From the NCBI RefSeq assembly GCF_029278605.1, contig NZ_CP119573.1, forward strand, positions 372,001 to 436,000: 64,000 nucleotides of DNA. Reading direction: 5' to 3'. Source of the stretch: Cupriavidus sp. WKF15. Lineage in GTDB: Bacteria; Pseudomonadota; Gammaproteobacteria; Burkholderiales; Burkholderiaceae. The notes beneath the pieces are model-generated. The model did no database searches, was not told the origin of the DNA, and worked only from the letters and a program-made list of their open reading frames with translations. This document shows positions 1-64,000 of this stretch, piece after piece. Every line of letters starts with the position of its first letter. Position 1 is the stretch's first letter. Made by a program: the position numbers and the translations under genes.

Positions 1-2
1 AC

Positions 3-689
3 CCCGCCGTGAAGTTCACCGGCGTGTTCGCCCTGCCTTCGCTGAGCGCGCCCGGCCACCAGTCGCTGATCGGCGCCATGGATATCCGTGGCGCACTGTC
101 CGCTGCCGTGCTGCCGAGCGTGCTGGCACTGGTGATGACTGCGGTGTTCGATGCCACCGGCACGATCCGCGCCGTGGCGGGCCAGGCTGGCCAGCTCGAT
201 GCCAGCGGCCATATCCGCAACGGCGGTCGTGCGCTGACCGCGGACTCGGTCAGCTCGATCTTCTCCGCCATGTTCGGCGGCGCCCCGGCCGCGGCCTATA
301 TCGAGTCGACCGTCGGCGTCGCCGCCGGCGCCAAGACCGGCCTGACCGCCGTGGTGGTCGGCCTGTTGTTCCTGGCCGTGATGTTCTTCTCGCCGCTGGC
401 GGCCCTAGTGCCGTCGTACGCCACCGCGCCGGCACTGATGTACGTGGGTCTGCTGATGCTGTCGAGCGTCTCGCGCCTGCACATGGATGACCTGGTCGAT
501 GCGCTGTCGGGCCTGGTGTGCGCGGTGTTCATCGTGCTGACCTGCAATATCGTCACCGGCATCATGCTCGGCTTCTGCACCCTGGTTGTCGGCCGCATCG
601 TCTCCGGCGAATGGCGCAAGCTTAATGTCGGTACCGTGGCCATTGCCATTGCGCTGGCCGCGTTCTATGCCGGCGGCTGGGCAATCTGA
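3..689 (+). CDS. NCS2-family purine permease, C-terminal part (5' end outside window)
   Basis: The reading frame is open from the window edge; the GTG at 9 is internal and the true start lies upstream. The visible part of about 228 residues is almost all hydrophobic, with about six membrane segments. Known family: nucleobase:cation symporter 2, AzgA/GhxP/AdeP-like hypoxanthine/guanine/adenine permeases of the inner membrane. Supporting motifs are the [14 protein letters not shown] region followed by an IES(T)[10 protein letters not shown] stretch, typical of the second half of AzgA-type permeases. It is followed by a strong terminator, so it ends its transcription unit. The exact substrate cannot be read from this fragment. 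Confidence 0.82.
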
Positions 690-782
690 AACAGGCGCTT
701 CAATCGGATGGCCGCTGCCCCTGGCGCGGTTGTCCGGAGTGAATTCAACAATGTCTCCTCCACCGCCACACGGTGGATTTAG

Positions 783-817
783 GCCCCGGGATTCCTGCTT
801 TCCCGGGGCATTTTTTT
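783..817 (+). terminator. Rho-independent terminator after the purine permease
   Basis: A perfect 9-bp stem, GCCCCGGGA at 783-791 pairing with TCCCGGGGC at 801-809, has a 9-nt loop and is followed by ATTTTTTT. It lies about 95 bp after the permease stop codon. Confidence 0.9.
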
Positions 818-1289
818 ATTGCACGCTGGCCACGCGGGAATTTCTCCGTGCTTCGCGCCGGCAATGCTCCCATACGCGCAATCCAGCCATTCATCACCAT
901 GGCAACATGCGCTCGCCATTGTTCTGCTATCAACACCTCACTGAATCCGCATGCCTTATCGAGGCCGCCGCGCTCGCCCCGATTGAGTGCGATGTGCCGG
1001 CAATGTCCGTCCTGCCGGTCATGCACAGCCCCGCCGCACCGGGGAATGCCAGGGGAAGCCTGATGCCCGCTGCAAGGACATAACGGATTTCCACGCAAGC
1101 CGACTGGATAGCGGAATGCGGTCGCGCATGCGCGACCGGCAAACTCGTTCCACACCTCTGGAGGAGAATCCATTTCCTGCCTTTAGCAATAGCCAAAGCC
1201 GCGAAACAAGGCAATGGCATTGCCCCGACAATCCCCGCGATTTCTCGCGACCGCCCTGTCTGTAACAATACAGTCGTGCAAGCTGCGCG
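818..1289. other. Non-coding stretch upstream of the H-NS gene
   Basis: No convincing gene. Open frames here are short, overlap on both strands, lack ribosome sites and resemble no family I recognise. The GGAGGAGAA at about 1159 is not followed by a usable coding frame. The distal part grows AT-rich towards the H-NS promoter. It may be a long 5' regulatory region. Confidence 0.5.
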
Positions 1290-1305
1290 ATATTTTGTAA
1301 AATAT
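1290..1305. promoter_or_regulatory. AT-rich palindrome in the H-NS promoter region
   Basis: ATATTTT-GT-AAAATAT is a perfect inverted repeat in an AT-rich patch (about 1285-1310), in otherwise GC-rich DNA, 90 bp upstream of the H-NS-like gene. AT-rich, bendable DNA is the preferred target of H-NS proteins, so autoregulation is a reasonable inference. No -35/-10 pair is clear enough to assign. Confidence 0.4.
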
Positions 1306-1394
1306 TTTTGTGTCCGCCGCAGCATGCCAATGTCATATCCGCAGGTAGTTTGCAGTACTATGCAGCGGTCAATTGCCGAAAAAGGGGAATATAA

Positions 1395-1706
1395 ATGGCG
1401 ACATACAAGCAACTCCTTGCAGAAAAAGAAGCGCTCGAAGCCAAGCTCAATGAAGTCAGGGCGACGGAAGTCGCCGGCGTAATCGACCAGATCCGCTCGC
1501 TGATGGCCGAATATGGCCTGACTGCAGACGACATCGCGCCGCGCCGCGGCCGTGGCCGGCCGGCCGGTTCGAGCATCAAGAAGGCGGAGCACGCTCCGCT
1601 GCCGCCGAAGTATATGGACCCGAAGACCGGCAAGACCTGGTCGGGTCGCGGCCGTGCCCCGGCATGGCTGGGCAAGCGCCCGGAACGTTTCCTGATCGAG
1701 TCGTAA
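1395..1706 (+). CDS. H-NS family nucleoid-associated protein
   Basis: 103-residue DNA-binding protein that would bridge and silence AT-rich DNA. Residues 1-45 form a helical, charge-patterned oligomerisation region (QLLAEKEALEAKLNEV). The C-terminus (about 73-92) has the family core YMDPKTGKTWSGRGRAPAWL, matching the H-NS consensus D-P-x-T-G-x-T-W-x-G-x-G-R-x-P-x-W. The linker carries RGRGRP at 51-56, which resembles an AT-hook core. Length matches the short H-NS proteins (about 95-105 aa) common in Burkholderia and Ralstonia. The start is supported by AGGGG about 8 nt upstream. It is a single-gene unit. Confidence 0.93.
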   Translation: MATYKQLLAEKEALEAKLNEVRATEVAGVIDQIRSLMAEYGLTADDIAPRRGRGRPAGSSIKKAEHAPLPPKYMDPKTGKTWSGRGRAPAWLGKRPERFLIES

Positions 1707-1750
1707 TCCCGCGCGGCCGCCCCGTCAGGGGCAGGCCCGGCCGGGCGCCG

Positions 1751-2323
1751 TCAGGACGCCTGGCACACGTATTCCTTCCTCAGCGCGCGGAAGCCCTGCT
1801 GCGTCGGTTCGGCCACCGGCCGTGCACCGCCTGACGGCAGCGGTTGCAGGCGCAGCACCTGGGCCGAGCACTGGCTCGCGGTTTCGTCACGCTTATAGCG
1901 GATTTCGTATTGCGCCCCCGGCGCGGGCACGAACGACACCCCCGCCGCGCAGCGCAGTTCTGGCAGGGGCGGCGCAGCGGTCGAACTCACGCCCACATAG
2001 ATCCTCCGGCCCGCCTCCACCTGGCGCTCCCGCGTGCGCGCCGGCGGCTCGGGCGAGGTCCCGGCCATCTCGAGCCCACGGTCCCGCCCGATCGCCGAAA
2101 GCTGCTTGCCGGTCCCGGCCAGGACCAGCGGGCGGGCCGGGGCCGGGCATCTGGCGGGATCCACCACCGTGAAGGTGGTGTTGTCATCGGTATCCGTCAT
2201 CAGGCGCACGCTGGCCACCGGAGCGCCGGACGGCACGCGGTACTGCGCCACGCAGCCGGCCGCCATGATGGCACCAGCCAGCATGGTCAGGATCGGTACT
2301 GCCGTCGGCCCGTGGTTTCGCAT
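1751..2323 (-). CDS. Putative small lipoprotein of unknown function
   Basis: 190 residues from an ATG whose first 24 residues are a lipoprotein signal: a hydrophobic stretch ending in the lipobox MAAGC, so the mature protein should be anchored to the membrane by that cysteine. The open frame continues upstream to 2731, but that extension has the composition of a shadow frame and precedes the signal peptide, so the start at 2323 is preferred. No recognised catalytic domain; the C-terminal half has several Cys and a basic tail. Convergent with the H-NS gene, 44 bp apart. Function unknown. Confidence 0.6.
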   Translation of the reverse strand: MRNHGPTAVPILTMLAGAIMAAGCVAQYRVPSGAPVASVRLMTDTDDNTTFTVVDPARCPAPARPLVLAGTGKQLSAIGRDRGLEMAGTSPEPPARTRERQVEAGRRIYVGVSSTAAPPLPELRCAAGVSFVPAPGAQYEIRYKRDETASQCSAQVLRLQPLPSGGARPVAEPTQQGFRALRKEYVCQAS

Positions 2324-2803
2324 GGTGTCTGGAGGAAAGGGAATGCATGCCGGGTCGCCGAACGGCAAGCGGCAGGCCGGGGCGGAGCGCCCAGCATACG
2401 CCCAAGCCGGAGGGCCCGTCGTTGGTAGAAACCCACGTTGAAAATCCGACAAGGATATCCACAGAATCTGTGGATATCCTCGCGCGTCTCCCCCGGAACG
2501 CCCAGTCTGTGCGCCAACGCACCGGACCGCCCATTTTTTAAGCATCCGGTTTGCGCCACGCTGCGGCCTTCGACCAGCGCACAGCCCTGCTCCGCGATGA
2601 TCGCGCATTCTGGCGTCGCGTGGTGCAATGCAGCAATCAAACCTCCAGACCGCGCCACCAGTCCCAGCTGGCCATCGCCACCGAAAAATCCAGGCTGCAA
2701 TCCGCAAGCACCCTAGCCCTTCGCCATCCACAGCCAGTCTGCCCTTGCCGTCATCTTCGGCATCCCGGGCGTCGCGAGCGAAGGCATTCCTAGCCGGGTC
2801 CCG
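2324..2803. other. Intergenic region between the lipoprotein gene and nnrS
   Basis: No gene supported. The region holds a 27-bp palindrome (2453-2479, listed separately). Between about 2540 and 2760 the DNA has frequent stops in most frames and no ribosome-site-plus-start pair. It would contain the lipoprotein promoter and the nnrS terminator, but I find no clear hairpin with a T-run. Confidence 0.5.
2453..2479. repeat. 27-bp perfect palindrome with DnaA-box-like arms
   Basis: GGATATCCACAGA, a single A, then TCTGTGGATATCC: perfect 13-bp arms around one base. Each arm contains ATATCCACA, one base off the DnaA box TTATCCACA, in opposed orientation. It is about 130 bp upstream of the lipoprotein gene and could be an operator for a dimeric regulator or a protein-binding site; no T-run follows, so a terminator is unlikely. 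Confidence 0.55.
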
Positions 2804-4024
2804 TCAGCCTGGCTTCCCGTCGATCCTGGGCCGCGCCAGCCGCGGCGCGTAGACCACCGCGTAGATCACGAACCCGACCGCCCAGCAGCCGGCCGCACCG
2901 TATATCCAGTGCAGGTACCAGGCCGGCCACAGCAGCGGCCCGATGACGCGCAGTACGGCGGCCGCTGCCACCAGCCAGTAGGCCGCGGTCTCCGCACGCC
3001 CCGCCGCCAGCATCCGCCCCGTATGTCCCAGCGCCGTGCGCGTGACCATGGCGATGATCGCGCCACCGAGCACGCCGACCGTGAGCGCATGCGTGGCGAT
3101 AGCCGGCATCACCAGCCCCAATCTGGCGGCGGCGTGCAGCACGAAGGCCAGCGGCAGCCACGCATAGGCCAGGTGCAGGGACCACAGCAGCGGCCGGTTT
3201 CCGACCGCGTAGCCGCGCCAGCCGGCCACGCGGATGCCGAGCGCCACGGCGGCCGGCAAGGGCAGCACGGCCGACAGCCATCCCGGCAACGGCAACAGCC
3301 CGGCCAGCAGGCCCAGCACCGCGGCCGGCACCACCAGCCGGTCGACCTTCGGATACTGGCGCAGGCGGAAGCCGGGAACGGCGTTGGTCGTGAACATCGG
3401 GATCACGCGGCCGCCGATCACGATCACGAACAGCGTGATCAGCGCAACCCCGGCCTGGCAGGCGCGCAGTGCCGCGTCGGTGTGGCCTGCGGCCTGCAGC
3501 CCGAGGCTCGACGCATTGGCCAGCGCCAGCAGCCATAGCGCGAACGCCAGCGGATAGTTGCGGCGGTTGCCGCCCCTGACCAGCGTACGCGTGAATGCGA
3601 GCGCGGCGAGCGGCAGGAACGCGCAGTCGATCCACGCCGCCAGAGCGCCCGTACCGAACCACATGGCACCGCGCCCGGCCAGCCACAGCGCGAACAGGCA
3701 GGCCAGCGGCGCGCCGGTCGGCGTCGGTTGCCCGGTCCACGCGCGCCCGGCCGTGAACAGGAAGCCCACCACGATGGCCGCGGCAAAGCCGAACACCATC
3801 TCATGGGCGTGCCACAGCATCGGCGGCAAGGCGCCAGACGGCGCCATGCCCGCCATGCCGCCGAACATGGCCGCCCATACGGCCACGGCGATCGCCGCGA
3901 ACACCGCGCCGCCCAGGTAGAACGGCCGGAAACCGAGCGCGAACAGAGCGAAACCGCGCGGTGGCGGACCGGCTTCCGGCGACTTGCGCGGGCCGCGAGC
4001 GGGCAGGATAGGGATGGTTTCCAT
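2804..4024 (-). CDS. nnrS: NnrS family membrane protein (nitric oxide response)
   Basis: 406-residue polytopic inner-membrane protein with about 12 hydrophobic segments. The N-terminal signature FALGFRPFYLGGAVF and the following WHAHEMVFGFA are hallmarks of NnrS, a haem- and copper-containing protein that relieves nitrosative stress during nitrate/nitrite respiration. The motif histidines in WHAHEM are present. It is transcribed away from the nar operon, which fits a role in handling NO produced during nitrate reduction. Start chosen at the ATG giving a short polar N-terminus before the first membrane segment; the ribosome site is weak. Confidence 0.9.
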   Translation of the reverse strand: METIPILPARGPRKSPEAGPPPRGFALFALGFRPFYLGGAVFAAIAVAVWAAMFGGMAGMAPSGALPPMLWHAHEMVFGFAAAIVVGFLFTAGRAWTGQPTPTGAPLACLFALWLAGRGAMWFGTGALAAWIDCAFLPLAALAFTRTLVRGGNRRNYPLAFALWLLALANASSLGLQAAGHTDAALRACQAGVALITLFVIVIGGRVIPMFTTNAVPGFRLRQYPKVDRLVVPAAVLGLLAGLLPLPGWLSAVLPLPAAVALGIRVAGWRGYAVGNRPLLWSLHLAYAWLPLAFVLHAAARLGLVMPAIATHALTVGVLGGAIIAMVTRTALGHTGRMLAAGRAETAAYWLVAAAAVLRVIGPLLWPAWYLHWIYGAAGCWAVGFVIYAVVYAPRLARPRIDGKPG

Positions 4025-4044
4025 GATGGGCGCGTGCGAGAAAT

Positions 4045-4058
4045 TTGATCCTTGTCAC
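4045..4058 (-). promoter_or_regulatory. Candidate FNR/Dnr-type site upstream of nnrS
   Basis: Read on the minus strand, GTGAC-AAGG-ATCAA has one perfect half-site (ATCAA) and one 3/5 half-site of the TTGAT-N4-ATCAA consensus. It lies 21 bp before the nnrS start, closer than expected for class II activation unless translation starts later. FNR-family control of nnrS is known in other denitrifiers; here it is only a candidate. Confidence 0.3.
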
Positions 4059-4248
4059 GGGTTGATGCCGTGTCCAGGCGGGCTGCGACCACGATAGCAC
4101 CCTGATGCCGCCGTCGTCCTCCGCCGATGGAACTAGCTCCACCAGCAGGTTCCGTGGCGTGGCGGCCTGTGCTCCCGGCGAATGGTCAGCCGTAACGCCC
4201 ATGCCTACTCTGGCGTCATCCCGTCAAAGTTGACACAGGAGCATGGCC

Positions 4249-5538
4249 ATGGCCACCCCCACACGCGCGGCGCGAATGCCGGAGCCCGTCCCTCCCGGAG
4301 CATGGACGACTCTGGCATCGAGCACCTTCGCCTTCACCATCTGCTTCGCCGTCTGGATGCTGTTCGCCGTCCTCGGCATCCCGCTCAAGAAAGAGCTCGG
4401 ACTCAACGAGACCGAGTTCGGCCTGCTGGCCGCCACGCCCGTGCTGAGCGGCTCGCTGATCCGCGTGCCGCTCGGCATCTGGACCGACCGCTACGGCGGC
4501 CGCGTCGTCTTCTTCGTGCTGATGCTGGCCACGGTCATCCCGATCTGGCTGATCTCGTACGCGCACACCCTGTGGCAGCTGCTCGTGCTGGGCCTGTTCG
4601 TGGGCCTGGCCGGCGGTTCGTTCTCGGTGGGCACGCCCTACGTCGCGCGCTGGTTCCCGCGTTCGCGCCAGGGGCTGGCCATGGGCATCTTCGGCGCCGG
4701 CAACTCGGGCGCCGCGCTGACCAAGTTCGTCGCGCCCGCGCTGATCCTGGCCGCGGGCACGTGGGAAATCGTGCCGCGCGTGTACTCGGTGGCGATGCTG
4801 GTGACGGCCGTCGTGTTCTGGATCGGATCGCGCAGCAATCCCGCCCACCGCGTATCGTCCAGCACCGGCTGGCGCGAACAGTTCGCCATGCTGCGCGACC
4901 CGCGCGTGTGGCGCTACTCGCAGTACTACTCGGTCGTGTTCGGCGGCTATGTCGGCCTGTCGCTGTGGATGACCAAGTACTACATCGGCGAGTACGGCTT
5001 CGACATGAAGGTGGCCGCGTTCCTGGCGGCGTGCTTCTCGCTGCCGGGCGGCGTGCTGCGCGCGATCGGCGGCTGGATCTCCGACCGCTACGGCGCGCAC
5101 CGCACCACCTGGTGGGTGATGTGGGTGAGCTGGGTCGGCTTTTTCCTGCTGAGCTACCCGCAGACCGACTTCGTGATCCACACCACCACGGGCCCGCAGA
5201 GCTTCCGCATCGCGCTCACGCCCACGGTGTTCACCTTCCTGCTGTTCGTGGTCGGCATCGCGTTCGCCATCGGCAAGGCCTCGGTCTTCAAGTTCATCTC
5301 GAACGATTTCACGCACAACATCGGCGCCGTCTCCGGCGTGGTGGGCCTGGCCGGCGGGCTGGGCGGCTTCGTGCTGCCGATCCTGTTCGGCGCGCTGGCC
5401 GATCTCACCGGCGTGCGCAGCAGCTGCTTCATGCTGATGTACGGCACCGTGTGCGTCAGCCTGGTCTGGATGCACTACAGCCACCGCGCCGGGCGCCGGC
5501 GCAAGGAACAAGCCGTCGGCCTCACGCAAGCGGCGTGA
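4249..5538 (+). CDS. narK1: NarK1-type nitrate/nitrite transporter (MFS)
   Basis: About 429 residues with 12 membrane segments. It belongs to the NarK/NasA branch of the major facilitator superfamily: nitrate/nitrite porters with RVPLGIWTDRYGGR in the loop after segments 2-3 and a glycine-rich GAGNSGAALTKFV helix. NarK1-type members are thought to be nitrate:H+ symporters. Two ATGs lie 6 bp apart (4243 and 4249). AGGAG at 4237-4241 is 7 nt from the second and only 1 nt from the first, so 4249 is preferred. First gene of the nar operon, 40 bp before narK2. Confidence 0.93.
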   Translation: MATPTRAARMPEPVPPGAWTTLASSTFAFTICFAVWMLFAVLGIPLKKELGLNETEFGLLAATPVLSGSLIRVPLGIWTDRYGGRVVFFVLMLATVIPIWLISYAHTLWQLLVLGLFVGLAGGSFSVGTPYVARWFPRSRQGLAMGIFGAGNSGAALTKFVAPALILAAGTWEIVPRVYSVAMLVTAVVFWIGSRSNPAHRVSSSTGWREQFAMLRDPRVWRYSQYYSVVFGGYVGLSLWMTKYYIGEYGFDMKVAAFLAACFSLPGGVLRAIGGWISDRYGAHRTTWWVMWVSWVGFFLLSYPQTDFVIHTTTGPQSFRIALTPTVFTFLLFVVGIAFAIGKASVFKFISNDFTHNIGAVSGVVGLAGGLGGFVLPILFGALADLTGVRSSCFMLMYGTVCVSLVWMHYSHRAGRRRKEQAVGLTQAA

Positions 5539-5578
5539 CGCCTCCCCCTGACAACTCATTCCACTCAAGCACACTGTC

Positions 5579-6964
5579 ATGTCCACCTCCGTACTAACGC
5601 GCTGGGAGCCCGAGAACACTTCGTTCTGGCAAGACACCGGCGAACGCATTGCTTACCGCAACCTGTGGATCTCGATCCCCGCACTGATGCTGGCCTTCGT
5701 GGTCTGGATGCTGTGGAGCGTGGTCGCGGTCAACCTCGACCGCGCCGGCTTCCAGTTCACCAAGAACCAGCTGTTCTGGCTGACCGCGCTGCCCGCGCTG
5801 TCCGGCGCCACGCTGCGCATCTTCTACTCGTTCCTGGTGCCGGTGTTCGGCGGCCGGCGCTTCACCGCGATCTCCACCGCGCTGCTGCTGATTCCCGCGC
5901 TCGGCATGGGCTTCGCGCTGCGCGACCCGTCCACGAGCTACCCGACGCTGCTCGCGCTCGCGCTGCTGTGCGGGCTGGGCGGCGCCAACTTCAGCTCGTC
6001 GATGGCCAATATCAGCTTCTTCTTCCCGAAGGCGAAGAAGGGGCTGGCCACGGGCCTGAACGCGGGCATCGGCAACCTGGGCGTGTCGGTGGTGCAGTTC
6101 GTCACCCCGCTCGTCGTATCGCTGGCAGTGTTTGGCACGCTCGGCGGAGATCCCCAGCAATACCAGGCAGGCGGCGCCACGCAGAGCCTCTGGCTGCAAA
6201 ATGCAGGCTTCATCTGGGTGCCGTTCATCGTGGTGTCTTCGCTGGCCGCGTGGTTTGGCATGCATGACATCGCCGACGCAAAGGCTTCCTTCGCCGACCA
6301 GGCCATCATCTTCAAGCGCAAGCACAACTGGCTGATGTGCTGGCTGTACGTGGGCACGTTCGGCTCGTTCATCGGCTTCTCGGCCGGCCTGGCACTGCTG
6401 ACCAAGTCGCAGTTCCCGGGTGTGAACCCGACCGCCTATGCCTTCCTGGGGCCCCTGGTCGGCGCGCTGACGCGCCCCGTGGGCGGCTGGATCTCCGACA
6501 AGCTCGGCGGCGCCCGCGTGACGCTATGGACCTTCGTCGGCATGATCGTCGCGGTGTTCGCCGTGCTGGCCGCGCTGCCGCATGATGGCGCAGCAGGCAG
6601 CTTCCCGGCCTTCCTGGCCGCCTTCGTCGCGCTGTTCGCGCTGACCGGCATCGGCAACGGTTCGACCTTCCGCATGATCCCGGTGATCTTCCTCACGGAG
6701 CGCCAGCGCGCCGCCGCCGGCAAGGGCGACCTCGCGCAGAAGCAGGCGCTGCAGGAAGCCGGCAAGGAATCGGCCGCCGTGCTCGGCTTCTCCGGCGCGA
6801 TCGGCGCCTATGGCGGCTTCTTCATCCCCAAGAGCTTCGGCACCTCGCTGGAGCTCACCGGCTCGGCCGACGCCGCGCTGTACTGCTTCATCGCCTTCTA
6901 CGTGAGCTGCGTGCTGGTGACGTGGTGGTGCTACGCGCGCCGCAATGCGGCCATGCCCTGCTGA
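5579..6964 (+). CDS. narK2: NarK2-type nitrate/nitrite antiporter (MFS)
   Basis: 461 residues, 12 membrane segments. It resembles E. coli NarK/NarU: the N-terminal WIPALMLAFVVWMLWS-like segment, the GGANFSSSMANISFFFP motif and the nitrate signature GLNAGIGNLGVS are recognisable. Predicted role is exchange of external nitrate for the nitrite made by NarGHI. With narK1 it gives the paired-transporter arrangement seen in many beta- and gamma-proteobacterial denitrifiers, in some of which the two are fused. No strong ribosome site is visible before the ATG. A GC-rich hairpin lies 8 bp after the stop. Confidence 0.94.
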   Translation: MSTSVLTRWEPENTSFWQDTGERIAYRNLWISIPALMLAFVVWMLWSVVAVNLDRAGFQFTKNQLFWLTALPALSGATLRIFYSFLVPVFGGRRFTAISTALLLIPALGMGFALRDPSTSYPTLLALALLCGLGGANFSSSMANISFFFPKAKKGLATGLNAGIGNLGVSVVQFVTPLVVSLAVFGTLGGDPQQYQAGGATQSLWLQNAGFIWVPFIVVSSLAAWFGMHDIADAKASFADQAIIFKRKHNWLMCWLYVGTFGSFIGFSAGLALLTKSQFPGVNPTAYAFLGPLVGALTRPVGGWISDKLGGARVTLWTFVGMIVAVFAVLAALPHDGAAGSFPAFLAAFVALFALTGIGNGSTFRMIPVIFLTERQRAAAGKGDLAQKQALQEAGKESAAVLGFSGAIGAYGGFFIPKSFGTSLELTGSADAALYCFIAFYVSCVLVTWWCYARRNAAMPC

Positions 6965-6971
6965 TCCTGCC

Positions 6972-7003
6972 GGCCGGCCTAGTTCGACAGAACTAGGCCG
7001 GCC
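6972..7003. repeat. 14-bp GC-rich hairpin between narK2 and narG
   Basis: GGCCGGCCTAGTTC (6972-6985), GACA loop, GAACTAGGCCGGCC (6990-7003): a perfect 14-bp stem with a 4-nt loop and no T-run after it. In an operon this suggests a partial terminator, RNA processing site or 3'-end stabiliser that would set narK versus narGHJI expression separately, rather than a full stop. Confidence 0.6.
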
Positions 7004-7138
7004 CCCGCCGACTAGCCCGAACGCACCGCGCGGCCTGTTCCACCAGCGAATTGGCGCGCACATGCCTCCCCCATAAGCTACGAGTGTCCCTGCAACGGCC
7101 GTGTGCCGCCAGCAGCTAGCATTCGCGGAGAACAAGAG

Positions 7139-10100
7139 ATGAGTCACTTTCTGGATCGACTGAAGTTCATGTCGCGCGTCAAGTCCACGTACTCGGACGG
7201 GCACGGCGCGGTGGTGAATGAAGACCGCAAGTGGGAAGACGGCTACCGCAGCCGCTGGCAGCACGACAAGATCGTGCGCTCCACGCACGGCGTGAACTGC
7301 ACGGGCTCGTGCTCGTGGAAGGTGTACGTGAAGAACGGCCTGATCACCTGGGAAACCCAGCAGACCGACTACCCGCGCACCCGCCCCGACCTGCCCAACC
7401 ATGAGCCGCGCGGCTGCCCGCGCGGCGCCTCGTACAGCTGGTACGTCTATGCAGCGCAGCGCGTGAAGTACCCGATGATCCGCGGCCGCCTGATGGAGAT
7501 GTGGCGCGAGGCCCGCAAGACCATGGACCCGATCGCCGCCTGGGAATCGATCAGCCAGGACCCCGAGAAGGCCAGGCGCTACAAGAGCGTGCGCGGCCAG
7601 GGCGGCTTCGTGCGCGCCGACTGGAACACCGCGACCGAGATCATCGCGGCCGCCAACGCCTTCACCGTCAAGAAGTTCGGCCCGGACCGCGTGATCGGCT
7701 TCTCGCCGATCCCGGCGATGTCGATGGTGTCCTACGCCGCCGGCGCGCGCTACCTGAGCCTGCTCGGCGGTGCCTGCCTGTCGTTCTATGACTGGTACTG
7801 CGACCTGCCGCCGGCGAGCCCGCAGATCTGGGGCGAGCAGACCGACGTGCCCGAGTCGGCCGACTGGTACAACTCCACCTACCTGATGGTGTGGGGCTCG
7901 AACGTACCGCAGACACGCACGCCGGATGCCCACTTCTACACCGAGGTCCGCTACAAGGGCACCAAGACCGTGGCCGTGTCTTCCGACTTCGGCGAGATGG
8001 TCAAGTTCGGCGACATCTGGCTTGCCCCGAAACAGGGTACCGACGCCGCGCTCGCCATGGCCATGGGCCATGTCGTGCTCAAGGAGTTCCACGTCAGCCG
8101 CAAGTCCGCCTACTTCCGCGACTACATCAAGCAGTACACCGACATGCCGATGCTGGTGCTGCTGCGCGACAACCACGGCACGCTGGTGCCCGACCACTTC
8201 CTGCGTGCCTCGCACCTGGCCGATAACCTCGGCGAAGCCAACCATCCGGACTGGAAGACCCTGCTGGTCGACGACATGACCGGCGATATCGTCGCGCCCA
8301 ATGGTTCCATCGGCTTCCGCTGGGGCGAGGGCGCGCACAACGGCGGCGAGAAGGTCGGCCGCTGGAACCTGGAAATGAAGGACGGCGGCAGCGGCCGCAA
8401 CATCGACCCACGCCTGTCGCTGCTGGGCAGCCATGATGAAGTGGCCGAAGTCGGCTTCGCGTACTTCGGCGGCGAGCACGACGCGCTGCTGCGCCGCCGC
8501 GTGCCGGCCCGCCGCGTGACGCTGGCCGACGGCACCACCGCGCTGGTTGCCACGGTGTATGACCTGCAACTGGCCAACTACGGCGTCGACCAGGGCCTGG
8601 GCGGCCCGAACGTGGCCACGTCCTATGACGATGACGTGCCTTACACGCCCGCCTGGCAGGAGAAGCACACTTCGGTGCCGCCGAAGCTGGTCATCCAGGT
8701 GGCGCGCGAGTTCGCCGACAACGCGGACCGCACGCAGGGCAAGAGCATGGTCATCGTCGGCGCGGCGCTGAACCACTGGTACCACAACGACATGATCTAC
8801 CGCGGCATCATCAACCTGCTGATGATGTGCGGCTGCATCGGCAAGAGCGGCGGCGGCTGGGCCCATTATGTCGGCCAGGAAAAGCTGCGTCCGCAGTTCG
8901 GCTGGGCACCGCTTGCGTTCGGGCTGGACTGGTCGCGCCCGCCGCGCCAGATGAACGGCACCTCGTTCTTCTACAACCACACCAGCCAGTGGCGCCACGA
9001 GAAGCTCGGCGTCGACGAAATCCTGTCGCCGACCGCCGACCGGAACAAGTACGGCAAGCTGTCGCTGCTGGACCTGAACGCCAAGGCCGAACGCATGGGC
9101 TGGCTGCCGTCGGCGCCGCAGCTCGGTTCCAACCCGCTCGACGTGGTCGATGCGGCCGAGCGCGCCGGCAAGGACCCGGTTGCGTACACCGTCGAGCAAC
9201 TGAAGTCCGGCAACCTGCAGTTCGCCTGCGACGACCCGGACAACCCCGCCAACTTCCCGCGCAATATGTTCGTGTGGCGCTCGAACATCCTGGGCAGCTC
9301 GGGAAAGGGTCACGAGTATTTCCTCAAGTACCTGCTCGGCACGCAGAACGCCGTGTTCGGCGACGAGGACGACGCCATCAAGCCGAGCGAAGTCAAGGTC
9401 CGCCCGGCCGCCGAAGGCAAGCTCGACCTGCTGACCGTGCTCGACTTCCGCATGAGCACCACCTGCCTGTACGGCGATATCGTGTTGCCCACGGCCACCT
9501 GGTACGAGAAGGACGACCTCAACACATCCGACATGCACCCGTTCATCCACCCGCTGTCCGAAGCCGTGCAGCCGCTGTGGGAAAGCAAGACCGACTGGGA
9601 GATCTACAAGGCCATCGCGAAGACATTCAGCGAGATCGCCGGCCCTTACCTCGGCACGCGCAAGGACCTGGTCTGCACGCCGCTGCTGCATGACACCCCG
9701 GGCGAACTCGGCCAGCCGTTCGAACCGAAGGACTGGAAGCACGGCGAGTGCGACCTGATCCCCGGCAGGACCGCGCCGTCGATGACCGTGGTCGAGCGCA
9801 ACTACGCGGACATCTACAAGAAATTCACCTCGATCGGCCCGCTGCTCGACAAGATGGGCAACGGCGGCAAGGGCATCAACTGGGATACGAAGCACGAGGT
9901 CAAGGACATCGGCGAACTCAGCAAGACGGTGACCGAGCACGGCGTGAGCCACGGCCGCCCGAAGCTGGAAACCGCGATCGACGCCGCCGAGATGATCCTG
10001 ACCTTCGCGCCCGAGACCAACGGTCATGTCGCCGTGAAGGCGTGGGATGCGCTGTCGAAGATCACCGGCCGCGACCATGCGCACCTGGCCGAGGGCCGCG

Positions 10101-10870
10101 AGCACGACAAGATCCGCTTCCGCGACGTGCAGGCGCAGCCGCGCAAGATCATCTCCGCGCCGACATGGTCGGGGCTGGAGTCGGAAGAAGTCAGCTACAA
10201 CGCCGGCTATACCAACGTGCATGAGCTGATCCCCTGGCGCACGCTCACCGGCCGCCAGCAGTTCTGGCAGGACCACCGCTGGATGCTCGACTTTGGCGAA
10301 GGCTCGGCCGTGTACAAGCCGGCCATCGACACCAAGACGGTCAGCCCGATGCTCGGCAAGAAGCCGAACGGCAACCCGGAGCTGGTGCTGAACTGGATCA
10401 CGCCGCACCAGAAGTGGGGCATCCACTCCACCTACTCGGACAACCTGCGCATGCTGACGCTGTCGCGCGGCGGCCCGCACGTATGGATCTCGGAAGTCGA
10501 GGCCAAGGCCAACGGCATCCGCGACAACGACTGGGTCGAAGTGTTCAACGTCAACGGCACGCTGACCGGCCGCGTGGTGGTGTCGCAGCGTGTGCCGCAG
10601 GGCATGTGCCTGATGTACCACGCCCAGGAAAAGATCGTGAACGTACCGGGTGCCGAAACCAGCCGCATGCGCGGTGGCATCCATAACTCGGTCACGCGTG
10701 CGGTGACCAAGCCCACGCACATGATCGGCGGCTACGCGCAGCTCGCCTACGGCTTCAACTACTACGGCACCGTCGGCAGCAACCGCGACGAGTTCGTGAT
10801 CCTGCGCAAGATGAACAAGGTCGACTGGCTGGAAGGGCCGCTCGTGGAAACTGTGAAGGAAGGAGCCTGA
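7139..10870 (+). CDS. narG: Respiratory nitrate reductase alpha subunit (catalytic, Mo-bisMGD)
   Basis: 1243 residues, the normal NarG length. It reduces nitrate to nitrite on the cytoplasmic face using quinol electrons relayed through NarI and NarH. The FS0 cluster ligands are at the same numbers as in E. coli: H50, C54, C58 and C93. The Mo ligand Asp222 sits in WYCDLPPASP. Later segments include the molybdopterin dinucleotide-binding C-terminus with NGTLTGRVVVSQRVP. The ATG at 7139 has GGAG 8 nt upstream and starts with the usual MSHFLDRLKF; an upstream ATG at 7103 lacks a ribosome site. No Tat signal, as expected for NarG. narH follows after 2 bp. Confidence 0.98.
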   Translation: MSHFLDRLKFMSRVKSTYSDGHGAVVNEDRKWEDGYRSRWQHDKIVRSTHGVNCTGSCSWKVYVKNGLITWETQQTDYPRTRPDLPNHEPRGCPRGASYSWYVYAAQRVKYPMIRGRLMEMWREARKTMDPIAAWESISQDPEKARRYKSVRGQGGFVRADWNTATEIIAAANAFTVKKFGPDRVIGFSPIPAMSMVSYAAGARYLSLLGGACLSFYDWYCDLPPASPQIWGEQTDVPESADWYNSTYLMVWGSNVPQTRTPDAHFYTEVRYKGTKTVAVSSDFGEMVKFGDIWLAPKQGTDAALAMAMGHVVLKEFHVSRKSAYFRDYIKQYTDMPMLVLLRDNHGTLVPDHFLRASHLADNLGEANHPDWKTLLVDDMTGDIVAPNGSIGFRWGEGAHNGGEKVGRWNLEMKDGGSGRNIDPRLSLLGSHDEVAEVGFAYFGGEHDALLRRRVPARRVTLADGTTALVATVYDLQLANYGVDQGLGGPNVATSYDDDVPYTPAWQEKHTSVPPKLVIQVAREFADNADRTQGKSMVIVGAALNHWYHNDMIYRGIINLLMMCGCIGKSGGGWAHYVGQEKLRPQFGWAPLAFGLDWSRPPRQMNGTSFFYNHTSQWRHEKLGVDEILSPTADRNKYGKLSLLDLNAKAERMGWLPSAPQLGSNPLDVVDAAERAGKDPVAYTVEQLKSGNLQFACDDPDNPANFPRNMFVWRSNILGSSGKGHEYFLKYLLGTQNAVFGDEDDAIKPSEVKVRPAAEGKLDLLTVLDFRMSTTCLYGDIVLPTATWYEKDDLNTSDMHPFIHPLSEAVQPLWESKTDWEIYKAIAKTFSEIAGPYLGTRKDLVCTPLLHDTPGELGQPFEPKDWKHGECDLIPGRTAPSMTVVERNYADIYKKFTSIGPLLDKMGNGGKGINWDTKHEVKDIGELSKTVTEHGVSHGRPKLETAIDAAEMILTFAPETNGHVAVKAWDALSKITGRDHAHLAEGREHDKIRFRDVQAQPRKIISAPTWSGLESEEVSYNAGYTNVHELIPWRTLTGRQQFWQDHRWMLDFGEGSAVYKPAIDTKTVSPMLGKKPNGNPELVLNWITPHQKWGIHSTYSDNLRMLTLSRGGPHVWISEVEAKANGIRDNDWVEVFNVNGTLTGRVVVSQRVPQGMCLMYHAQEKIVNVPGAETSRMRGGIHNSVTRAVTKPTHMIGGYAQLAYGFNYYGTVGSNRDEFVILRKMNKVDWLEGPLVETVKEGA

Positions 10871-10872
10871 GA

Positions 10873-12420
10873 ATGAAGATCCGTGCCCAGGTAGCCATGG
10901 TGCTGAACCTAGACAAGTGCATCGGCTGCCATACCTGCTCCGTAACCTGCAAGAACGTGTGGACCAGCCGTGACGGCATCGAGTACGCGTGGTTCAACAA
11001 TGTCGAAACCAAGCCCGGCATCGGCTACCCGAAGGAATGGGAGAACCAGGACAAGTGGCAGGGCGGCTGGAAGCGCAATGCCGACGGTACCCTGGAACCG
11101 CGCCAGGGCGGCAAGCTGAAGATCCTGGCGAACCTGTTCGCCAACCCGAACCTGCCGCAGATCGACGACTACTACGAGCCGTTCACCTACGACTACGAGC
11201 ACCTGCAGAAGGCACCGCTGGTGCAGACCCCGCCGACCGCGCGTCCGGTGTCGGTGCTGACCGGCCGCAAGATGGAAAAGATCGAATGGGGTCCGAACTG
11301 GGAAGACGACCTCGGCGGCGAATTCAGCTCGCGTGGCCGCGACAAGCTGTTCGACGACGTGCAGAAGGAGATGTACTCGACCTTCGAGAACACCTTCATG
11401 ATGTACCTGCCGCGCCTGTGCGAGCACTGCCTGAATCCGGCCTGCGTGGCATCGTGCCCGTCGGGCTCGATCTATAAGCGCGAGGACGACGGCATCGTGC
11501 TGGTCGACCAGGACAAGTGCCGCGGCTGGCGCATGTGCATCTCGGGCTGCCCGTACAAGAAGATCTACTTCAACTGGCAGAGCGGCAAGGCCGAGAAGTG
11601 CCTGTTCTGCTATCCGCGCATCGAGGCCGGCCAGCCCACCGTGTGCTCGGAAACCTGCGTTGGCCGCATCCGTTATCTTGGCGTGATGCTCTATGACGCG
11701 GACCGTATCGAACAAGCGGCATCGGTGGCCGACGAACGCGACCTGTACCAGTCGCAGCTCGACGTGTTCCTCGACCCGCACGACCCGGCCGTGCAGGCCG
11801 AAGCGCACCGCCAGGGCATTCCGCAGAGCTGGCTCGATGCCGCGCGCAAGTCGCCGGTCTACAAGATGGCGTGCGAATGGAAGGTCGCCTTCCCGCTGCA
11901 CCCCGAGTACCGCACGCTGCCGATGGTCTGGTACATCCCGCCGCTGTCGCCGATCCAGTCCGCCGCCGAGGCGGGCCACATGGGCATGAACGGCGTGATT
12001 CCGGACGTGAAGAGCCTGCGCATCCCCGTGAAGTACCTGGCCAACCTGCTCACCGCGGGCGACGTGATGCCGGTGCTGTCCGCGCTCGACCGCATGCTGG
12101 CGATGCGCGCCTACAAGCGCTCGCAGGTCGTGGATGGCGAACAGGACCTGGCCGTGCTGGAGCAGGTCGGCCTGACGCCGGCGCAGGTCGAAGACATGTA
12201 CCAGACCATGGCCATCGCCAACTACGAAGACCGCTTCGTCATCCCGTCATCGCACAAGGAAATGGTCGAGGACAGCTTCAGCGACAAGGCAAGCTGCGGC
12301 TTCACCTTCGGCAACGGCTGCTCGGGCGGCACTTCGGAAGGCACGCTGTTCGGCAAGAAGCCGAAGCCAGCCATTGCCTACGCGGCCCTGCCGCGTTCGC
12401 GCAAGGCGTTCGCAGGCTGA
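10873..12420 (+). CDS. narH: Respiratory nitrate reductase beta subunit (Fe-S)
   Basis: 515 residues, the electron-transfer subunit between NarI haems and the NarG active site. Four cysteine groups are all present: C16/C19/C22/C26; C183/C186/C191/C195; C216-x-x-W219-x-x-C222-x-x-x-C226; and C243/C246...C258/C262. The tryptophan at 219 in place of a cysteine is the known signature of the [3Fe-4S] cluster. AAGGAG inside the end of narG serves as ribosome site, and the 2-bp gap implies translational coupling. Confidence 0.98.
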   Translation: MKIRAQVAMVLNLDKCIGCHTCSVTCKNVWTSRDGIEYAWFNNVETKPGIGYPKEWENQDKWQGGWKRNADGTLEPRQGGKLKILANLFANPNLPQIDDYYEPFTYDYEHLQKAPLVQTPPTARPVSVLTGRKMEKIEWGPNWEDDLGGEFSSRGRDKLFDDVQKEMYSTFENTFMMYLPRLCEHCLNPACVASCPSGSIYKREDDGIVLVDQDKCRGWRMCISGCPYKKIYFNWQSGKAEKCLFCYPRIEAGQPTVCSETCVGRIRYLGVMLYDADRIEQAASVADERDLYQSQLDVFLDPHDPAVQAEAHRQGIPQSWLDAARKSPVYKMACEWKVAFPLHPEYRTLPMVWYIPPLSPIQSAAEAGHMGMNGVIPDVKSLRIPVKYLANLLTAGDVMPVLSALDRMLAMRAYKRSQVVDGEQDLAVLEQVGLTPAQVEDMYQTMAIANYEDRFVIPSSHKEMVEDSFSDKASCGFTFGNGCSGGTSEGTLFGKKPKPAIAYAALPRSRKAFAG

Positions 12421-12438
12421 CCAGACAGGAGAACCGAC

Positions 12439-13113
12439 ATGCCCCTTTACCCTATCCTCAGCGCCCTGCTCTGCTACCCGGAGGAGGCCCTGCTCGACAG
12501 CCTGCCCGAGATCGGCGAGGCCCTTGCCGAATGGCCGCAGGCGCGCGACATGCTCGCGCCGCTGATGCACCTGCTTCGCGGCGAAACACTGATCTCGCTG
12601 CAGGAGAACTACGTCGCCACGTTCGACCGCAATCCCGCGCATTCTCTGCACCTGTTCGAGCACGTCCACGGCGAAAGCCGCGACCGCGGACAGGCCATGG
12701 TCGACCTGATCGAGGAATACCGGCGCGACGGCTTCGAGCCGACGGCGGCCGAGCTGCCCGACTACGTGCCGCTGTTCCTCGAGTACCTGGGCGCGCTCGT
12801 CGCGGACGGCAAGGACGCACGCGCCGAGCAGCTGCTTGGCGATGCCATCCATGTGCTGGCCGCCGTAGGTGGCCGGCTCGCGCGCAACGAAAGCCCGTAT
12901 GCCGGCATCTTCACGGTGCTGTGCACGCTGACCGACGTGCAGCCCGAACCGCAGCAGGAGCCGCCCGTGCGCGACATGGATGAAGCGCTCGAAACCTTCG
13001 GCCCCGGTGCCGACGGCGTCGAGCCGCTGCTCGGGCCCGCTACCGGCGCGCACGCCGTGAAGTTCTACCCGCGTGGCACCGCGCAGCGCGCGCCGGTGGC
13101 ATCCGTCTGCTGA
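12439..13113 (+). CDS. narJ: Nitrate reductase delta subunit (NarGH-specific chaperone)
   Basis: 224 residues. Opens with LYPILSALLCYPEEALLDSL and contains LFEHVHGESRDRGQAMVDL, the characteristic core of NarJ. NarJ is not part of the final enzyme: it binds the NarG N-terminus and holds NarGH until Mo cofactor and haem b are inserted and the complex docks on NarI. The GGAG ribosome site is 7 nt from the ATG, 18 bp after narH. The C-terminal third is Pro/Glu-rich, as in relatives. Confidence 0.96.
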   Translation: MPLYPILSALLCYPEEALLDSLPEIGEALAEWPQARDMLAPLMHLLRGETLISLQENYVATFDRNPAHSLHLFEHVHGESRDRGQAMVDLIEEYRRDGFEPTAAELPDYVPLFLEYLGALVADGKDARAEQLLGDAIHVLAAVGGRLARNESPYAGIFTVLCTLTDVQPEPQQEPPVRDMDEALETFGPGADGVEPLLGPATGAHAVKFYPRGTAQRAPVASVC

Positions 13114-13132
13114 GAACGCCAAGGTGACGACC

Positions 13133-13816
13133 ATGAACCTGATCCATCAATTCCTCTTCGGCATCTACCCGTATATCGCGCTGGCCATCTTCCTGTTCGG
13201 CAGCCTGGCGCGCTTCGAGCGCGAACAGTACACCTGGAAGACCGACAGCTCCCAGGTGCTCTACCGCGGCAACCTGCGCACGGGCAACATCCTGTTCCAC
13301 GTCGGCATCCTGGGCCTGTTCTTCGGCCACCTGGTCGGGCTGCTCACGCCGGTGGCCGTGTGGGACGCGCTCGGTGTTTCGCACAGCTTCAAGCAGGCCG
13401 TTGCGATGACCGCCGGCGGCGTGATGGGCACCATGTGCCTGGCCGGCCTGCTGATCCTGCTGCATCGCCGCCTGACCAACGCGCGCGTCTCGGCCGTAAC
13501 CCGCGCCGGCGACAAGGTGCTGCTGCTGTGGCTGCTGGTCACGCTGCTGCTGGGCCTGTCCACCATCTTCGAATCCGCCAGCCATATGGACGGTCACATG
13601 ATGGTGCTGCTGATGACCTGGGCGCAGCACATCGTGACGCTGCGCGGCGATGCGGCCAGCTTCGTGGCCGATGCCCCGCTGCTGTTCAAGGTGCACCTAT
13701 TCATGGGGATGTCGCTGTTCGTGATCTTCCCGTTCACGCGGCTGGTCCACGTGTGGAGCGGCTTCGCCTCGGTGGGCTACCTAGGCCGCGCCTGGCAACT
13801 CGTGCGCAGCCGCTGA
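13133..13816 (+). CDS. narI: Nitrate reductase gamma subunit (cytochrome b)
   Basis: 227 residues with five membrane helices. It oxidises quinol at the periplasmic side and passes electrons through two b haems. Haem-ligand histidines are H56, H66, H188 and H206, almost the same numbers as in E. coli NarI. The frame opens upstream at 13073, but AAGGTGACG before the ATG at 13133 and the standard MNLIHQFLFGIYPYIAL start fix the N-terminus. 19 bp after narJ. Confidence 0.97.
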   Translation: MNLIHQFLFGIYPYIALAIFLFGSLARFEREQYTWKTDSSQVLYRGNLRTGNILFHVGILGLFFGHLVGLLTPVAVWDALGVSHSFKQAVAMTAGGVMGTMCLAGLLILLHRRLTNARVSAVTRAGDKVLLLWLLVTLLLGLSTIFESASHMDGHMMVLLMTWAQHIVTLRGDAASFVADAPLLFKVHLFMGMSLFVIFPFTRLVHVWSGFASVGYLGRAWQLVRSR

Positions 13817-13844
13817 GCCGCGCGCATCGAAACCGGAGAACACC

Positions 13845-14597
13845 ATGCCCGTCACCGTCAATGGCGTAGAACTGACCGACGCCGACATCGAACGTGAAAT
13901 GGACCACCACCGCGACGCGCGCAACCCGGCACAGATGGCAACGGTATCCGCCATCTTGCGCCGCCTGATGCGCACGGAGGCGGAACGCCTGGGCATTGCG
14001 CGCGGCGATATGGACGACGACGCGCTGGCGCAGGCGCTGCTCGCGCAGGAGGCGCCCGTGCCGGACCCCGACGAGAGCAGCTGCCGCCGCCACTACGACA
14101 GCCGGCCCGACCGCTTCTGCGAAGGCGAATGGGTCGAGGTCGAGCACATCCTGTTCCAGGTCACGCCGCGCGTGCCGCTCGACGCGCTGCGCGAGGTCGC
14201 GCAGCAGACGCTCGCGCTGGTCAAGGGCGATCCGTCGACCTTCGCCAGCCACGCCAGCGCCTTGTCCAACTGCCCGAGCGGCGCAGGCGGTGGCCGCCTG
14301 GGCCGTGTGTTCCGCGGCGAGACTGCACCGGAATTCGAACGCGCGGTCTTCTCCGCGCAAGCACAGGGCTTATTGCCCCAGCTCGTGGAGACCCGCTTCG
14401 GGCTGCATATCGTCCGCGTGCTCGACCGCTGCGGCGGCAACCGCCTGCCCTTCGACGTAGTGCGCGCGGACATCGCGCGTGCGCTGTCGGACGCTGCGCG
14501 CGATCGCGCGTGGAAGCAGTACGCGAGCCTGCTGATCGGCCGGGCCAGCATTACCGGCATCGAGCTGGAAGGCGCCGACAGTCCGCTGGTGCAATAG
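13845..14597 (+). CDS. Parvulin-type peptidyl-prolyl cis-trans isomerase (PpiC/NifM-like)
   Basis: 250 residues. An N-terminal helical region (about 1-95) is followed by a parvulin domain from about VEVEHILFQV to ETRFGLHIVRVLDR, with the family signatures HILF, GGGRLGRVFRGETAPEFERAVF and FGLHIVRV. No signal peptide is visible, so it should act in the cytoplasm. It is 28 bp behind narI with its own GGAG site and completes the operon. Related isomerases close nar operons in several beta-proteobacteria. A role in folding NarGHI is inferred from position only. Confidence 0.88.
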   Translation: MPVTVNGVELTDADIEREMDHHRDARNPAQMATVSAILRRLMRTEAERLGIARGDMDDDALAQALLAQEAPVPDPDESSCRRHYDSRPDRFCEGEWVEVEHILFQVTPRVPLDALREVAQQTLALVKGDPSTFASHASALSNCPSGAGGGRLGRVFRGETAPEFERAVFSAQAQGLLPQLVETRFGLHIVRVLDRCGGNRLPFDVVRADIARALSDAARDRAWKQYASLLIGRASITGIELEGADSPLVQ

Positions 14598-14624
14598 CAC
14601 CGTCAACTCCGGGAGCCCGCTGGC

Positions 14625-17040
<2,416 letters not shown>

Positions 17041-17056
17041 AGCGCGCCAGGACGGG

Positions 17057-18247
17057 TCAGGCCTGCGGCCTGCGGTTGGCCTCGTCGATGGCGGCAAAGA
17101 CTTCCTCGGCCATGTGGAATGCCGAGTTGGCGGCCGGCACGCCGCAGTAGATGGCCGTTTGCAGCAGCACTTCCTTGATCTCGTCGCGCGTCACGCCATT
17201 GTTGGCGGCGGCGCGCAGGTGCAGCTTCAGTTCCTCGGCGCGGTTCAGCGCGACCATCATCGCGATGGTCAGCAGGCTGCGCGTGTGCCGCGGCAGGCCT
17301 TCGCGGGTCCAGATCTCGCCCCACGCATAGCGCGTGATCAGGTTCTGGAACTCCTCGTTCAGCGGCGTCAGGTGCGCGAGCGAGCGGTCCACGTGGGCGC
17401 TGCCGAGCACCTCGCGCCGCACCGACAGGCCTGCTTCGTAGCGGGCGTGATCATCGGTGACGGGCAGGCGGCCCAGGATGAAATCGAGCAGCGCGGCGGT
17501 GAAGCGGCCTGGTTGCTCGAAGTTGGAGATATGCGCGGCCGGCAGTGCAACGAAGTGCGCGCCGGGGATCTCCGCGGCCAGGTCACGGCCCTCCTGCACC
17601 GTGGTGGACGGGTCGTGGCTGCCCGCGATCACCAGCACCGGCACGCGCATCGTGCGCACGGCCTCGCGGAAATCGGCATCGCGCACGGCGGCGCAGCTGG
17701 CCGCATAGCCGCGCGGATCGAGCGCGGCCAGCACGGCGCGCAGCGGATCCAGCGCACGGCTAGCCGTGGCGGCAAACTCGGGCGTAAACCAGCGCTCGAT
17801 CGACGGTTCCACCATGATGCCCATGCCGTCGCGCAGCACGCTGTCGATGCGCGCATTCCAGCCTTCGGCATTGCCGATCTTTGCGGCGGTGTTGGCAAGC
17901 ACGATCTTCGGGAAGCGCTCGGGCGCATGCACGCCCAGCCACATGCCGGTCAGGCCGCCCATCGACACGCCGCAGAACGCGGCCCGTTCGATGCCCAGCG
18001 CGTCGAGGATGGCGAGTACGTCGCCGCCCAGCTGGTCCATGGTGAAGGCATCGCCGGGCGCACTGGAACGTCCGTGGCCACGCGTGTCATAGCGCACGAT
18101 GCGGAAACGTCCCGCCAGCGCATCGACCTGCGGCTGCCACATCGTGTGGTCGGTGCCGAGCGAGTTGGAGAAGACGATGGCCGGTGCATTGTCGGGGCCA
18201 TCCACGGTATAGAAGAGCCGGGCGCCGGCGTGGTCGAGATAGGGCAA
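17057..18247 (-). CDS. pcaL: Fused 3-oxoadipate enol-lactonase / 4-carboxymuconolactone decarboxylase
   Basis: 396 residues joining two steps of the protocatechuate branch. The N-terminal part (about 1-255) is an alpha/beta hydrolase with the nucleophile in GVSMGG, Asp in GSHDPST and a late His in PAAHISNFEQP (PcaD). The C-terminal 130 residues are a carboxymuconolactone decarboxylase (PcaC) with LLTIAMMVALNRAEELKLHLRAA. Fusions of this type are known as PcaL. The start appears to be TTG at 18247, with GGAG 6 nt upstream; another TTG at 18286 has no ribosome site. It is 39 bp behind pcaB. Confidence 0.94.
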   Translation of the reverse strand: MPYLDHAGARLFYTVDGPDNAPAIVFSNSLGTDHTMWQPQVDALAGRFRIVRYDTRGHGRSSAPGDAFTMDQLGGDVLAILDALGIERAAFCGVSMGGLTGMWLGVHAPERFPKIVLANTAAKIGNAEGWNARIDSVLRDGMGIMVEPSIERWFTPEFAATASRALDPLRAVLAALDPRGYAASCAAVRDADFREAVRTMRVPVLVIAGSHDPSTTVQEGRDLAAEIPGAHFVALPAAHISNFEQPGRFTAALLDFILGRLPVTDDHARYEAGLSVRREVLGSAHVDRSLAHLTPLNEEFQNLITRYAWGEIWTREGLPRHTRSLLTIAMMVALNRAEELKLHLRAAANNGVTRDEIKEVLLQTAIYCGVPAANSAFHMAEEVFAAIDEANRRPQA

Positions 18248-18286
18248 TGCGGTCTCCTTGGAATCCTGTATGAAGGGGTGACGCAA

Positions 18287-19675
18287 TCAGCTGGCCAGGC
18301 GCTGCGCGAGCGCAGCCTGCCAGCCCTGCACGGCGGCATCCGCGAAGGCGGCGGACTGGCCGGCGTAGTTGGCCGGGTCGGCCAGGCGGTCGAGGGTGGC
18401 ATCGTCGAGCAGGCCTGCGTGCGCGGGATTCTCGCTGAGCGTCTGCGCCAGCGCTTCACGCAGCGTGATGCCTTGCGCTACCGCGCGGCGCGACGCGTGC
18501 TCCACCAGATGGTGCGCTTCGAGCCGGCCGATGCGGCCGCCGAGTTCGAGCATGGCCGCCTCGCCAAGGATCAGGCCGTGCGTGAGGTCGAGATTGGCAC
18601 GCATGCGCGTGCCATCCACCTGCAGGCCCGACACCACCTCACCCATCTGGCGCAAGGCGCCGGCGGCAAGCGTCACGATCTGCGGCAGCGTGTCCCACTC
18701 GGCCTGCCAGCCGCCGAGCGCGCGCTCGTGTTCCTGCACCATGCCCGACAGCATCGTCGCCACCAGCGGCGGCACGCGCACGGCCGCGGTCAGCACGGCG
18801 GCGCAGCCCACCGGGTTGCGCTTGTGCGGCATGGTGCTGGAGCCGCCGCGTCCCGGGCCGGACGGCTCGGCCACTTCAGCGACTTCGGTCTGCATCAGCA
18901 GCGAGAGATCGCGCGCCATCTTGCCGAGCGAGCCGGTCAGCATGCCAAGCGCGGTGGCGACCTCGACCAGCCGGTCGCGATGCGCATGCCACGGCAGCGC
19001 GGGCAAGGCCAGCTTCAGCTCGCTGGCCAGTTCGCGGGCCACCGCCGGCGCGGACGTGCCCAGGCTCGCCAGCGTGCCGGCCGCGCCGCCGAACTGCAGC
19101 GCGCTGGCCTGAACGCGTGCCGCGTCGAGCCGGCAAAGGTCACGGCGCAGCGCATCGAGCCAGCCGGCGGCCTTCAGGCCAAACGTGGTGGGCAAGGCAT
19201 GCTGCAGCCAGGTGCGGCCGACCATCGGCGTGTCGCGGTGGGACGCAGCCAGGCCGGCGCAGGCATTGCCAAGCGCCAGCAGGCTCGCCTGCAGGCTCGG
19301 CATGGCCTCGCCGAGCTGCAGCACCAGCGCGGTGTCGATGATGTCCTGGCTGGTGGCGCCCCAGTGGACGAAGCGCGCGGCCTCGGGGTCGCGCGCCGCC
19401 ACGGCGGCGGTGAGTTGTTTGACGAAAGGAATTGCCAGGTTGCCTGCAGCGACAGCGGCCTGCGCCAGCGCATCGAAGTCGATGACCGAGACGTTCGCGC
19501 AGACTTCGGAGATAGCCGTCGCGGCCGACACGGGAATGACACCGCAGCGCGACTCGGCGCGGGCCAGCGCGGCTTCGACGGCAAGCATGCAGCGCACGGT
19601 GCCGGCATCGGTGAAGATCTCCAGCACGGCAGGGCTGCCGAACATGGGATCGGTAAGGCGGGACGAGCTTGGCAT
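18287..19675 (-). CDS. pcaB: 3-carboxy-cis,cis-muconate cycloisomerase
   Basis: 462 residues, fumarase/aspartase superfamily. It cyclises 3-carboxymuconate to 4-carboxymuconolactone. The superfamily signature GRGGSSTMPHKRNPVG is present at about 280, with FVHWGATSQDIIDTAL earlier (about 102-117). Length fits PcaB (about 450). It lies between pcaG (58 bp upstream) and the pcaDC fusion in a pcaHGBDC operon that leads to beta-ketoadipate. Confidence 0.95.
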   Translation of the reverse strand: MPSSSRLTDPMFGSPAVLEIFTDAGTVRCMLAVEAALARAESRCGVIPVSAATAISEVCANVSVIDFDALAQAAVAAGNLAIPFVKQLTAAVAARDPEAARFVHWGATSQDIIDTALVLQLGEAMPSLQASLLALGNACAGLAASHRDTPMVGRTWLQHALPTTFGLKAAGWLDALRRDLCRLDAARVQASALQFGGAAGTLASLGTSAPAVARELASELKLALPALPWHAHRDRLVEVATALGMLTGSLGKMARDLSLLMQTEVAEVAEPSGPGRGGSSTMPHKRNPVGCAAVLTAAVRVPPLVATMLSGMVQEHERALGGWQAEWDTLPQIVTLAAGALRQMGEVVSGLQVDGTRMRANLDLTHGLILGEAAMLELGGRIGRLEAHHLVEHASRRAVAQGITLREALAQTLSENPAHAGLLDDATLDRLADPANYAGQSAAFADAAVQGWQAALAQRLAS

Positions 19676-19733
19676 GGGGGCGTAGTGGGTGTGCCGTCAC
19701 GACATTGGCGACGGCACGATTATGCGCGCAGCG

Positions 19734-20303
19734 TCAGATGTCGAAGAACACCGTCTCGCCCGGACCCTGCAGCACCACGTCCCAGCGCAGCGCGCCGTTG
19801 CCTTGCGCCTTGGCAACGAGCGTGCCGCGCCGATCCGCCGGCACCAGCGCCAGCACGCCATCGGCGGCATTGGCAGCGGCTTCGTCCGGGAAGTAGATGC
19901 GCGTGGCCACATGCTTGACCAGGCCGCGCATGAACACCGACACCATGATATGCGGCGCCTGCGGCTTGCCGTCCGCGCCGGGCACCACGCCCGGCTTCAC
20001 GGTGACGAAGCGGAACGAGCCATCCTCGGCGGTCGGCACGCGGCCGAAGCCGGTGAAGCCGGCGACCAGCGGCAGTTCGCGCGTGTCCTCGGCATGGCGG
20101 TAGCGGCCGGCCGGGTTGGCCTGCCAGATCTCGACCATCCCGTCGGGCACGGGCGCGCCGGTGCCGTCGATGACGCGGCCTTCGATGATGATGCGCTGGC
20201 CGGCCAGTTCCGGCGCGTCAGCGGTGAGGTCGGCGCAGTTCAGGCCGGTCAGGCCGATATGCAGGTAGGGGCCGACAGTCTGCGAAGCGGTGGCGTACAG
20301 CAT
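19734..20303 (-). CDS. pcaG: Protocatechuate 3,4-dioxygenase alpha subunit
   Basis: 189 residues, intradiol dioxygenase fold. The start MLYATASQTVGPYLHIGL is typical of PcaG, followed by ELAGQRIIIEGRVIDGTGAPVPDGMVEIWQA. Unlike PcaH it lacks the iron-ligand Tyr-Tyr-His-His set, as expected for the alpha subunit. GGAG in the end of pcaH, 8 nt from the ATG at 20303, fixes the start; the open frame extends to 20396 but overlaps pcaH. It pairs with PcaH to open the protocatechuate ring. Confidence 0.96.
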   Translation of the reverse strand: MLYATASQTVGPYLHIGLTGLNCADLTADAPELAGQRIIIEGRVIDGTGAPVPDGMVEIWQANPAGRYRHAEDTRELPLVAGFTGFGRVPTAEDGSFRFVTVKPGVVPGADGKPQAPHIMVSVFMRGLVKHVATRIYFPDEAAANAADGVLALVPADRRGTLVAKAQGNGALRWDVVLQGPGETVFFDI

Positions 20304-20307
20304 GTTC

Positions 20308-21009
20308 TTACTCCATCGGCGTGGCATCGCGGCCACGCAGCACGATATCGAAACGGTAGCCCAGCGCGTATTCCGGCTGCGTGGTCTCCCAGTCAAAAGT
20401 GGAAATCAGGCGGTTGCGCGCCTTCTCGTCGGGCACGCAGTTGAAGATCGGGTCGTACGCCAGCAGCGGGTCGCCGGGGAAGTACATCTGCGTGACCAGG
20501 CGCGTGGCGTAGGCATTGCCGAACAGCGAGAAGTGGATATGCTGCGGCCGCCAGGCGTTGTGGTGGTTGCGCCAGGGGTAGGCACCGGGCTTGATGGTCT
20601 TGAACTGGTAGCGGCCGTTGGCATCGGTGACCGTGCGGCCTTCGCCGGAGAAGTGCGGGTCGAGCGGCGCATCGTGCTGGTCGCGCTTGTGCGTGTAGCG
20701 TCCGGCGGCGTTGGCCTGCCAGACCTCGATCAGCGCGTTAGGCACCGGGCGGCCATTCTCGTCCAGCACGCGGCCCGTGACCAGGATGCGCTCGCCGAGC
20801 GGCTCGCCGCCATTGCCGACGGTCAGGTCGTTGTCGCCGGCGCGCACGAACTCGGCACCGAAGGTGGGGCCGGTCACTTCGGACAGCGACTGCGGAATCT
20901 GCACCAGCGGCTGCGCTGGCGAGCGCAGCACGGTGGACGCATAGGGGTCGAAACGGTATTCGGGCTGGGTGTCCCAATAGGGGCGGCGGTACTGGGCAAG
21001 GCGGGTCAT
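20308..21009 (-). CDS. pcaH: Protocatechuate 3,4-dioxygenase beta subunit (iron-binding)
   Basis: 233 residues. The four Fe(III) ligands can be placed: Y105 (AAGRYTHKRDQHD), Y144 (KPGAYPWRNHHN), H157 and H159 (RPQHIHFSLFG), all three lower than the Pseudomonas numbers Y108/Y147/H160/H162. It cleaves protocatechuate between the two hydroxyls to 3-carboxy-cis,cis-muconate. Start at the ATG with GGAG 9 nt upstream. First gene of the pca operon, divergent from pcaQ with a 95-bp AT-rich shared promoter. Confidence 0.97.
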   Translation of the reverse strand: MTRLAQYRRPYWDTQPEYRFDPYASTVLRSPAQPLVQIPQSLSEVTGPTFGAEFVRAGDNDLTVGNGGEPLGERILVTGRVLDENGRPVPNALIEVWQANAAGRYTHKRDQHDAPLDPHFSGEGRTVTDANGRYQFKTIKPGAYPWRNHHNAWRPQHIHFSLFGNAYATRLVTQMYFPGDPLLAYDPIFNCVPDEKARNRLISTFDWETTQPEYALGYRFDIVLRGRDATPME

Positions 21010-21104
21010 TGCTTCGTCTCCGGTGTTGTAGGGGTGGAATGACTTTAAGACACACACAAAGTCATGTAAATTGAGTTATTCGCTGATTACGATGAATTTT
21101 TGAT
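21010..21104. promoter_or_regulatory. Divergent pcaH / pcaQ promoter region
   Basis: 95 bp between two divergent starts, AT-rich from about 21050 to 21100 against a GC-rich background. A LysR-type PcaQ would be expected to bind here and, with its inducer, activate pcaHGBDC. No inverted repeat is clean enough for me to place the box. Confidence 0.5.
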
Positions 21105-22076
21105 ATGGAACGGCAAGAGCAGGCCGCACAGGACATTTTCCGCAACCGCGTGCGCCTGCGGCATCTCTATTGCTTCGTGGCGGTGTCGCAAACCCAGCAC
21201 CTCGGACGCGCGGCGGACCGCCTCGGCCTGACCCAGCCGGCCGTTTCCAAGACCCTGAGCGAACTGGAGGAGCTGGCCGGCACGCGGCTGCTGGTGCGCC
21301 AGCGTGCCGGCACCGAGCTGACCACGGCGGGCACGCGCTTCCTGCAGCATGCGCTGCGCATCCTGGCCGATATCGACGCTGCCGCCGGCAGCGTCACGGG
21401 GGAAACGGCGCAGACGCACGAACGTATCCGCCTGGGTGCGCTGCCAAGCGTGGTGCCGGCCGTGCTGACCGATGCCGTGCTGCGCTTTCGCGCCACCTAT
21501 CCCGAGGTCGGCCTGGATGTGCGCACCGGCATGAACCGCAACCTGATCGACCAGCTCAAGGCCGACGTGCTGGATCTCGTGATCGGCCGCATGGACGATC
21601 CGGTCGCGATGGAAAGCCTGTGGTTCGAGTCGCTGGGACCCGATTCGCTGGTGCTGGCGGTGCGCCCCGGCCATGCGCTGGCGACGACCACGCGGCCCAC
21701 GCTGCTCGATTGCCTGGCGTGGCCGCTGGTGATTGCCGCCGCGGGCTCGATCCCCCGGCACAACACCGAAAGCCTGCTGGCCCGCCACGGCCTGCGCCTG
21801 CCCGATGGCTGCGTGGAGACCTCGGACGCCTATCTCGGACGCCTGCTCGCCGAGCAGAGCGACTGTGTCTGGGCGGCGCCGATGTCGGCCACGCGCCGGG
21901 CCATGGACGAGGGCGGCCTGGTGGCACTGCCCATCGACACCCTGGGCACCGAGGAGCCCGTCGGCCTGCTGCGCCACAAGGACCGCACCCTGACGCCGAT
22001 GGCGGAGGCGTTGGCCGACTGCATCCGGGCGGCGGCGCATCCGGGCGCTCCGCGTCGCGGCCAGCCGGCTCAGTGA
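21105..22076 (+). CDS. pcaQ: LysR family regulator of the pca operon
   Basis: 323 residues. N-terminal winged helix (about 17-75; HLGRAADRLGLTQPAVSKTLSEL) and C-terminal periplasmic-binding-like sensor domain (from about 108). Sequence and position match PcaQ, which responds to protocatechuate-pathway intermediates such as beta-carboxy-cis,cis-muconate. Its last codons overlap the tail of the convergent pcaK-like gene by 7 bp. The ribosome site is weak. Confidence 0.9.
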   Translation: MERQEQAAQDIFRNRVRLRHLYCFVAVSQTQHLGRAADRLGLTQPAVSKTLSELEELAGTRLLVRQRAGTELTTAGTRFLQHALRILADIDAAAGSVTGETAQTHERIRLGALPSVVPAVLTDAVLRFRATYPEVGLDVRTGMNRNLIDQLKADVLDLVIGRMDDPVAMESLWFESLGPDSLVLAVRPGHALATTTRPTLLDCLAWPLVIAAAGSIPRHNTESLLARHGLRLPDGCVETSDAYLGRLLAEQSDCVWAAPMSATRRAMDEGGLVALPIDTLGTEEPVGLLRHKDRTLTPMAEALADCIRAAAHPGAPRRGQPAQ

Positions 22077-23461
22077 GCGGCCACGGGCCGCCTGCCCGGC
22101 TCGCCAGCCGGAGCGGGGCTGCCGCCGAAGTGCTTCACCATCAGCGCAATGGCGGCCAGGAAGGCAGGTACGGCCAGCAGCGTGAAGATCATGTCGAAGC
22201 CAAGCTGCAGGCGCAGCAGTTCCGCGCCGAGCAGTGCGCCGGTGATGCCGCCGAAGCGGCCGATGCCGAGCATCCATGCCACGCCGGTGGCACGGCCCTG
22301 CGTCGGGTAGAAGGCCGCCGCCAGGGAAGGCATGGAGGACTGGGCGCCATTCATCGCCGTGCCCGCCAGGAAGATCAGCACGCCCAGCATGAGCTGGCTG
22401 CCGGTACCGTGCCCGACGGCGTAGATCAGCGCGCCGGTGACCGCATAGGTCAGCGCGATCACCTTGTTCGGGTTGAAGCGGTCCATGAACCAGCCCGCGG
22501 CGATGGTGCCGATGCCGCCGCCGAGCGGGAACAGCGCGGTCAGGAACGAGGCGCGCTGGATCGAGAAGCCCGCGTCCTTCATCAGCGTGGGCATCCAGCT
22601 CGTCAGCAGGTAGAAGATGACCAGGCCCATGAAGTACGTGGCCCACATCATGGCCGAGCCCAGGCGATAGCCCGGCGCCAGCACGGTGCCAATGGCCGAC
22701 CGGGTGGCGGGAGCCTGCTCGCCAATGACATAGCTTGCGGCCGCCGCTCCGGCACCGGTCACGCGCTGCAATACCTTGCCGATCTGCTCGAGCGGGTAGT
22801 TGCGCAGCACCATGTAGCGCACCGATTCCGGCAGCAGCAACACCAGCAGCACGGCCAGCACGACCGGCAGCACACCACCGAGCAGCAGCACACTGTGCCA
22901 GCCGTAGTGCGGGATCATCGCCGCCGCAACGAAGCCGCCCACCGCCGAGCCGAGTGGAAAGCCGCAGAACATGGTGTTGACCAGCACGGCACGGCGGCGC
23001 TGCGGCGCGAATTCGGAAGTCAGCGTGACCGCATTCGGCATGGCCGCGCCCAGGCCCAGGCCGGTCAGGAAGCGCAGCGCCGTCAGCCAGCCCAGGCTAG
23101 GCGCGAAGGCCGTGGCCAGGCTGCACACACCGAAGAAGAAGACCGAAAGCACCAGCACGCGCTTGCGGCCGACGCGGTCAGCCAGCGGGCCGGCGAAGAT
23201 CGCGCCAAAGGCCAGGCCAAACAGCGCGGCGCTCATCACCGGGCCAAGCTCGGATTTCTGGATACCCCAGTCTTGCACCAGGGCCGGCGCAATATAGCCA
23301 ATGGCCGCCGTGTCAAAGCCGTCGACCGCGACGATCAGGAAGCACAGGATCAGGATCAGCCACTGGCAGCCGGTAAACGGCCGCTCGTCGATCAGGGCCT
23401 GGACGTCGATGACGCCGCCCTTGGCAGGGGTGGATTGGGGCACGGTTGTCTCCGTTTGCAT
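22070..23461 (-). CDS. pcaK: MFS aromatic acid:H+ symporter (PcaK-like)
   Basis: 463 residues with 12 membrane segments, of the aromatic acid:H+ symporter (AAHS) family. Signatures: VAVDGFDTAAIGYIAPAL in the first helix, GPLADRVGRKRVL in the loop between segments 2 and 3, GLGLGAAMPNAVTLTSEFAP in segment 4 and LPESVRYM near the centre. AAHS members carry 4-hydroxybenzoate, protocatechuate, vanillate or related acids. Position beside pca and pob genes supports uptake of their substrates. The ribosome site is GGAG before the ATG. Confidence 0.9.
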   Translation of the reverse strand: MQTETTVPQSTPAKGGVIDVQALIDERPFTGCQWLILILCFLIVAVDGFDTAAIGYIAPALVQDWGIQKSELGPVMSAALFGLAFGAIFAGPLADRVGRKRVLVLSVFFFGVCSLATAFAPSLGWLTALRFLTGLGLGAAMPNAVTLTSEFAPQRRRAVLVNTMFCGFPLGSAVGGFVAAAMIPHYGWHSVLLLGGVLPVVLAVLLVLLLPESVRYMVLRNYPLEQIGKVLQRVTGAGAAAASYVIGEQAPATRSAIGTVLAPGYRLGSAMMWATYFMGLVIFYLLTSWMPTLMKDAGFSIQRASFLTALFPLGGGIGTIAAGWFMDRFNPNKVIALTYAVTGALIYAVGHGTGSQLMLGVLIFLAGTAMNGAQSSMPSLAAAFYPTQGRATGVAWMLGIGRFGGITGALLGAELLRLQLGFDMIFTLLAVPAFLAAIALMVKHFGGSPAPAGEPGRRPVAAH

Positions 23462-23887
23462 GGAATTCGGCTGGGGTCAGCGACTGGGCAAACCCGCCCG
23501 TTGTTCTAATAGCGAACCATCGTTCTCTATAGGAACTGATCTTAGGAGTGGGAGGGGAAAGGCAAGAATTCGGGTTAACCCCTCGCGGCAGAGCAGCGCG
23601 AGTCGGGCCGGGCATGGTGGATTACGCCAGTCGGAAGGCGAATTCCGCGGGAAACTTGCGCGGTCTGCGGATAGCTTCCTTGCAGGCGTGACAGATCGGC
23701 CAAGTTGCGCAATCTTTCACCGCCGGCTTATGGGAGCACAGACGATACATGCCAAAATTTCATGGAAATAACGCCAGATGTTATTTTCCATGCCATGACG
23801 TATTGCTTAGGATGCGCTAAGCAGCCGTCAACGCGAGCCAGGCTAAAAAGATAAGTATAAGACTCAATCGGCTTGACCCACGCCTCA
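23462..23887. other. Intergenic region between hppD and pcaK
   Basis: No gene supported. It contains the pcaK promoter and, at 23761-23792, an AT-rich inverted repeat listed separately. The last 60 bp before the hppD stop are AT-rich. Confidence 0.5.
23761..23792. repeat. Inverted repeat downstream of hppD
   Basis: CATGGAAATAAC (23761-23772), 7 nt, GTTATTTTCCATG (23780-23792): complementary arms apart from one extra A/T. In hppD direction it is followed by an AAATTTT stretch, so it may be a weak terminator; an operator for the pcaK gene is the other possibility. Confidence 0.4.
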
Positions 23888-24958
23888 TCACGGGGCCAAC
23901 GACTCCAGCACGGCAAGGTTGCCCTCGCCGAAGCCGTGGTGCCCGTCCCGCTGGACGATCTCGAAGAAGAACTCGCCCGCCTCGCGTTTCGCGAAGGCCT
24001 GGAGGAAGCGGTCCTGCCCACCGTCGGCGCGCACGGTGCCGTCTACCAGGATGCCATAGCGCTGCAGCGTGGCCAGGTCCAGTCCATGCCCCGGCAGGCG
24101 CGCATCGAGCGTGCCGTAGTAGGCCGCCGGCGGCTGCACGAACTGCACACCGTGCGCAGCCAGTGCCGCGGCGCTCGCCGCCAGGTTGTCGGTGGCCAGC
24201 GCAATGTGCTGGATGCCCTCGCCATGGGGGTCCGACAGGTACTGGCGCATCCGGTCGTGGCGCGGCGTGCCCTTCTCGTACAACGGAATCCGGATCTGCC
24301 CGCAAGGGGAAAGCAGCACGCAGGCATCGCTGGCCACCTGCCAGTCGGGATGGACTTCGTGGATCTCCCGAAAACCCAGCACCTTGCGGTAGAAGTCGCT
24401 CCATTCTTCCAGGTGGCCCGGTTCCACGGCCTGCGTCAGGTGATCGACCCGAGTCAGACCCGCGCCTGGCGAACGGCCGTCCTGCGGCAAGGGCCGGAAG
24501 TCCACGTCGTAGATCGAGATATCTCCCACGTCGCCCGGACGGCCTTCCTTGCCGCGCCAGCGGTCAATGAAATAGATGACCGACTGGCCGATGCCCTGGA
24601 TGGCGGGAATATTCAGTTCCATCGGCCCGACCGTGCCGCCTTCGAACGGCCACGCGCCCGCTTCGATGGCGCGCTCGAACGCCGCCGCGGCATCGTTCAC
24701 GCGGATGCCGACGGCGCAGATCGACAGGCCATACTCGGCGGCGTAGCGTGTGGCAAAGGAATCCGGCTCCGCGTCCACGACGAAGTTCATCTCGCCCTGG
24801 CGATACAGCCTGACTGCCTTGTGGCGGTGCTCGGCAAGGGCGGCAAAGCCGAAACGCTCGAAGGTCCGGCCCAGTGCGGCCGCATCCGGCGAGGCGAACT
24901 CGATGAATTCGTAACCCTGGATGCCCAGCGGGTTGTCCCAGGCTTCAGCGGCGCTCAT
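23888..24958 (-). CDS. hppD: 4-hydroxyphenylpyruvate dioxygenase
   Basis: 356 residues. A non-haem iron enzyme converting 4-hydroxyphenylpyruvate to homogentisate in tyrosine catabolism. Two vicinal-oxygen-chelate domains: the first with GYEFIEFASPD, the second with RVDHLTQAV, GIQHIALATDN and the C-terminal FFFEIVQRDGHHGFGEGN, which together supply the His-His-Glu iron site. The frame is open to 25168, but AGGAG 9-10 nt before the ATG at 24958 and the usual N-terminal DNPLGIQGYEFIEF fix the start. The rest of the homogentisate pathway is not in the window. It is paralogous to the C-terminal half of the dehydratase at 34187. Confidence 0.93.
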   Translation of the reverse strand: MSAAEAWDNPLGIQGYEFIEFASPDAAALGRTFERFGFAALAEHRHKAVRLYRQGEMNFVVDAEPDSFATRYAAEYGLSICAVGIRVNDAAAAFERAIEAGAWPFEGGTVGPMELNIPAIQGIGQSVIYFIDRWRGKEGRPGDVGDISIYDVDFRPLPQDGRSPGAGLTRVDHLTQAVEPGHLEEWSDFYRKVLGFREIHEVHPDWQVASDACVLLSPCGQIRIPLYEKGTPRHDRMRQYLSDPHGEGIQHIALATDNLAASAAALAAHGVQFVQPPAAYYGTLDARLPGHGLDLATLQRYGILVDGTVRADGGQDRFLQAFAKREAGEFFFEIVQRDGHHGFGEGNLAVLESLAP

Positions 24959-25084
24959 GTTGGGGGGCTCCTGTATGGGTGCGGGGCGGTACGGCAAGCC
25001 CCGTGGCAACGTGGTCCGATCATAGCAATGCTGCCGGCGCCTGCCGCATCGCCCATGGATCCCGGCCCCCTCCGTAGAAACCCG

Positions 25085-25140
25085 CACTGCGTTTCCTGAT
25101 CGCCCAACTGCGTTCACTAATCGCGCGTTATGCGCTTTAC
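25085..25140 (+). promoter_or_regulatory. Candidate IclR-type operator upstream of the shikimate/quinate dehydrogenase gene
   Basis: Two direct copies of ACTGCGTT about 22 bp apart are followed by TAATCGCGCG (25118-25127) and then TTATGCGC. The same TAATCGCGCG core, in opposite orientation, occurs at 34091-34100 between the IclR gene and the dehydratase gene. IclR-family regulators such as PcaU and PobR of Acinetobacter use repeats spaced in this way. Candidate only. Confidence 0.4.
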
Positions 25141-25250
25141 ATCTCTTGGCTCGCCGCCCATCGGCCACTAATCTCTGGTCATCGAGACACAGCGCCAGGC
25201 CCGGACCATGTATCCTCGCCGGCCCGACTTCCTACGCCCCCAGGAACATC

Positions 25251-26084
25251 ATGATCAACGGCAAGACCACCCTCATCGCGCACCTTGGCTTTCCGACCGA
25301 GTCGTTCAAGGCGCCCATGATCTACAACCCCTGGTTCGAGCAGCAGGGCATCGATGCCGTGGTAATGCCGATGGGCGTGAAGCCCGACGACTACCCGGTG
25401 TTCTTCCGCTCGCTGTTCCGCCTGAGCAATATCCGCGGCGCGCTGGTCACCATGCCGCACAAGGTCACCACCGTCGAACTGGTGGACGAACTCACCCCCA
25501 CTGCCCGCATCGCCGGCGCCTGCAACGCGGTGCTGCGGCGCGACGACGGCACGCTGGTCGGCGACCAGTTCGACGGCGCGGGCTTCGTGCGCGGCATCCA
25601 GCGCAAGGGCTGCCGGCTTGAAGGCGCTCGCGCCATCGTCACGGGCAGCGGCGGCGTGGGCAGCGCGATCGCCGCCTCGCTGGCCGCGGCCGGCGTGGCG
25701 GAGCTGGCACTGTTCGACACGCGCGACGCCTCGTCGCTCGCGCTGCGTGACCGGCTGCTGGCGCACTACCCGGCCCTGCGCGTGACCACCGGCTCGGCGG
25801 ATCCCGCCGGCTACGACGTGGTGGTCAACGCAACGCCGCTCGGCATGAACGCGGGCGATGCGCTGCCCTTCGATGTCGCCCGCATCGATCCGGGCGCCAT
25901 GGTTGGCGAGGTGGTGATGAAGTCCGAGTACACCCCGTTCCTCGAAGCCGCCATCGCGCGCGGCTGCAAGGTCCAGGTCGGCACCGACATGCTGTTCGAG
26001 ATGATTCCCGCCTACCTGGAATTCTTCGGCTACGGCACCGCCACGCCGGACGCCCTGCGCGCCGTAGCCCGCCTTAAATACTGA
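25251..26084 (+). CDS. Shikimate/quinate dehydrogenase family protein
   Basis: 277 residues. N-terminal substrate domain with the catalytic lysine in VTMPHKVTT and the Asp of GDQFDGAGF, then a Rossmann domain with GSGGVGSAIAASL (nucleotide loop). Canonical biosynthetic AroE has SxS near the N-terminus; here the segment is FPTESFKAP, which suggests a catabolic member oxidising shikimate or quinate to the 3-dehydro acid. Start at the ATG with AGGAA upstream; the frame extends upstream without a ribosome site. Followed by an MFS transporter and a porin, forming an uptake and oxidation unit. Confidence 0.85.
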   Translation: MINGKTTLIAHLGFPTESFKAPMIYNPWFEQQGIDAVVMPMGVKPDDYPVFFRSLFRLSNIRGALVTMPHKVTTVELVDELTPTARIAGACNAVLRRDDGTLVGDQFDGAGFVRGIQRKGCRLEGARAIVTGSGGVGSAIAASLAAAGVAELALFDTRDASSLALRDRLLAHYPALRVTTGSADPAGYDVVVNATPLGMNAGDALPFDVARIDPGAMVGEVVMKSEYTPFLEAAIARGCKVQVGTDMLFEMIPAYLEFFGYGTATPDALRAVARLKY

Positions 26085-26214
26085 AAGACAGCCGGGGAAT
26101 GCGCCACGGGCCCCGCACCGTGCGCGCACGCCCGTCACAAAAATACCGGATGCCGCCCCCAGGTCTTCCAGGCATGCCGGAAAGCACATCGCACCCATTG
26201 GTGGAGACAGACAA

Positions 26215-27549
26215 ATGACCACAATCAACAAGGAGATCACGGCCCCCGCCGTGGCCGGCCACTCGCTGGCCGACAAGATCCGCGCCGGGTTCACGCTCGG
26301 CAAGGTGCGCTGGGGCATGCTGGCGCTCGTGTTCTTCGCAACCACGCTCAACTACATCGACCGCGCCGCCCTGGGCGTGCTGCAGCCAGTGCTGGCCAAG
26401 GCCATGGCCTGGACCGCGCAGGACTACGCCAATATCAACTTCTGGTTCCAGGTCGGCTACGCCATCGGCTTCGCCCTGCAGGGACGATTCATCGACATGG
26501 TCGGGGTCAAGCGCGCCTTCGCGCTGGCCGTGCTGCTGTGGAGCCTCGCCTGCGGCGCGCATGCACTCGCGGCCTCGGCGGTCGGGTTCATGGTCTGCCG
26601 CTTCTTCCTTGGCCTGACCGAAGCCGCCAACTACCCGGCCTGCGTCAAGACCACGCGCATCTGGTTCCCGGCCAGCGAACGCGCCGTGGCCACGGGCATC
26701 TTTAACGCCGGCACCAATGTCGGCGCCATGCTCACGCCGATCATGCTGCCGCTGATCCTGCAGGTCTGGGGCTGGCAGGCAGCCTTCCTGATCGTGGGCG
26801 CGCTCGGTGCGATCTGGCTGGTGTTCTGGCTCATCAAGTACTACAACCCGGACGAGCATCCCACGGTCAGCCAGGCGGAACTGACGCACATCAGCCGCGA
26901 TGTCGAGCCGGCGCCGCAGCGCATTCCTTACTCGCAGATCCTGCGCATGCGTGGTACCTGGGCTTTCGCGCTGGCCTATGCCATCACCGCGCCGGTGTTC
27001 TGGTTCTACCTGTACTGGCTGCCGCCGTTCCTGAACCAGCAGTACCAGCTCGGCATCAGCGTGACGCAGATGGGCATTCCGCTGATCGTCATCTACCTGT
27101 GCGCCGACATCGGCAGCGTGGGCGGCGGCGCGCTCTCGTCCTGGCTCATCAGCCACGGCATGCCTGCCGTGCGGGCGCGGCTGGTGTCGATGCTGGCCTT
27201 CGCGCTTTGCATCACCTCCATCACCCTTGCCGCCGGCGCGAGCAGCCTGTGGATGGCCGTGGCCGCGATCTCCGTCGCCATCGGCGCACACCAGGCCTGG
27301 ACCGCGAACATCTGGAGCCTGGTGATGGACTACACGCCCAAGCACGTCGTGAGCTCGGTGTTCGGCTTCGGCGGGATGATCGGCGCGATCGGCGGCATGT
27401 TCATGACGCAGCTGGTCGGCTACGTGCTCACCGTCACGCACAACAACTATGCGGTGCTCTTCACGATGATTCCGTGCGCCTACTTCATCGCGCTGACCTG
27501 GCTGTTCTTCCTGGCACCGCGCAAGGTGCCGACCGCCACCACGGCCTGA
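26215..27549 (+). CDS. MFS transporter, anion:cation symporter family
   Basis: 444 residues, 12 membrane segments, related to ExuT/GudP-type carboxylate:H+ symporters. Signatures: NYIDRAALGVLQPVLAK at segment 1, FFLGLTEAANYPACVKTTRIWFP at segment 4 and GIFNAGTNVGAML at segment 5. Members take up hexuronates, glucarate, phthalate, quinate and similar acids. Sitting between a quinate/shikimate-type dehydrogenase and a porin, it most likely imports that enzyme's substrate. GGAG 7-8 nt before the ATG. Confidence 0.87.
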   Translation: MTTINKEITAPAVAGHSLADKIRAGFTLGKVRWGMLALVFFATTLNYIDRAALGVLQPVLAKAMAWTAQDYANINFWFQVGYAIGFALQGRFIDMVGVKRAFALAVLLWSLACGAHALAASAVGFMVCRFFLGLTEAANYPACVKTTRIWFPASERAVATGIFNAGTNVGAMLTPIMLPLILQVWGWQAAFLIVGALGAIWLVFWLIKYYNPDEHPTVSQAELTHISRDVEPAPQRIPYSQILRMRGTWAFALAYAITAPVFWFYLYWLPPFLNQQYQLGISVTQMGIPLIVIYLCADIGSVGGGALSSWLISHGMPAVRARLVSMLAFALCITSITLAAGASSLWMAVAAISVAIGAHQAWTANIWSLVMDYTPKHVVSSVFGFGGMIGAIGGMFMTQLVGYVLTVTHNNYAVLFTMIPCAYFIALTWLFFLAPRKVPTATTA

Positions 27550-27606
27550 GCACGCAGGCTGTCACCGTCACAACGAACCGACAACAACAATCCGGGAGAC
27601 CTTCCA

Positions 27607-28671
27607 ATGCATAAATCCATGGTTGCGCTGCTCGCGCTTGCCGCGGGCAGCCTGCCCGCGGCCGCCCAGACCAACAGCGGCGTCACGCTCTACGGCCTGA
27701 TCGACACCACCATCCGCTTCAGCACCAACGAGGACGCGGCTGGCCATTCGCGCACGCAGATGACCGACGGCGTGCTCACCGGCAGCCGCTGGGGCCTGCG
27801 CGGCACCGAAGACCTCGGCGGCGGCAACAAGGCCTGGTACATCCTCGAATCGGGCTTCGCGCCCGACACCGGCACCAGCCAGCAGGGCGGGCGCCTGTTC
27901 GGCCGCACCGCGGTGATCGGGCTCGACGGCGACTATGGCAAGCTCGCGCTGGGCCGCCAGTACACCCTGGCCCACGAAGTGCTCTCCTCCTACGAGGCGA
28001 TGGCCTTCGCCAACAACTCGATCGTTGGCTACCAGGGCGGCAACTACACCGGGCTGCGCTACGACAACACCCTCAAGTACATCAAGTCGTTCGGCCCGGT
28101 GCAGGCCTCGGCAGCCTATACGTTCGGCGAAGTGCCGGGCAGCATCAAGAACAGCTCGGCCGCTGCGGGTGCGCTCGTCTACAGCAACGGGCCGCTTGAA
28201 GTCGGCGCGGTCTATCAGCAAACCCAGAACGTCACCAGCGCATTCTTCGGCGCCGTACCCGCGGCGCAGGCCAGCAAGCAGACAGTCTGGGGGCTCGGCG
28301 GCACGTGGAAGGCCGCGCGCGCACAGTATTACCTGGGCTACACCAACAACCGGCTGGACGTGGCCGACTACCGCAACAACGTCGGCTATATCGGCACACG
28401 CTACACGCTGACGGATGCGCTCGCGTTCATCGGCACGTTCCAGTACGACTGGCTGCGTCATGCCGGGCAGAGCGGCAAGCGGCTCACCACGGCGGGCATG
28501 CTGGACTACAGCTTCAGCAAGCGCACGGATGTCTATCTGGAGGTGGATTACACCCACCTGCAGGGGGCGTGGATCGCGCTGAACAGTTCGCCCGCGTTCA
28601 ACAACAGTGGCAATACGTACGGCAATGGCACGCGGTTGGGCGTGGTGGCCGGCGTGCGGCACAAGTTCTGA
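27607..28671 (+). CDS. Outer-membrane porin (Burkholderiales general porin type)
   Basis: 354 residues with a cleavable signal peptide (about 1-21, ending AAAQ) followed by SGVTLYGLIDTTIRF, the usual first strand of beta-proteobacterial trimeric porins. Also recognisable are GSRWGLRGTEDLGGG, LGRQYTLAHE and the final strand ending VRHKF with a C-terminal Phe, required for outer-membrane assembly. It follows the MFS gene by 57 bp and is probably part of the same substrate-uptake unit. Confidence 0.92.
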   Translation: MHKSMVALLALAAGSLPAAAQTNSGVTLYGLIDTTIRFSTNEDAAGHSRTQMTDGVLTGSRWGLRGTEDLGGGNKAWYILESGFAPDTGTSQQGGRLFGRTAVIGLDGDYGKLALGRQYTLAHEVLSSYEAMAFANNSIVGYQGGNYTGLRYDNTLKYIKSFGPVQASAAYTFGEVPGSIKNSSAAAGALVYSNGPLEVGAVYQQTQNVTSAFFGAVPAAQASKQTVWGLGGTWKAARAQYYLGYTNNRLDVADYRNNVGYIGTRYTLTDALAFIGTFQYDWLRHAGQSGKRLTTAGMLDYSFSKRTDVYLEVDYTHLQGAWIALNSSPAFNNSGNTYGNGTRLGVVAGVRHKF

Positions 28672-28777
28672 TGTGGCGGGCGCCGTTGGGGGGCGCCGTG
28701 TTCTGCAGCGGCAGTCCGCCCCCTGAAGCCGCTTGTCGGCCGCACCTTGCGGGTGGAATAGGTTCCCCCGCCAGCAT

Positions 28778-29215
28778 TCAGGGTCGAAGTGGAGCGTCGC
28801 GGGCGTTCGCCCACCCCGTGCTGTCGGACAATGTTTCAATCAAGGGGCAGGACGCCTCATCGCCATTGGCCTTGCATTGCCCGATCAGATGCGTCAGTTC
28901 GGCGCGCAATCGTTCGAGATCCCTCAAACGTTGCTCCACCAGACCGAGCTTTCGCTCGGCCAGTACGCGGGCCCTGCTGCACGAGTCACCATCACTCTGT
29001 TGCAGCAGCACCCGGATTTCATCAAGGGTAAACCCGAGCGACTGGGCCCGGCGGATGAAGAAGATCCGCTTCAGGCTCGGTTGCGTATACTGCCGAATGG
29101 TTCCATTGACACGCTCCGGCACCGGCAGCAAGCCGCACCGGTGGTAGTAGCGGACCGTCTCCACGCCTACACCAGCCGCCTTGGCCAGCTTACCGATCGT
29201 CAGGGTGTGCGCCAT
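28778..29215 (-). CDS. merR: MerR family regulator with the Hg(II)-binding cysteine triad (orphan)
   Basis: 145 residues. N-terminal winged helix (about 5-72; TIGKLAKAAGVGVETVRYYHRCGLL) and dimer helix. C79, C114 and C123 have spacings of 35 and 9, identical to C82/C117/C126 that bind Hg(II) in Tn501/Tn21 MerR, and the local motif SCPLIETLS matches. Its start is 3 bp from a mer-type promoter reading the other way. No merT, merP or merA follows: the promoter is split by an IS630 element. Whether the protein still binds Hg is inferred from the cysteines. Confidence 0.88.
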   Translation of the reverse strand: MAHTLTIGKLAKAAGVGVETVRYYHRCGLLPVPERVNGTIRQYTQPSLKRIFFIRRAQSLGFTLDEIRVLLQQSDGDSCSRARVLAERKLGLVEQRLRDLERLRAELTHLIGQCKANGDEASCPLIETLSDSTGWANARDAPLRP

Positions 29216-29218
29216 CGC

Positions 29219-29245
29219 TTGACTCCGTACCGTGGTACGGAACTA
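29219..29245 (+). promoter_or_regulatory. Mer-type promoter/operator, interrupted in its -10 element
   Basis: -35 TTGACT (29219-29224) is followed by the dyad CCGTAC-CGTG-GTACGG (29225-29240), the MerR-binding site. The spacer is 19 bp, the unusual length MerR untwists. The -10 would begin at TA (29244-29245); joining it to the sequence after the IS gives TAGGCT, compared with TAAGGT in Tn501. The insertion therefore cuts the -10 hexamer. Confidence 0.85.
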
Positions 29246-29263
29246 GTCCAATGCGTCATTGAA
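29246..29263 (+). repeat. IS630 left inverted repeat
   Basis: 18-bp end, perfect match to the complement of 30340-30357, directly adjoining the TA target duplication inside the mer-type -10. Confidence 0.95.
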
Positions 29264-29294
29264 AAAGCACCCCGTTCGTGGTTAGATCGGGTGC

Positions 29295-30347
29295 ATGGGA
29301 AAAATGAATTTGACCGAGCTCGAGCGTGAACAACTGCTGGCGGCGACTCGCAGCCGAACCATTCGGGCAGCCGACGCGCGCCGGGCCAAGCTGATCCTGA
29401 TGCTTGAAGACGGCGAATCGCGCGACGCGATCATTGAGCGGCTGGGGTGCGATTCGCGTTTCATCTCGCGTTGGTCGAGTCGGTTTCTGGCCGAGCGGCT
29501 TGCAGGCTTGTACGCGCGCCATCCTGGACGAGCGCCCCTGAAGCCGCCTGAAAAGCTCGAGGCGCGTGTTCTGAGCTACACGCTCAAGCGCAAGCCCGCG
29601 GACGGGTCGACGCATTGGAGCAGCTACAAGCTTGCCGCGGAACTGGGGGATGTGTCGGTCTCGGCCGTGCAGCGCATCTGGCGCAAACATGGCGTGCGCC
29701 CGCACAGGTTGGAGCGGCACATGATCTCCAACGATCCCAACTTCGAGACCAAAGCCGCAGACGTGATTGGGTTGTATCTGAATCCGCCCGCGCATGCGGC
29801 GGTGTTCTGCGTGGACGAGAAGACCGCGATCCAGGCCCTGGATCGTAAGGACCGGCTGTTGCCACTGTCGCCAGGGCGTGCCGAGAGTCATGGCTTTGAA
29901 TACAAGCGTAACGGCACGCTCAGCCTGTTTGCTGCCCTCAACACGGCAACCGGGGAGGTGATTGGCAAGACCGCACCACGCCATACCAGCGAGCAGTTCG
30001 TGGCCTTCCTCACCGATGTTGTGGCCAGTCAGCGGCCGGAGCAAGAAATCCATGTCATCTGCGACAACGTGAGCAGCCACAAAACCGAGCGCGTGCAGAC
30101 CTTCCTCGAAGAACACCGTAACGTGCAGTTGCACTACACGCCGACTTACACGTCGTGGCTCAATCAGGTCGAGAACTGGTTCGCGCGCATTCAGCGCGAT
30201 GTGATCGCGCGCGGCGTCTTCACCTCGGTGAAGGACCTGGACCGCAAGCTGATGCGCTATATCCGTCAACACAACAAGAATCCCAAGCCAATCAAGTGGA
30301 AGTACGACGATCCATCTCGGCGAATTCGCCCGGTGCCAATTCAATGA
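29295..30347 (+). CDS. IS630-family transposase
   Basis: 350 residues. N-terminal helix-turn-helix (about 1-75; AIIERLGCDSRFISRW) and C-terminal DDE nuclease of the Tc1/mariner-like type: D174 (CVDEKT), D257 (CDNVSSHKT) and E293 (SWLNQVENWFARIQ). The D-D-34/36-E spacing fits this family. Encoded in a single frame with no programmed frameshift; the stop lies inside the right inverted repeat. It carries out excision and insertion at TA. Confidence 0.95.
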   Translation: MGKMNLTELEREQLLAATRSRTIRAADARRAKLILMLEDGESRDAIIERLGCDSRFISRWSSRFLAERLAGLYARHPGRAPLKPPEKLEARVLSYTLKRKPADGSTHWSSYKLAAELGDVSVSAVQRIWRKHGVRPHRLERHMISNDPNFETKAADVIGLYLNPPAHAAVFCVDEKTAIQALDRKDRLLPLSPGRAESHGFEYKRNGTLSLFAALNTATGEVIGKTAPRHTSEQFVAFLTDVVASQRPEQEIHVICDNVSSHKTERVQTFLEEHRNVQLHYTPTYTSWLNQVENWFARIQRDVIARGVFTSVKDLDRKLMRYIRQHNKNPKPIKWKYDDPSRRIRPVPIQ

Positions 30348-30357
30348 CGCATTGGAC
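30340..30357 (+). repeat. IS630 right inverted repeat
   Basis: TTCAATGACGCATTGGAC, the perfect complement of the left end. It overlaps the last codons of the transposase gene and is followed by the TA duplication. Confidence 0.95.
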
Positions 30358-30479
30358 TAGGCTACGTCCAAAACCCCTCAATGGGAAAGGGCAGACTGCA
30401 TTTCGATATGGAACCGGGGGCCGGAACGCCAGGGATGGTGACGTCTGCCGCCTACCGGCCGCGATGGCGAAGGGACGTG

Positions 30480-30716
30480 ATGAGTGCAGTCAAGCTGAAG
30501 TCGATCATCACCTGCCCCAAGTGCGCCTATGCAAAAGAAGATACGATGCCGACAGATGCCTGCCAGTGGTGCTATGAGTGCGAGCGCTGCCACATGTTAC
30601 TGAGGCCGAAGGCCGGTGATTGCTGCGTCTTCTGCTCATATGGGACCGAACGGTGCCCGCCCATGCAGCAGCAAACTGGCTTGTGCTGTTCGCCGGCGGC
30701 CGTCACTCGCCGCTGA
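30480..30716 (+). CDS. Small cysteine-rich GDCCVxC protein
   Basis: 78 residues with 12 cysteines: C12-x-x-C15, C28-x-x-C31-x-x-C34-x-x-C37, GDCCVFCSYG (C48, C49, C52), C59 and C69-C70. The GDCCVxC core followed by SYGT..CPP.Q defines a small family that I recall being annotated next to mercury-resistance genes, sometimes as a selenoprotein; its biochemistry is not established to my knowledge. The start has AAGGGA 5-6 nt upstream; an upstream in-frame ATG at 30381 has none. Without the IS it would be the first gene of the MerR-controlled transcript. Metal or thiol chemistry is inferred from the cysteines. Confidence 0.8.
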   Translation: MSAVKLKSIITCPKCAYAKEDTMPTDACQWCYECERCHMLLRPKAGDCCVFCSYGTERCPPMQQQTGLCCSPAAVTRR

Positions 30717-30734
30717 CGCCAGAGCCGGGGCATC

Positions 30735-30944
30735 ATGCAATCACAAATCATTCGCGTTTTTCCCCGGGAATATGGCTGGGCACTGGAGGTCGGCGACCTC
30801 AATGCAAAGGTCCAGATATTTCCGACCATGGAAGCCGCAATCGCTGCGGGTTGGGGCCTGGCGAGGCAGGAGAACGCGGAGTTGCACATACACCGCCACG
30901 ATGGGAACCTGCGCTGGCGCACCAGCGGCTGCGACCAGCACTAG
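30735..30944 (+). CDS. DUF2188-like small protein
   Basis: 69 residues. The pattern W-x-L-E-V-x-x-L-N-A-x-V-x-I-F-P-T-M-E-A-A-I-A-A-G and the ending ELHIHRHDGNL match the short DUF2188 fold, which has no assigned function. It lies 18 bp behind the GDCCVxC gene and may be co-transcribed. The ribosome site is weak. Confidence 0.6.
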   Translation: MQSQIIRVFPREYGWALEVGDLNAKVQIFPTMEAAIAAGWGLARQENAELHIHRHDGNLRWRTSGCDQH

Positions 30945-30956
30945 CCGCGGGCGCCG

Positions 30957-31172
30957 CTATCCGGCGACAGGCGGAAATACGTACCACGCGCCATCGCCAT
31001 GGCGGAAGAAGGCAATCGACAGGCGCCGCGCGGATTGGGTCGATTCGACGCACACGAGGCAACCCTTGTGGTTGGCAAGGTGCCTGAAGCAGGCAACCCG
31101 CGCCGGGCTCTCATCGCTTGGCGACAACCACTTTTCTACCTGCGCGCGTAGTGAATTCTCTGTATTGCGCAT
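30957..31172 (-). CDS. Conserved small hypothetical protein
   Basis: 71 residues from the ATG at 31172, which has an excellent GGAG 7 nt upstream; the frame continues to 31223 without one. Contains VEKWLSP, an internal CLVCVES and the C-terminal FFRHGDGAWYVFPP. Similar short proteins with this ending recur in Ralstonia and Cupriavidus genomes as far as I recall, with no assigned function. Convergent with the DUF2188 gene. Confidence 0.6.
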   Translation of the reverse strand: MRNTENSLRAQVEKWLSPSDESPARVACFRHLANHKGCLVCVESTQSARRLSIAFFRHGDGAWYVFPPVAG

Positions 31173-31373
31173 CGTGGCACTCCTTCCGAGGCACACCTCA
31201 CTGGTACCGCAAACAACTGGCACCTCCTTGATTTCAAGGTTAGATGGAGGGCCTCACCAGCGCCTTAGGCAAGGGACAACAATACGCATCGGGACGGACT
31301 GAATCGCACGTAGGAAATTCCTGACAGGAGGTGTCCAGGCACCCCGGGGCAATGTATAGGCCGTATCTGCCCT

Positions 31374-31571
31374 TCAACGCGGCTTGCCGATCGCCGCAAG
31401 AAGTTGCAGGCCCTCGCCAGTGATGCAGATGTGCCTGTGGTCAGGCGCAGTAGCCTCCAGCCGGACAAGCTGGCGTTCGACCAGCGCGCCGATGTCGGCA
31501 GGGTCCAGTTCCCGGTGGCCTTCCATATCACCGAGAACCATCAAGGCGGCGATCTCATGAGGACTCAGCAT
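31374..31571 (-). CDS. Small winged-helix-like hypothetical protein
   Basis: 65 residues from the ATG at 31571 with AGGAG immediately upstream. The pattern LSPHEIAALMVLGD...LDPADIGALVERQLVRLE...ICITGEGLQLLAAI resembles a compact winged helix (helix, helix, recognition helix, then a beta-wing with ITGEG). Function unknown; a DNA-binding role is only suggested. It lies downstream of the dehydroquinase gene on the same strand. Confidence 0.55.
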   Translation of the reverse strand: MLSPHEIAALMVLGDMEGHRELDPADIGALVERQLVRLEATAPDHRHICITGEGLQLLAAIGKPR

Positions 31572-31714
31572 CTCCTGTCTCCGGCGGTGATCGAGGGTCG
31601 TGTCCGGTACGCCGCCTGAAGCCTCTTGCCGGCCCCGGGCCGGTCGCCGGCACGTCTTCGTCACTATAGGAGTCGACGCCCGAAGAGATGCGAGGGATTC
31701 CGCCGCATTTGCGT

Positions 31715-32188
31715 TCAATCAAATCGGGGCGCGCCATCCACCCCCGCCAGCATGGCCAGCGCCGAAACCGCCACCGCATATCCCTTGACGCCCAGGCCTG
31801 CCATCACCGCCTTCGCCACCGGTGAAATCCATGAGTGATGCCGGAACGCCTCGCGCGCATGCACATTCGAGATGTGGTACTCGATTACCGGCACCGCGGC
31901 CCCCTTGATGGCGTCATGCAGCGCAATCGACGTATGCGTCAGCGCTCCCGCATTAAGCACCACGCCGGCCATCTCGCCGCGCGCGCAGGCTTGCCCTGCC
32001 TCATGGATCCAGTCGATCAGCTGTCCTTCGTAGTTGGTCTGCCGGCATTCGGCCCGCAGGCCAAGCGCTTGCGCGGCCGCCTGGCAGATCCGCTCCACGT
32101 CGGCCAGCGTTTCGCTGCCGTACACCGCCGGCTCGCGCGTGCCCAGCAGGTTGAGGTTGGGGCCGTTGAGCACCAGTACTGTCTTCAT
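31715..32188 (-). CDS. aroQ: Type II 3-dehydroquinate dehydratase
   Basis: 157 residues. Interconverts 3-dehydroquinate and 3-dehydroshikimate. Family signatures: VLVLNGPNLNLLGTREP (active-site Asn-Gly-Pro-Asn loop), the catalytic-loop RQTNYEGQLIDWIHEA, VLNAGALTHTSIALHDAI and VIEYHISNVHAREAFRHHSW. Start at the ATG with GGAG 7 nt upstream. The C-terminus is about ten residues longer than the typical 146-aa enzyme. Beside quinate/shikimate catabolic genes and a divergent LysR regulator, it is probably the catabolic (QuiB-like) copy. Confidence 0.93.
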   Translation of the reverse strand: MKTVLVLNGPNLNLLGTREPAVYGSETLADVERICQAAAQALGLRAECRQTNYEGQLIDWIHEAGQACARGEMAGVVLNAGALTHTSIALHDAIKGAAVPVIEYHISNVHAREAFRHHSWISPVAKAVMAGLGVKGYAVAVSALAMLAGVDGAPRFD

Positions 32189-32276
32189 TGCGTCTCCCGG
32201 AATGAACAAGGCCGCGCCTCTGGCGCGGCCGTCACCGATAGCCTATCGTTAAGCCTCCGCATAACAATCCGGCAAT

Positions 32277-33236
32277 ATGGAAACTCAGAATGCGCTGTCA
32301 GCGAACAATGATCCCTTCCTGCGGGATCTGCGCCTGTTCTGCACGGTGGCGCGCCGCTCCAGCTTTATTGCCGCGGCCCATGAGACAGGCATTTCACCCG
32401 CGCACGTGAGCAAGCGCATCGCGATGCTGGAGGCGATGCTCGGCACCCGCCTGTTCCATCGCACCACGCGGCGCGTCAGCGTGACGGCGGAAGGCGAAAA
32501 CGCGTTCGCGTGGGCCCGCAAGATCCTGGAGGACGTCGACGGCATGCTTGAAGCGGTGGGCGGCGCGGGCAAGGCGGAAAGCGAGCCGCGCGGGCTGCTT
32601 CGCATTGCCACCAGCCTGCGGCTCGGGCGCCGCTTCGTGGCGCCGGTGCTGGCGCTGCTGCGGCAACAGCATCCGGGGCTCGAGGTCTGGCTGGAACTGC
32701 TGGACCGGCGCGTGGACCTGATCGGGGAGAACTTCGACCTGGACATCCGCATCGGCGAAGTCGAGGAACCGCACCTGATTGCCAGCCGCATTGCCAGCGG
32801 CAGCCGCGTGCTGTGCGCGGCGCCGGCCTACCTGGCGCGCCGCGGCGCGCCGCGCCAGCTGGCCGAACTGGCGCAGCATGACTGCCTGCTCCACCGCGAA
32901 CGCGACCAGGCCTTCGGCGTGTGGCGGCTGCACGGCCCCGCCGGCATGGAAATGGTCAAGGTGACCGGCCCGATGGCGTCGAACCACAGCGACGTCACGC
33001 GCGAGTGGGCGCACGAGGGCTACGGCATCATCATGGCCTCGGTCTGGGACGTGGCCGACAGCATTCGCGCAGGCGAGCTGGTGCAGGTGCTGCCGGCGTG
33101 GCAGCAGCCGGCCGACGTCTGGGCCGTGACCAGCGCCCGGGCATCGTCGTCGGCGCGCATGCGCGTCTGCATCGACTTCCTCAAGGCCCGCCTGTCACAG
33201 GGCCCGTTCGCGCTGGCGAGTTCGCTGCACGGGTAG
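32277..33236 (+). CDS. LysR family transcriptional regulator
   Basis: 319 residues. Winged helix at about 14-72 (RSSFIAAAHETGISPAHVSKRIAMLE, with A-H-V-S-K in place of the usual A-V-S) and a LysR substrate domain from about 105. It diverges from the dehydroquinase gene with an 88-bp gap, so it likely controls that gene. It resembles the group of LysR regulators with the FDLDIRIGEVEEPHLIASRI motif, as in DsdC/GcvA-related LTTRs. Ligand unknown. Confidence 0.83.
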   Translation: METQNALSANNDPFLRDLRLFCTVARRSSFIAAAHETGISPAHVSKRIAMLEAMLGTRLFHRTTRRVSVTAEGENAFAWARKILEDVDGMLEAVGGAGKAESEPRGLLRIATSLRLGRRFVAPVLALLRQQHPGLEVWLELLDRRVDLIGENFDLDIRIGEVEEPHLIASRIASGSRVLCAAPAYLARRGAPRQLAELAQHDCLLHRERDQAFGVWRLHGPAGMEMVKVTGPMASNHSDVTREWAHEGYGIIMASVWDVADSIRAGELVQVLPAWQQPADVWAVTSARASSSARMRVCIDFLKARLSQGPFALASSLHG

Positions 33237-33276
33237 AAGCCGGCCCGCGCGGCGGCGCGAGGGTCTGTAACAGACC

Positions 33277-34044
33277 CTAAAGCGTGCGCATGATCGACAG
33301 CGCGGTGTCCTGCAGCACCTGCAGCACGCGCGCGCAGGCCGCGTCCGCGCTCTCCTCGCCGATCTGCATATTGACCGACAGCGCCGCAATCACCTTGCCG
33401 TGGCGGTCGCGCAGCGGCACCGCCACCCCGCGCACGCCGATCTGCAACTGCTGCTCCACCACGGCATAGCCCTGAGCGCCGGCCTTGCGAATCTCTTGCA
33501 GCAGCCGGTCGTGCTGGAGGATCGTGTAGGGCGTATAGGGCGTCAGCACGCACTGGTCCAGCCACTCCCTCACCGTGTCCTCGGGCTGCGACGCCAGCAT
33601 CATCACGCCGGCCGAGGCCAGCGGGGCCGGCACGCGCGCACCCAGCACGAAGCCCGTGCTCATCACGCGGCTGGTGCTGGTGCGGGAGATGAATACCAGC
33701 TCCCAGCCATCGAGCACGCTCAGGTAGGCGGCCTCGCCGACCTGCGCGGTGATCTGCTGCAGGAACGGCTGCACCAGGCGCGGCAGCCGTGCCGAATCGA
33801 AGTAGGACCAGCCGACCTTGAGCACGCGCGGCGTCAGGCTGAACAGCGTGCCGTCGCTGGTCGTATAGCCCAGGTGCTCCAGCGTGAGCAGGTAGCGCCG
33901 CGCGGCCGTGCGCGTCAGGCCAGTCAGCTGCGCCGCCTGCGACGGCGTGAGGCGGGGATGGTCGTTGTCAAAGGCCTCCAGGATCGCCAGGCCCTTCTCC
34001 AGCCCGGCGATCCAGTCGCGCCGGTTCAACGGTTCTTTTTCCAT
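33277..34044 (-). CDS. IclR family regulator (PcaR/PcaU/PobR group)
   Basis: 255 residues. N-terminal winged helix (about 12-75; LTPSQAAQLTGLTRTAARRYLLTLEHLGY) and C-terminal effector domain (about 85-250) with GARVPAPLASAGVMMLA and GYAVVEQQLQIGVRGVAVPL. The T-R-A-A-A-R-R-Y helix is typical of the PcaU/PcaR/PobR/CatR subgroup that senses aromatic acids. Divergent from the dehydroshikimate dehydratase, so it is the likely regulator of quinate/shikimate use. Inducer not deducible. Confidence 0.86.
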   Translation of the reverse strand: MEKEPLNRRDWIAGLEKGLAILEAFDNDHPRLTPSQAAQLTGLTRTAARRYLLTLEHLGYTTSDGTLFSLTPRVLKVGWSYFDSARLPRLVQPFLQQITAQVGEAAYLSVLDGWELVFISRTSTSRVMSTGFVLGARVPAPLASAGVMMLASQPEDTVREWLDQCVLTPYTPYTILQHDRLLQEIRKAGAQGYAVVEQQLQIGVRGVAVPLRDRHGKVIAALSVNMQIGEESADAACARVLQVLQDTALSIMRTL

Positions 34045-34068
34045 GCTCGCTTATGGTTAACCCGGGTA

Positions 34069-34100
34069 ATGCGCGACAGTCGCGCATGATCGCGCGATTA
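34069..34100. promoter_or_regulatory. Palindromic operator candidate between iclR-type gene and dehydratase gene
   Basis: ATGCGCGAC-A-GTCGCGCAT (34069-34087) is a perfect 19-bp palindrome, closely followed by CGCGCGATTA (34091-34100), the complement of TAATCGCGCG seen before the dehydrogenase gene at 25118. It lies 25-56 bp from the regulator start and 87-118 bp from the dehydratase start, a natural position for divergent control. Confidence 0.55.
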
Positions 34101-34186
34101 TCGCTCTTTTAGGCGCGAATTGCGATTGTTTGGCGCGCTCGCGACTTCTACGCTTGCTGCATACCGGCCCCGACCTTCACCGCATC

Positions 34187-36061
34187 ATGTCTGCAGCCTC
34201 TCGCCCCAAACCGCTTCCGAAGTCGATCGCCACCGTCTCGCTCTCCGGCACCCTTCCCGAAAAACTTGAGGCCGCCGCGGCTGCCGGATTCGACGGCGTG
34301 GAAATCTTCGAGAACGACCTGCTCAACTTCGACGGCTCGCCCGCCGAAGTGCGCCGCATGGCGGCCGACCTCGGCCTGCGCATCATGCTCTACCAGCCGC
34401 TGCGCGACTTCGAGGCCATGCCGGCGGAACTGTTCGCGCGCAACATGGCGCGCGCCGAACGCAAGTTCGACGTGATGAAACAGCTTGGCGCCGACACGGT
34501 GCTGGTCTGCAGCAATGTCCAGGACATCGCCATCGACGACCCCGCGCGCGCCGCCGCGGACCTGCGCCAGATGGCCGAGGCCGCCGCCCGGCGCGGCCTG
34601 CGCGTCGGCTATGAGGCCCTGGCGTGGGGCCGGCACACGCGCCGCTGGCGCGAGGCGTGGGACATCGTGCGGCGCGCGGACCACCCGGCACTGGGCCTGG
34701 TGCTGGACAGCTTCCATACGCTGGCGCTGGGCGACACCCTGCAGGGCCTGGACATCGTGCCGGCCGAGAAGATTTTCTTTGTGCAATTGGCCGATGCGCC
34801 GCGCATGTCGATGGACGTGCTGGGCTGGAGCCGGCACTACCGCAACTTCCCTGGACAGGGCGACCTGCCGGTGACCGACTTCGCGCGCGACGTGCTGCAG
34901 GCTGGCTATACCGGCCCGCTCTCGCTGGAAATCTTCAACGACGAATTTCGCGCCGCCCCGGCGCGCCAGACCGCGCTGGACGGGCTGCGTTCGCTGATCT
35001 GGCTCGAATCCGAGGCGGGCGGCTTCGCGCTGCCGGCGCCGCCGGTGTTCGAAGGCGTCGACTTCGTCGAGTTCGCGGTCGACTACGTGGCCGGGCGCGA
35101 ACTCGCGCAGCGGCTGGCGTCGCTCGGGTTCGTGCATGCCGGGCGCCATCGCTCCAAGGCGGTCGACCTGTACCGGCAGGGCGACATCAACCTGATCCTC
35201 AATGCGGAGCAGGACAGCGCGGCCGCCGAACACTTCCAGCTGCACGGCCCGTCTGTTTGCGCGATCGGCCTCAAGGTCGACGATTCACGCCGCGCCATCG
35301 CGCGTGCCCGCGCGCTGCTGTGCAAGGAGTGGCGCGAACCGGTGGGCCCGCAGGAACGCGTGATTCCCGCGCTGCGCGCGCCCGACGGCATGCTGTTCCA
35401 CCTGATCGACGACATCGACGCCGCGCGCAGTATTTACGAGAGCGACTTCGAGCTTCGCCCGCTGCCGCAAGAAGCCGCCGCGGGCGCGGGGCTGACGGCG
35501 ATCGACCATATCGCCCAGGCCCTCCCTGCGCACCGGCTCGACACCTTCGTGCTGTTCTACCGCTCGGTGTTCGGCATGCAGGCCGAGGCCGTCCACGAGA
35601 TTGCCGATCCGTATGGCCTGGTCAAGAGCCGCGCCATGGTCAGTGCCGGCCAGCGCGTGCGCATTCCGCTCAATGTCTCGGAGAGCGGGCGTACGGCCAC
35701 GGGGCGTTTCGTCACCGCCTACGCGGGCTCGGGCGTGCATCACATTGCCTTCCGGTCCACGCAGCTCGCGCATACGGTCGAAGCCATCGACCGCAGCCGC
35801 TCGGCGATGCTGCATGTGCCCGACAACTACTTCGAAGACCTGGCCGCGCGGCTGGCGCTCGACGATGACCTGCTGGCCCGGCTTCAGCGCCTGGGCCTGC
35901 TCTACGACCGTGACGGCCATGGTGAATTCCTGCACACCTACACGGAGCCATTCCACGAGCGCTTCTTTTTCGAACTCGTGCAGCGCGATGGCTACGTCGG
36001 CTACGGCGTGGCCAACGCGTCGGTGCGCATGGCCGCTCAGGCGCAGCTGCGCCACGGCTGA
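34187..36061 (+). CDS. quiC: 3-dehydroshikimate dehydratase, fused to an HPPD-like domain (QuiC type)
   Basis: 624 residues in two domains. About 1-285 is a sugar-phosphate isomerase/epimerase TIM barrel (SIATVSLSGTLPEKLEAAAAAGFDGVEIFENDL; GLVLDSFHTLALGD; SLEIFNDEFR) that supplies the divalent metal site. About 295-624 is a 4-hydroxyphenylpyruvate dioxygenase-like double VOC domain (FVEFAVDY; AIDHIAQAL; HHIAFRST; RFFFELVQRDGYVGYG). This fusion is known for bacterial QuiC enzymes converting 3-dehydroshikimate to protocatechuate. The C-terminal domain retains the His-His-Glu pattern. ATG at 34187 preferred; the GTG at 34130 would add a non-conserved extension. Confidence 0.9.
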   Translation: MSAASRPKPLPKSIATVSLSGTLPEKLEAAAAAGFDGVEIFENDLLNFDGSPAEVRRMAADLGLRIMLYQPLRDFEAMPAELFARNMARAERKFDVMKQLGADTVLVCSNVQDIAIDDPARAAADLRQMAEAAARRGLRVGYEALAWGRHTRRWREAWDIVRRADHPALGLVLDSFHTLALGDTLQGLDIVPAEKIFFVQLADAPRMSMDVLGWSRHYRNFPGQGDLPVTDFARDVLQAGYTGPLSLEIFNDEFRAAPARQTALDGLRSLIWLESEAGGFALPAPPVFEGVDFVEFAVDYVAGRELAQRLASLGFVHAGRHRSKAVDLYRQGDINLILNAEQDSAAAEHFQLHGPSVCAIGLKVDDSRRAIARARALLCKEWREPVGPQERVIPALRAPDGMLFHLIDDIDAARSIYESDFELRPLPQEAAAGAGLTAIDHIAQALPAHRLDTFVLFYRSVFGMQAEAVHEIADPYGLVKSRAMVSAGQRVRIPLNVSESGRTATGRFVTAYAGSGVHHIAFRSTQLAHTVEAIDRSRSAMLHVPDNYFEDLAARLALDDDLLARLQRLGLLYDRDGHGEFLHTYTEPFHERFFFELVQRDGYVGYGVANASVRMAAQAQLRHG

Positions 36062-36116
36062 TGCCGGCCGTCCCGCTTTTTCAAGACAACCATACACTTC
36101 CCACAGGAGACTCTGA

Positions 36117-36953
36117 ATGCTCGATCCTTGCATCATCTCGGTTGCGATTACCGGTTCCGTACCGCGCAAGAAAGACAATGCCGCCGTGCCGGTCACGGTA
36201 GCCGAACAGATCGAAAGTACTCACGCCAGCTATGAGGCGGGCGCCTCGCTGGTCCACCTGCACGTCCGTGACGCGCAGGAGAACTCCAGCTCCGACCCCG
36301 AGAGTTTCGCCGCGCTGCAGGAGGGCATCCGCAAGCATTGCCCGGGCATGATCGTGCAGTTCTCCACCGGCGGACGGGGCCGTGAAGCCAGCCAGCGCGG
36401 CGCCATGCTGTACCTGCGCCCGGACATGGCATCGCTGGCCACCGGCTCGGTCAATTTCCCCACCAGCGTCTATGAGAACCCGCCCGACTTCATCCGCTCC
36501 CTGGCGGCCAGCATGCGCGAGTTCCAGGTCAAGCCCGAAATCGAGATCTTCGACCTGTCGATGCTGTACAGCACGGCCGAACTGGTAAAGGAGGGGCTGC
36601 TCGCGCCACAGCCGCATGTACAGTTCGTATTCGGCATCCGCAACGCGATGCCGGCGCGCCGCGAAGTCCTGGCGTTCGAAGTCGAGCAACTGCAGAAGGT
36701 GCTCCCCGGCGCAACCTGGACTGCAGCCGGGATCGGACGGCACCAGCTCGAAGTCAATCACTGGACACTGGAGCTTGGCGGCCATTGCCGAACCGGGCTG
36801 GAAGACAATATCCGCTGGGACAAGGACACGCTGGCCCGCAGCAATGCGCAGCTGGTGCAACGCGTTGCGCAACTGTGCGAGCAGTATGGCCGCGCCGTGG
36901 CGACGCCCGCTCAGGCCAGGTCCCTGCTCGGCTTGCAACCCCTGGCGGCTTAG
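36117..36953 (+). CDS. Beta-keto acid cleavage enzyme family (BKACE, DUF849)
   Basis: 278 residues, TIM-barrel zinc enzyme. The motif SLVHLHVRD (about 44-52) supplies two zinc-ligand histidines, with IVQFSTGGRGR and SVNFPTSVYENPP following. BKACE proteins condense a beta-keto acid with acetyl-CoA, giving acetoacetate and a new CoA ester; substrates vary widely. AGGAG upstream of the ATG, 55 bp after the dehydratase, so probably the same transcript. Its substrate here is unknown; a beta-keto acid linked to aromatic or quinate metabolism is an inference. Confidence 0.88.
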   Translation: MLDPCIISVAITGSVPRKKDNAAVPVTVAEQIESTHASYEAGASLVHLHVRDAQENSSSDPESFAALQEGIRKHCPGMIVQFSTGGRGREASQRGAMLYLRPDMASLATGSVNFPTSVYENPPDFIRSLAASMREFQVKPEIEIFDLSMLYSTAELVKEGLLAPQPHVQFVFGIRNAMPARREVLAFEVEQLQKVLPGATWTAAGIGRHQLEVNHWTLELGGHCRTGLEDNIRWDKDTLARSNAQLVQRVAQLCEQYGRAVATPAQARSLLGLQPLAA

Positions 36954-36998
36954 CCTCGATATGTCAGACCGGCGGCCCGCCCGGCGGCCGCCCGGGCG

Positions 36999-37886
36999 TC
37001 ACGCGGGGACGTTCGCCGCGGGCGTGCCCCGTTCGCGCGCCGCCGCGGCGGTTCCGCCCACGCCGCTGGCGGCGATGAATGCTACGCCGAGCACCGACCA
37101 CGCATCCGGCACGGAACCGAACACCATCCAGCCGCCGAGCATGGCAAAAGCGATCTGCAGATACAGATACGGCGTCAGGACGCCCACCGGTGCGCGCGCA
37201 TAGGCCAGCACCAGGCAAAGGTGACCGGCGCAACCGGCCAGCGCCATGCCGGCCAGCATGGCCCAGTGCATTGCGCTGACGTGCCAGACCCACGAGAACG
37301 GCAACGCCGCCGTGAGCAGCACCGTCGCCACAGAGCCCGTGTAGAAGTGCGTCGTCCCGACGCCGTCGGCACGCGTCAGCGCGCCGGTCAGCAACTGGTA
37401 GCCGGCGTTGGACAGCACCACGCCCAGCGGCAGCAGCATGGCCGGGTGGAAGTCGGGGCCGGGGCGTATCACCATCACCGCGCCGGCAAACCCCAGCAGC
37501 AGGAACAGCCACCGCACCGGCGAGACCCGCTCGCCCATCAGCGCTGCCGCGGCGAGCGTGATGGCCAGCGGCGTGAGCATTGCCACCGCGGTGAAGTCGC
37601 CCACGGGCAGGACCTTGAGGCTGAAGAACGCGCACAGGCTCGACACCAGCATCAGCGCCGCGCGCATGCATTGCAGGACCGGCCGGCGTGTGTGTAGCAG
37701 GTACCGGCCGCGCGCCGGCAACAGGACTGCGCCGGTCAGCGCCGTCTGCGCCAGATAACGCACCCACAGCGCCATGACCACCGGGACGGCGCCGCCGACG
37801 CCCTTGGTCAGCGTATCGAGCGTGGCAAAGCAGGCTACCGCCGCGATCATTAGCGCAATGCCTTGCGGCGTGTGGTGGTCCTTCAT
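36999..37886 (-). CDS. EamA/DMT-type membrane transporter
   Basis: 295 residues, about ten membrane segments in two EamA repeats (about 8-140 and 150-280). Opens with PQGIALMIAAVACFATLDTLTKG and has VGDFTAVAMLTPLAITLAAAALMGERVSPVRWLFLLLGFAGAVMVIRPG, the typical repeat end with conserved E-R. DMT exporters move amino acids, nucleobases or other metabolites; substrate not deducible. Convergent with the BKACE gene. Confidence 0.84.
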   Translation of the reverse strand: MKDHHTPQGIALMIAAVACFATLDTLTKGVGGAVPVVMALWVRYLAQTALTGAVLLPARGRYLLHTRRPVLQCMRAALMLVSSLCAFFSLKVLPVGDFTAVAMLTPLAITLAAAALMGERVSPVRWLFLLLGFAGAVMVIRPGPDFHPAMLLPLGVVLSNAGYQLLTGALTRADGVGTTHFYTGSVATVLLTAALPFSWVWHVSAMHWAMLAGMALAGCAGHLCLVLAYARAPVGVLTPYLYLQIAFAMLGGWMVFGSVPDAWSVLGVAFIAASGVGGTAAAARERGTPAANVPA

Positions 37887-38049
37887 GGCGGGGTTGGCTG
37901 CTTGTTGCGCCGCTGGCAGTGGGTTGCGCGGCGTGGATTGGGGGATGGGAGCAGGTTACTGTTGCCAGCGGGAAAAACAATTGGGCTGGGAGGAAAGTCA
38001 GAATGCGCGTTGAGCGAATAATCGGTGGGCTGCCGGACGGCGCTTTTTG

Positions 38050-38226
38050 TCGTTCTTGGCCGGCGCCGCCGTTTCGCCGGCGTAGCCGGCGGGGTTATCT
38101 GGTCCGGATTGGCGTGTCGTGCTTGGCATGCGCTGCTGTTTCGCCGGCGTAGCCGGCGAGGGCTTTGTGGCTATGACTGGCTCGTCGTGCTTGGCAGGCG
38201 CCGCTGTTTCGCCGGCGTAGCCGGCG
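38050..38226 (+). repeat. Three tandem REP-like units of about 68 bp
   Basis: Cores at 38050-38091, 38117-38158 and 38185-38226 begin TCGT(T/G)CTTGGC and end in the invariant hairpin GTTTCGCCGGCGTAGCCGGCG (7-bp stem CGCCGGC/GCCGGCG, loop GTA). Unit period is 67-68 bp. Linkers between the cores diverge. Confidence 0.85.
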
Positions 38227-38228
38227 AC

Positions 38229-38257
38229 CTACTTCTTGTCCGAGCGACAAGAAGTAG
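38229..38257. repeat. 12-bp hairpin adjoining the third REP-like unit
   Basis: CTACTTCTTGTC, loop CGAGC, GACAAGAAGTAG. Directly follows the third unit and is mirrored, with ACTTTTTGTC arms, at 38777-38801. Confidence 0.8.
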
Positions 38258-38776
38258 GCAAGAAGCGCGTCGCCTGGCGGCTGGCCATCAACGATGCGCT
38301 TCTTGTGTTCAAGCGGCTTTGGTCTCGCGATGCGTGGATGCCCATTCGACCCTGCTCCGATAACCGGCTCTTGTACGGTCCCCATGTAGGGCTCGGGTAC
38401 AGCGTTCCAAAAGCGTCAGTGGTGGGACGCCTGCGGCTGCGCTGCGCGCGCGTCCTAGTCGGTTTGCGACGGGCATAATCGTCGCCAGTGCCAATGGTTC
38501 GGTTTCTCTGCTTCGCTGCGGCGCGGTTTGCCTGCGGCCTGGGTGCTCAGACTAGGGCTCTGCGCGTAGCGCAGCCGAAGGCGATTACACGATGGCGGTA
38601 GCAGCAGGGGCCACGGACAGTTTCGGGGCTCGTTCAATCAGCGCTCTAATCCTGCCCACGGACGTGCACCACGCGGCAGGCAGCCGGGCACACTCTGAAG
38701 CCCATACCCGTACAACACCCTTAGCCCACTACGATCAATATTCGCCCGCTAGGGCAAGTAAACGCGCTTTTTGGTT

Positions 38777-38847
38777 ACTTTTTGTCGCTCGGACAAAAAG
38801 TGACTCGCCGGCTACGCCGGCGAAACAGCAGCGCCTGCCAAGCACGA
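38777..38847 (-). repeat. Inverted copy of the REP-like unit with its second hairpin
   Basis: Hairpin ACTTTTTGTC-GCTCG-GACAAAAAGT (38777-38801) followed by the reverse complement of the unit core (38806-38847). Together with the third direct unit it makes a long inverted repeat flanking about 520 bp. Confidence 0.85.
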
Positions 38848-38953
38848 CAAGCCAGCCTCCCCTAGGCCTACAGTTGCCCCCCTGCCGCCTCCCCCTTCTG
38901 TCCTATAGTGAAATGCCTGCGGTACGTGGGAACAAGACACAGGAAGACGCGCC

Positions 38954-40348
38954 ATGACGACCTGGAAGCCGGATCCGAGCTTTTACCCATCCCCCCGCCT
39001 GGCAGCCAAGGCCCCGCCGGAGACCATTGCCTACGTGGCGATGTTCGATCCCGAGCGCAAGCAACCCGACGCCATCGCCGTGGTCGACGTGGACCCCGCG
39101 TCACCGCGCTACGCCAGCATCGTCGGCAAGGTCGCCATGCCGCATGCGGGCGATGAATTGCATCACTTCGGTTGGAATGCGTGCTCGTCGTGCCTGTGCC
39201 CGAACGCGCCGCATCCGCATATGGAACGGCGCTACCTGGTGGTACCGGGGCTGCGCTCGTCGCGCATCTACATCCTCGACACCAAACCCGATCCGCTCAA
39301 GCCGTTCCTGACCAAGGTCATCGAGCCCGAGATGCTGGCCGAGCGCACCGGCTACAGCCGCCCGCATACCGTGCACTGCGGACCGGGCGGCATCTATGTG
39401 ACGGCGCTCGGCAACGCCGAGGGCAAGGGCCCCGGCGGCATCGCCATGCTCGACGCGCAGAGCTTCGACCCGCTCGGCCGCTGGGAGGTCGAGCGCGGTC
39501 CGCAGTACTTCGCCTATGACGGCTGGTGGCACCTTGGCTACGACACGCTCGTCACCAGCGAATGGGGCACGCCGGACATGGTCGAGGACGGCCTCGTGCC
39601 CGACATCCTGCTCGGCGCGCGCTACGGGCGCCGCCTGCATTTCTGGGACTTCACGCGGCGCAGGCACCTGCAGGAGATCGACTTCGGCGACGAGTACCAG
39701 CTCGTGTTCGAGCTGCGCCCGGCCCATGACCCGACCCGGGCCTATGGCTTCGTCAACTGCGTGATCAGCCTGAAGGACCTGTCGTCGTCGATCTGGACCT
39801 GGTATCGCGACAAGGACAAATGGGCCGTGCGCAAGGTCATCGAGATCCCGGCCGAAGCCGCCGATCCCGACCAGCTGCCGCCCATGCTCAAGGGCTTCAA
39901 GGCGGTGCCGCCGCTGGTGACGGACATCGACCTGTCGATGGATGACCGCTTCCTCTACGTGTCCTGCTGGGGCACGGGAGACCTGCTGCAATACGATGTG
40001 TCCGACCCGTTCGCGCCGAAGCTCACAGGCAAGGTGCGCCTTGGCGGCATCGTCTCGCGCGCCACGCATCCGGGCGCGAAGAACGGCGCGCTCAATGGCG
40101 GGCCGCAGATGGTCGAGATCAGCCGCGACGGACGCCGCATCTACTTCACCAACTCGCTGTACGGCGCGGTGGACCCGCAGTTCTATCCCGAAGGCATCGA
40201 CGGCTGGATGGTGAAGCTCGATGCCGCCCCCGAAGGCGGCCTGTCCATCGATCCGAAGTTCTTCATCGACTGGCCGAAGGGCCATCGCCCGCACCAGGTG
40301 CGGCTGCAGGGCGGGGATTGCTCGTCGGATTCGTACTGCTATCCGTGA
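38954..40348 (+). CDS. Selenium-binding protein SBP56 / methanethiol oxidase family
   Basis: 464 residues, beta-propeller protein. Conserved landmarks include HHFGWNACSSCLCP (CSSC motif at about 77-80), RPHTVHCGPGGIYVTALG, SEWGTP, LHFWDFTRRRH, DIDLSMDDRFLYVSCWGTGDLLQYD and HRPHQVRLQGGDCSSDSYCYP. Homologues oxidise methanethiol to formaldehyde, H2S and H2O2 with copper (MtoX). No signal peptide is obvious. AGGAAG about 9 nt before the ATG. Its stop overlaps the start of a membrane-protein gene. It lies just before an organosulfur region, which is compatible with C1-sulfur metabolism. Confidence 0.9.
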   Translation: MTTWKPDPSFYPSPRLAAKAPPETIAYVAMFDPERKQPDAIAVVDVDPASPRYASIVGKVAMPHAGDELHHFGWNACSSCLCPNAPHPHMERRYLVVPGLRSSRIYILDTKPDPLKPFLTKVIEPEMLAERTGYSRPHTVHCGPGGIYVTALGNAEGKGPGGIAMLDAQSFDPLGRWEVERGPQYFAYDGWWHLGYDTLVTSEWGTPDMVEDGLVPDILLGARYGRRLHFWDFTRRRHLQEIDFGDEYQLVFELRPAHDPTRAYGFVNCVISLKDLSSSIWTWYRDKDKWAVRKVIEIPAEAADPDQLPPMLKGFKAVPPLVTDIDLSMDDRFLYVSCWGTGDLLQYDVSDPFAPKLTGKVRLGGIVSRATHPGAKNGALNGGPQMVEISRDGRRIYFTNSLYGAVDPQFYPEGIDGWMVKLDAAPEGGLSIDPKFFIDWPKGHRPHQVRLQGGDCSSDSYCYP

Positions 40349-41013
40349 TGGGTCCATCGGCCACCTTGGCAACCGCATCGGCCCAGTGGGCGGCATGGTG
40401 GCCCTGGGTCGTCATTGCCGCGCTGGGCCTGTTCCACGGCATCAACCCCGCCATGGGGTGGCTGTTCGCCGTGGCGCTGGGCCTGCACCGCCACAAGCGC
40501 AGCGTGGTGCTGCTGTCGCTGCTGCCGATCGCGCTGGGCCATGCGCTGGCGGTGGCGGTATTCGTAGCGGCGGCGCTCACGCTTGGCAGTGTGGTGGATG
40601 CAAGCCTGTTCGCGCGCGTCGGCGGGCTCGTGCTGATCGGCTGGGCCGGCTGGCACATCCTGCGTGGCCACCGCGGCCGGCCGCGCGTGGGCATGCAGGC
40701 CGGCATGGCCGGGCTCGCCTGCTGGTCGTTCCTCATGGCGGGCGTGCATGGGGCCGGGCTGATGCTGGTGCCGGCACTGATGCCGCTGTGCGCGTCGCCG
40801 CTATCGGGCCGCATCGTCGGGGGCAGCGCCGTGGCACCCGCCGTGCTTGCGCTGGGCCTGCATACCGGAGCCATGCTGCTGGCCATCTGCGCGGTGGCGT
40901 TGCTGGTCTATGACCGCGTAGGGGTGGCCTTCCTGCGCACGGGATGGATCAACCTGGACCTGGTCTGGAGCGTCGCGCTGGCGTTGTGCGGAGTGGCGCT
41001 GTTGGTGTGGTGA
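40348..41013 (+). CDS. Membrane protein translationally coupled to the SBP56 gene
   Basis: 221 residues, about six membrane segments. Starts at ATG in TGATG, overlapping the SBP56 stop by one base; a TTG ten codons upstream is an alternative. Histidines and glycines inside helices (LGLFHGINPAMGW, LPIALGHALAVAV, AGVHGAGLMLVP, LGLHTGAMLLA) suggest metal or proton handling, reminiscent of NicO/RcnA or HupE-type helices, but I cannot assign a family. Its coupling suggests that it serves the SBP56 protein. Confidence 0.7.
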   Translation: MGPSATLATASAQWAAWWPWVVIAALGLFHGINPAMGWLFAVALGLHRHKRSVVLLSLLPIALGHALAVAVFVAAALTLGSVVDASLFARVGGLVLIGWAGWHILRGHRGRPRVGMQAGMAGLACWSFLMAGVHGAGLMLVPALMPLCASPLSGRIVGGSAVAPAVLALGLHTGAMLLAICAVALLVYDRVGVAFLRTGWINLDLVWSVALALCGVALLVW

Positions 41014-41043
41014 TTGCCGGCCGCCGAACGCTCCCGCCGGGTC

Positions 41044-41931
41044 TCACCGCAGCAGGAACGGCAACACCGTCTCCAGCAACAACTCCGGCGCCTCCTCGGC
41101 AATGTAGTGGCCGCACGGCAGGCCGTGCCCGCTGACGCGACGCGCCACCTTGCGCCACTCGTCGAGCGGGCGGAAACATTGGCCCACGGCGCCCTGCTCG
41201 CCCCACAAGGCCAGCATCTCGCACTCGACCATGCGCCCGCCCGCCAGGTCGGCGCGATCGTGTTCCAGGTCGATGCCCGCGCTCGCGCGATAGTCCTCGC
41301 ACAGGCCGTGGGCGGCGCCAGGGCTTTGCAGGCAGCGCAGGTACTCGGCCATCGCGGCCTCGGTGAACGGCGCCAGCCCGGCGCTGCGTGCGCCCATGGT
41401 GCTGCGCAGGTAAAGCGCCGGGTCGGCCTCGATCAGCGTCTCGGGAAACGGCGCGGGCCGGATCAGGAAGAACCAGTGCCAGTACGCCGTGGCGAAGGCC
41501 AGGCTGGTCTGCTCGTACATCGCCAGCGTCGGCGCGATGTCTAGCGTGACCAGGCGTTCGATGCGTTCGCCGTGGTCCAGTGCCATGCGGTGCGCCACGC
41601 GGGCGCCGCGGTCGTGCGCCATGACGCGGAAGCGCTCGAAGCCGAGCGCTGCCATCAGCCCGACCTGGTCGCCCGCCATGGTGCGCTTGCTGTAGTTGGC
41701 GTGGCCGGGCAGCCCGGCGGGCTTTTCGCTGTCGCCGTAGCCGCGCAGGTCAGCGGCCACCACCGTGAAGTGGCGCGCGAGGGTCGCCGCGACCTTATGC
41801 CAGATCACATAGGTCTGCGGATGGCCGTGCAACAGCAGCAGCGCCGGCCCCTGACCGCCCACGACGGCGTGGATGCCGACGTCCGCGCATTGCACAAGGC
41901 GATGTTCGAATCCCTTGAATCCCTCCAGCAC
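41044..41931 (-). CDS. Alpha/beta hydrolase, haloacetate (fluoroacetate) dehalogenase type
   Basis: 295 residues with GTG start and GGAG upstream. The nucleophile is Asp107 in AHDRGARVAHR, rather than Ser, with R108 and R111 as carboxylate binders; H152-W153 in AYWHWFFLIRP correspond to the halide pocket of fluoroacetate dehalogenases. The oxyanion region LLLHGHPQTYVIWHKVA and a late His in GHYIAEEAP complete the site. Predicted hydrolytic dehalogenation of short 2-haloacids. Other uses of the Asp-type fold, such as epoxide hydrolase, are less likely because the paired ring-opening tyrosines are not evident. Confidence 0.82.
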   Translation of the reverse strand: MLEGFKGFEHRLVQCADVGIHAVVGGQGPALLLLHGHPQTYVIWHKVAATLARHFTVVAADLRGYGDSEKPAGLPGHANYSKRTMAGDQVGLMAALGFERFRVMAHDRGARVAHRMALDHGERIERLVTLDIAPTLAMYEQTSLAFATAYWHWFFLIRPAPFPETLIEADPALYLRSTMGARSAGLAPFTEAAMAEYLRCLQSPGAAHGLCEDYRASAGIDLEHDRADLAGGRMVECEMLALWGEQGAVGQCFRPLDEWRKVARRVSGHGLPCGHYIAEEAPELLLETVLPFLLR

Positions 41932-42091
41932 GCATGTCTCCTTTCGTATTCAATGACCCGCAAGAGGCATTGAAGGTGAAGGCAGTGTAATCAGGAAATC
42001 GATTGCCATCGTTTCCGACGACGACGTTCATTCATTCCTGCTGCTCACGAATGCGCGCCTGCACCGCGCCCGCGCGAGCGTTGGCACAGCG

Positions 42092-43699
42092 TCAGGCGAC
42101 GTTGAAGAAATGCGTGCCGTCGCGCTCAAGCTGGGCGATCAGCCCGAACTCCCAGTCCAGGTAGGCCTGCATCGCGGCGGCCGCATTGTCGGTGCCTTCG
42201 TACGGGCGGCGATAGCGGTCCGTGCGCGGCACCGACAGATGGGTCTCGCCGCTTTCCACCGGCAGTCCGGCGGCCAGCCATGCGAGCGTGCCGCCTTCGA
42301 GCACGTAGATCCCGGCCTGTGTCAGCGCGCGCAAGTCCTCGGCCGCGAAGCGTGCAAGCTGGCTCGTGCCGCATGTCAGCACATAGCGGCGCGCGGGCGG
42401 AATGCGCTTTAGCGCCTGGGCAAGCTGCGCGCGGATGACAAACCACGCACCGGGGATGTGGCGCTTCACGTAATTGGCACTGGCCGTGAAGTCCAGCACG
42501 ACCGTCTGTCCATCCTGCGCTTCCAGCCACGCGTTCAGCGTGGCCGGCGACACCGCCTCCACGGCCGCCGCATCGGGTGCGGGCACGCGCGGCACGCCGG
42601 TTTCGCTGCGCAGCGCCACATCGACTGGTGCCACCACCCACGCGTCCCAGCCCATCTGCGCCAGCCATGACGCGCTCATGTCGGCGCGCACGCCGTCATC
42701 GTCGGCCAGCACGATGCGCGCGCCGCGCACGGGTGCGCTGTGATCGGTCTCCTGCACGAGCTGCCCGCCCGGTGCGTTGATGAAGCCGGGCAGGTGGCCG
42801 TCGGCGAATTCCTCGGGCGTCCTCACGTCGAAACGGTAGAGCGTGCGTCCCGGCGCTTCCAGCGACTTCAATGCGGCGTGTTCAATGCGCTGCACCCCTG
42901 CACGTGCAGCGATCGCGCGTGCGCCGCGGCGTGCCTGTTCGCGATTGGCTGCGCCGATTTCCAGCGGCGCACGGCGGCTCGCGCCGTGGTCCAGCGTTTG
43001 CCCCGCCAGCGTCCAGCCGATGGTGCCGTTGCGCAGCGCCGCCACCGGGTTCGGAATGCCGGCATTGATCAGCGACTGCGTGCCGATGATGCTGCGCGTG
43101 CGGCCCGCGCAGTTGACGACGACCTGGGTCGAAGGGTTCGGCGCCAGCTCGCGCACGCGCAGCACCAGTTCGGCGCCCGGCACGCTCGTGGCCGTGGGAA
43201 TGCTCATGGTCTGGTACTCGTCGAAGCGGCGCGCGTCCACCACGACCACGTCGGCGCCGCTGTCGATCAGCGCCTTGACCTCCGGCGCGGTCAGCGACGG
43301 CGTGTGCCGTTTCGCCTCCACCACTTCGCCGAAGGACTTGCTGGGCACGTTGACGTCGCGGAACACTTCGCCGCCGGCAGCGATCCACGCACCGAGCCCG
43401 CCGTCGAGCAGGTTCACATCCGAATAGCCCAGCTTGCGCAGCACGCTTGCCGCGCGCGGCGCCAGGTCGGCGTCGTCATGCTCGCCATAGATGACGATCC
43501 GCGTGTCGCGTCGGGGAATGCGCGGCCATGCTTCCAGCTCCAGTTTCGATAGCGGGAAATTGGCGGCCCAGAGCGGATGCGACTGGGCAAACGGATCTTC
43601 TTCGCGCACGTCGATCAGCGCGATCTCCTTGCGCGCGAGCAGCGCCTGGCGCACGGCCTGGCTGGTGATCAGCGGAAACTGTTCAGCGGAAGCGGTCAT
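42092..43699 (-). CDS. Four-domain rhodanese-like protein
   Basis: 535 residues with four rhodanese modules (about 10-115, 130-240, 270-370, 380-490). Only the second (NCAGRTRS, C197) and fourth (TCGTSQLA, C443) keep the active-site cysteine loop. The first (IYGEHDDADLA) and third (LADDDGVRAD) have none and are probably structural. No signal peptide, so cytoplasmic sulfur transfer or persulfide handling is likely. ATGA overlap with the upstream cysteine-dioxygenase-like gene indicates coupling; together they may dispose of sulfane sulfur from organosulfur compounds. Confidence 0.87.
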   Translation of the reverse strand: MTASAEQFPLITSQAVRQALLARKEIALIDVREEDPFAQSHPLWAANFPLSKLELEAWPRIPRRDTRIVIYGEHDDADLAPRAASVLRKLGYSDVNLLDGGLGAWIAAGGEVFRDVNVPSKSFGEVVEAKRHTPSLTAPEVKALIDSGADVVVVDARRFDEYQTMSIPTATSVPGAELVLRVRELAPNPSTQVVVNCAGRTRSIIGTQSLINAGIPNPVAALRNGTIGWTLAGQTLDHGASRRAPLEIGAANREQARRGARAIAARAGVQRIEHAALKSLEAPGRTLYRFDVRTPEEFADGHLPGFINAPGGQLVQETDHSAPVRGARIVLADDDGVRADMSASWLAQMGWDAWVVAPVDVALRSETGVPRVPAPDAAAVEAVSPATLNAWLEAQDGQTVVLDFTASANYVKRHIPGAWFVIRAQLAQALKRIPPARRYVLTCGTSQLARFAAEDLRALTQAGIYVLEGGTLAWLAAGLPVESGETHLSVPRTDRYRRPYEGTDNAAAAMQAYLDWEFGLIAQLERDGTHFFNVA

Positions 43700-44319
43700 G
43701 ATGCGGCGGAATCCTTCGAGCGGTCCCACGGATTGGGCAGGTAGGGGTTGGAGTAGCCCGAGATGAATGGCTTGCGTTCACCGGCCTCGGTATAGACACT
43801 GCGGCGCACGCCGCCGATGTTGCCGCCGTACACGTGGATGCTGATCGAGACGCGATCGTCGTACGCGTTGTGCACGCGGTGGATATCGCCCACCGTCGGC
43901 GAAACCGCCTCCACCTGTCCCGGCTCCAGCCTGGTCGGCTCGCCGTGCGCCAGCGGGCGTCCTGCGGCATCGATCACGAACGGCTGCGAATACTCGGCGC
44001 CGCGCAGCATGCCGATCAGGCCCCAGACCGTATGGTCATGGATCGGCGTGCGCTGGCCCGGGCCCCAGACAAAACTCACGACGGAAAAGCGCTCGGCCGA
44101 ATCGCAGTGCAGCAGCATCTGCTGGTAGTACTCGGGATGCGGCTGCGCGAACGCATCGGGCAGCCAGTCATCGCGCGCAACCAGCCTGGCCAGCAGCGCC
44201 CCGCCTTCGCGCAGGATGCGCGGCTCGCCGGGCTGCTCGTCGAGCAGCGTCGACAGGCCGGTGATGAACTCGCGCAGCGGCGCAAGCGTTGCGCGGCTGG
44301 CGGTGGGGGATTCGCTCAC
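43696..44319 (-). CDS. Cysteine dioxygenase family cupin (thiol dioxygenase)
   Basis: 207 residues from GTG 44319, chosen because AGGAG sits 6 nt upstream; an ATG at 44340 that overlaps the preceding stop as ATGA is the alternative. Cupin iron ligands H94 and H96 (TPIHDHTVWG) and H147 (GDIHRVHN), with the hydrophobic ending HVYGGNIGG. Bacterial CDO-family enzymes oxidise cysteine or 3-mercaptopropionate to the sulfinic acid. Flanked by a rhodanese and an acyl-CoA-dehydrogenase-like gene; the real thiol substrate is not known. Confidence 0.87.
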   Translation of the reverse strand: MSESPTASRATLAPLREFITGLSTLLDEQPGEPRILREGGALLARLVARDDWLPDAFAQPHPEYYQQMLLHCDSAERFSVVSFVWGPGQRTPIHDHTVWGLIGMLRGAEYSQPFVIDAAGRPLAHGEPTRLEPGQVEAVSPTVGDIHRVHNAYDDRVSISIHVYGGNIGGVRRSVYTEAGERKPFISGYSNPYLPNPWDRSKDSAAS

Positions 44320-44336
44320 ACATGTCTCCTGATTGG

Positions 44337-45545
44337 TCATTGTCCGAGCGCCGCGCGGCCCGCCGCGAGCAGGATCGAATCGTTCTGCGGCGTATGGATG
44401 CGGCTGCACAGCACGTCGCGGTAGTGGCGCTCCAGCGGGTTGTTGCGGCTCAGGCCGTGGTTGCCCGAAAGCTGCAGCGCCAGCTCCACCGCGCGGATTG
44501 CATTGCCCGTGACCGTGAACTTTAGCAGTCCGCTGTCGACCGGTGTCGGCGGCGTGCCGGCATCGGTGCGCGCGGCGGCATCGTCGAGCAGCGCCTGGTT
44601 GGCATGCAGCAGCGCCGCGATCTCGCCGATCGCCTCCTGCACGCGCGGCAGCGTCGCCAGCGGCGCGCCAAGGCTGGCGGGTGTCCGTTCACGCACAAAG
44701 CCGCGGATCCAGTCGAAGCCCGCGCGCGCCACGGCGTCGTAGAGACTGCCGAGCAGCACGACCATCCATGCCTGCTGGTCCGCGTTGGCGTCCACATCGG
44801 CCTGGCTCGCGCCGGCGGGTGCCCATGCCGAGGGCGCGCGGATATCGACGGCGTTCTCCGGCGGGATCCAGACATTGTCGAGCACGGTCTCATGGCTGCC
44901 CGATGCGCGCAGGCCCATGTGGTTCCAGTTCTCCACCACGCGGATGCCGGCCGCATCGGCCGCCGGACGCGGCACCAGAAAGACGCCCACGCGCGGCTGC
45001 GGCTCATCGGTGCGCGCCCACACCGACAGCCAGCGCAACGCGGGGATGCCGGTGCTGTAGAGCTTGCGTCCGCTCAGGCGCCAGCCGTCGGCCACGCGCG
45101 TCGCGACCGTCGCGGGCAGGCCGCCGCGCGCGGGAGAGCCCAGGTCCGGCTCCACGCGCAGGGAATTGATCAGGCCGCCCTCTTCCACCGCGCTCGCGAA
45201 CACCTGTTGGCGTACCGGCTCGGACCAGCGTGTATCCGCGCGGCCAATGGCACGGTGTTGCAGGTAGGTCATGGCGAGCACCAGCGCCGTCGCGGCGTCA
45301 CCGCCGGCCACCGCGCCGATGATGCGGCGCGCCTCGGCCAGGCCGGCACCGCCGCCACCGTAGGCGCGCGGCACGGCCTGAGAGATCAGGCCGTACTGGT
45401 GCAGCAGTGCGAAGTTCTCGTGCGGAAAGCTGGCCGCGGCGTCGTGCTGCGCGGCGGTGGCCGCAAAGCGCGGCCTCAGCCCGGCGAGCACATCGCCGAG
45501 CCGCGCCTCGCTGCTGGGCAGCCGGCGCAGGGAAGACAGGGACAT
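44337..45545 (-). CDS. Acyl-CoA dehydrogenase family protein (SfnC/DszC-like)
   Basis: 402 residues. FAD-binding acyl-CoA dehydrogenase fold: ALLHQYGLISQAVPRAYGGGGAGLAEA (N-terminal helices), middle beta-domain (LSGRKLYSTGIPAL; NHMGLRASGSHETVLDNVWIP) and C-terminal helical bundle ending QLSGNHGLSRNNPLERHYRDVLCSRIHTPQND. The ending and the context match sulfur-scavenging members (SfnC, DszC-type flavin monooxygenases) rather than fatty-acid enzymes. AGGAA before the ATG. First gene of the minus-strand trio. Confidence 0.83.
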   Translation of the reverse strand: MSLSSLRRLPSSEARLGDVLAGLRPRFAATAAQHDAAASFPHENFALLHQYGLISQAVPRAYGGGGAGLAEARRIIGAVAGGDAATALVLAMTYLQHRAIGRADTRWSEPVRQQVFASAVEEGGLINSLRVEPDLGSPARGGLPATVATRVADGWRLSGRKLYSTGIPALRWLSVWARTDEPQPRVGVFLVPRPAADAAGIRVVENWNHMGLRASGSHETVLDNVWIPPENAVDIRAPSAWAPAGASQADVDANADQQAWMVVLLGSLYDAVARAGFDWIRGFVRERTPASLGAPLATLPRVQEAIGEIAALLHANQALLDDAAARTDAGTPPTPVDSGLLKFTVTGNAIRAVELALQLSGNHGLSRNNPLERHYRDVLCSRIHTPQNDSILLAAGRAALGQ

Positions 45546-45814
45546 GGTGGATTCCTGGCAAGGCGCGGTGCGCGAACGCACACCGCTGGTGAACGCCACA
45601 TAGCGTAACGCCGCCGCGCCGCTTCTGAAACGACGCATCCCGCATATGGTCTGTCGTTTTTATTCGTTCGGTCTTGCCAGGAACGGGCGTAACTTGCGGC
45701 TCAGTTCCTTTGTCATTTCCTCGTTTCCTCGTTTCCTCGTTTGACTCTTTCGCACCTCGCCTTGCGCCTTGCGCGCAAGCGCATCGTTGCCCCTTCCCGT
45801 CAGGAGAACCACGC
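45546..45814. promoter_or_regulatory. Divergent promoter region of the organosulfur module
   Basis: 269 bp between divergent starts. Contains three perfect tandem copies of TTTCCTCG (45716-45739) and a pyrimidine-rich tract, then AGGAG before the monooxygenase start. No CysB-type site is clear enough to name. Confidence 0.45.
45716..45739 (+). repeat. Three perfect tandem 8-bp repeats
   Basis: TTTCCTCG at 45716-45723, 45724-45731 and 45732-45739, about 75 bp upstream of the monooxygenase start. Copy-number change by slippage would alter promoter spacing. Confidence 0.85.
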
Positions 45815-46912
45815 ATGAGCGTCGATATCATCGGCATGATCCAGAGCCAGAAGCAGTCCGAGATCCACCGCCCCACGGGCCCGGTGATCGACCGCGATTA
45901 TGTCCGTGCCTTCGCCCAGGCCCACGAGCAGGCGGGCTTCGACCGCATCCTGGTGCCGCACCATTCGACCGGCCCCTCGGCGACGCTGACGATCTCCTAC
46001 GCGGCCACGGTGACCGAGCGCATCCACTTCATGCTGGCCCACCGACCCGGCTTCACCGCGCCGACGCTGGCCGCGCGCCAGATCGCCACGCTCGACCAGT
46101 TCAGCGGCGGCCGCCTCGGCGTGCACTTCATCTCGGGCGGCTCCGACGACGAGCAGAAACGCGACGGCGACTACCTGAACCATGACGAGCGCTATGCGCG
46201 CACCGACGAATACCTGGAGATCCTGCGGCGCATCTGGACCGAGGACAAGCCGTTCGACCACGAAGGCAAGTACTACCGCTTCAGCAATGGCTTCTCCGAG
46301 GTCAAGCCTGCACAGAAGCCGCATGTGCCAATCTACTTCGGCGGTGCGTCCGAAGCCGCGCTCAAGGTCGCGGGCAAGCACGCCGACGTGTACGCGCTGT
46401 GGGGCGAGTCGCTCGACCAGGTGCGCGAGCTGACCACGCGCGTGCGCGCCGAAGCGGCACAGCACGGCCGCGAGGTGCGCTTCTCGGTCTCGTTCCGCCC
46501 GGTACTCGCGCAGACCGAGGAAAAGGCATGGGCGCGCGCCGACAGCATCCTCGAGCGTACCCGCGCGCTGCGCGTGCAGCAGGGCTACAGCCGCGGCGGT
46601 CCGCAGCAGAGCGAAGGCGCGCGCCGCCTGCTTGCCGCGGCGGAGCACGGTGACCGCGTCGACCAGCGCCTGTGGACCGCGATCGCCCGCGAGACCGGCG
46701 GCCGCTCCAATTCCACCGGCCTGGTGGGGACGCCGGAGCAGGTGGCCGATGCACTGCTGCAGTACTACGACCTGGGCGTCACCACCTTCCTGATCCGCGG
46801 CTTCGATCCGCTGGAAGACGTGATCGACTACGGCCGCGAGCTGATTCCGCGCGTGCGCGAACTGGTCGCGCAGCGCGATGCAGGGCACCAGTCCGCGCGC
46901 AAGGCAGCCTGA
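45815..46912 (+). CDS. FMNH2-dependent alkanesulfonate-type monooxygenase (LLM family)
   Basis: 365 residues, bacterial-luciferase-like TIM barrel related to SsuD. Motifs: LVPHHSTGPSATLTISYAA, AHRPGFTAPTLAARQIATLDQFSGGRLGVHFISGGSDDEQ (the SGG phosphate site for FMN) and IYFGGASEAALKVAGKHADVY. Cleaves C-S bonds of sulfonates with reduced FMN and oxygen, releasing sulfite. The start has AGGAG 8 nt upstream; the open frame upstream is not coding. The adjacent SsuABC-like transporter supports sulfonate-sulfur scavenging. No flavin reductase is visible nearby. Confidence 0.9.
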   Translation: MSVDIIGMIQSQKQSEIHRPTGPVIDRDYVRAFAQAHEQAGFDRILVPHHSTGPSATLTISYAATVTERIHFMLAHRPGFTAPTLAARQIATLDQFSGGRLGVHFISGGSDDEQKRDGDYLNHDERYARTDEYLEILRRIWTEDKPFDHEGKYYRFSNGFSEVKPAQKPHVPIYFGGASEAALKVAGKHADVYALWGESLDQVRELTTRVRAEAAQHGREVRFSVSFRPVLAQTEEKAWARADSILERTRALRVQQGYSRGGPQQSEGARRLLAAAEHGDRVDQRLWTAIARETGGRSNSTGLVGTPEQVADALLQYYDLGVTTFLIRGFDPLEDVIDYGRELIPRVRELVAQRDAGHQSARKAA

Positions 46913-46944
46913 ATCCGGCAAACAACAGGAACGCGGGAAAATCC

Positions 46945-47982
46945 ATGAGCCAAATCGAACCGGCCGCCACGCTTGCCAGCGCGGCCAGCCACAACGCGCG
47001 CCGCCGCTGCGTGCTGCGCGCCGCTGGCGCGGCCGCTATCGCCGCGCCGGCACTGATCCTTGGCCGCCAGGCCTGGTCCGCACCGCGCAAGCTGACCTTT
47101 GCCTGGAACCAGAATTCGTTCTGCCTGACACCGGTCGTGGTGGCGCAAGAGCGCGGCTTCTTCGAGAAGAACGGGCTGCAGGTCGAGCTGATCAACTACA
47201 GCGGCTCCACCGACCAGCTGCTCGAATCGATCGCCACGGGCAAGGCCGATGCCGCGATCGGCATGATCCACCGCTGGCTCAAGCCGCTGGAAGCCGGCTT
47301 CGACGTCAAGATCATCGGCAGCTCGCACGGCGGCTGCGTGCGGCTGGTGGGCGCGAGGGCAGCGGGCGTGACCAGCCTGCAGCAGCTCAAGGGCAAGACC
47401 GTCGGCGTGAGCGACCTGGCCGCGCCGGGCAAGCACTTCTTCACCATCCTGCTGGCCAAGCACGGCATCGATCCCGACAAGGACATCACCTGGCGCCAGT
47501 ATCCCGCCGACCTGCTCGGCGTGGCGGTGGACAAGGGCGAGATCCAGGCCATTGCCGACGGCGACCCCAATCTCTATCTGCTCGAAAAGCGCACCAACGG
47601 CGCCTATGTCGAACTGGCCACCAACCTGACCGGCGAGTACGCGCGCAAGGTCTGCTGCGTGGTCGGCGCGCGCGGCGAACTGGTGCGCAATGACCGCCCG
47701 GCCGCGGCATCGCTGGCGCGCGCGATCGTGCAGGCCACCGAGTTCGTCAACGAGAACCCGAACGAGGCCGCCAGGGTCTTCGCCAGGTACTCGCCCAAGA
47801 TCAGTCCCGATGACCTGCGCAAGCTCTACGCCACGCTGACCTACACGCACCACCCGACCGGCCTGGACCTGCAGGAAGAGATCGGCTTCTACGCCGAGGA
47901 TTTCCGCCGCATCGGCGTGCTCAAGAAGACCACCGATGCCAAACGCCTGGCGCAGCACGTCTACGCCAACGTCCTGGGGTAA
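46945..47982 (+). CDS. ABC transporter substrate-binding protein, sulfonate/nitrate family (SsuA-like)
   Basis: 345 residues. A long n-region with RRRCVLRAAGAAAIAAPALILG resembles a Tat-type signal (consecutive arginines before the hydrophobic stretch); cleavage is expected near WSAPRK. The mature part has FAWNQNSFCLTPVVVAQERGFFEKNGLQVELI, the usual opening of SsuA/TauA/NMT1 proteins. Located 32 bp after the monooxygenase and just before the permease. It binds an aliphatic sulfonate or similar anion in the periplasm. Confidence 0.87.
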   Translation: MSQIEPAATLASAASHNARRRCVLRAAGAAAIAAPALILGRQAWSAPRKLTFAWNQNSFCLTPVVVAQERGFFEKNGLQVELINYSGSTDQLLESIATGKADAAIGMIHRWLKPLEAGFDVKIIGSSHGGCVRLVGARAAGVTSLQQLKGKTVGVSDLAAPGKHFFTILLAKHGIDPDKDITWRQYPADLLGVAVDKGEIQAIADGDPNLYLLEKRTNGAYVELATNLTGEYARKVCCVVGARGELVRNDRPAAASLARAIVQATEFVNENPNEAARVFARYSPKISPDDLRKLYATLTYTHHPTGLDLQEEIGFYAEDFRRIGVLKKTTDAKRLAQHVYANVLG

Positions 47983-47986
47983 CGCC

Positions 47987-49030
47987 ATGACCACAAGCCA
48001 CTCCGCACTCGACCCGGTGCTCGCGCGCAGCGCCGGCGCCGCCTCGGCACCGGCACGCGACGCCTGGCGGCCCTGGCGCGCAGGCATCGCCGCGGCCGGC
48101 GCCTGGGCGGCCTTCGGCGCCATCACATGGCGCTGGCCCAACCAGGTGGCGGGCTTCTCCGACTGGGCCTACACCGAGGAACTCGGCATCGCCGCAGTGT
48201 CGGTGGCCGTCGTGCTGGCGCTGCTGGCGCTCGCCGGCCGGCGGGCACCGCTGCCGCGCGGCGCGCTGGCCCGCCTGCATGCCGCCGGGCCGTGGCTCGT
48301 CGCGATGGCCGTGGTGCTGTCCGCGTGGGAGATCCTGACCGCCAAGACCGCGATCCTGCCCACGCCGTTCTTCGCGCCGCCGCAGGCGCTGATCGAAGTC
48401 TATGTCGATGACTGGCCCCGGCTTGGCGACAGCGCCCTCAACACGCTCAAGCTGCTTGGGCTCGGCGTGGCGTATGGCGGCATCGCCGGCTTCCTGATCG
48501 GCGTGTCGATCGGCTGGTCGCGCCGCATCGGCTACTGGGTGCATCCGGTCCTGCGCGTGCTGGGCCCGTTGCCTTCCACCGCGCTGCTGCCGCTGACCTT
48601 CTACTTCTTCCCGTCGAGCTACTCGGCCGCAGTGTTCCTGATCGCGCTGGCCACGGCCTTCCCCGTCGCGGTGCTGACCTGGTCCGGCGTGGCCAGCGTC
48701 AGCAAAAGCTACTACGATGTCGCGCGAACGATGGGGGCATCGGGCTGGTTCCTGGTGTTGCGCGTCGCTATCCCCGCAGCGTTGCCCCAGGTATTCGTCG
48801 GCCTGTTCATGGGCCTGGGCGCCTCGTTTTCCGTGCTGGTCACGGCCGAGATGATGGGCGTGAAGTCCGGCCTCGGCTGGTACCTGACCTGGGCACAGGG
48901 CTGGGCCTCCTACGTCAATATGTATGCCGCGCTGATCGTGATGGCGCTGCTCTTCTCCGGCGTCATCACGCTGCTGTTCACCGTGCGCGACCGCGCGCTG
49001 TCGTGGCAGAAGGGAACCGTCAAATGGTAG
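47987..49030 (+). CDS. ABC transporter permease, SsuC-like
   Basis: 347 residues. An N-terminal extension with two extra membrane segments is followed by the conserved permease domain: TLKLLGLGVAYGGIAGFLIGVSIGWS, then the EAA-type loop DVARTMGASGWFLVLRVAIPAALPQVFVGLFMGLGASFSVLVTAEM. Starts 5 bp after the binding-protein stop and overlaps the ATPase start by 7 bp, so all three are translated together. Confidence 0.9.
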   Translation: MTTSHSALDPVLARSAGAASAPARDAWRPWRAGIAAAGAWAAFGAITWRWPNQVAGFSDWAYTEELGIAAVSVAVVLALLALAGRRAPLPRGALARLHAAGPWLVAMAVVLSAWEILTAKTAILPTPFFAPPQALIEVYVDDWPRLGDSALNTLKLLGLGVAYGGIAGFLIGVSIGWSRRIGYWVHPVLRVLGPLPSTALLPLTFYFFPSSYSAAVFLIALATAFPVAVLTWSGVASVSKSYYDVARTMGASGWFLVLRVAIPAALPQVFVGLFMGLGASFSVLVTAEMMGVKSGLGWYLTWAQGWASYVNMYAALIVMALLFSGVITLLFTVRDRALSWQKGTVKW

Positions 49031-49836
49031 CCATCGCTGAACGCCCTGCCGCCGCAAGGGGGCCCACCCCGACGCCGGCAACTGGCGCACACATCGATAT
49101 CCGCAACGTCAGCCATTGGTTCGGCAGCGGCGACAATCGCTTGCAGGTGCTGGACGGCGTGGACCTGACGGTCGAACGCGGCGAGTTCGTCGCCCTGCTC
49201 GGCCCCAGCGGCTGCGGAAAATCCACGCTGCTGCGTCTGGTCGCGGGCCTGGACAAGCCGGTCGCTGGCGAAATGCTACAGGACGGCGCGCCCATCACCG
49301 AGCCCGACCCGTCGCGCATCGTCGTGTTCCAGGACCCGACGCTGTACCCGTGGCGCCGCGTGTGGGACAACGTCGCACTCGGGCTGCAGGCACGCGGTAT
49401 CGTCAGGCAGGAACGCCATCGTGTCGATGGGGCGCTCAGGCGCGTCGGCCTGGAATCGTTCGGGCGCGCCTTCCCGCACCAGCTTTCGGGCGGCATGGCG
49501 CAGCGCGTGGCGCTGGCGCGCGCGCTCGTCAACGACCCGCGCCTGCTCGTGCTCGACGAACCGCTCGGCAAGCTCGACTCGCTCACACGCCTGGCCATGC
49601 AGGGCGATCTCGTCGAGCTATGGCAGCGCGCGGGCTTCTCGGCGCTGCTGGTCACGCACGATGTGGAAGAAGCCTTGTTCCTGGCGCAGCGCGTGATCAT
49701 CTTCAGCGACCGGCCGGCGAAGATCCGCGCGGAAATCGCCGTGGACCTGCCCTACCCGCGCCACCGCGGCGATCCGCGCCTGACCGCACTGCGCCACGAA
49801 GCGCTGCGCCACCTCGGACTGGATGCAAGCTGGTGA
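49024..49836 (+). CDS. ABC transporter ATP-binding protein, SsuB-like
   Basis: 270 residues. Walker A GPSGCGKST (60-68), Q-loop FQDP (about 102-105), signature LSGGM (154-158), Walker B LLVLDEP (174-180) and H-loop VTHDVEEAL. Typical SsuB/TauB ATPase driving import of sulfonates. Its start overlaps the permease stop; AAGGGA upstream gives a good ribosome site. Confidence 0.93.
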   Translation: MVAIAERPAAARGPTPTPATGAHIDIRNVSHWFGSGDNRLQVLDGVDLTVERGEFVALLGPSGCGKSTLLRLVAGLDKPVAGEMLQDGAPITEPDPSRIVVFQDPTLYPWRRVWDNVALGLQARGIVRQERHRVDGALRRVGLESFGRAFPHQLSGGMAQRVALARALVNDPRLLVLDEPLGKLDSLTRLAMQGDLVELWQRAGFSALLVTHDVEEALFLAQRVIIFSDRPAKIRAEIAVDLPYPRHRGDPRLTALRHEALRHLGLDASW

Positions 49837-49876
49837 CGATGTCCTGGCTTGACGGGGCGGTGCGCCCAGTGCGCCC

Positions 49877-51064
49877 ATGAACGGCCTGCCCGCGCAGGCC
49901 TGGCTCAATACCCTGCTGGTCCTGCTCCAGAACGCCCAGCTTGCACTGCTGCGGCTCTGCCATGCACTGGGGCTCAGCGGGGACGCCCACGGCCAGCCCG
50001 CCTGGCCGTGGGCGCGGCGTATTGCGGGCGAAACGCTGCTGATCGACCTCGGCCTCGCGCGCCAGCTTGCCTGGTCGCTCGGCGCGACGGTGTTTGCGCT
50101 GGCGTTGATGACGCTTGCGATTGCATGGTGCCGCCACCGCGGTGGCCTGCTTGCCGTAGCCGCCCTGGCCCTCGTTGTGGCACCGTGGCCGTCGCCCTCG
50201 TTGCTGCTCGGCTCTGCGGCGCCGACCAGCTTCCACACCAGCCCCACACAGTTCTCGGTCGATGCCATCGCGCTCGGCGCCACCGTCTATGCGCAGCGCT
50301 GCGCGTCCTGTCACGGCAACGACGGCCGCGGGGAGGGACCACTGGCGGCTTCCCTCAAGCGCTGGCCGCCCACGCTGGTCGGTCCGCTGCTTGCGCGGCG
50401 CGCGGATGGCGAGTTGTTCTGGCATGTCGTGAACGGCATGCGGGACGCGAATGGCGAGCCCACCATGCCCGCGTTTGGCGCGACGCTGAGCGACGCGGAC
50501 ACGTGGGCGGTGCTCGATTACATGAAGGCGCTGGCCGCGGGCAGCGGCGCTGCCGCCAACGGCAGCTGGCCGGTGCCGTTGCCATTGCCCGATACCCTGG
50601 TGCAATGCGGCGCGGATGCGTTGCCCCTTCCGCTGGCGCAGTGGCGTGGCGGGCAGCGGGTGCGCGTGGTGGCGTTCAATGGAGACCCGGCTTCGCTGCC
50701 GATGCTGGATCCGCGGTTCCAGACCTTGCTGCTGACGCGCGATGGCACCTTGCCTGCCGGCTTGCCGCGCTTTCGTACCAACTGCGTGGCGGTGTCCGCG
50801 CAGGCGTGGGCCGTCTATGCGCAGATCGCCGGCGTGCCCGCCAACCGGCTGGGCGGGACGGAGTTGCTGGCGGACCGCGGCGGCTGGCTGCGGGCGCGCG
50901 GTACGCCGGGCACGAGGGGGTGGTCGGATACGGACATGGTTTGCCGGTCAGGCGCCGCGGCCGGGACACCGCGCGAAGCGCCGCGCGCCGATGGGCTCAC
51001 GGCGCTGCTCCTGCGCATGGATGCGGAACCGGTCAGGTTTGTGAAGGGAGGCTTTGTTCACTGA
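49877..51064 (+). CDS. Membrane-anchored cytochrome c domain protein
   Basis: 395 residues. N-terminal membrane segments (about 65-115) followed by a cytochrome c domain with CASCHG (C142, C145, H146) and the likely axial Met197 in TMPAF. The remaining 170 residues are a second domain of unknown type with paired cysteines. Located 40 bp after the SsuB-like ATPase, so probably the last gene of that operon. It could accept electrons from a periplasmic sulfur oxidation; no other evidence for the partner is present. Confidence 0.78.
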   Translation: MNGLPAQAWLNTLLVLLQNAQLALLRLCHALGLSGDAHGQPAWPWARRIAGETLLIDLGLARQLAWSLGATVFALALMTLAIAWCRHRGGLLAVAALALVVAPWPSPSLLLGSAAPTSFHTSPTQFSVDAIALGATVYAQRCASCHGNDGRGEGPLAASLKRWPPTLVGPLLARRADGELFWHVVNGMRDANGEPTMPAFGATLSDADTWAVLDYMKALAAGSGAAANGSWPVPLPLPDTLVQCGADALPLPLAQWRGGQRVRVVAFNGDPASLPMLDPRFQTLLLTRDGTLPAGLPRFRTNCVAVSAQAWAVYAQIAGVPANRLGGTELLADRGGWLRARGTPGTRGWSDTDMVCRSGAAAGTPREAPRADGLTALLLRMDAEPVRFVKGGFVH

Positions 51065-51114
51065 GGCTGAGGCTGAGGCCGTGTACCGGCGCGCTCGGCC
51101 GGGAAATGACCGGC

Positions 51115-52128
51115 TTAGCCGCCGGCGCACTGCCTGCGCCAGTCGGTCGCGCTGCAGCCAAACGCGGCGCGGAACCAGTGGCTGAAACTGCTCGGCGTGG
51201 AGAAGCCCAGCAAGCCGGCCACTTCGCCGACCGGCTGGTCGCTTTCCTTCAGGTGGCGCATCACCAGTTCCATGCGGACCTGGTCGAGCAGCGATGAAAA
51301 CGTCAGTCCTTCGGCGCTGAGGTAGCGGTGCAGCGTGCGGCGGTCGACGCGCAACCGGTGCGCCAGTTGCTCTGCCGTGCAACGGCCGGATGGAAGCAAG
51401 GAGAGGATCAGCTCGCGGCACGATTCACGCACGCCTTCATCGCGGTGCCGCAGTGCGGCCTCGAGGTAGTCCCGCGCAAAGCGCGCGGCGCCCGGGTCGC
51501 CCGGCGTGCGCGGCATCTGCAGGTCGGCCGCCATGCAGACCATGCCGTTGAACGACTGGTTGAACTTCGGCAGCGTGCCAAAGAACGCACGGTGCGCCGC
51601 CGCGTCGGCCGGTGCGCGATGCGTAAAACAAACCTCGACCGGCTGCCACCGGGGCCCGATCAGCTCGCGCATGATGCGGAACTTCACGCCCACGGCGAGT
51701 TCCATCGCCTGCCGCGTGGACAACCCCGGGCTCGGCAGCAGATCCTCGCGAATGACGACGGTATGCCCGTTGTCGTCGATGTGCGTGACCAGCGTGGCGC
51801 TGAGCAGCTTCAGGTAGCGGCACAAGGTATCGAGCGCCTGCCGCGGCGTCGGCTCTTCCCTCAGCACCAGGCTGATGGGCCCCAGGTTCGAGAACGACCG
51901 CTGCGCAACCAGCCGCAGCGCGAAGTCTTCCAGGCCGGTGGCGCGCGCGGTGAGTTCCAGCAGCTCGCGCACGGCATGGCTGGGAATCAGTTGCTCCGGA
52001 TTCTCCAGCAGCCCGGCCGACAGCCCTACCGCGCGCAGGTAGGCGTGGGGATCGTGCCCGAGCGACGCCACCAGCTCGATGTAGCCGTTCAGGCTGGCGC
52101 TGCGAATCAGCTTGCCGACGGATTGCAT
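51115..52128 (-). CDS. AraC family regulator with arabinose-binding-type N-terminal domain
   Basis: 337 residues. The N-terminal domain (about 15-200; DPHAYLRAVGLSAGLLENPEQLIPSHAV, GPISLVLREEPTPRQALDTLCRYL) is the ArgR/OruR/FeaR-like AraC_N type, with AraC helix-turn-helix at about 235-335 ending LLGFSTPSSFSHWFRAAFG. The upstream open extension to 52266 is unlikely to be translated. It is paralogous to the regulator at 54724 and reads toward the cytochrome gene. Likely controls the Bug/BKACE block; the target is inferred from position. Confidence 0.83.
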   Translation of the reverse strand: MQSVGKLIRSASLNGYIELVASLGHDPHAYLRAVGLSAGLLENPEQLIPSHAVRELLELTARATGLEDFALRLVAQRSFSNLGPISLVLREEPTPRQALDTLCRYLKLLSATLVTHIDDNGHTVVIREDLLPSPGLSTRQAMELAVGVKFRIMRELIGPRWQPVEVCFTHRAPADAAAHRAFFGTLPKFNQSFNGMVCMAADLQMPRTPGDPGAARFARDYLEAALRHRDEGVRESCRELILSLLPSGRCTAEQLAHRLRVDRRTLHRYLSAEGLTFSSLLDQVRMELVMRHLKESDQPVGEVAGLLGFSTPSSFSHWFRAAFGCSATDWRRQCAGG

Positions 52129-52192
52129 GGCTCCCCCGATTGGCTCCGCCCGGGGGCGGAGCGTGACGTCACGTTCGCTGTGCCGGTAGCCC

Positions 52193-53176
52193 TCAGTCCG
52201 GAGTGAAGTTGATCGAGCGCAGCAGCTTGCCCTGGCGTTCGGACGACTCACGCGCGTCCCTGGCAAGCTCTTCGCTGGAGGCCGCCGAGCCGATCTCCAT
52301 GCCGAGCTCTTCGATCTTCTTCTGGACAGCGGGCGACTGCATGACCTTGAGCGTCGCTTCGCGAAGCCTGGCGAGCACGGCAGGCGGTACGCCCGGCGCG
52401 GACCAGAGTCCCATCCAGCTCACTTCCTTGAGATCCGGAAAGCCGAGCTCGGCAAACGTGGGCACGTCAGGCAGTGCCGGAATCCGCTTCGGGTAGGCAA
52501 TCGCGAACGCCTTGAGCTGACCCGACTTGATGAACGGCAGCGAGGTGGCCGGGCCGTCGAACATGAGCGGGACGTGGCCCCCCATCACGTCCTGCAGCGC
52601 GGGCGGCGACCCCTTGTAGCTCACGGCACCTGCGGTCAGGCCTGCCAGCCGGTTGAACTGCACGCCGATGGTATGGCCGCGCATGCCGGCACCGAAGTTC
52701 GCGTAGTCGACCTTGCCCGGGTTCGCCTTGATGTAGGTGATCAACTCGCCGAGGTTCCTGGCGGGCAGGCCGGGCTTGCCGACCAGGATGAGCCCCTGCC
52801 GGGTCAGCTGCGCCACGGGCACGAGGTCCTTGAACGGGTCATAGGTGACCTTCATGACCTGGGGCACTTCCGAGACGATGCCCTTCTGGACCAGCAGGAA
52901 GGTGTACCCGTCCCGCGGAGCGGACAGCAGGCCATGCACGCCGATGGTTCCCGCCGCGCCGGCCTTGTTGTCGACGATCAGGGTCTGTCCGAGCGGGCGC
53001 TGCAGCTCATGTGCGAAGAGCCGCGCCAGGATGTCGGCGGTGCCGCCCGGCGGCGCTGCCACGATGATCCGTACGGGCTTGGTCGGCCATTCTGCGGCAT
53101 TCGCAGCCGGCAGCAAGGGAACAGAGGCAATCATCAGTGCCAGCGCCTGGCGGGCAAACTTCGGGAAAGGCTTCAT
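52193..53176 (-). CDS. Bug/TctC family tripartite tricarboxylate transporter substrate-binding protein
   Basis: 327 residues with a signal peptide (about 1-27, ending ANAAEW). Then WPTKPVRIIVAAPPGGTADILARLF and GQTLIVDNKAGAAGTIG, both standard for Bug periplasmic receptors, which are expanded in Burkholderiales. It binds a small carboxylate or related compound; no tctA/tctB membrane genes are adjacent. AAGGAA before the ATG. Divergent from the BKACE gene 385 bp away. Confidence 0.9.
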   Translation of the reverse strand: MKPFPKFARQALALMIASVPLLPAANAAEWPTKPVRIIVAAPPGGTADILARLFAHELQRPLGQTLIVDNKAGAAGTIGVHGLLSAPRDGYTFLLVQKGIVSEVPQVMKVTYDPFKDLVPVAQLTRQGLILVGKPGLPARNLGELITYIKANPGKVDYANFGAGMRGHTIGVQFNRLAGLTAGAVSYKGSPPALQDVMGGHVPLMFDGPATSLPFIKSGQLKAFAIAYPKRIPALPDVPTFAELGFPDLKEVSWMGLWSAPGVPPAVLARLREATLKVMQSPAVQKKIEELGMEIGSAASSEELARDARESSERQGKLLRSINFTPD

Positions 53177-53561
53177 CGCGGTTCCTTAGGGGGGTCTCTT
53201 GGTCCGTGGCATCGCTGGACGCCTTGGCCTGGCTCTGATATGGCCGTCAGGAACATTCTGTGGGCGCGCGCAGCCGCCCGCTTTGCATCGCGCGACAGAA
53301 ATGTGCAGATCGTGACAGCGGGCGCTCCGCCCGGCCCCTGTTTCCCGGCGCGGCGCCGGTCCGCGTGCGCATGTGGCGCCCGCGACGCCCGCGCCAGGCC
53401 TGTCCCAACTAGACAAATGCATGTCCCGGATCGACAAGCGGTCGCGGCGGGCGCGCCAGATACTCAGTGGACCGGATCACAGCCGGAAACATGGAGACCA
53501 GCGCATCGGGCCGACACGGCCGTCTCCTGAACCGACCACAGCACTCCCCTGGAGACACAAC
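53177..53561. other. Divergent intergenic region between Bug and BKACE genes
   Basis: No gene supported. The open frame running into the BKACE gene from 53373 lacks a ribosome site and is not conserved-looking. The region should hold both promoters, but I find no clear palindromic operator. Confidence 0.45.
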
Positions 53562-54620
53562 ATGAACTTTCTCGACGGCCACCTGTTCCCCGAGAACCAG
53601 CAGCCCCTGATCATCACCGCGGCGCCCTACGCCCCGGGCTGGCTGCCTTCGGACTTCCCCGAAGACATTCCGGTCACCATGGAAGCACAAATCCAGAAGG
53701 CCGTGGATTGCTACAACGCCGGCGCCACCGTGCTGCACCTGCATGTGCGCGAACTGGACGGCAAGGGCAGCAAGCGGCTGTCCATGTTCAACGAGCTGAT
53801 CGCCGGCGTGCGCAAGGCCGTGCCGGAGATGATCATCCAGGTCGGCGGCTCGATCTCGTTTGCGCCCGAAAACGAGGGCCAGGCCGCCAAGTGGCTGTCG
53901 GACGACACCCGCCACATGCTGGCCGAACTCGAACCCACGCCCGACCAGGTCACGGTGACGGTCAACACCTCGCAGATGAACGTGACCGACCATGCGGAAG
54001 ACGCCGACTTCCGCGGCACCTCGCGCGAGAACCCGGCCATCTTCGAGGCCTACAAGGAAATGACCGTGCCCGCGCAGCCCGGGTGGGTGGAGGAGCACGT
54101 CCGCCGCCTGACCGCCAAGGGCATCCAGAGCGCCTTCCAGTGCTACAACACCAACAGCTTCGAGTCGGTGGAACGCCTGATGCGCCGCGGCTTCTACAAG
54201 GGCCCGCTGGTGATGAACTGGGTGGCAATCGGCGGCGGCATGGACACGCCCAATATCTACAGCCTGGGCAACTTCATGCGCGGCGTGCCCGATGGCGCGG
54301 TGGTGACGGTGGAAAGCAATGTGCGCAATGTGCTGCCGGTCAACATGATGGGCATTGCCATGGGCTTGCATGTGCGCTGCGGCATCGAAGACGGCATCTG
54401 GAACCAGAAGCGCACTGCCAAGCAGAGCACGGTGAAGCAGATCGAACAGCTGGTGCGCATCTCGCACGAGTTCGGCCGCGAGATCGCCACGGCCAAGGAG
54501 GCGCGCGAGATCAGCAAGATCGGCGTGTTCTACGACACCGTGGAAGAGTCGCTGCAGGCAAATGGCTTCGCGCCCAACCGCAACGGCGGCAACCAGGGCT
54601 TCCTGCGCAAGACACAGTGA
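53562..54620 (+). CDS. Beta-keto acid cleavage enzyme family (BKACE, DUF849), second copy
   Basis: 352 residues, TIM barrel. The zinc motif VLHLHVRELDGKGSKR is at about 62-76, followed by IIQVGGSISFAPENEG and a late barrel with GLHVRCGIEDGIWNQK, where the metal-binding Glu of family members lies. Longer than the copy at 36117 because of an N-terminal lead and extra loops. Substrate unknown. GGAG 9 nt upstream. It shares its block with a Bug protein, two AraC regulators, a quinone oxidoreductase and a TauD-type dioxygenase. Confidence 0.88.
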   Translation: MNFLDGHLFPENQQPLIITAAPYAPGWLPSDFPEDIPVTMEAQIQKAVDCYNAGATVLHLHVRELDGKGSKRLSMFNELIAGVRKAVPEMIIQVGGSISFAPENEGQAAKWLSDDTRHMLAELEPTPDQVTVTVNTSQMNVTDHAEDADFRGTSRENPAIFEAYKEMTVPAQPGWVEEHVRRLTAKGIQSAFQCYNTNSFESVERLMRRGFYKGPLVMNWVAIGGGMDTPNIYSLGNFMRGVPDGAVVTVESNVRNVLPVNMMGIAMGLHVRCGIEDGIWNQKRTAKQSTVKQIEQLVRISHEFGREIATAKEAREISKIGVFYDTVEESLQANGFAPNRNGGNQGFLRKTQ

Positions 54621-54723
54621 TTCCGCAGCGGCTCCGGGCGCCGGCCTCTCCTGCTAGGTGTTTACGATGAATCCTATATAGGAGGATTGACACGGCACGG
54701 GTGCGTGCATACCTTCAGAGCCG

Positions 54724-55782
54724 GTGACACAGCGCCAGAGCGCGGCACCGGAATTGCCAAGCATCCGCCCCCAAGCCGTCATGAGCACCCTGATTCGCAG
54801 CGCCCTCCTGGTCAAGTATTCCGAGATTGCCCGAACCATTGGCGTCGACCCGGAGCGCATGATCCACCACGTCGGCGCCGACCGGTCATGCATCGTCTCG
54901 CCCGACCTGCATGTCCCGGAGCCATGGCTCGCGAAGGTGCTGGATTCCACCGCGCAGTCGTCCGGCTGCGCCGCGGTCGGCCTGCTGATGGCCGAGTCGT
55001 GGCGGCTGTCCGACTTCGGCCCCATCAGCCTGCTGTTGCAGCACCAGCCGACGCTGCGGCATGCGCTGGGCCAGCTCGAGACCTATCGCCACCTGCTGAG
55101 CGAATCCGTATTCGTCCATGTGGAGGAAATCGGCGATACGGCCATAGTCCGGCAGCAGCTGATCACGGAGCGGCCGGTTCCGGGGCGCCAGCCGGTCGAG
55201 CTTTCCGTTGGCGCACTGCTGTGCCTGATGAAGTCGATGCTGGGCGGGGCGTGGAAGCCGCGCAGCGTGCATTTTTCGCATGCCGCGCCGGCCAGTCTCC
55301 ACATCCACCACCGGCTGTTCGGAGCCAGGGTCGAGTTCGGCAGCGACTTCGACGGCATCGTCATCGACCGGCGGGACCTCGACCGGCCCAATCCGCTCGG
55401 CGACGTGAATCTCGCGCGCTACGCCCGGGAATTCCTCGAACAGAACCCGCTCGGGCGTCAGCTTTCCACGGCCTCCAATGTCCGCCGCGCGGTCCACATG
55501 CTCCTGCCGCGCGGACAGGGCAGCATCGATCATGTCGGCCAGCAGCTCGGCATGAGTCCGCGCACGCTGCAGCGTCGGCTCGAGCAGGAAGGCCTGGAGT
55601 TCTCGTCGCTGGTGAATGAAGTCCGGCGTGGGCTGGCCTGCCGCTATCTGGGCGACAGCCGTTATCCGGTGTCGCAGGTGGCCATGCTGGTGGGGTTCGC
55701 CGAGGTCAGTACCTTCTCGCGCTGGTTCAGCGCGCAGTTCGGCACGCCGCCGACGCGCTGGCGCGCCGAGCAGAGCCGCTGA
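54724..55782 (+). CDS. AraC family regulator, paralogue of the 51115 regulator
   Basis: 352 residues from GTG 54724; an ATG 19 codons later (54781) gives a start matching the paralogue's length better, and neither has a strong ribosome site. The N-terminal domain has SDFGPISLLLQHQPTLRHALGQLETYRHLLSESV; the C-terminal helix-turn-helix (about 245-350) has LGMSPRTLQRRLEQEGLEFSSLVNEVRRGLA and VGFAEVSTFSRWFSAQFGTPP. Located between the BKACE and oxidoreductase genes; probable local activator. Confidence 0.82.
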   Translation: MTQRQSAAPELPSIRPQAVMSTLIRSALLVKYSEIARTIGVDPERMIHHVGADRSCIVSPDLHVPEPWLAKVLDSTAQSSGCAAVGLLMAESWRLSDFGPISLLLQHQPTLRHALGQLETYRHLLSESVFVHVEEIGDTAIVRQQLITERPVPGRQPVELSVGALLCLMKSMLGGAWKPRSVHFSHAAPASLHIHHRLFGARVEFGSDFDGIVIDRRDLDRPNPLGDVNLARYAREFLEQNPLGRQLSTASNVRRAVHMLLPRGQGSIDHVGQQLGMSPRTLQRRLEQEGLEFSSLVNEVRRGLACRYLGDSRYPVSQVAMLVGFAEVSTFSRWFSAQFGTPPTRWRAEQSR

Positions 55783-55922
55783 AATCCCGGTATCGGTATC
55801 GCTCCGGCGCTGGCAACGCAGCCAGCTGGCGCGATCCGCCAAGTTGTGGCGCCACCCGTCAAGCACTGCGGCCTGGAACTGCCGAGAATCGCTGTCAACC
55901 GAGTGAAGCAAAAGGAGACAGC

Positions 55923-56897
55923 ATGAAAGCGGCACAAGTGATTCCGGGCGCCGACGGCGGCCGCATCGAGGTGCGGGATATCCCCGTTCCGCAGCCGGGC
56001 CCCGAAGATGTGCTGGTCCGGGTTCGTGCCTCCGGCCTCAACTACGGCGAGCTCAAGTACATGGGGGAACACCGGGCCGGCAACCCGATGACCGCTGGCG
56101 TCGAGTTCGCCGGCGAAGTCGTCAGCGTCGGCGAGAAGGTCAGGGACTGGCGCGAGGGTGACCGCGTCATGGGCCATGGCCGCGGCTGCCACGCGCAGTT
56201 CGTGATCGCGGCGCCGCTGGCGCTGATGCCGGTGCCCGACGATGTGTCATGGGTCGATGCGGCGGCATTCCCTAATGTGTTCATCACCGCCCACGACGCG
56301 CTCGTGAGCAATGGCGAGCTGAAGGCGGGCGAATCGGTGTTCATCAACGGCGCCTCGGGCGGCGTCGGCATGGCGGCGATCATGATCGCGTCGGCGCTCG
56401 GCGCGCGGCCGGTGATCGCGTCCTCGCGGTCGGCGGAAAAGCTCGAACGCCTCGCCAGGTTCGGCGTGGACGTCGGCGTCAATGCGTCGCGCGATGCGCA
56501 GGTCGAGGCCATCATGGCAGCCACCGACAAGCGCGGCGTGGACATCATCATCGACACCATCGGCGGGACCGTCTTCGAAGACCATATCAAGAGCCTCGCG
56601 GTGAAAGGACGCCTCGTCAATATCGCCCGGCTTGGCGGCGGCGCCACCGCCCAGGTCGATATCAACAGGCTCTGGCTGAATCGCCTGAAGCTGATCGGCG
56701 TCACGTTCCGCACGCGTACCGAGCAGGAGCGTATCGCGTGCATCCAGGCGTGCGCGCGCGACCTGCTGCCCTCGTTCCGCGGCGGCAAGCTGCGCCTGCC
56801 GATCGACAAGACCTTCCCCATGGATGCGATTGGCGACGCCTACGCCTATATCGCGAGCAGCCAGCACATGGGCAAGATCGTGCTCACCGCTGACTGA
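55923..56897 (+). CDS. NADPH:quinone oxidoreductase / zinc-independent MDR family
   Basis: 324 residues. GroES-like N-terminal domain (about 1-125; VRASGLNYGELKYMGEHRAGNPMTAGVEFAGEVV) and Rossmann domain with NGASGGVGMAAIMIASALGARPVIASSRSAEKLERL. It lacks the structural and catalytic zinc cysteines of alcohol dehydrogenases, matching the quinone-oxidoreductase (QOR) branch. AGGAG 7-8 nt upstream of the ATG. In line with the TauD-like gene 119 bp downstream. Substrate not deducible. Confidence 0.86.
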   Translation: MKAAQVIPGADGGRIEVRDIPVPQPGPEDVLVRVRASGLNYGELKYMGEHRAGNPMTAGVEFAGEVVSVGEKVRDWREGDRVMGHGRGCHAQFVIAAPLALMPVPDDVSWVDAAAFPNVFITAHDALVSNGELKAGESVFINGASGGVGMAAIMIASALGARPVIASSRSAEKLERLARFGVDVGVNASRDAQVEAIMAATDKRGVDIIIDTIGGTVFEDHIKSLAVKGRLVNIARLGGGATAQVDINRLWLNRLKLIGVTFRTRTEQERIACIQACARDLLPSFRGGKLRLPIDKTFPMDAIGDAYAYIASSQHMGKIVLTAD

Positions 56898-57016
56898 CAG
56901 CGGACGTCTCAACCGGTCACCAGCCTCGGTTCCCCCCCGACAGTCGAATCCAGCGCAGCAGGCTGCATCGCCCGACCGCGATGCCTGTCGCTTCCAACGT
57001 TCAAGGAGTGGTCATT

Positions 57017-57859
57017 ATGCAAATCAATCAACTTACCTGCTCGATCGGCGCCGAACTGACTGGCGTGAGCCTGGCCGACGTCGCGCGCGACGATTCGCTC
57101 TTTGCGGAAATCAAGGCGCTGCTGTTGAAGCACCGAGTGCTGTTCTTCCGCGACCAGGACATCACGCGCGACGAGCATGTCGCGTTCGCGCGGCGTTTCG
57201 GTGACCTGGAAGACCACCCCGTCAACAATACGGTGCCGGGCTATCCGGGACTGATCGAGATCTACAAGAGCGAAAAGCGCGACCACTTCGAGAACACCTA
57301 CCACAGCGATGCCTCGTGGCGCGCGAGCCCGCCCAAGGGTGCGGTGCTGCGATGCATCTCGTGCCCCGACGTCGGTGGCGACACCATCTGGGTGAATATG
57401 GTTGAGGCGTACAAGCACCTTCCCGAAGAGATCAAGCAGAAGATTGCGCACCTGCGTGCCAAGCACGGCATCGAGCATTCGTTTGGCGCGATCATGACCG
57501 CGGAGGAGAGAGAGGAGCTGGTACGCAAGAACCCGCTCGTCGATCATCCTGTCGTCAGGACCCATCCGGAAACCGGCGAGAAAATCCTGTACGTGACGCC
57601 GTTCTCGACCCACTTCATCAACTACCACACGCCGGAGAATGTGCGCTTCGGACAGGACAAGACGCCGGGTGCAAGCCTGCTTCTGAATTACCTGCTCAGC
57701 CAGGCCGCGATACCGGAGTACCAGGTGCGCTTCCGCTGGCGGCCCAACAGCGTGGCGATCTGGGACAACGTCGCCACGCAGCACTATGCGGTCAGTGATT
57801 ACTGGCCGGCGCCGCGCCGGATGGAACGCGCGACGATCATGGGGGACCGGCCGTTCTGA
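57017..57859 (+). CDS. TauD/TfdA family Fe(II)/2-oxoglutarate-dependent dioxygenase
   Basis: 280 residues. Iron ligands H96 and D98 (NTYHSDASWR) and H256 (ATQHYAV), 2-oxoglutarate Arg at about R271 (ERATIMG), close to TauD H99/D101/H255/R270. AAGGAG 9 nt before the ATG at 57017 sets the start. Family members hydroxylate taurine, 2,4-D, alkyl sulfates and other acids; residues deciding the substrate cannot be read here. Neighbouring genes point to a catabolic substrate entering by the Bug system. Confidence 0.9.
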   Translation: MQINQLTCSIGAELTGVSLADVARDDSLFAEIKALLLKHRVLFFRDQDITRDEHVAFARRFGDLEDHPVNNTVPGYPGLIEIYKSEKRDHFENTYHSDASWRASPPKGAVLRCISCPDVGGDTIWVNMVEAYKHLPEEIKQKIAHLRAKHGIEHSFGAIMTAEEREELVRKNPLVDHPVVRTHPETGEKILYVTPFSTHFINYHTPENVRFGQDKTPGASLLLNYLLSQAAIPEYQVRFRWRPNSVAIWDNVATQHYAVSDYWPAPRRMERATIMGDRPF

Positions 57860-57934
57860 TTGCGGCAGATGGCCGGCTCGGCCGGCCAACACCGTTGTCT
57901 CGTCGATTGCCATACATTGGTTTCGCAGACTGCA

Positions 57935-59323
57935 TTACCATCCATACCTTTCCCAGAAATCCTGGTACATCCCGCCCAGGCTCAGTCCTTCCGCGATCAC
58001 GCCCAGTGCAATCAGCACCACGGTAATCAAGGGATAGGCCCACCATGCCATGAACATGTCATCGGTGTTCCCCTTGACCTGGAACAGGTCCAGCATAAAC
58101 GCACCCGCAGCGAGCGCGATCAGCGTGACGGCCCACATCATGCCGAAAATTTGCGGCGCGGATGCGTAGGCGGGACCTGCCACCTGCGGAGCCACCACAT
58201 GCAGGGTGGCGCCGGGGTTGCCGGGTGTGGCGATCAACTGCGCACCTTGTCCGTGGTGGTGCATCTGCGCGGCCAGTGCGGCTGGCAGCCACTGACTGAC
58301 GTGCCCCGCTTTGCCGAGACATCGGTCGATATCTTGTATCCCCAAGTTCAACTCAGTATCACTGACCGCCGTCGTCACCGCGTGCCGCATCCGCTTGTCT
58401 AACCCACTGAACCAGAAGTGTTTGAGACGCTTCGGTGGCGTCTGCCCGGCGCGCAACAGCGTTGTCAGCGCGGTGTCAAGCTCATCGGCATCGGCCGAGA
58501 TGGGACGATACCAGTAGCCATGCGGCTTCGTTCGCCCCAGCACATCCGGGTGGCACACCAGCAATGCCAGCGCCAGTTCCGAACAATCCGGCTCCATTTT
58601 CCCTTCGTGCAATTGACAGGCCAGGACAAGCAGGCTTCCCGATAGCGCCTTGTCATCCCTCCACAGGTGACGCACAGACGCCGGATCCTTGCCTGAGTCC
58701 CACAACAGATTCGACGGCGACAACTCCAGCTTGCGCATGACGCGCTGCAACTCCTCCAAGTCGGCTTCCCGTTCGGTTTGCAGGACGACGCGGAGATTCC
58801 CTGCCCGTTGCAACGGCTTCACTGTTTGCACCAGCGGTTGGAGCAGCAGGCCCAGCACGTGGGCCAGTTGGCTCGTGCCCGCGGGCACCGCCAGCTTCAG
58901 CGGCAATATCTTGTCGGGATTGGTCGGGGCACTGCCCTCCAGTCCGAGCATGCGCTCCGCGATGTCTTCCTCCGCAGCAAGCACCACGCTTCCCACCACC
59001 GCCACGCACTTTTGCGCCCACCTGTGCCAATAGCATTCGCGCTCTTCGCAAAGGTTGTTCCACGCGTAGGTTCTCCAGGCGGGCCTTTCAAACGAGAAGT
59101 AATAAAACAAACTGAGAACGACAAAAGACGCGTATGCGGCCGGAAACAACAAGGTCATGTAAAAGTCGAACGTGCCAGCCGGCTTTCCCTTGGGCCATGC
59201 GTCGATCACGATCAGAGCGGTGATCGCCTGAATCACCACATAGATGATGAGATAGGGCCAAATGCCGGGCCAGGCAACTTCCGGTCGCTTGCTCGGCACG
59301 GGACAGAACCACGGCGATGTCAT
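57935..59323 (-). CDS. Membrane protein of unknown function in the T6SS island
   Basis: 462 residues. Two or three N-terminal membrane segments (about 20-85; WPYLIIYVVIQAITALIVI and LLFPAAYASFVVLSLFYYF), a large soluble middle (about 90-385) and two C-terminal segments (about 390-445). The middle contains LPLKLAVPAGTSQLAHVLGLLLQPLV and WYRPISADADELDTALTTLLRAGQTPPKR. I do not recognise the family. Its ATG overlaps the PAAR stop (ATGA), so it is co-translated with the T6SS tip protein. Tle3 lipases elsewhere have a dedicated adaptor (Tla3) at a comparable locus; whether this protein does that job is only inference. Confidence 0.75.
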   Translation of the reverse strand: MTSPWFCPVPSKRPEVAWPGIWPYLIIYVVIQAITALIVIDAWPKGKPAGTFDFYMTLLFPAAYASFVVLSLFYYFSFERPAWRTYAWNNLCEERECYWHRWAQKCVAVVGSVVLAAEEDIAERMLGLEGSAPTNPDKILPLKLAVPAGTSQLAHVLGLLLQPLVQTVKPLQRAGNLRVVLQTEREADLEELQRVMRKLELSPSNLLWDSGKDPASVRHLWRDDKALSGSLLVLACQLHEGKMEPDCSELALALLVCHPDVLGRTKPHGYWYRPISADADELDTALTTLLRAGQTPPKRLKHFWFSGLDKRMRHAVTTAVSDTELNLGIQDIDRCLGKAGHVSQWLPAALAAQMHHHGQGAQLIATPGNPGATLHVVAPQVAGPAYASAPQIFGMMWAVTLIALAAGAFMLDLFQVKGNTDDMFMAWWAYPLITVVLIALGVIAEGLSLGGMYQDFWERYGW

Positions 59324-59577
59324 CTGATCTTGACTCCCGAGTATCGCGGCAGCACGACGCTGCCGCATTGCGAACGGCAGCCCGTGACGACCAGCGGGCG
59401 GCCCTCGTCGCTCATGCCTTCACCGCCCTCGGTGAGCGGGTTGTCACCGTGGATGGGGCAGGACACGATGTCGCCAACGCGGGCCGCGCGGCGTCCGTCG
59501 AGGATGTAGGTGGATGAGGCGGTCTTGACGCGGCCGCCGTGGGTGGTGGGGTCATTTAGCAGGGCAGGTTCTTTCAT
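59320..59577 (-). CDS. PAAR domain protein (T6SS spike tip)
   Basis: 85 residues, the usual minimal PAAR size. PAAR-like features: THGGRVKTASSTYILDGRRAARVGDIVSCPIHG with Cys/His metal ligands, and VVTGCRSQCG. PAAR proteins sharpen the VgrG spike and carry effectors. Its ATG overlaps the stop of the immunity gene (ATGA) and its stop overlaps the next ATG. The order effector-immunity-PAAR is compact and co-translated. Confidence 0.87.
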   Translation of the reverse strand: MKEPALLNDPTTHGGRVKTASSTYILDGRRAARVGDIVSCPIHGDNPLTEGGEGMSDEGRPLVVTGCRSQCGSVVLPRYSGVKIR

Positions 59578-60263
59578 TTCTTGGGTGGCAGATTCTTGGG
59601 ACGGATGGAATCGTCACAGGACAGGTATTCCTGACCTGAGGGTGTACGCAGGCCCTTGAGGTAGTCCGGACGATCAGAGGCGCGAAAACGGTCGCCCTTG
59701 ATTCCTGGCGGCAGTTCCTTTCTCAGGTCGATGCCGGGAATGAGCGGATACTGCTCAACAGAGTAGTCGCGTGATCCCCATTTCTTTGCGATGTAAATGC
59801 GGTCTGCTGTAGCTGTCACGATGTAGTCAGCAGAGTCCAAATAGGGAGTTTGGGTGTTGCTAATGTAATATCCGCCGCTCTGAAATGTGCGTCCGGCGTC
59901 CGTCGAGTAGATGAACGCAATATTGCAGCCTTTGTCGGGGCAAGCCCCATTAGGATGGAAGGATGAAGGAACCACGATGTACCGGCCGGATGGATCAGCA
60001 TTGATCAGGCGGCCACGATAGTTCTCGATACCTCCCCCCCGCCCGAATCTAGTCCGAATGCCCAATTTGATGTCGTTGTAGTACGTCGTGCCATAGTGAC
60101 AATCCTTGTAGTTCTCCAGCGAGATGAAACGGTGATCGTCGATCCGGTAGATCACCTGCGGCGGCACATCGTAGTGCTGCTCGACGGTGGAAGGATTCGA
60201 CCCCTGCACAGCGCATCCTGCGGTCAATAGTATGGCGGCAGTGCTGAGGATATTTGCGCGCAT
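59574..60263 (-). CDS. tli3: Tli3-family immunity lipoprotein, copy 1
   Basis: 229 residues with a lipoprotein signal ending LLTAGC17, so it should be anchored facing the periplasm, where it would neutralise the Tle3 lipase. Conserved features of this family in all three copies here: YDVPPQVIYRIDDH, DCHYGTTYYND, NYRGRLINADPSGRYIVVPS, FIYSTDAGRTF and PGIDLRKELPPGIKGD. Its ATG overlaps the Tle3 stop in TGATG. The Tli3 name rests on pairing with Tle3 and on recall of the family. Confidence 0.82.
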   Translation of the reverse strand: MRANILSTAAILLTAGCAVQGSNPSTVEQHYDVPPQVIYRIDDHRFISLENYKDCHYGTTYYNDIKLGIRTRFGRGGGIENYRGRLINADPSGRYIVVPSSFHPNGACPDKGCNIAFIYSTDAGRTFQSGGYYISNTQTPYLDSADYIVTATADRIYIAKKWGSRDYSVEQYPLIPGIDLRKELPPGIKGDRFRASDRPDYLKGLRTPSGQEYLSCDDSIRPKNLPPKK

Positions 60264-62203
60264 CAGCTTCTCTCCCGCTTGGCCCGTTCAGCCTGTGTCC
60301 GTGCGATGGCGTCCGAGACCGTCTCTTTGTCGATATAGGCCGTTGGCATGTCCGGCCTGAGCAATACGTCGTTCTCGAAATAGGCATCCGTGCATTGCGT
60401 CCAGTCCGCGTCCATCATCAAACCGCGCCAGAATGCTCGGTCGTCGAAGGACTCGCAAAAGCCTATGGGCAAGTCGTAAGATGCCACCCGTTGCATGAAC
60501 TTTCTATTCATTGGAAGCGTGCTGTGGTCGGCGGGCTCGGCCTTGTAATGCTTCAATCTATCCCGGGCCTCCTCCACTGTTTCCTTCGTTATCACCCGGC
60601 GACCGTCGTTGTAGATGTCGGCGCCTCGGTCTAGATATCGCTCCGGCTCGAGGATCGACTCAAAGTAGGGATAATCTCGTTCAAGGTATTCGCCAGTATC
60701 TGGGGCAGTCGCGCCCATCTCATCGACCTGCGGGTCCGTGACGGACACATCAAAATCCTTCGTATCCTCGGCCGTCAGCGGGTTCGGCACTGGCTCCGCG
60801 TTGATATGTACGGTCTGATTTGCCGACGGCACCGCCCACAATTTGACGGCATTGAAGAACGGCCCCCGGTTACCGTCCCAAAACTCCTTGGGATGGTCCG
60901 GGTCGTAGAGCCTGCCGACCTTCATATCGGGCAGAGTGCCGTACGGCTTCTGGCCGGGTGCGTCCCCGCACGGCGTCAAGCGCGCAAGCATGCGCTGCTT
61001 GACCGTATCCCCGAGCAGGTCAATCAGCGCGTCGTTGACACCCTGCCAGCCAATGCTTTTCAGCGAAGTCAATCCCATCACGTGATCATGCGGGCTGAAA
61101 TAGGCATAGAGGCGGCCATGGTTGTCACGCTCCTTGATGTCTGGTGTGATCTGGATATCCGGGTGCCAGCGCTTGCCGTCCGGGCCTTTCCCGACCGCCA
61201 GCAATCCCTTGAGCCGATCGTCCAGCATCCGCCGGTCAGCCTTGATCCGGTTGGCGATATTGCAGAACGTCCGGACACGCGCCTCGGCCGTGGGACGGTT
61301 ATTCCCGCACGCGGCAAAGTCCGTCGGCTTGTCATCCAGCGCGAACGGCGAGTTCATGACGAACAGCGCATCCGGGGCACGCGTCTCGCACAAGGCCGTC
61401 GCTGCCATGGCGATCATCGTGCCCTGGCTGTGCGACATGATCGTCACGGTGTCATGCGGATAACTGCTGCGAATCTTGTCGATCAGGTTCGCCAGCCGTT
61501 TGGCAGCATGCGGGTAGTAGTCTCGCAGCGGGGCGTTCTGCAACTGGCGCTCAGGCTCGGTGTTCAGCAACTGAAGATCGACCATGCTCAGGATGGTCCG
61601 GTCGAACCCCTTGTGGCTCCACATCTGCTGAAGATTGTTTGTGCCGTTCTGGAATGCGCCACCGCCCCAGAACCAGGGGCCGATGTCGTTTTCCGCCCGC
61701 TTCCAGAAGTCCGCCCCCTTGAGATTGCGCAGCGGCACCTTGTATCGGCCCTGATGCTCATCGGGCTCGCGGTAGCCCCAGTAGAAGCGGATAACCGGGG
61801 ATTTTATGGGCTTACTGGAGCTGTATCGACGCTCGTGCATCTGCTTCGTATCCGAGTCGCGGTCTGCATACTCATTGGGCTCCAGCTTGAAATCGGTTTC
61901 CTGAAGTCCAAGGCGTTCGTTCAGCCCGTCACATATGGCCTTTTCAGCCGGGTCATACCACTCCCCTTCAGAGTTGACCCCATGCACAAAGATGATCACC
62001 CCCGGCATGTGCGGCGGAATCCGCGCTTCGGCCCGCACGCAGAAGCTCGCGGGCGTCATGTACGACTCCCAGAACGGATTGCCATTGACGTCCCGCTGCA
62101 TCGGCACCACTCGCGTCGCCTCTCTCCGCCAGTCTCGCGGCGGGGCCGTCGCCTCGTTGTCGGCATCCACCTCTGTACGTTCGCTATTGCTGTTCTCACT
62201 CAT
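60263..62203 (-). CDS. tle3: Tle3-family T6SS phospholipase effector
   Basis: 646 residues from ATG 62203; a GTG two codons earlier is possible. Alpha/beta hydrolase core: PGVIIFVHGVNSEGEW (about 67-82) and the nucleophile elbow TIMSHSQGTMIAM with Ser259. The C-terminal DUF3274-like part (about 430-646) is typical of Tle3. Known Tle3 effectors degrade membrane phospholipids of rival bacteria after T6SS delivery. It is followed without gap by its immunity gene and PAAR. Lower GC than the flanking catabolic DNA suggests acquisition. No signal peptide, as expected for a T6SS cargo. Confidence 0.86.
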   Translation of the reverse strand: MSENSNSERTEVDADNEATAPPRDWRREATRVVPMQRDVNGNPFWESYMTPASFCVRAEARIPPHMPGVIIFVHGVNSEGEWYDPAEKAICDGLNERLGLQETDFKLEPNEYADRDSDTKQMHERRYSSSKPIKSPVIRFYWGYREPDEHQGRYKVPLRNLKGADFWKRAENDIGPWFWGGGAFQNGTNNLQQMWSHKGFDRTILSMVDLQLLNTEPERQLQNAPLRDYYPHAAKRLANLIDKIRSSYPHDTVTIMSHSQGTMIAMAATALCETRAPDALFVMNSPFALDDKPTDFAACGNNRPTAEARVRTFCNIANRIKADRRMLDDRLKGLLAVGKGPDGKRWHPDIQITPDIKERDNHGRLYAYFSPHDHVMGLTSLKSIGWQGVNDALIDLLGDTVKQRMLARLTPCGDAPGQKPYGTLPDMKVGRLYDPDHPKEFWDGNRGPFFNAVKLWAVPSANQTVHINAEPVPNPLTAEDTKDFDVSVTDPQVDEMGATAPDTGEYLERDYPYFESILEPERYLDRGADIYNDGRRVITKETVEEARDRLKHYKAEPADHSTLPMNRKFMQRVASYDLPIGFCESFDDRAFWRGLMMDADWTQCTDAYFENDVLLRPDMPTAYIDKETVSDAIARTQAERAKRERS

Positions 62204-62205
62204 GT

Positions 62206-62425
62206 TCACAGCCCCAGTTTCACGCGCAGCAGTTCCATACCCTGCGCAATATCCTTGGCCAGCAGCGAGGTCTCGCCATTGACATTGGTCACACCCTCGA
62301 CAATTTGTCCATCAGCGAAGGAGGAACAGAGGAACAGCACATCCGACAAGCAACGCGACGCCGACAAGAGGCGCAATTCGATTTGCGCACCCCGAGTTGA
62401 CAATGCCCGATATTCTCGTGCGCAT
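62206..62425 (-). pseudogene. Scar of gene fragments between tli3 copy 2 and tle3
   Basis: Two fragments. From ATG 62425, overlapping the preceding stop as in an intact tle3-tli3 pair, a 37-codon frame begins MRTRISGIV, like the tli3 start MRTNILGAV, then diverges. Out of frame with it, the end of the interval (to the stop at 62206) encodes VEGVTNVNGETSLLAKD...LLRVKLGL, apparently the C-terminus of a protein whose gene once preceded tle3. I cannot name that protein. Confidence 0.5.
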
Positions 62426-63132
62426 CAGTGTCTCTCCCGCTTTTCCCGTTCAGACTGTTCTCGCGTGATGGCGGGGCGAATCGAATCGTCACAGGAAAAG
62501 TATTCCTGACCCGATGGCGTGCGCAGTCCCTTAAGGTAGTCCGGACGGTCAGAGGCGCGAAAACGGTCGCCCTTGATTCCTGGCGGCAGCTCCTTTCTCA
62601 GGTCGATGCCGGGAATGAGCGGATACTGCTCAACAGAGTAGTCGCGTGATCCCCACTTCTTCGCGATGTAGATGCGATCCTCCGTGGCCGCGACAATGTA
62701 GTTGGCCGAATCCCGATATGGCCTCCATGTATTGCGCATGTAATAGGTGCCCAGGAACGAGCGCCCGCCATCTGTCGAGTAAATGAACGAGATATTGCAT
62801 CCCTTGTCGGGACAGGATTCTTCGGGAGGGAATGAAGAAGGAATCACAATGTAGCGACCGGAAGGATCAGCATTGATCAGTCGCCCTTGATAATTCTCGA
62901 TGCTGTCTTCTCCCAGTTCGGTACGAATGCCTTGTCGCGTGTCGTTGTAGTACGTGGTGCCATGATGGCAGTCCGCATAGTTCTCCAGCGAGACAAAGTG
63001 GTGGTCATCGATCCGATAGATCACCTGCGGCGGCACGTCGTAGCGCCGCTCAATCTCCGGCGGATTCGCATTCTTTACGGCACACCCGGCGATCATTAGC
63101 ATGGCGACGGCGCCTAGGATGTTTGTGCGCAT
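62425..63132 (-). CDS. Tli3-family immunity lipoprotein, copy 2 (chimeric C-terminus)
   Basis: 235 residues. Lipobox MLMIAGC17. 59 consecutive residues from RIYIAKKWGS to PSGQEY are identical to copy 1, while the N-terminal part differs more. After SIRP the last residues are REQSEREKRERH, which is the C-terminal tail of the Tle3 protein, not the Tli3 ending KNLPPKK. So its 3' end was replaced by recombination. Still a full-length lipoprotein that may protect against Tle3-type toxins. Confidence 0.8.
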   Translation of the reverse strand: MRTNILGAVAMLMIAGCAVKNANPPEIERRYDVPPQVIYRIDDHHFVSLENYADCHHGTTYYNDTRQGIRTELGEDSIENYQGRLINADPSGRYIVIPSSFPPEESCPDKGCNISFIYSTDGGRSFLGTYYMRNTWRPYRDSANYIVAATEDRIYIAKKWGSRDYSVEQYPLIPGIDLRKELPPGIKGDRFRASDRPDYLKGLRTPSGQEYFSCDDSIRPAITREQSEREKRERH

Positions 63133-63244
63133 CAGTGTCTCTCCCGCTTTTCCCGTTCGGCCTGTGCCCGCGCGATGGCGTCCGAGACCGTCTCTTTGTC
63201 GAAATTTGGCTGGCGGCGTCATTTAGCAGAGCAGGTTCTTTCAT
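63132..63244 (-). pseudogene. Fused scar: PAAR start joined to Tle3 C-terminal tail
   Basis: From ATG 63244, overlapping the stop of tli3 copy 3, the DNA encodes MKEPALLND, identical to the start of the PAAR protein at 59577. After about 10 codons it jumps, out of frame, into sequence encoding DKETVSDAIARAQAEREKRERH and a stop at 63132, the tail of Tle3. Both genes are reduced to stubs. Confidence 0.8.
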
Positions 63245-63924
63245 CTTTTGGGTGGTAGATTCATTGGGCGGACGGAGTCGTCACAGAATAGGTATTCCTG
63301 TCCTGATGGCGTGTGCACTCCCTTGAGGTAGTCTGGGCGCTTGGATGCGCTAAATCGATCCCCCTTGATACCCGGTGGCAATTCCTTGCTCAGGTCGATA
63401 CCCGGAATCAGTGGATATTGCTCCACGTAGTAATCATCCGATCCCCACTTTTCCGCTATGTAGATGCGGTCTGCCGTAGCAGCAATGATGTAGTTGGCAG
63501 AGTCCTGATAGGGACTCTGTGTATTGCGCATGTACCATTCCCCCTGGAACGTACGCCCACCGTCTGTGGAGTAAGCAAACGAGACCCGGCATCCCTTATC
63601 GGGGCACGCAAATTTTGGAGGGGTGGAATTCGGAATGACGATGTTCTGTCCGGTAGGATCAGCGTTGATCAGACGTCCGCGATAGTTCTCTTTGCTTGCC
63701 CACCCCAGTTTGGTACGAATGCCCTGGCGGGTGTCGTTGTAGTACGTCGTGCCATGATGACAATCGGAATAACTCTCCAGCGAGAAAAAGCGGTGATCGT
63801 CAATCTGGTAGATCACCTGCGGCGGCACGTCGTAGTTCCGCTCAATTTCCGGGGGATTCGCATTCTTTACAGCACACCCGGCGATCATTAGCATGGCGAC
63901 AGCGCCCAGGATGTTTGCGCGCAT
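63241..63924 (-). CDS. Tli3-family immunity lipoprotein, copy 3
   Basis: 227 residues, lipobox MLMIAGC17, ending in the normal NLPPKR. The N-terminal 22 residues are nearly identical to copy 2, but the C-terminal half differs from copies 1 and 2 at 8 of the 59 positions they share (for example AEKWGSDDYYVEQYP). It starts in TGATG at the end of the tle3 copy that enters from beyond the window. It may be specific for that second effector. Confidence 0.82.
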   Translation of the reverse strand: MRANILGAVAMLMIAGCAVKNANPPEIERNYDVPPQVIYQIDDHRFFSLESYSDCHHGTTYYNDTRQGIRTKLGWASKENYRGRLINADPTGQNIVIPNSTPPKFACPDKGCRVSFAYSTDGGRTFQGEWYMRNTQSPYQDSANYIIAATADRIYIAEKWGSDDYYVEQYPLIPGIDLSKELPPGIKGDRFSASKRPDYLKGVHTPSGQEYLFCDDSVRPMNLPPKR

Positions 63925-64000
63925 CAGTGTCTCTCCCGCTTTTCCCGTTCGGCCTGTGCCCGCTCGATAGCGTCCGAGACTATCTCTTTGTCGACATAGG
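63924..64000 (-). CDS. C-terminal end of a second Tle3-like effector (rest outside window)
   Basis: The last 25 codons visible encode YVDKEIVSDAIERAQAEREKRERH and a stop overlapping the tli3 copy 3 start. This is the same tail as in the complete Tle3 (YIDKETVSDAIARTQAERAKRERS). Whether the upstream part is intact cannot be seen. Confidence 0.75.
   Translation of the reverse strand, partial: YVDKEIVSDAIERAQAEREKRERH

Follow-up and report, generated by a model that had tools for sequence, protein, structure and literature searches.

An IS630-family insertion at a CTAG site overlapping the putative shared -10 element of a MerR-type promoter in Cupriavidus sp. WKF15, and its predicted consequences

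Promoters of mercury resistance (mer) operons are arranged in opposite directions. The merR and merT promoters are described in passages of PMC11049809 as divergent and partly overlapping, and in passages of PMC1526738 as adjacent and contacted by one MerR. SoxR, another regulator of the MerR family, works at a bidirectional promoter according to a passage of PMC12825309, and a passage of PMC10268837 gives 18 bp as the usual spacing of the start sites at bidirectional promoters. For insertion sequences of the IS630 type, a preference of IS630 for CTAG is reported in the title of Tenzen and Ohtsubo 1991, a reference listed in PMC2170065. Among the titles and abstract openings returned by a literature search on insertions at mer promoters, including PMC2864759, none plainly described such an insertion.

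Here we consider it quite probable, on the sequence comparisons presented below, that in Cupriavidus sp. WKF15 an IS630-family element has entered the TA within a CTAG site that overlaps a shared -10 element, TAGGCTA, between a merR-type gene and a pair of genes encoding GDCCVxC-domain and DUF2188 proteins, with consequences for regulation that we infer. This explanation, the best of those weighed, takes in the observed geometry, TA duplication, empty sites and sequence conservation, and regulatory effects that would follow from the insertion. The event adds a clean case to a familiar class, the disruption of a promoter by an insertion sequence.

The window, i.e., the whole 64-kb stretch of DNA that was analysed (372001-436000 of its contig), contains the -35 element TTGACT of the target promoter at 29219-29224 on the forward strand, as identified by reading of the sequence and by comparison of loci. 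It is followed by a 19-bp spacer (29225-29243) containing the MerR-type operator dyad CCGTAC-CGTG-GTACGG (29225-29240, no strand), which was identified by pattern searches of the window and of the genome. These three features, which the sequence-only reading had described as intact, are thus all present at 29219-29243. The -35 element together with the dyad occurred once in the window and in none of 100 shuffles, and the dyad with a TA at the correct distance occurred once in the 7.38-Mb genome, no second such operator being found in the rest of it. Next to the spacer lies the left TA copy of the duplication (29244-29245, no strand), where the local hexamer now reads TAGTCC. At the right junction the end of the element is followed by the second TA (30358-30359) and then by GGCTACG. 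The heptamer TAGGCTA at 30358-30364 (no strand), comprises the right TA copy and the stranded -10 element, which is TAGGCT on the forward strand and, if used in that direction too, TAGCCT on the reverse strand. The arrangement of a proteobacterial MerR-type promoter, with the dyad in a 19-bp spacer between the -35 and -10 elements, was found in the joined flanks and in all 18 distinct empty loci described below, and is interrupted in the window. Rfam and tRNA scans gave no match.

When the merR side served as query, 20 of 60 genomes (the own genome included) gave a match, and besides the own genome ten of these matches were strong (E <1e-48). The Cupriavidus set comprised 21 operator loci, 18 of which were distinct over 80 bases and none of which carried the element; it omits the window, L047, L053, L056, L125 and L099, the last with a Tn501-like TAAGCT. 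All 18 distinct loci showed TTGACT, a 19-bp spacer and TAG(G/C/A)CTA, with TAGGCTA, TAGACTA or TAGCCTA as the heptamer. The loci were selected by the operator pattern, and invariance of the operator is therefore partly built in; the -10 element was absent from that pattern, and three loci from a scan requiring CTAG (L049, L051 and L054) were re-found without that requirement as L115, L091 and L095. The sequence-only reading had predicted that relatives would carry the empty site GGAACTAGGCTACG; C. yeoncheonensis (L051) reads GGAACTAGGCTATG, with 13 of 14 bases equal. It had also proposed that removing the element and one TA restores a TAGGCT -10 element, and the joined flanks indeed agree with the TAG(G/C/A)CTA of the empty loci. 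Because empty-site loci were found, the insertion and the TA duplication are established by comparison, beyond the evidence of the repeats alone, and the geometry and the empty loci together confirm the claimed position inside the -10 element of a real MerR-type promoter. That the junctions represent an assembly artefact or a chimera is extremely improbable: the species is represented by one genome, but both junctions show the exact CTAG arrangement of other copies of the element, and the genome is assembled in three contigs.

The element spans 1,112 bp (29246-30357, forward strand), as delimited by a genome match and junction comparison, and is bounded by perfect terminal repeats of 18 bp (29246-29263 and 30340-30357). 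Its transposase frame (29295-30347, forward strand) is open and encodes 350 aa, with a match to PF13358 and a score of 248 bits against NF033545, for which the IS630 cut-off is 100. With a DDE transposase, terminal inverted repeats, TA on both sides and a single TA in the empty sites, the element has the attributes of the IS630 family, and both the family assignment and the TA duplication claimed at the outset were borne out. The inverted repeats, claimed to be perfect, are so at their 18-bp tips, with 24 matches over the first 30 positions. Recency of the insertion, which had been deduced from these repeats, is unsupported, because the block of internal mismatches recurs in other copies, whose tips differ by 0-3 bases; an age from the inverted repeats was accordingly rejected, and the sequence gives no date for the insertion. 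Besides a single full copy, the genome (7.38 Mb) gave one shorter match, of 113 bp and 81% identity. The best named matches, both for the flank and for the element, belong to Cupriavidus records. A 92% identical copy on plasmid pMTS3 of Cupriavidus sp. P-10 (L046 3001-4112) starts at the final base of a gene annotated as a CusA/CzcA efflux gene, and its junction seems to supply the stop codon there.

At 17 loci with the element or its relatives, an end was located within three mismatches in 15 (none in L083 and L086), and the distinct insertion places had CTA as the left flank in 12 of 13 cases and TAG as the right flank in 10 of 10. Judged by these flanks, elements of this group insert at C-TA-G. 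The window contains 26 CTAG sites, two of them created by the insertion, compared with 67 expected from trinucleotides. A C at -13, and hence CTAG, was present in all 18 distinct chromosomal loci of the module. Another 18 loci in the genus comprised 11 with a mer-type promoter (four distinct sequences) and seven with no promoter; ten of these 11 promoters had G at -13 and TAAGGT or TAAGCT, L018 differed, and CTAG was found there in none. In L018 and in pRA2 (L125), the likely -10 elements (TAGAGT and TAGAAT, respectively) lie at a 20-bp rather than a 19-bp spacer. The exact hit in the -10 element can be explained because the element targets CTAG, which overlaps the -10 element here, and on these sequences targeting beyond the CTAG rule is unnecessary.

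The possibility that the site is a hot spot for the element was unsupported, since seven genomes of the genus that carry a relative of nearly the full length of the element (79-94% identity), G018, G024, G028, G034, G069, G075 and G077, keep the site empty; this evidence is weak, because of the five genomes whose copies were checked for an open frame, G024 and G075 have a whole one and G018, G028 and G077 a shortened one. In 400 kb of the genome, 53 of 121 CTAG sites (44%) lay outside genes called by a crude gene-calling script, compared with 1171 of 6063 TA sites (19%); the same crude calls gave 49 of 97 for TTAG, 40 of 78 for TTAA and 109 of 903 for GTAC. The equally high values for TTAG and TTAA weakened the idea that CTAG is a specially promoter-seeking target. 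Clusters of CTAG outside called genes were observed at 6979-7012 (three sites) and 38455-38862 (four sites) of the window.

Conservation at the empty sites suggests that the heptamer has a double role. TANNNTA was present in all 18 distinct loci and the next base was conserved in 8 of 18; the sole varying column within TAG(G/C/A)CTA is G in 12 of 18. Downstream of the heptamer, six columns were conserved in 17 of 18 loci and one column in 18 of 18, and because some downstream columns are equally conserved, full conservation of the last A of the heptamer is only suggestive. The target hexamer stops one base before the end of the heptamer; on the opposite strand, the final A would provide position -12 (T) for a second -10 element. 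On the minus strand of the joined site, TTCCCA-17-TAGCCT matches 7 of 12 consensus bases (TTCCCA, 4 of 6), and TTCCCA at 30382-30387 on the reverse strand is thus a candidate, weak -35 element of the merR promoter, with a 17-bp spacer. Similar minus-strand pairs reached the score limit in only 4 of 13 relatives scanned (L037, L038, L039 and L051, with a 16-bp spacer in one), and two candidates facing merR in the left part of the element reach the same score of 7/12. Taken together, the TANNNTA heptamer probably serves as the -10 element for both strands, i.e., for merR and for the target pair, in which case the candidate merR promoter has probably been stranded too, whole but 1.1 kb from merR.

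The merR-type gene (28778-29215, reverse strand) is an open frame of 145 aa whose product matched TIGR02051 and 5crl. The score against TIGR02051, 138.8 bits, is below the cut-off of 150.85, and the product is a MerR relative outside the curated Hg equivalog. The three metal-binding cysteines are kept, Cys79, Cys114 and Cys123 aligning with those of Tn501 MerR (5crl, E 4.7e-32). In one relative (L035), merR is out of frame near the C-terminal end, giving a 306-aa frame that no longer has the second and third cysteines. Beyond the element, on the forward strand, lie a gene for a GDCCVxC-domain protein of 78 aa (30480-30716; NF041374, 100.2 bits, cut-off 40) and a gene for a DUF2188 protein of 69 aa (30735-30944; PF09954, 50.5 bits, cut-off 22). 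Literature searches on GDCCVxC and on DUF2188 with mercury found no papers. Four of 29 matches among the GDCCVxC relatives (L099, L101, L103 and L111) contain one in-frame TGA and are perhaps selenocysteine forms; L102 contains an in-frame TAG.

A mer operon would contain a merT transport gene and a merA reductase gene. One MerT query found no match in this genome, whereas the same search matched 20 of 60 genomes of the genus; a Pfam search for MerT was uninformative, as its controls were silent. None of 26 matches to the MerA model in the genome was above the cut-off. In view of these searches for MerT and MerA and of the GDCCVxC and DUF2188 genes downstream, the interrupted locus is not a mer operon. 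The merR-GDCCVxC-DUF2188 module (28778-30944 of the window) recurs in Cupriavidus at 13 loci (L032-L041, L049, L051 and L054), seven of which have GDCCVxC after the operator; in five (L035 and L037-L040) the first frame is DUF2188-like, and L049 has a GDCCVxC remnant. A check of nine loci found the DUF2188 frame in eight. In pRA2 the gene order is merR, merT, merP, GDCCVxC. The chromosomal module has the appearance of a unit derived from mer that lacks the transport and reduction functions.

Because the genome gave no MerT match and its MerA-model matches all fell below the cut-off, the effect of the insertion on the bacterium may be small. It is possible, if rather doubtful, that the insertion was neutral, the module having been, before the event, a low-output remnant of mer origin whose loss of control was costless. 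The results for MerT and MerA, the five relatives without GDCCVxC after the operator and the one with a remnant, and the out-of-frame merR of L035 are consistent with this. However, dN was lower than dS in every comparison, nine for merR (e.g., 0.135 versus 0.459 with L032), six for GDCCVxC and eight for DUF2188, and the -10 element was invariant in 18 loci, which argues that the module is constrained between species.

Under the preferred explanation, the geometry indicates that the downstream pair is likely uncoupled from MerR and mercury control. The operator and the -35 element remain beside merR and the -10 element is displaced by 1.1 kb, and MerR would be unable to activate the pair; it could still bind the operator, without a -10 element at the right distance. 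The duplicated TA would fail to rescue the promoter, as the left hexamer TAGTCC lacks a T at -7. It is very unlikely that the left junction, TTGACT-19-TAGTCC, is a working MerR promoter that drives the transposase and makes the element mercury-inducible: the duplicated TA preserves the T at -12, the A at -11 and the original 19-bp distance, but position -7 is C here, compared with T in 23 of 24 distinct sequences, the joined flanks of the window included (the exception being pRA2, L125, with its 20-bp spacer). For this reason no rebuilt mercury-driven promoter is expected.

The pair may keep weak transcription independent of mercury, either by read-through from the transposase or from the end of the element joined to TAGGCT. 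A stronger version, in which the pair is constitutively expressed from the element at a useful level and this has been selected for, appears improbable. The transposase and the pair have the same direction, TTGAAA-17-TTAGAT lies upstream of the transposase and is retained in 7 of 9 aligned copies of the element, the stranded TAGGCT has a T at -18 supplied by the end of the element, and GTGCCA-19-TAGGCT scores 7/12; however, these candidate hexamers are weak, and strong residual transcription is disfavoured because a generic promoter and terminator scan of 28700-31300 found no promoter, and no terminator either.

On the other arm, transcription from a merR promoter located beyond the element would have to cross the transposase gene in antisense on its way to merR, and the level and autoregulation of merR would be altered, merR losing its short leader and its autoregulation. 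A more far-reaching proposal, which we regard as speculative and on balance unlikely, is that one TA insertion has rewired a bidirectional MerR switch in its two directions together: the pair would be independent of mercury, the merR promoter, freed from the operator, would produce an RNA that runs antisense to the transposase and on into merR and keeps the element quiet, and the C at -13, which creates CTAG and is absent from Tn501-type mer promoters, would be a weak point of the chromosomal lineage. At this locus a divergent promoter of the MerR type has been broken naturally in a single event, and the many relatives with an empty site can act as controls; the idea of a shared -10 element therefore becomes testable outside E. 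coli. It also indicates that a CTAG-specific element can strike a -10 element to the base, as a rare target is built into the -10 element of this lineage.

In comparison with known systems, the element resembles IS630 of Shigella sonnei and ISY100, of the IS630/Tc1/mariner family, in its single transposase and TA duplication, but is a sequence of a Cupriavidus lineage, other genomes of that genus carrying its nearest copies at 92-94% identity. The target site resembles PsoxS/soxR of E. coli, as described in passages of PMC12825309 and PMC10268837, in its near-symmetric -10 element, divergent genes and MerR-family regulator bound on one side; the putative shared -10 element here differs in being recognized from sequence and in being split by an element. 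The closest likeness in sequence is to the promoter-operator of Tn501/Tn21-type mer operons, with which the locus shares TTGACT, the CCGTAC-4-GTACGG dyad, the 19-bp spacer and a merR gene in divergent orientation. The -10 element of Tn501-like promoters in the genus is TAAGGT, whereas the promoter described here has C instead of G at -13, giving CTAG, has GDCCVxC and DUF2188 genes instead of merTPA as its targets, and is interrupted by an insertion sequence.
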